The notes below the pieces were generated by a model. That model searched no databases, was not told the DNA's origin, and saw only the letters and a list, made by a program, of their open reading frames with translations. The position numbers and the translations under genes are program-made. From positions 1-15,016 of the forward strand of contig JAKLLI010000112.1 in NCBI GenBank assembly GCA_023150195.1: a stretch of 15,016 bases of DNA. The letters are read 5' to 3'. This DNA comes from Azonexus sp. Lineage in GTDB: Bacteria > Pseudomonadota > Gammaproteobacteria > Burkholderiales > Rhodocyclaceae. The first letter of the stretch is position 1. The number at the start of each line of letters is the position of its first letter. Positions 1 to 15,016 of the stretch are shown piece after piece.

Positions 1-536
1 TGCGTGGCCGGCTTGGCATCAAGGGTGGGCCGCATATCTCCCGCGCAAGCCGCTACTGGATTCTGGGCATGACACTGATTGTCGCCGCCGTGACCGGCAC
101 GATTGCCTGGGAAATGATCAACCCGGTGTCGATGTTGCATCGCGGGCTGATTTTTGGCTTCGGACTGGCGTGGACCGTAATCGTGGCCATCTTCCTGTTC
201 GATCTGTTAGTGATGCGCCAGGGCTGGTGCGGTCATTTTTGCCCGGTGGGTGCGTTTTACAGCCTGATCGGGAAAGCCTCGTTGCTGCGTATCCGCTTGC
301 CGAAACGGGATGCCTGCAACGATTGCATGGACTGCTTCGCCGTCTGTCCGGAGCAACAAGTGATCCGGCCGGCGCTGAAAGCCGTGAATGGCTGCGCGCC
401 CATCATCCTCGATGCGAACTGCACCAATTGTGGCCGTTGCATCGATGTGTGCTCGAAAGATGTTTTCAGCTTCGGATTACGGTCCGGTGCAACGCAATCA
501 ACCCTTGGTGGTGCAGCGTCGGCTGCACCGAAATGA
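1..536 (+). CDS. napH: NapH, quinol dehydrogenase ferredoxin subunit (5' truncated by window edge)
   Basis: The reading frame is open from the window edge (first full codon at base 3) to TGA at 534-536, giving about 177 visible residues. NapH proteins are usually near 290 residues, so the N-terminal third is missing. Two hydrophobic segments are visible, followed by the cytoplasmic WCGHFCPVGAF motif typical of NapH/NosR-type proteins. Two 4Fe-4S clusters are then predicted from CNDCMDCFAVCP and CTNCGRCIDVC. In the family, NapH with NapG passes electrons from quinol across the inner membrane towards NapC/NapB. An ATG at base 69 lies inside a transmembrane segment and is not the start. napB follows after 30 nt, consistent with one operon. 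Confidence 0.93.
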   Translation, partial: RGRLGIKGGPHISRASRYWILGMTLIVAAVTGTIAWEMINPVSMLHRGLIFGFGLAWTVIVAIFLFDLLVMRQGWCGHFCPVGAFYSLIGKASLLRIRLPKRDACNDCMDCFAVCPEQQVIRPALKAVNGCAPIILDANCTNCGRCIDVCSKDVFSFGLRSGATQSTLGGAASAAPK

Positions 537-566
537 AATTTCTTTTTCGTCTGGCAGGAGTTCATC

Positions 567-1025
567 ATGAAAAAAACCGTAATTAGCATTGCCCTGGCGA
601 CCGTGGTTGCTACTGTTATTGGCTGTGCCTCGACGCTGCCGCCGGTCTCGATGCGGGGGGCCGCCGTGCCGGATGCCGATCATGCACCGGAGGCGAAGGT
701 CTACGCGCAGAAAGTGCCCGGGATTGGCGAACAGCAATTGATCGCTCGGACCTTCATCGGTCAGCCGCCGCTGATTCCGCACACCACCGAAAAGTACGAG
801 CCGATCACGGCCGATGACAATGCCTGCCTGGAGTGCCACCAGACCGACGAGTTCCGTGGCAAGAAGCTGCCGAAGATGGGTGCCAGCCATTTCTCGACGA
901 CGGTCAAGGACAGCGATGGCAATCCGGCGGTTGAAATGTCGCGCTTCCAGTGCAACACCTGCCACGTCGCTCAGGTGGATGCCAAGCCGCTGGTCGAAAA
1001 CAGCTTCGTTGGTGTCACCCGCTAA
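567..1025 (+). CDS. napB: NapB, diheme cytochrome c subunit of periplasmic nitrate reductase
   Basis: A 152-residue protein, normal for NapB, which is the electron-transfer partner of the catalytic NapA in the periplasm. Two c-type heme motifs are visible, CLECH (87-91) and CNTCH (129-133). The conserved NapB histidines, expected as distal heme ligands, are H72 in PPLIPH and H108 in ASHF. The start is supported by AGGAG at 556-560 with a 6-nt spacer. The leader is unusual: MKK, a hydrophobic run, then V-I-G-C20, which fits a lipobox, with Ala at +2. The protein may therefore be a lipoprotein rather than freely soluble. It sits 30 nt after napH and 133 nt before the next cytochrome gene. Confidence 0.95.
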   Translation: MKKTVISIALATVVATVIGCASTLPPVSMRGAAVPDADHAPEAKVYAQKVPGIGEQQLIARTFIGQPPLIPHTTEKYEPITADDNACLECHQTDEFRGKKLPKMGASHFSTTVKDSDGNPAVEMSRFQCNTCHVAQVDAKPLVENSFVGVTR

Positions 1026-1034
1026 TAGAGGAAG

Positions 1035-1076
1035 GTAATCCAGATCAAGGATTGCTCAGCTTGACATGGGCAGAAT
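1035..1076 (+). promoter_or_regulatory. Possible FNR/Anr-type box and -10 ahead of the cytochrome c gene
   Basis: GTAATCCAGATCAA (1035-1048) has a perfect right half (ATCAA) and a 3-of-5 left half of the FNR consensus TTGAT-N4-ATCAA. CAGAAT (1071-1076) is a 4-of-6 match to a -10 element. It lies where a class II FNR promoter would place it: box centre at about -41.5 from an inferred start near 1083. The gap of 133 nt inside an otherwise tight operon fits an internal promoter. The left half is weak, so this remains a candidate. Confidence 0.35.
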
Positions 1077-1158
1077 GCTTCCGGCCCATCGGCTTTGGCC
1101 GAATCTAGAACGAAGAAGCAACACGCATGTTCAATGGAATCGTAAGGAGTTAACGCAT

Positions 1159-1515
1159 ATGAAAACTGTATCCCACACCCTCGCATCCCTGCTGGTGGCT
1201 GGCGCCGCCACCCTGGCTTTTGCCAGCAACGCCATGGCGCTCGACGTGGATGCTGCCAAAGACCTGATGAAGCAGAACAAGTGCACCCAGTGTCACGGCA
1301 TGGACAAGGACAAGGATGGTCCATCCTTCAAAAAGGTTGCCGCCAAGTTCAAGGGCAAGGCCGATGGCGAAGCCAAGCTGTTCGAACATCTGACCACCGG
1401 CCCGACGGTGAAGCTGTCCGATGGCAGCGAAGAAGTGCACAAGGTCGTCAAGACCAGCCCGGCCAAGGACAAGGCTCAGATCACCAATCTGATCCAGTAC
1501 ATCCTGTCGCTGTAA
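1159..1515 (+). CDS. Small periplasmic monoheme cytochrome c (class I-like) lacking a distal Met
   Basis: A 118-residue protein. The start at 1159 is chosen because AAGGAG (1144-1149) lies 9 nt upstream and the protein then begins with a textbook signal peptide ending AMA (cleavage after A27). An upstream in-frame ATG at 1066 has no comparable support. The single heme motif CTQCH is at 42-46. No methionine occurs after M48, which is too close to the heme to be the usual class I distal ligand; H77 and H94 are the only downstream histidines. H94 lies in an EEVHK stretch near the C-terminal helix. The position between napB and napC suggests a role in electron supply to nitrate reductase, or an electron outlet from NapC. 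The exact partner is inferred. Confidence 0.88.
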   Translation: MKTVSHTLASLLVAGAATLAFASNAMALDVDAAKDLMKQNKCTQCHGMDKDKDGPSFKKVAAKFKGKADGEAKLFEHLTTGPTVKLSDGSEEVHKVVKTSPAKDKAQITNLIQYILSL

Positions 1516-1521
1516 CCTGAA

Positions 1522-1542
1522 CGGCCCCGGCATGCGGGGCCG
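1522..1542 (+). other. Intercistronic hairpin between the cytochrome gene and napC
   Basis: CGGCCCCG and CGGGGCCG form a perfect 8-bp stem around a GCATG loop, 6 nt after the cytochrome stop. There is no T-tract, so it is unlikely to be an efficient intrinsic terminator. It may protect the upstream mRNA 3' end or tune expression between the two cistrons. Confidence 0.5.
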
Positions 1543-1562
1543 GTAATTGCTGGAGCATTAAA

Positions 1563-2165
1563 ATGAACATGGAAAACCCCGGCGGCTTGCGTGGTTTGTG
1601 GTGCAAGTTGAGAAAACCGAGCGTGAAATACTCGCTGATCGGTTTGCTGTCGGTCGGTTTCGTATCGGGGATCATCTTCTGGGGTGGTTTCAATACCGGT
1701 ATGGAAGCCACCAACACCCTTGAATTCTGTATTGGCTGTCACGAAATGCGCGACAACGTGTACAAGGAATACAAGGAAACCATCCACTACAGCAACCGGA
1801 CCGGGGTTCGCGCGGTCTGTTCTGACTGCCACGTGCCCAAGGACTGGACGCACAAGATCATTCGCAAGATCAAGGCAAGCAAGGAAGTCTGGGGCAAGCT
1901 GACGGGCGTGATCGATACGCCGGAAAAGTTTGAAGCCCACCGGATGGAAATGGCCACTCGCGAGTGGGAACGGATGAAGAGCAGCAATTCGCGTGAATGC
2001 CGCAATTGTCACAACTTTGATGCCATGAGTGAGGAATTGCAGCGCAAGACTCCGTACAAGAAGCACATGGCGGCCAAGGCCGAGGGCAAGACCTGTATCG
2101 ATTGTCACAAGGGTATTGCCCACCAGTTGCCGAAGGAATACGAGGAGCCGGAAGACGAGGAGTAA
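1563..2165 (+). CDS. napC: NapC, membrane-anchored tetraheme quinol dehydrogenase
   Basis: A 200-residue member of the NapC/NirT family, normal in length. One transmembrane anchor (about residues 23-43) is followed by a periplasmic domain with four heme motifs: CIGCH (56-60), CSDCH (86-90), CRNCH (146-150) and CIDCH (178-182). NapC oxidises membrane quinol and passes electrons to NapB. GGAG at 1552-1555, 7 nt upstream, supports the ATG at 1563; a second ATG at 1569 is the alternative. The C-terminus is very acidic (EEPEDEE). It is the last gene of the nap operon in this window. Confidence 0.95.
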   Translation: MNMENPGGLRGLWCKLRKPSVKYSLIGLLSVGFVSGIIFWGGFNTGMEATNTLEFCIGCHEMRDNVYKEYKETIHYSNRTGVRAVCSDCHVPKDWTHKIIRKIKASKEVWGKLTGVIDTPEKFEAHRMEMATREWERMKSSNSRECRNCHNFDAMSEELQRKTPYKKHMAAKAEGKTCIDCHKGIAHQLPKEYEEPEDEE

Positions 2166-2175
2166 TCGTCTTTGA

Positions 2176-2201
2176 CCCCGTCCGCCTAACGGCGGGCGGG
2201 G
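2176..2201 (+). terminator. GC-rich hairpin after napC, possible terminator
   Basis: CCCCGTCCGCC, a TAAC loop and GGCGGGCGGGG form an 11-bp stem on the plus-strand transcript with one U-G wobble, 10 nt after the napC stop. No U-tract follows. It lies between convergent genes. It probably ends or stabilises the nap mRNA, but it is not a canonical intrinsic terminator. Confidence 0.45.
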
Positions 2202-2216
2202 CAGGCCAACGTAGCC

Positions 2217-3179
2217 TTAACGTTTCAGTAGCGTAATGGTCCGGTTTTTCGCGTTCCAGACACTGATGTAGTGCTTGAGAAACTGGTAACCCAATCCCAG
2301 TCGATTCCTCTGACCTGTCGTGAAAGTCAGGTTACGCAAATCTGCCAGAGCCACTTGTCCTGCGTACAAACCATTCAGATTGGCGCGTTGGTGAGGGTCA
2401 TGGATACCGTAGGCATGCTCGCTGGAGGCGAGCGTCAGCAATCCCTCTTCCGCCAGTTGGTCACGGGTTGCTTTGGTCAGTTCCAGTGAGCCTGGGTTGC
2501 CGGTATCGAAAAATCCGGTGATTGCCTGCTTGCCAATTTGTAACGTGACCTCGGGAATCTTGCCATCAACGCCGCTGGGGATGAAGTCGAGGCGGGCGAT
2601 GATATCGCAGGGCGCGAAGCTGCCAGGCAAGGTGGCTTCGGGTTGTTCTGGCGCCTGAAAGGCGATCGTTTGCTGATCGTAATCGATAGTGAATTGGTAA
2701 TTCCGGCTAAAGCCATGGCCGATACTGCCCAAAAAACTGTTCATGCCGTATGCGTCCTGAAGAAATCCCCAGCCGCTGTGCAATTGTCCCTGCAGCTTGG
2801 TGAAGTGCAGTTGTTCTCCGACGGTGAGTTCAGCAATGGGTGCATTTTGCCGGTAAATCGCCATCGCTTGTCCGGAAGCAGTTTGCCCCTTTGCAACGAG
2901 TTGATCTTTGGCCAATGGCAGCGTGTCGTTGTTAAGGAAGAAGGCAAATTCGGTGCCGGTATCAAACAAAAATCGTCCTTTTATTCCGTTGACCGTGCCA
3001 TCAATCATGATGTGCGTGTTCAGCAAAAGAAAAGGGAGCGTAAAGGTTGGCGGGGCAACCCGGTCTTGCTTGCCTGGATCGACCGGCGCTTCCGCGGCGA
3101 GCGCTGAGCCAGTGCTGGCGAATAGATAACCTGAAAACCCGGCTGCCGCCAACAGGCGCCAGATGCGGTGCTTTTCCAT
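2217..3179 (-). CDS. Secreted aspartyl-protease-like protein with two DTG active-site motifs
   Basis: A 320-residue protein with a signal peptide (about residues 1-29, ending ALAA). Two retropepsin-like halves are visible. The first has FLFDTG (D73) and a closing LGSIG segment near 150-154. The second has GFFDTG (D225) and a closing RLGLGYQFL segment near the C-terminus. Each half ends in a similar strand pattern (FTIDYDQQTI in the first, VWNAKNRTITLL in the second), which suggests tandem duplication. Retropepsins usually dimerise to bring two DTG loops together; here one chain carries both. The substrate is unknown, and proteolytic activity is inferred from the motifs only. It starts 2 nt after the acylase gene, with only a weak Shine-Dalgarno, so translational coupling is likely. 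Confidence 0.8.
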   Translation of the reverse strand: MEKHRIWRLLAAAGFSGYLFASTGSALAAEAPVDPGKQDRVAPPTFTLPFLLLNTHIMIDGTVNGIKGRFLFDTGTEFAFFLNNDTLPLAKDQLVAKGQTASGQAMAIYRQNAPIAELTVGEQLHFTKLQGQLHSGWGFLQDAYGMNSFLGSIGHGFSRNYQFTIDYDQQTIAFQAPEQPEATLPGSFAPCDIIARLDFIPSGVDGKIPEVTLQIGKQAITGFFDTGNPGSLELTKATRDQLAEEGLLTLASSEHAYGIHDPHQRANLNGLYAGQVALADLRNLTFTTGQRNRLGLGYQFLKHYISVWNAKNRTITLLKR

Positions 3180-3181
3180 GC

Positions 3182-4282
3182 TCAGTTGGCCGGCGTGATA
3201 TCGCGCACCTGATTGTGGCGATCAGTATCGTCATCGAGGATTTGTTGCCGGATACTGCCAAAATCAATGCGTTTCAGGTCGATCTTGCGGACCTGACGGT
3301 TGAACATGGTGTGGAAGTAATACACGCGGTTGCGCAGGTCGGAAACCGTCGTGATTTGCGTGGCACCCGGAATATCCTTTGGCATTGCATCGCGCCGGAC
3401 GGTAGCACCAAGAGGGATATTGAAACTGTCAAGCATGCGGAAGGCTTCAAAGCTGGCATCCGTGGCATCGGACAGCGGCCGGGCTCCGGCAACGAGCGCT
3501 GCGGCGCGGATGAATCGTGAAGGCGGGGTGAAGTCCCCGGGCAAGCCGAGCAAGCTGCTGCCTGCACCCAGGGGCGTGAGATCGAGTGAGTCCAGCTGAA
3601 TGCTGGCGCGCGGATTGCCGGAGAGATGCAAATAATTTCGCAGGTTGGTCAGGTGCCAGTCGTAAGTTGGGGCGTTTGTGATCACCCCCAGAAAAGCATC
3701 GTATATTTTGATCTTCCCTCCCTCGACAAGCTCTAGCACGACGCTTTTTCCATCAGGGTCACTGATTTTCCAGTGAAAGGGCTGGGCGGCACCGCCAAAA
3801 CGAGGATCGTCTACATTGATCACCTGAACGCTGTCGAGATGGGCAAGCACCTCATCGACCGTCTTGAACGAAGACAGCATCCATTGCATGAAATCACCCA
3901 CGCTCAAGGATCGGTGCGCCTGTTTTCGGTCGTATTTTGCGTATTCGGCAAACCCGGGAAGGTAATACATGCCGACGTACAAACCCGCTTCGTTCATGCC
4001 GTCCGGACCATAGTCCTGCCCATAGGCCGTCATGGATACGAAACCATAACGCCCTTGCCATTGCATTCCGTTGGGGCCATCCGGGGTCAAGGCGGCATAT
4101 TTACGGGTACGCGGAAACAAGGCAATCCGATAATGTTGGGCATCGCTCAATGCCCATTCGACCGTTCGGCCAACAACGACTGAACCATCGGCAGCCGTGA
4201 GCGACAATCCGGTGCATGCCTGAGCGGCACTGGACAGGGAGAGAAAAAGGGCTGCCAGCAGGGCACTCAGACGGTTTTTCAT
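3182..4282 (-). CDS. Choloylglycine hydrolase / penicillin V acylase family (linear amide C-N hydrolase), secreted
   Basis: A 366-residue N-terminal-nucleophile hydrolase. The signal peptide ends AQA, and cleavage would expose C23, the catalytic N-terminal cysteine. Other family residues can be placed: R39 in GRTVEW, N97 in DGMNEAG, N203 in ITNAPTYDW, and R256 in SRFIRAA. Residue E42 stands where bile-salt hydrolases have Asp. Relatives cleave linear amides such as conjugated bile salts, penicillin V or N-acyl-homoserine lactones. In a bacterium of this type the last, or another N-acyl compound, is the likeliest substrate, but that is inference. It lies 50 nt after the mtfA-like gene and 2 nt before the aspartyl-protease-like gene, so the two secreted proteins are probably made together. 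Confidence 0.88.
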
Positions 4283-4332
4283 CGGGGGGCTTTCGGAACG
4301 GGTGAAATGACGTCAGTGTAACTGCAGTGACA

Positions 4333-5082
4333 TCAATTTATCCGACGCAGCGGGTCTTGCAGGTAATAGCGGCAAAATAGTTGATAGAGCGCTGGATAGT
4401 CGTGCGCCAACTGGCTCGGTATCTCGAAAAAACACTCACTGATGACGGCGAAAAATTCTTCTGGTGATTCGCTGGCGTAAGGGTCGATGCTCGTGATCTC
4501 GCCGGCATTGATCCGGGTACAGAAATTTTCCCAGGCGGGGAAAAAGGTGCCTTCCCATTCGTCGACCGTGAGATCGCCGTGCAGTGCAGGGATGCCGTCC
4601 ACTGCACCGTTGAGCATGTCGAGTTTGTGGGCAAATTCGTGGATCACCACGTTATAGCCCTCGCCAGCCATCTGTATGTCGTGCCAGGAAACCAACAAGG
4701 GGCCACCCTCCCAGGCTTCGCCCGAAATCACGTCGGAAAACTCGTGGACGACGCCATCTTCATCTTCCAGTTGCCGAGGGACGATGAATTCGTTCGGATA
4801 AACAACGATACCGACCCAGTCGCGGTAGGCGGACAATCCCAGATTGAGCACCGGCAGGCAGCCCTGAGCTGCGATTGAAACGCAGATGGCATCAGTGAGT
4901 ATCAGACCGCCGGCAGTGCTGAACTCCTTGTCGGAGAGAAATGCTTCAGCCAGCGTTTTGAGACGTTTTTTCTCGTCGACCGCAAGCGCAGCAAGAAATG
5001 GCAGGCTGGACATCGTGCTGAGCCAGAGTGTTTCGGAAATAGCCGCCGGCTGGCTGGGGCGTAGCCAGTCGAACAGCCCCAT
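4333..5082 (-). CDS. mtfA: MtfA-like zinc-dependent peptidase
   Basis: A 249-residue protein, close to the about 265 residues of E. coli MtfA. The zinc-peptidase signature HEFAH is at 148-152, and a conserved stretch with downstream glutamates, SPEEFFAVISE (206-216), is expected to hold the third metal ligand. No signal peptide is visible, so it is cytosolic. In E. coli MtfA binds the glucose regulator Mlc (DgsA) and has aminopeptidase-like activity; whether a Mlc partner exists here cannot be seen. The start codon is 1 nt after the stop of the exporter gene, with an AAAGGG stretch just upstream, so the two are translated as a unit. Confidence 0.88.
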   Translation of the reverse strand: MGLFDWLRPSQPAAISETLWLSTMSSLPFLAALAVDEKKRLKTLAEAFLSDKEFSTAGGLILTDAICVSIAAQGCLPVLNLGLSAYRDWVGIVVYPNEFIVPRQLEDEDGVVHEFSDVISGEAWEGGPLLVSWHDIQMAGEGYNVVIHEFAHKLDMLNGAVDGIPALHGDLTVDEWEGTFFPAWENFCTRINAGEITSIDPYASESPEEFFAVISECFFEIPSQLAHDYPALYQLFCRYYLQDPLRRIN

Positions 5083-5083
5083 C

Positions 5084-5971
5084 TCAGCCCTTTTTCATGG
5101 TCAGCCAGATGCCGGTGAAGATCAGCCCGATCCCCGCGTAATGGTAGGCATGAGGAAGTTCGCCGAGAAAGATCACCGACAGCAGGGTGCCAAACACCGG
5201 CATCAGGTGAATGAAGAGGCTGGCCTTGTTGGCGCCGACTTCGGCAACGCCACGGTTATAGAAAATATAGCCGACGAAGCTGGGGAAAATCCCGACATAG
5301 GCCAGCGAGGCAAGGGAGCCAAGGTGCACATGGATGTGCTGACCTGCCCCTATTTCCCAGAGATAGGCAGGCAGCAGTGCACACAGGCCAACGGCGGTGA
5401 AGGCAGCCAGCATCAGCATGGGGTGAACGCCAGCCGGGCGCCAGGCAAGGCCGACGGTGTACACCGCCCAGACCGCAACGGCCCCCAGCATCCAGAGATC
5501 GCCGGTATTCAGGTTCAGGTGCAGCAAAACCGCCAGTTCGCCACGGGCGACGATGGTCAGTGCACCACACAGGGAAACCAGCACGCCAGTGGCTGCCAGC
5601 GGCTTGAGTGGCTTGCCGAGAAAGGCCCAGGAAATGGCGATGGTGGCGACGGGAATGAAGGAGTTGAGCAGTACCGCATTGGTCGCGGTGGTGGTTTGCA
5701 AGGCCAGATAGGCGAAGGTGTTGTAGCCCCCCACGCCGAGCAGCCCCAGGACGGCGATGGGGCGCCAGCCGGCCTTCAGGAGTGGCCATTGTTGTTTGAG
5801 ATGGGGCAGCGCCAGCGGCAGCACCAGCAGGAAGGCGATCGCCCAGCGCCAGAAGGCCAGTGCCATTGGCGGGACATCGGCACGGATGCCACGACCACGG
5901 ACCATGTTGCCCGACCAGAAGAGTGCGGTCAGGGTCAGGAGCAGGTAGGGATTGGTGAGGTGTTTGCGCAT
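5084..5971 (-). CDS. EamA/DMT-superfamily permease
   Basis: A 295-residue protein with about ten hydrophobic helices, the usual layout of two EamA repeats, in the drug/metabolite transporter superfamily. The substrate cannot be told from sequence. The start at 5971 (MRKHLTNPY) is preferred because it leads directly into the first transmembrane helix. The open frame extends to an ATG at 6040, but that would overlap the start codon of relA and add a charged N-terminus atypical of the family. No clear Shine-Dalgarno precedes 5971. It is the first gene of a four-gene minus-strand unit. Confidence 0.87.
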   Translation of the reverse strand: MRKHLTNPYLLLTLTALFWSGNMVRGRGIRADVPPMALAFWRWAIAFLLVLPLALPHLKQQWPLLKAGWRPIAVLGLLGVGGYNTFAYLALQTTTATNAVLLNSFIPVATIAISWAFLGKPLKPLAATGVLVSLCGALTIVARGELAVLLHLNLNTGDLWMLGAVAVWAVYTVGLAWRPAGVHPMLMLAAFTAVGLCALLPAYLWEIGAGQHIHVHLGSLASLAYVGIFPSFVGYIFYNRGVAEVGANKASLFIHLMPVFGTLLSVIFLGELPHAYHYAGIGLIFTGIWLTMKKG

Positions 5972-5980
5972 GGTCGGCGG

Positions 5981-5986
5981 ATTATG
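5981..5986 (-). promoter_or_regulatory. Candidate -10 element for the permease operon
   Basis: Read on the minus strand this is CATAAT, a 5-of-6 match to TATAAT. The inferred start of transcription is near 5975, only 3-4 nt before the ATG at 5971. No good -35 lies at the standard distance. The mRNA would be almost leaderless. Confidence 0.35.
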
Positions 5987-6024
5987 CCTGATGGTCCGGA
6001 CAAGGCACTTGCGGTAAACCCCGA

Positions 6025-6030
6025 TATAAT
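6025..6030 (+). promoter_or_regulatory. Perfect -10 (TATAAT) immediately upstream of relA
   Basis: TATAAT ends 8 nt before the relA ATG at 6039. A transcript initiated 6-8 nt downstream would begin at or within about two bases of the start codon. No Shine-Dalgarno precedes the ATG (the bases before it are GCGCCTC). No convincing -35 is seen at 16-18 nt upstream. Confidence 0.45.
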
Positions 6031-6038
6031 CGCGCCTC

Positions 6039-8138
6039 ATGGTCTCCGTCGTTCATTCCGTCGCTGCGCAAAGCGATTTCGAACACTTCCTTGTCACCCT
6101 CTCCGAAGGCTTGGCGCCTGATGACGCTGCCCGTTTGCGACGGGCCGTTGAATTTGCTTGGGAAGCCTACGGCGACAAGCACCTCGGGAGCGGAGAGCGG
6201 ATCTGGTCGCACGCGCTGGGGATGGCCGTCATCATCGCCGGCCTCAAGCTCGATGTGGAATCCCGGATTGCCGCCCTGCTGTTTGCGATTCCGGCGCAGG
6301 ACGACCATGGCATTGCCCGCATCGAGGAAAAATTCGGCAAGCCGGCGGCGCATCTGGTGTTTGGCATTTCGCGGCTGAATCGCCTGCGCCCGATTGCCAA
6401 GGGCTTCGTGGCGGCCGATCTGGAAGGGGGCGAAGCGAATCCGGCCGAGGTCAAGGCGCAGATCGAAGTGCTGCGCAAGATGCTGCTGGCGATGGTCGAG
6501 GACATTCGCGTCGTGCTCTTGCGCCTGGCCAGCCGGCTGGAGGATCTCTCTTTCCGCTTCATCCATCCCGACATTTACAAAAAGATCGCCAAGCAACTCG
6601 ATGAAAAGCGCAGCGAGCGCGAAGCCTTCATTGCCAACGCGGTGGCCAAGGTGCGCGATGAGCTCGCGCAGGCCGGGGTGAAATCCGCAGAAATCTACGG
6701 TCGACCGAAGCACATCTACAGTATCTGGAACAAGATGCGCAAAAAGGGTGTGGACTTCTCCGAAGTGTACGACGTGCGTGCCTTGCGCATCATCGTCGAT
6801 GACCTCAAGGACTGTTACACCGCGCTGGGGATCGTGCACAACCTCTGGGTGCCGATTTCCAGGGAGTTTGACGACTACATCTCGAATCCCAAGGGCAACT
6901 ACTACCGTTCGCTGCATACCGCCGTACGTTGTCCTGACGGGCGCAGTCTGGAAATCCAGATCCGCACCTGGGAAATGCACAAGCACGCCGAACTCGGCGT
7001 GGCGGCGCACTGGCGCTACAAGGAAGGCGCCAAGGCGCCTGGTGCCGATGATTACGACGAAAAGATCGCCTGGTTGCGCCAGCTGCTCACCTGGAAAGAC
7101 GAAGTCGCCGACAGTTCGGACTGGGTCAATCACTACAAACAAGCCGCGCTGGACGAGACCATTTACGTGATCACGCCGCAAGGTCGGGTGGTGGATCTGC
7201 CAGCGGGTTCAACGCCGGTCGACTTCGCCTATCGCGTGCATACCGACCTCGGCCATCGCTGCCGTGGCGCAAAAGTGGGCGGACAACTGGTGCCGCTCAA
7301 CACGCAACTGGAAACCGGGCAGCAGGTGGAAGTCGTGACCGCCAAGTTGGGCGGGCCGTCACGCGACTGGCTGAATCCGGCGCTGGGTTACATCCACACC
7401 AAGAGTGCGCGGGTCAAGGTCCGAACCTGGTTTGCCAATCTGGCGCTGGAAGAAACCTTGGCTGAAGGGCGCGCCATTGTCGTCAAGGAATTGCAGCGCG
7501 CGGGTCAGACCGGGGCCAATATCGAGGAGTTGTCGCACAAACTGGGGTTTGCGAAGGCCGACGACATGTACATCGCGGCGGCGCGGGGCGAGTTGAATCA
7601 GCGTCAGTTCCAGACCACGGCGCGCGGTGGCGACCTGCTGGCCGAAACGCAGGCGCCCGATGAAGTGGTGACCCGGCCGAGCAAGCCGGTGGAAGGCAAT
7701 CAGGGCATCCTGATCGTGGGCGTGGATAAATTGCTGACGCAGTTGGCCCGTTGCTGCAAACCGGCACCGCCGGACGAGATTCAGGGCTTCATCACGCGTG
7801 GCAAGGGCATTTCCATTCATCGCATGGATTGCCCCAATTTCTCCAATCTGGCGGCCTTGCATCCGGAACGGGTGATCGAGACTGACTGGGGCGTGCAGAC
7901 CACCGGCGTGTTTGCCTGCGACATCATCGTCGATGCGCATGACCGGCAGGGCTTGCTGCGGGATATTTCGGAAATCTTTACCCGCGAGCGTCTCAATGTG
8001 GTTGGCGTCAATACCCAGTCCAAACAGGGCAAGGCGCACATGAGCTTTACCGTGGAGATTTCCAATCTTCAGCACCTGCAACGCACGCTGACGCTGATTC
8101 ACGACGTGGAAGGCGTGGTGGGCGTGCGCCGCGCCTGA
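6039..8138 (+). CDS. relA: RelA, (p)ppGpp synthetase, with apparent internal deletion
   Basis: A 699-residue RelA/SpoT-family protein making (p)ppGpp from GTP or GDP and ATP in the stringent response. The order is: degenerate HD domain (no HD pair at LLFAIPAQDD), synthetase domain (YGRPKHIYSIW, EFDDYI, EIQIRT), TGS domain (VITPQGRVVDLPAGSTPVDFAY), a Cys-rich part (ARCCKPAP, MDCPNF) and a C-terminal ACT domain. EFDD, rather than the RFKD of bifunctional enzymes, marks the RelA class. The start MVSV matches the MVAV start of E. coli RelA. Around L167-E168 the chain runs from RLASRL straight to EDLSFRF. Relatives have about 40 more residues there, including a conserved ANRLG segment, and E. coli RelA is 744 residues. 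Activity of this allele is therefore uncertain. Confidence 0.95.
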   Translation: MVSVVHSVAAQSDFEHFLVTLSEGLAPDDAARLRRAVEFAWEAYGDKHLGSGERIWSHALGMAVIIAGLKLDVESRIAALLFAIPAQDDHGIARIEEKFGKPAAHLVFGISRLNRLRPIAKGFVAADLEGGEANPAEVKAQIEVLRKMLLAMVEDIRVVLLRLASRLEDLSFRFIHPDIYKKIAKQLDEKRSEREAFIANAVAKVRDELAQAGVKSAEIYGRPKHIYSIWNKMRKKGVDFSEVYDVRALRIIVDDLKDCYTALGIVHNLWVPISREFDDYISNPKGNYYRSLHTAVRCPDGRSLEIQIRTWEMHKHAELGVAAHWRYKEGAKAPGADDYDEKIAWLRQLLTWKDEVADSSDWVNHYKQAALDETIYVITPQGRVVDLPAGSTPVDFAYRVHTDLGHRCRGAKVGGQLVPLNTQLETGQQVEVVTAKLGGPSRDWLNPALGYIHTKSARVKVRTWFANLALEETLAEGRAIVVKELQRAGQTGANIEELSHKLGFAKADDMYIAAARGELNQRQFQTTARGGDLLAETQAPDEVVTRPSKPVEGNQGILIVGVDKLLTQLARCCKPAPPDEIQGFITRGKGISIHRMDCPNFSNLAALHPERVIETDWGVQTTGVFACDIIVDAHDRQGLLRDISEIFTRERLNVVGVNTQSKQGKAHMSFTVEISNLQHLQRTLTLIHDVEGVVGVRRA

Positions 8139-8145
8139 GGCAGCT

Positions 8146-8651
8146 TCAGCGCTTCAGCAGGCTGGCCGCGGCCTCGTCCAGGTCTTTTTGGCGTACCCGC
8201 CCCAGCTTTTGCCCGATGACTTCGCCCCTGGCATTGATGAAAACGGTAAACGGCAGGCCGCCCTGAACATTCCCGAGGGCCTTCATCAACGGTAAACCGT
8301 GTTCCCTGGCCAGAAACACCGGATAGTTCATTTCGTAAGCCTTGACGAAGTCGCGCACTGCCTCGGCATCGTCCTCAATCCCGATGCCCAGCACCTCAAT
8401 GCGGCCCTGATGGTGTTTGCGGAATGCTGCAAGTTCCGGAATTTCGGCCCGGCAAGGCGGGCACCAGCGGGCCCAGAAATTGACCACCAGGGGCTTGCCG
8501 CGGTAGCCGGAAAGCGCTACCGGCTTGTTGTCGGGGTTGCTCAGGGTGGTGGCGAACAGGTGGTGGCGAACAGCGTGTCGGCGGCATTTTCAGCGTGGGC
8601 GGTCGACAGGCAGCAGAGGGCAAAAATCAGGCTGCGGAACAAGGTTTTCAC
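8146..8651 (-). pseudogene. TlpA/ResA-like thioredoxin, frameshifted by a 14-bp tandem duplication
   Basis: A GTG start at 8651 opens a signal peptide (MKTLFRSLIF... ending AHA), but this frame stops at 8541-8543 after 36 codons. The remainder, with FWARWCPPCRAEIPEL and a GLPFTVF cis-Pro loop, continues in another frame from about 8550 down to TGA at 8146. Removing one copy of the 14-bp repeat at 8545-8572 joins both parts into 163 residues with no stop. In that product the CPPC cysteines are 59 and 62. TlpA proteins are periplasmic reductants; in Bradyrhizobium TlpA reduces ScoI and the CuA site of CoxB. A GTG at 8487 could start the thioredoxin core without any export signal. The gene ends 7 nt from the convergent relA. 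It could be a recent mutation, an assembly error or a reversible switch. Confidence 0.85.
8545..8573. repeat. Perfect 14-bp tandem duplication (two copies)
   Basis: GGTGGTGGCGAACA is present twice head to tail at 8545-8558 and 8559-8572, and the period extends one further base. It lies inside the TlpA-like gene near the predicted mature N-terminus. Fourteen is not a multiple of three, so it causes the frameshift described for that gene. Confidence 0.95.
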
Positions 8652-8712
8652 GGGGAATTCCAATCAAGGGTTGGCTGCGATATTAGCATCCGGCGAAATG
8701 CCAGACTTCCTG

Positions 8713-8733
8713 ACTGCGACAATTTGTCGCAGT
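8713..8733. promoter_or_regulatory. 21-bp palindrome, candidate RegA/PrrA-type operator
   Basis: Arms ACTGCGACAA and TTGTCGCAGT are perfectly complementary around a single T. The core GCGACAATTTGTCGC fits 14 of 15 positions of the RegR/RegA box as I recall it (GNGRCRTTNNGNCGC). It lies between the divergent TlpA-like gene and the copper operon. On the minus strand a TAATAT (8680-8685) would put the palindrome near -50, a position suited to activation. A close relative lies upstream of regB at 13663-13680. The symmetry is seen directly; binding by RegA is inferred. Confidence 0.6.
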
Positions 8734-8823
8734 GTGCCGTTCAATGCCTGTGAAACAATGCAGCCCATTGGCGGAGACGGCTTGCCTGAATGACAATGCA
8801 GCCTTTGCCCCACTGGAAGCCCT

Positions 8824-9294
8824 GTGAATAAAAAGATCCTCATCGACCTGATTGGCCTGCTGCTTATCGCGCTGATCGGGGTTGTCGGCTACAAGTTGTC
8901 GCCGCTGCTGTTGCCCAAAAGCGATGTGACCGTGACGCCGGACGCACAATGCAACTTGCAGCAAAACCCCTGTGCAGTGGGCTTGCCCGGTGGTGGCGAA
9001 CTTCAACTGGCTTTCGGGACCTTGCCGGTGCCGCTGGTGCAGGCCTTTCCAGTCAGTGTTCGGGTGCAGGGCGAAGCGGCGCAGCAGGTGGAGATCGATT
9101 TTTCCGGCGTGGACATGAACATGGGCTTCAATCGTCAGCGCCTGGCAGCGCAAGGCGAGGGCATGTTTGCCGGTGAAGCCACTTTGCCCGTTTGCGTCAC
9201 CGGACGCATGGTCTGGCAAGCGACCGTGCTACTTGAGCGAGGCCGGGCGCGGATTGCTGTGCCTTTTCGTTTTGTCACCGGGGAAGCGCACTGA
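8824..9294 (+). CDS. Membrane-anchored FixH/YtkA-like protein of the copper operon
   Basis: A 156-residue protein with one N-terminal transmembrane segment (about 6-30) and a periplasmic domain. A late segment carries DMNMGFNR (97-104) and a G-x-F-x-G-x-x-x-LPVC pattern (112-124), which resembles FixH/YtkA-like beta domains found in copper and oxidase assembly loci. C43, C50 and C124 plus M98 and M100 are possible metal or redox residues. The start is GTG, preceded by GGAAG at 8815-8819; the frame is closed upstream by TGA at 8791. The stop overlaps the start of the SCO gene (TGATG), so the two are co-translated. The family assignment is by pattern only, and the function is not known to me. 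Confidence 0.75.
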   Translation: MNKKILIDLIGLLLIALIGVVGYKLSPLLLPKSDVTVTPDAQCNLQQNPCAVGLPGGGELQLAFGTLPVPLVQAFPVSVRVQGEAAQQVEIDFSGVDMNMGFNRQRLAAQGEGMFAGEATLPVCVTGRMVWQATVLLERGRARIAVPFRFVTGEAH

Positions 9295-9896
9295 TGTCGG
9301 AACGTCTGCTCGCCGCCCTGGCCGCACTCCTCGCCCTGATACTGGTTGGGGTATTCCTGTTCTGGCATCCGGATAACGGGCCTGCCCAGCGTCCCGTGAC
9401 GACATTGCCACCCGGGGGCGATTTCACGCTGATGTCGGCGGATGGCAAGGTTTCCCTGAGTGACTATCGGGGCAAGGTCACCCTGGTGTATTTCGGCTAC
9501 ACCTATTGCCCGGATATCTGCCCGACGTCGCTGGCCGCGACGGCGGGCGGTCTGCAGATGCTGAGCGCGGACGAGCGGGCGAAGCTTGCCATGTTCTTTG
9601 TCTCGGTCGATCCCAAGCGCGACACCCCGGAGCGCCTCAAGGAATACGCCAGTTTCTTTGATCCGATGATCATCGGCATGACCGGCACGCCGGCAGCCAT
9701 TGCCGAAGTTGCCGGGCGCTATGGCGTGTTCTATTCCGAACAGGCGGTGGAAACGGCTGGCGACGGCTACGTGGTCGATCACTCGGCAGAGACTTACCTG
9801 ATTGGCAAGGACGGCCAGTTACTGGCCCGAATTGCCCATGCAACCCCCTCGGACAAGGTGGCTGCCTTGATCCGCCAATATCTGAACCAACCTTGA
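9294..9896 (+). CDS. SCO1/SenC family copper-binding assembly protein
   Basis: A 200-residue SCO protein with an N-terminal membrane anchor (about 5-24) and a thioredoxin-fold periplasmic domain. The copper ligands are visible: C72 and C76 in CPDIC, and H163 in VVDHSAETYL. SCO proteins deliver copper to, or reduce, the CuA site of cytochrome c oxidase subunit II. A SCO gene (prrC/senC) is linked to the RegBA/PrrBA system in Rhodobacter, and a RegBA pair is also present in this window. The ATG overlaps the preceding stop by one base, and PCuAC follows 11 nt later, so the three form an operon. Confidence 0.93.
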   Translation: MSERLLAALAALLALILVGVFLFWHPDNGPAQRPVTTLPPGGDFTLMSADGKVSLSDYRGKVTLVYFGYTYCPDICPTSLAATAGGLQMLSADERAKLAMFFVSVDPKRDTPERLKEYASFFDPMIIGMTGTPAAIAEVAGRYGVFYSEQAVETAGDGYVVDHSAETYLIGKDGQLLARIAHATPSDKVAALIRQYLNQP

Positions 9897-9907
9897 AGGA
9901 GTGCTTC

Positions 9908-10375
9908 ATGAAGCAAATTTCCCTGATTTTTGCCGGTTTGACGCTGTCGACCGCCGTATTCGCCGGTGCTGCCGATCAGATCGTGGTCCAGGACCCTTAT
10001 GTTCGTCTGGCGCCGCCGAATGCACCGGCGACGGGTGCCTTCATGGTGATTCGCAATACCGGTGCGACCGATGTCAAAGTCCTCAAGGCGGCTAATCCGG
10101 CGTCCAAGGTGACCGAACTGCACACCCATACCAATGAAAATGGGGTCATGAAAATGCGGCCGGTGCCCGCGATTGACGTGCCGGCCAAGGGCCAGGCCGT
10201 GTTGCAGCCGGGCGGCCTGCACGTGATGCTGATCGACATGAGGGCACCGCTCAAGGAAGGGGATGTGGTGCCGATCACCCTCGGCTTTGACGATGGCAGC
10301 AGCAAGCAGGTGGATGCCAAGGTGGTGCGTCAGGTCCCCGCCGGCAACATGCCGATGATGCAGCACGCCCACTGA
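9908..10375 (+). CDS. PCuAC-type periplasmic copper chaperone (DUF461)
   Basis: A 155-residue protein with a signal peptide ending VFA. The ATG at 9908 is chosen because AAGGAG (9896-9901) lies 6 nt upstream; an earlier in-frame TTG at 9893 is unsupported. The complete Cu(I) site of the family is present: H72, then ten residues, M83, then 21 residues, H105-x-M107. The protein ends in a Met/His-rich tail (MPMMQHAH), possibly a further copper site. PCuAC collects periplasmic copper and passes it to SCO or directly to oxidase subunits. It is the last gene of the copper operon, followed by a strong terminator. Confidence 0.93.
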   Translation: MKQISLIFAGLTLSTAVFAGAADQIVVQDPYVRLAPPNAPATGAFMVIRNTGATDVKVLKAANPASKVTELHTHTNENGVMKMRPVPAIDVPAKGQAVLQPGGLHVMLIDMRAPLKEGDVVPITLGFDDGSSKQVDAKVVRQVPAGNMPMMQHAH

Positions 10376-10399
10376 TTGCTGGCGCCATTCGCTGTTTTG

Positions 10400-10439
10400 A
10401 CGAAAAAGGCGACCTGCCGTTGGGGGTCGCCTTTTTCGT
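10400..10439 (+). terminator. Strong intrinsic terminator after the copper operon
   Basis: ACGAAAAAGGCGACC (10400-10414) and GGTCGCCTTTTTCGT (10425-10439) are perfect 15-bp complements around a 10-nt loop. A T5 run sits in the descending arm. It starts 25 nt after the PCuAC stop. The symmetry would allow some function in both directions. Confidence 0.88.
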
Positions 10440-10459
10440 GTACGGTTTGTGTGTCGGCA

Positions 10460-10489
10460 TTCAAACCCAGCGCCAGCCTTTGCTATGAT
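10460..10489 (+). promoter_or_regulatory. Candidate sigma-70-type promoter of the antiporter gene
   Basis: TTCAAA (10460-10465), an 18-nt spacer and TATGAT (10484-10489) match 4 of 6 and 5 of 6 consensus positions. The inferred start near 10496 gives a leader of about 38 nt. It lies directly after the copper operon terminator, so the antiporter is probably its own transcription unit. Confidence 0.4.
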
Positions 10490-10533
10490 CGGACTGCCAG
10501 ACCCCGCTGACCCTCCGGAGACAAGATCACACC

Positions 10534-11799
10534 ATGCTCGCTGCCGCCACGACCCCAGAGATTCTCGCTACCCTCATTTTCGCCATTGCCCTGCTGCATA
10601 CCTTCTCGACCAAATATTTTGCCGAGCTGGCGCACACCAATTCCCGGCATGCCGGCCTGTGGCATTTGCTCGCCGAAGTGGAAGTGGTGTTCGGGTTCTG
10701 GGCCTTTGTGCTGGTCGCCGCCTTGCTGGTGATTACCGGCAAGGATGCGGCGGTCCACTACATGGAAGGGCGAAATTTCACCGAGCCGGCATTTGTTTTT
10801 GTGATCATGGTGATTGCGGCCAGCCGGCCGATTCTCTTCACCGTCATCAATCTGGTGCGCCTGATTGCCAGCATGATTCCGGTCAACCGGTCGGTCGCCG
10901 TGTTTTTCCTCTGTCTTTCGCTGGTCCCGCTGCTGGGTTCCTTCATCACGGAACCTGCGGCAATGACGCTGGCAGCGCTGATGTTGCGTGACCGCTATTT
11001 CCAGTACGAAATTTCCAACCGGCTCAAATACGCCACGCTGGGGGTGCTCTTCGTCAATATTTCGATTGGCGGTACGCTGACGCATTTTGCTGCGCCGCCG
11101 GTGTTGATGGTCGCCGCCAAGTGGCAGTGGGATTCGCTGTTCATGTTGTCTCACTTCGGCTGGAAGGCGGCGATTGCGGTGCTTTTTAATGCCATTGTGC
11201 TGACCTGGTTTTTCCGCAAGGAACTGGCAGAAAAAGGTCGGGTGGAAGCGGGTAGCGGGGCGTTTCAGATGCCGATTCCGGTGGCTGCCATTCACATCAC
11301 ATTTCTCGTGGGCGTGGTGGTTTTTGCCCACCATGCGGTGGTTTTCATGGGGCTTTTCCTGCTGTTCCTCGGGTACACCGAGGCTTACAAGACACATCAG
11401 GATCGCCTGATTTTGCGCGAAGGGCTGTTGGTGGCGTTTTTCCTGGCCGGTCTGGTGGTGCTGGGCGGCCTGCAGCAATGGTGGTTGCAGCAAACCTTGC
11501 TGGGCGTCGAGCCGAATGTGCTTTATTTCCTGGCCACCGGCCTGACGGCAATCACCGATAATGCTGCGCTGACGTATCTGGCCTCGCTGGTTGAGGGCGT
11601 TTCGCCGGAATTCCAGTATGCGGTGGTCGCCGGTGCGGTCACGGGCGGTGGCTTGACCATCATTGCCAATGCGCCGAATCCGGCCGGCGCCTCCATCCTG
11701 AAATCCTGTTTTGACGATGAAGCGATCAGTCCGCTGGGCTTGCTGATGTCGGCTTTGCCGCCGACCTTCATCGCGATCATCGCCTTCAAGGTGCTGTGA
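10534..11799 (+). CDS. Putative Na+/H+ antiporter, inner membrane
   Basis: A 421-residue polytopic membrane protein with about eleven or twelve hydrophobic segments. It resembles the family annotated as putative Na+/H+ antiporter (Na_H_antiport_3 type). Helix-breaking stretches such as NISIGGTLTHFAAPP and TAITDNAALTYL, with polar residues buried in the membrane, are typical of ion transporters. The transported ion was not proved for this family as far as I know. The nearest GGAG (10517-10520) is 13 nt from the ATG, longer than usual. No downstream gene shares its direction; it converges with regA, 19 nt away. Confidence 0.75.
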   Translation: MLAAATTPEILATLIFAIALLHTFSTKYFAELAHTNSRHAGLWHLLAEVEVVFGFWAFVLVAALLVITGKDAAVHYMEGRNFTEPAFVFVIMVIAASRPILFTVINLVRLIASMIPVNRSVAVFFLCLSLVPLLGSFITEPAAMTLAALMLRDRYFQYEISNRLKYATLGVLFVNISIGGTLTHFAAPPVLMVAAKWQWDSLFMLSHFGWKAAIAVLFNAIVLTWFFRKELAEKGRVEAGSGAFQMPIPVAAIHITFLVGVVVFAHHAVVFMGLFLLFLGYTEAYKTHQDRLILREGLLVAFFLAGLVVLGGLQQWWLQQTLLGVEPNVLYFLATGLTAITDNAALTYLASLVEGVSPEFQYAVVAGAVTGGGLTIIANAPNPAGASILKSCFDDEAISPLGLLMSALPPTFIAIIAFKVL

Positions 11800-11806
11800 T
11801 CGCCAG

Positions 11807-11835
11807 GCCCGGGGCGCGCTATCCGCGTACCGGGC
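11807..11835. other. Interrupted inverted repeat between convergent antiporter and regA genes
   Basis: GCCCGG and CCGGGC, with inner CGCG and CGCG arms and a 2x2 internal loop, surround CTATC. It covers the end of the antiporter transcript and the last codons of regA. There is no T-tract on either strand. A weak shared transcript end is possible. Confidence 0.3.
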
Positions 11836-12361
11836 GCTTTGCCAGTTTGCGCTGCAAGGTGCGGCGATGCATCTTGAGCGCCCGCGCGGTGGCCGAAATA
11901 TTGCCCGCGTGTTCGGCGAGAATGCGCTGGATATGTTCCCATTCCAGCCGGTCGACCGAAAGCGGCTCATCGGCCAGTTCATCGGGATTGTCGAGCGGGG
12001 CATCATCGAAGGCCGCGAGGATAGCTTCAATTTCCACCGGCTTGGCCAGATATTGCGTGGCGCCGCGTTTCACTGCCTCGACCGCGGTGGCGATGCTGGC
12101 GTAGCCGGTTAGCACGACAATCCGGCAGTCGGGCTGGATGGCCAGTAACTCGGGAATCAGGGCGAGGCCGGAACTGCCATCCAGATTTAAATCCAGTACC
12201 ACGCGCTCGCAGGCCTGCCCGGCCGCCAGCCGCAGGCCGTCTTCCCCGGTCAAGGCGCCGCAGGCCGCATGACCGCGACGGGTCAGCGTGCGCACCAGCA
12301 GACTGTTAAATGTCGGATCATCGTCGATGACCAGAATGGGCATTGGACTGGTTTGGCTCAT
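11819..12361 (-). CDS. regA: RegA/PrrA/ActR-type redox response regulator
   Basis: A 180-residue response regulator. The receiver domain shows the acidic pair D13-D14, the phosphorylated aspartate D57 (VVLDLN), T85 and K107 (AKP). A linker leads to a Fis-type helix-turn-helix (about 154-176, NISATARALKMHRRTLQRKL), as in RegA, PrrA, ActR and RoxR. These regulators control respiration, nitrate and CO2 metabolism genes under low oxygen. The ATG overlaps the regB stop by 4 nt (ATGA), so kinase and regulator are translationally coupled. The gene name is chosen by the family and its kinase partner. Confidence 0.9.
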   Translation of the reverse strand: MSQTSPMPILVIDDDPTFNSLLVRTLTRRGHAACGALTGEDGLRLAAGQACERVVLDLNLDGSSGLALIPELLAIQPDCRIVVLTGYASIATAVEAVKRGATQYLAKPVEIEAILAAFDDAPLDNPDELADEPLSVDRLEWEHIQRILAEHAGNISATARALKMHRRTLQRKLAKRPVRG

Positions 12362-13617
12362 GTGCTCACCAGCGGCAGTTCGATACGGGCCAGCGCGCCG
12401 CCATCATCGGGGTTGAGCAGGCGCAGGCGGCCACCCAGTTGCTCGATGGCCGAGCGGGTCAGCATCAGGCCGACGCCACTGCCTTTTTCGTGGGCCGGCA
12501 TCGCGCTGCGTCCGCTGACTGCCAGCACACTCTCGGGGAAACCCGGGCCGGCATCGCGAATCTCGATATCGAGCTGGGTGCTGCCCCAGGCCAGGCGGAT
12601 TTCCAGTGGGGCGTTACTGGCATTGGCGCCATTGTTCAGCAAGTTGAGGACAGCCTGTTCCAGCCGTGGATCGATGATCATCTCCGGTGCCGGACCATCA
12701 CTGCAGCGAATCAGGCGACTGGCAGCCTGTGGCCGCACCGCGTGCCAGTGCAGCCGCAGTCCATCGAGCCAGCGGTCGACCGGCTGTTTGAGCGGATTTT
12801 CCAAACGCTCGCTGCCGCCACGTCGCGACAGCCCGGTGATGATTTCCTTGCAGATGCCGATCTGCTGGCGAATCAGCGCAATGTCTGCGCGTTGCTCGGC
12901 CGTAAGGTGGGTATCCCGTGCCATTTCCCCTGCGGCGAGCGCCATGGTCGCCAAGGGGGTGCCCAGTTCATGAGCGGCGCCGGCGGCCAGCGTGCCCATG
13001 GCCATGACCCGCTCGTCGCGCAGGGCCTGTTCCCGCGCCTCGGCCAGTTCGGCATCGCGGCTGCGGATCATCTGCGTCATGTGCAGGATCAGCCAGCCGA
13101 TCATGACCGCAGAAACGGTGAAGGTCAGCCACATGCCGCTCAGGTGAAGTTGCGTGGCCCGGCTGGCATCGGCAATCGACAGCGGCAGATAAAACACCAT
13201 CAGCAGCGAATACGCGGCAATTGCCGCGCTACCGACGACCAGCACATGACAGCGCGGCAATGTCAATGCGGCAATGGCGACCGGCGGCAGCAGCAGCGAG
13301 ACCAGGGGATTGGTGGCGCCGCCACTGAAGAACACCAGGGCAGAGAGGGCGGCGATGTCGATCAGTAACTGACTGCTCAGTTCGTTGGCACTGGCGGTAC
13401 GCGCTTTGCGCAGATGCCAGTGAACCGGCAGATTGAGCAGGGCGGTGGCACCGATGATGCCCAGCATGGGCCACTGTGGAAGTGGTAGGTCAAGGACGGC
13501 TGGCGCCGCCATCACCAGCAGGGCCGTCAGCGACAGAACCAGCCAGCGTCCAATGGCGAGACGACGCAGATGGTCGAGATATTCGGCGCTGTCGACGATA
13601 CAGAAGGAAAAGGGCAT
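12358..13617 (-). CDS. regB: RegB/PrrB/ActS-type redox sensor histidine kinase
   Basis: A 419-residue membrane kinase with about six N-terminal transmembrane segments. Two RegB hallmarks are present: GGATNP (99-104), close to the GGXXNPF quinone-responsive motif between helices, and the H-box AAHELGTPLAT with H216. C256 in GICKEI stands where RegB has its redox-active cysteine. The ATPase part shows an N-box (LEQAVLNLLNNGANAS), DAGPGFP and GSGVGLML. The kinase senses the quinone pool and redox state and phosphorylates RegA. It is encoded just before regA, with overlap, and a candidate RegA site lies 46-63 nt upstream of its start. Confidence 0.92.
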   Translation of the reverse strand: MPFSFCIVDSAEYLDHLRRLAIGRWLVLSLTALLVMAAPAVLDLPLPQWPMLGIIGATALLNLPVHWHLRKARTASANELSSQLLIDIAALSALVFFSGGATNPLVSLLLPPVAIAALTLPRCHVLVVGSAAIAAYSLLMVFYLPLSIADASRATQLHLSGMWLTFTVSAVMIGWLILHMTQMIRSRDAELAEAREQALRDERVMAMGTLAAGAAHELGTPLATMALAAGEMARDTHLTAEQRADIALIRQQIGICKEIITGLSRRGGSERLENPLKQPVDRWLDGLRLHWHAVRPQAASRLIRCSDGPAPEMIIDPRLEQAVLNLLNNGANASNAPLEIRLAWGSTQLDIEIRDAGPGFPESVLAVSGRSAMPAHEKGSGVGLMLTRSAIEQLGGRLRLLNPDDGGALARIELPLVST

Positions 13618-13662
13618 GGCGCGATTATCGGTGATTTGCGTGCGATGCGGCAGGCAGAGGGA

Positions 13663-13680
13663 TGCGTCAATTTGCCGCAG
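13663..13680. promoter_or_regulatory. Candidate RegA-type site upstream of regB
   Basis: TGCGTCAATTTGCCGCAG matches the core of the palindrome at 8713-8733 at 16 of 18 positions. The 15-bp core fits 13 of 15 positions of the RegR/RegA box as I recall it. It lies in the 77-nt gap before regB. The two differences break perfect symmetry. Autoregulation of regBA through this site is inferred. Confidence 0.5.
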
Positions 13681-13694
13681 CCCGCCAGGCGGCT

Positions 13695-14243
13695 TTAAAA
13701 CAGTCCGGGAATGAAGCGTTTGCTGCGTTGCATGTAGTCAGTGTAAGGCTGACCGAAGTGCGCCAGACATTCTTTTTCATCGGCCAGGGCGGTGGCCAGC
13801 AGGCAGGCGCTACCGATCAGCGCAAAGGGCAGGCCGCCCAGCCCCGGGTCCTTGAAGTAAGCGCCCCAGGTCAGCGCCAGCAGCGAGGCGTACATGGGGT
13901 GGCGTATCCACGCAAAAATGCCATGGGTCACCAAGGCCTCGGTTTTTTCCCACTCGTAGAGCGAAGCATCGTCGCGTTTTCCTTGTGCACGACCATTGGC
14001 CTGGAGCGTACGAATACCCGCAACCACCAGGGCGATACTGGCGATCAGCAGGCTCCACGACAGGAGTTGATGCGGCGCGAGCGGGTCATCACCCCAGATG
14101 GCCAGATTGCGGACCACCAGCACCAGAATGCACTCCCACGCAAAAAATCGGTAAAAGCCGTGGCTACCCGGTTGGCGCAGGGGTTTGCGCGACAGCCAGA
14201 TGAGCACGGCGCTGCCGGCAAGAAAAGCGAGGATTTCGGTCAT
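13695..14243 (-). CDS. Isoprenylcysteine methyltransferase-family (ICMT/PEMT-like) membrane protein
   Basis: A 182-residue membrane protein with about four or five hydrophobic segments. The C-terminal half carries the family pattern GIFAWIRHPMYAS (109-120, with R114-H115-P116), then DEKECL...FG..Y..Y, and ends KRFIPGLF. Members methylate small or lipid substrates using S-adenosylmethionine; the bacterial substrate is usually unknown. The ATG at 14243 is chosen because it overlaps the aminopeptidase stop (ATGA). The open frame extends upstream to 14555, but only as a shadow of the aminopeptidase gene. regB follows after 77 nt. Confidence 0.82.
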   Translation of the reverse strand: MTEILAFLAGSAVLIWLSRKPLRQPGSHGFYRFFAWECILVLVVRNLAIWGDDPLAPHQLLSWSLLIASIALVVAGIRTLQANGRAQGKRDDASLYEWEKTEALVTHGIFAWIRHPMYASLLALTWGAYFKDPGLGGLPFALIGSACLLATALADEKECLAHFGQPYTDYMQRSKRFIPGLF

Positions 14244-15016
14244 TTTTGGGTATAGGCCGTGGTCAGGGCGGCAATCATCGCTGCGTGGTCGAGTACCCCG
14301 GCACTTTCGCGCAGGCTGTGCATTGCCCACATCGGTGAGCCGACATCCACGCTGGCGATCCCCAGTCGGGCAGCAAGAATGGGGCCGATGGTGCTGCCGC
14401 AGCCGAGGTCGGTGCGATGTGCGTAGTGCTGACAGGGGACGCCGGCCGCCTCGCAAATGGCCATGAAGCGCGCGGCGCTTTCGCCGTTGGTGCTGTAGCG
14501 CTGGTTGGCGTTGTGCTTGATCACCGGGCCGGCGTTGATCATTGCATGATGACAAGGTTCATAGGCGCCGGGAAAATTGGGATGCCAGGCATGCGCCATG
14601 TCGGCGCTGATGAAAAAACTGCGCGCCAGCATGCGCCGCTGGTCTTCGGCATCGAGGCCGCAAGCTCCGCTCAGCCGCTGGAGGATGTCGCCGAGCAGGC
14701 TGCCGGCCGCACCAACGGCACTTTCCGAGCCGACTTCTTCATGGTCGAACAGCGCCAGAACGGCGGTCTTTTCAGTGTCTGCTGCGGCAATCAGGGCGCT
14801 CAGGCCGGCGTGGCAGGAGGCCAGGTTGTCCAACTGGCTATTGGCGAAAAACTCACGGTCGACGCCCCAGAAGCTGCCTTTTTGGGTATCGCAGGCAGCC
14901 AGTTCCCAGGTCAGCAGATCGGCGGGATCGACGGCCAATTGAGCGGCCAGCAATTGCCGGAAACGTGCCTCGGCGGGCAGCGTCGGTTCGCTGCTGCCCA
15001 GCAGCAGGGGCAACTC
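14240..15016 (-). CDS. apeB: M18 family aminopeptidase (5' part beyond window edge)
   Basis: The frame is open to the window edge, so the 258 visible residues are the C-terminal part of a protein that is usually about 430 long. Metal-binding M18 motifs are visible: SQLDNLAS, FDHEEVGSES, FISADMAHAWHPN and MWAMHS. The first metal-binding histidine should lie upstream, outside the window. These cytosolic dodecameric enzymes remove N-terminal acidic or neutral residues from peptides and need zinc or another divalent metal. A TTG at 15013 is internal and is not the start. The stop overlaps the start of the ICMT-like gene by 3 nt. Confidence 0.93.
   Translation of the reverse strand, partial: ELPLLLGSSEPTLPAEARFRQLLAAQLAVDPADLLTWELAACDTQKGSFWGVDREFFANSQLDNLASCHAGLSALIAAADTEKTAVLALFDHEEVGSESAVGAAGSLLGDILQRLSGACGLDAEDQRRMLARSFFISADMAHAWHPNFPGAYEPCHHAMINAGPVIKHNANQRYSTNGESAARFMAICEAAGVPCQHYAHRTDLGCGSTIGPILAARLGIASVDVGSPMWAMHSLRESAGVLDHAAMIAALTTAYTQK

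Follow-up and report, generated by a model that had tools for sequence, protein, structure and literature searches.

The locus studied here raises the question of what acts at a long palindrome shared by two divergent transcription units. The window, by which we mean the whole stretch of DNA analysed (15,016 nucleotides of Azonexus sp.), has a three-gene operon on the plus strand, to the right of the palindrome. The first gene (8824..9294) encodes a 156-aa protein, hereafter DUF, that matches nothing in Pfam or NCBIfam and, used as the query in a plasmid search, returned a single weak match. It is followed by genes for a SCO1/SenC protein (9294..9896; PF02630, 1.1e-42) and a copper chaperone of the PCu(A)C type (9908..10375, with the start as set by the gene caller; PF04314, 1.2e-38). 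The divergent gene to the left, on the minus strand, encodes a TlpA/ResA-like thioredoxin (8146..8654). Its frame is broken near a tandem repeat, a 14-nt unit doubled at 8545-8572 within the gene, and its N-terminal portion is read in a different frame from the remainder. The break may be either a true lesion or an assembly error. The reading that we hold to be highly probable is that the palindrome core serves as a RegA/PrrA/RegR-type operator, and that RegA, from a regBA pair 3 kb away, binds it and sets transcription of DUF-SCO-PCuAC.

A perfect palindrome with a conserved core

The palindrome, ACTGCGACAATTTGTCGCAGT, occupies positions 8713..8733 and belongs to neither strand. Arms ACTGCGACAA and TTGTCGCAGT, each of 10 nt, flank a single central T, and all 10 pairs match. 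The original prediction had described this 21-bp repeat as near-perfect; it exists, and is in fact perfect (10+1+10). The same prediction held ten-base arms to be unlikely by chance. In agreement, dinucleotide shuffles of the 172-nt gap produced arms of at least 10 nt, with a loop of at most 1, in 2 cases of 3000, and whole-window shuffles did so in 7 of 150. By shuffles alone, the palindrome is rare, but this is not proof. Conservation of the palindrome core is the stronger evidence.

Orthologous promoters were drawn from the best 80 SCO loci among a larger number of matches, on contigs of named genomes. A DUF homologue lay upstream in 45 of the 80; the 39 with at least 45% identity were taken, and the six under 45% were dropped. 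In the window and these 39 promoters, covering 200 nt upstream, GCGRCAWWWTGYCGC occurs exactly in 27 of 40, with at most one mismatch in 34, and with at most two in 35. Its reversed control, at up to two mismatches, occurs in none of the 40. Conservation upstream of orthologous copper operons had been set beforehand as a test, and this the core withstood. The box is missing from the 200 nt upstream in orthologues L027, L031, L033 and L037, and in L018 the box is present solely at -324.

The conserved core, GCGACAATTTGTCGC, spans 15 nt (8716..8730, neither strand) and is a candidate RegA-type operator, given its conservation in promoters and the co-occurrence with RegA described below. Among the 35 box promoters, information content is 1.4 and 1.7 bits at the CT preceding the core, and 1.3 and 1.2 bits at the two bases following it, mostly AC (AG in the window). 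The outermost palindrome pair carries 0.4 bits each. Note that bit values within the core are partly built in, because the 35 promoters were picked by the motif, while the flanking bases played no part in promoter choice. Other long perfect palindromes at the box are those of L029 (19 nt), L055 (17 nt) and the distant L060 (17 nt). Judged from these promoters, the unit under conservation is the core with its nearest bases, and not the entire palindrome.

Could the palindrome instead form a hairpin or terminator at the RNA level, or be an inverted repeat that arose by chance? Its arms are perfect, and the 7 shuffled windows noted above contain one equally long. Conversely, a scan of 8600-8850 gave no terminator-like site, and the hairpin or terminator was rejected as a candidate. 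Furthermore, the core is kept despite substitutions (G to A, C to T) that disrupt strict pairing, and it has a fixed place upstream of the inferred -10 element. We regard a role in RNA, or an origin by chance, as extremely improbable.

A RegBA-like pair and its candidate operator

The original prediction noted a RegBA pair 3 kb away, and the sequence does encode a RegBA-like pair, on the minus strand ~3 kb to the right of the palindrome. The response regulator (11819..12361) scored 162.8 bits against NCBIfam NF033791, far ahead of other models and under the cut-off of 250; because of that cut-off we call it RegA-like. The histidine kinase (12358..13617) is RegB-like by its profile matches, the best model being NCBIfam NF033792 (217.8 bits, under the cut-off of 350). 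The regulator consists of a receiver and a Fis-type HTH, as in PrrA. The HTH aligns with that of PrrA (1umq), and the DNA-binding helix is common to PrrA and 3rqi, which we take to be a B. pseudomallei structure. This helix, MHRRTLQR, is found in 31 of 31 relatives.

Two features of the pair depart from published descriptions. The equivalent of Cys156 in group 1 RegA, as given in the available text of PMC9147068, is a cysteine in none of 31 RegA sequences (25 have Asn and 6 have His; the window has His). Hence, the copper-dependent disulfide model set out in that text was ruled out, the cysteine being missing. The quinone motif, GGXXNPF in the available part of PMC8191878, reads GGATNPL in the window, where the final residue differs; this region is GGATNPL in 23 and GGAANPL in 6 of 29 RegB sequences. 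RegB Cys256, 40 residues past the H-box His216, is kept in 29 of 29, and is a candidate counterpart of the redox-box cysteine (Cys265 of R. capsulatus).

How well does the core match known operators? The R. capsulatus RegA pattern fits exactly, but this pattern has 33 matches in the window against 19 expected, and the RegR pattern fits with one mismatch, which is chance level in the window. The claim that the core fits the RegR/RegA/PrrA box is thus right for RegA as an exact match, and loses force on specificity and on RegR. Consensus matching as sole proof was discarded. A looser pattern, GCGRCANNNTGYCGC, gave 2 matches against 2 for controls in the genome of the window, and 85 against 47 in six other genomes. 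Because separation from controls was poor, we adopted an AT-centred form of the box, which was chosen only after the relatives had been inspected.

Occurrence of the box follows RegA

A second RegA-type box, GCGTCAATTTGCCGC, is located at 13664..13678 (neither strand), 61 nt from the regB start codon. With up to two mismatches, GCGNCAWWWTGNCGC is present upstream of regB in 29 of 29 distinct promoters, including that of the window, and 25 are within one mismatch. The reversed control was found in 3 of 29. These promoters belong to regB matches of at least 40% identity beginning within 45 residues. The box is 61-68 nt from the start codon in 28 promoters and 94 nt away in one. The presence of such a site suggests that RegA may act on its own operon, with autoregulation as its likely role.

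Strict boxes occur in 75 of the 76 genomes of the genus (274 boxes against 16 control matches). G040, the sole exception, is also alone among genomes of at least 90% completeness in lacking a RegA orthologue. Three genomes that are 70-88% complete (G024, G066 and G071) have 2, 2 and 3 boxes, yet no RegA orthologue in the contigs searched. Across 300 genomes of the order, there are 228 boxes against 38 controls in the 137 with RegA, compared to 50 against 43 in the 163 without. Genomes with a strict box number 92 of 137 and 35 of 163, respectively; the box is absent from 45 of the 137 with RegA, among them G147, which also has nosZ. Within 18 families holding both kinds of genome, the box is present in 39 of 67 with RegA and in 15 of 78 without (permutation p ~1e-4).

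It could be argued that the box is bound by some other regulator, perhaps one dedicated to nosZ or copper, that tends to share genomes with RegA. Many boxes adjoin genes for nosZ, SCO, NosL or TonB-dependent receptors; some genomes have a RegA paralogue, and a LuxR-type regulator gene is beside the box in some. However, the excess of boxes over control tracks RegA, with or without nosZ. Genomes of the order with RegA and no nosZ have 173 boxes against 31 controls, whereas those with nosZ and no RegA have 11 against 5, and 8 of the 11 are in G318. The boxes ahead of regB in all 29 promoters count against another regulator, as does the single RegA match, at E <=1e-30, in the genome of the window. 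We consider this explanation unlikely. G318 itself has 8 strict boxes, a control of 0 and no RegA match at 1e-30; several of its listed sites are of one form.

We conclude that the palindrome core is very probably a conserved switch bound by RegA. RegA control of the copper operon is well supported by sequence, because the core is conserved, regB promoters carry boxes, and box and RegA co-occur. The identification of the core as a RegA site therefore draws on these results, and on the helix shared with PrrA, more than on the consensus match, which is weak alone.

Promoters shared with nosZ

The gene across the box from DUF-SCO-PCuAC is a divergent nosZ in 22 of 39 relatives and tlpA in 6 of 39. 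Over the full scanned span of the 35 box promoters, the FNR-like pattern TTGAYNNNNRTCAA, with up to two mismatches, has 37 matches against 5 for reversed controls. The match begins precisely 45 nt from the start of the box in 23 of 35 promoters, and at 43-46 nt in 25. Note that these fixed spacings are not independent events, since the promoters are related by descent, and that in L023, L024 and L045 spacing was anchored on the downstream one of two adjacent boxes. Sites at 43-46 nt are found in 21 of 21 nosZ-linked promoters with the box in reach, 1 of 7 tlpA-linked promoters (window included), none of 4 with other neighbours, and 3 of 3 contig-end cases. A second RegA-like box is exactly 16 nt upstream of the first in 14 of 35 promoters. 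In a second promoter set, FNR-like sites at 42-47 nt occur on the DUF side in 5 of 10, the SCO side in 2 of 8 and the nosZ side in 0 of 16, and in this set the reversed FNR control clustered too, with 6 at one offset.

A sigma-70 consensus scan at the window's promoter gave no match, and the -10 element was instead placed from relatives. The sequence GAAAATG, with up to one mismatch, starts 80 nt from the box start in 18 of 35 promoters. In the window, GACAATG is 76 nt from the box start, and the putative -10 of the copper operon, ACAATG, is at 8793..8798 on the plus strand. The GAAAATG position puts the FNR centre 32 bp from the -10 centre, presumably the class II distance. At the matching position of the window (8761..8774, plus strand, 45 nt from the box start) the sequence is not FNR-like. 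In the window's lineage, tlpA stands where many relatives have nosZ, this promoter lacks an FNR-like site, and the RegA box is retained. Just past the palindrome there is also a 21-nt direct repeat (8745-8765 and 8783-8803; 81% alike and 38 nt apart), the second copy of which contains the inferred -10.

With tlpA in this place, the site might mainly be for the divergent gene, and the copper operon might merely share the gap. The box is 67-92 nt from tlpA-like genes in four relatives, and in three tlpA-linked loci (L004, L014 and L022) the side facing tlpA carries an FNR-like site, 68-69 nt ahead of the box start. However, the box remains ahead of the operon whatever the other neighbour (nosZ, tlpA or else), the -10-like GAAAATG keeps its operon-side distance in those 18 promoters, and the window's own tlpA-like frame is broken. 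We think it very unlikely that the site mainly serves tlpA, and favour RegA control of the copper operon.

In a tree of the three operon proteins, which has a midpoint root and weak deep nodes, tlpA-linked loci are in three places close to nosZ-linked loci. On the simplest reading, nosZ would have been lost repeatedly from this promoter, the FNR-like site would mostly have been lost, and the RegA box kept. A broader proposal, to which we give about an even chance, is that RegA is the master switch of nitrous oxide reductase metallation in these betaproteobacteria, by way of a composite operator that fires nosZ and SCO/PCuAC jointly. This operator would comprise the RegA box, frequently another box 16 bp upstream of it, and an FNR-like site whose centre is 44.5 bp from that of the RegA box and 32 bp from the -10. 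Boxes at NosL, TonB-dependent receptor and regB genes would complete the circuit, and the departure of nosZ would usually cost the promoter its FNR-like site while the RegA box stays.

Redox state and copper delivery

How might such a switch operate? RegB would sense quinone or redox state, as established in other species, and reducing conditions would place RegA on the box to aid RNA polymerase at the operon promoter. DUF-SCO-PCuAC would then be transcribed from the promoter with a -10 near 8793-8798. From the same box, RegA perhaps also governs the divergent tlpA-like gene and, through the second box before regB, may feed back on its own operon. In many relatives, the box would be the hub of a divergent promoter, with nosZ on one side, DUF-SCO-PCuAC on the other and an FNR-like site at constant spacing. 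Low oxygen would thereby switch N2O reductase together with the proteins that probably load its copper. We infer RegA binding, its positive sign, the redox signal, and NosZ or an oxidase as the copper client.

The original prediction tied copper loading of cytochrome oxidase to redox state through RegA. The RegA site is well supported by sequence, but the data do not single out an oxidase as the target; since the box is between nosZ and the operon in those 22 of 39 relatives, NosZ is no less likely than an oxidase to receive the copper. According to the available text of PMC7558416, SCO and PCuAC proteins assemble the CuA and CuB sites of oxidases, TlpA reduces CuA cysteines and, in P. denitrificans, SCO/PCuAC serve NosZ at low copper. 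Hence, the window's client could be an oxidase or NosZ. The sign of RegA action could also be either. In B. pseudomallei, nosZ is activated by RegA and a SCO1/SenC gene is RegA-dependent in aerobic culture (PMC8191878, available in part), and B. japonicum RegR binds the nosR promoter and activates nos genes (PMC4064962, likewise). Conversely, R. capsulatus nos genes are marked as RegA-repressed in the accessible portion of PMC5359404.

Like the box here, the RegA, PrrA and RegR boxes known from R. capsulatus, R. sphaeroides and B. japonicum are inverted repeats built of GCGNC-type half sites around a 5-nt centre (PMC5506826, in the part available). Alphaproteobacterial sites are described as degenerate in the accessible text of PMC5506826 and PMC4263372, whereas the box here is much sharper, GCGRCAWWWTGYCGC, with a constant centre. 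The same portions state that RegA motif prediction was not possible for At. ferrooxidans (PMC5506826), and that no strong PrrA motif could be predicted for R. sphaeroides (PMC4263372). As in our case, a RegA-type regulator acts on nosZ in B. pseudomallei, there together with FNR (PMC8191878), and RegSR controls nos genes in B. japonicum (PMC4064962). However, the available text of these two papers has no box shared by nosZ and SCO-PCuAC, and no fixed RegA-FNR spacing, both of which we found in relatives.

The Rhodobacter regB-senC-regA cluster is similar in having a SCO gene near regBA, and in linking copper delivery to the redox pair (PMC9147068, in part). This old linkage of SCO (PrrC/SenC) to PrrBA, invoked in the original prediction, is alike in kind; it differs in that the window's SCO gene is not cotranscribed with regBA (opposite strands, with intervening genes) and that the copper-tied Cys156 is absent, as in all 31 RegA sequences. 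In P. denitrificans, pcuC, senC2 and Pden_4445 are needed for N2O reduction at low copper (PMC7558416, partly available). As here, PCuAC and SCO are joined by a protein of unknown function, although Pden_4445 and the 156-aa protein are paralleled by description only.

A literature search, mostly without subscription journals and with papers available in part, gave no RegA box at SCO-PCuAC and no RegA regulon in Dechloromonas or Azonexus. We conclude that this is a real, conserved site of a known kind, with an unusually sharp motif, and that the composite layout of relatives is absent from the literature searched. If our model is correct, one redox signal would set both the amount of N2O reductase and its copper supply, in a group that includes Dechloromonas and Azonexus. 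This enzyme destroys the greenhouse gas nitrous oxide, and where copper is low or oxygen changes, weak coupling could contribute to its release. A motif this sharp would further allow the RegA regulon to be predicted in these genomes, whereas in alphaproteobacteria the degeneracy described for the sites is said to prevent this.

Other boxes and their neighbours

The genome of the window has one further strict box, on contig C97 (L116:4165-7306), flanked by a Sec-type nosZ and an additional SCO gene. The two genes diverge, and an FNR-like site is 43 nt from the box on the SCO side. We surveyed the neighbours of 61 strict boxes, on 52 stretches from 16 genomes, a non-random sample in which genes were called with a home-made program. 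Neighbours included nosZ (16), the DUF operon (10), TonB-dependent receptors in two groups (9 and 6), SCO (8), LuxR-type regulators (7), Sel1-repeat proteins (6) and tlpA (5). NosL, regB, TonB and ECF sigma factors had 3 each and a RegA paralogue had 1. Some boxes are common to two genes, and 3 of the 61 are inside a called gene. Note that neighbour clusters take their names from scans of one or two members, or from likeness to window genes. In one batch, 5 of 16 stretches (L106, L109, L112, L114 and L115) have weaker boxes only, and were not counted.

In six stretches (L101, L105, L107, L170, L178 and L182), the gene for a TonB-dependent receptor is across the box from a divergent gene, the scanned member of which has Sel1 repeats. 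A copper-receptor label for TonB-dependent receptors at boxes was dropped, TIGR01778 being under its cut-off in both receptors tested. Mutually similar short ORFs, of 46-58 aa, are 56-93 nt from the box in L103, L151, L176 and L180. Finally, L169, L173 and L184 each have two nosZ copies, ~7 kb apart, and each copy has its own box.
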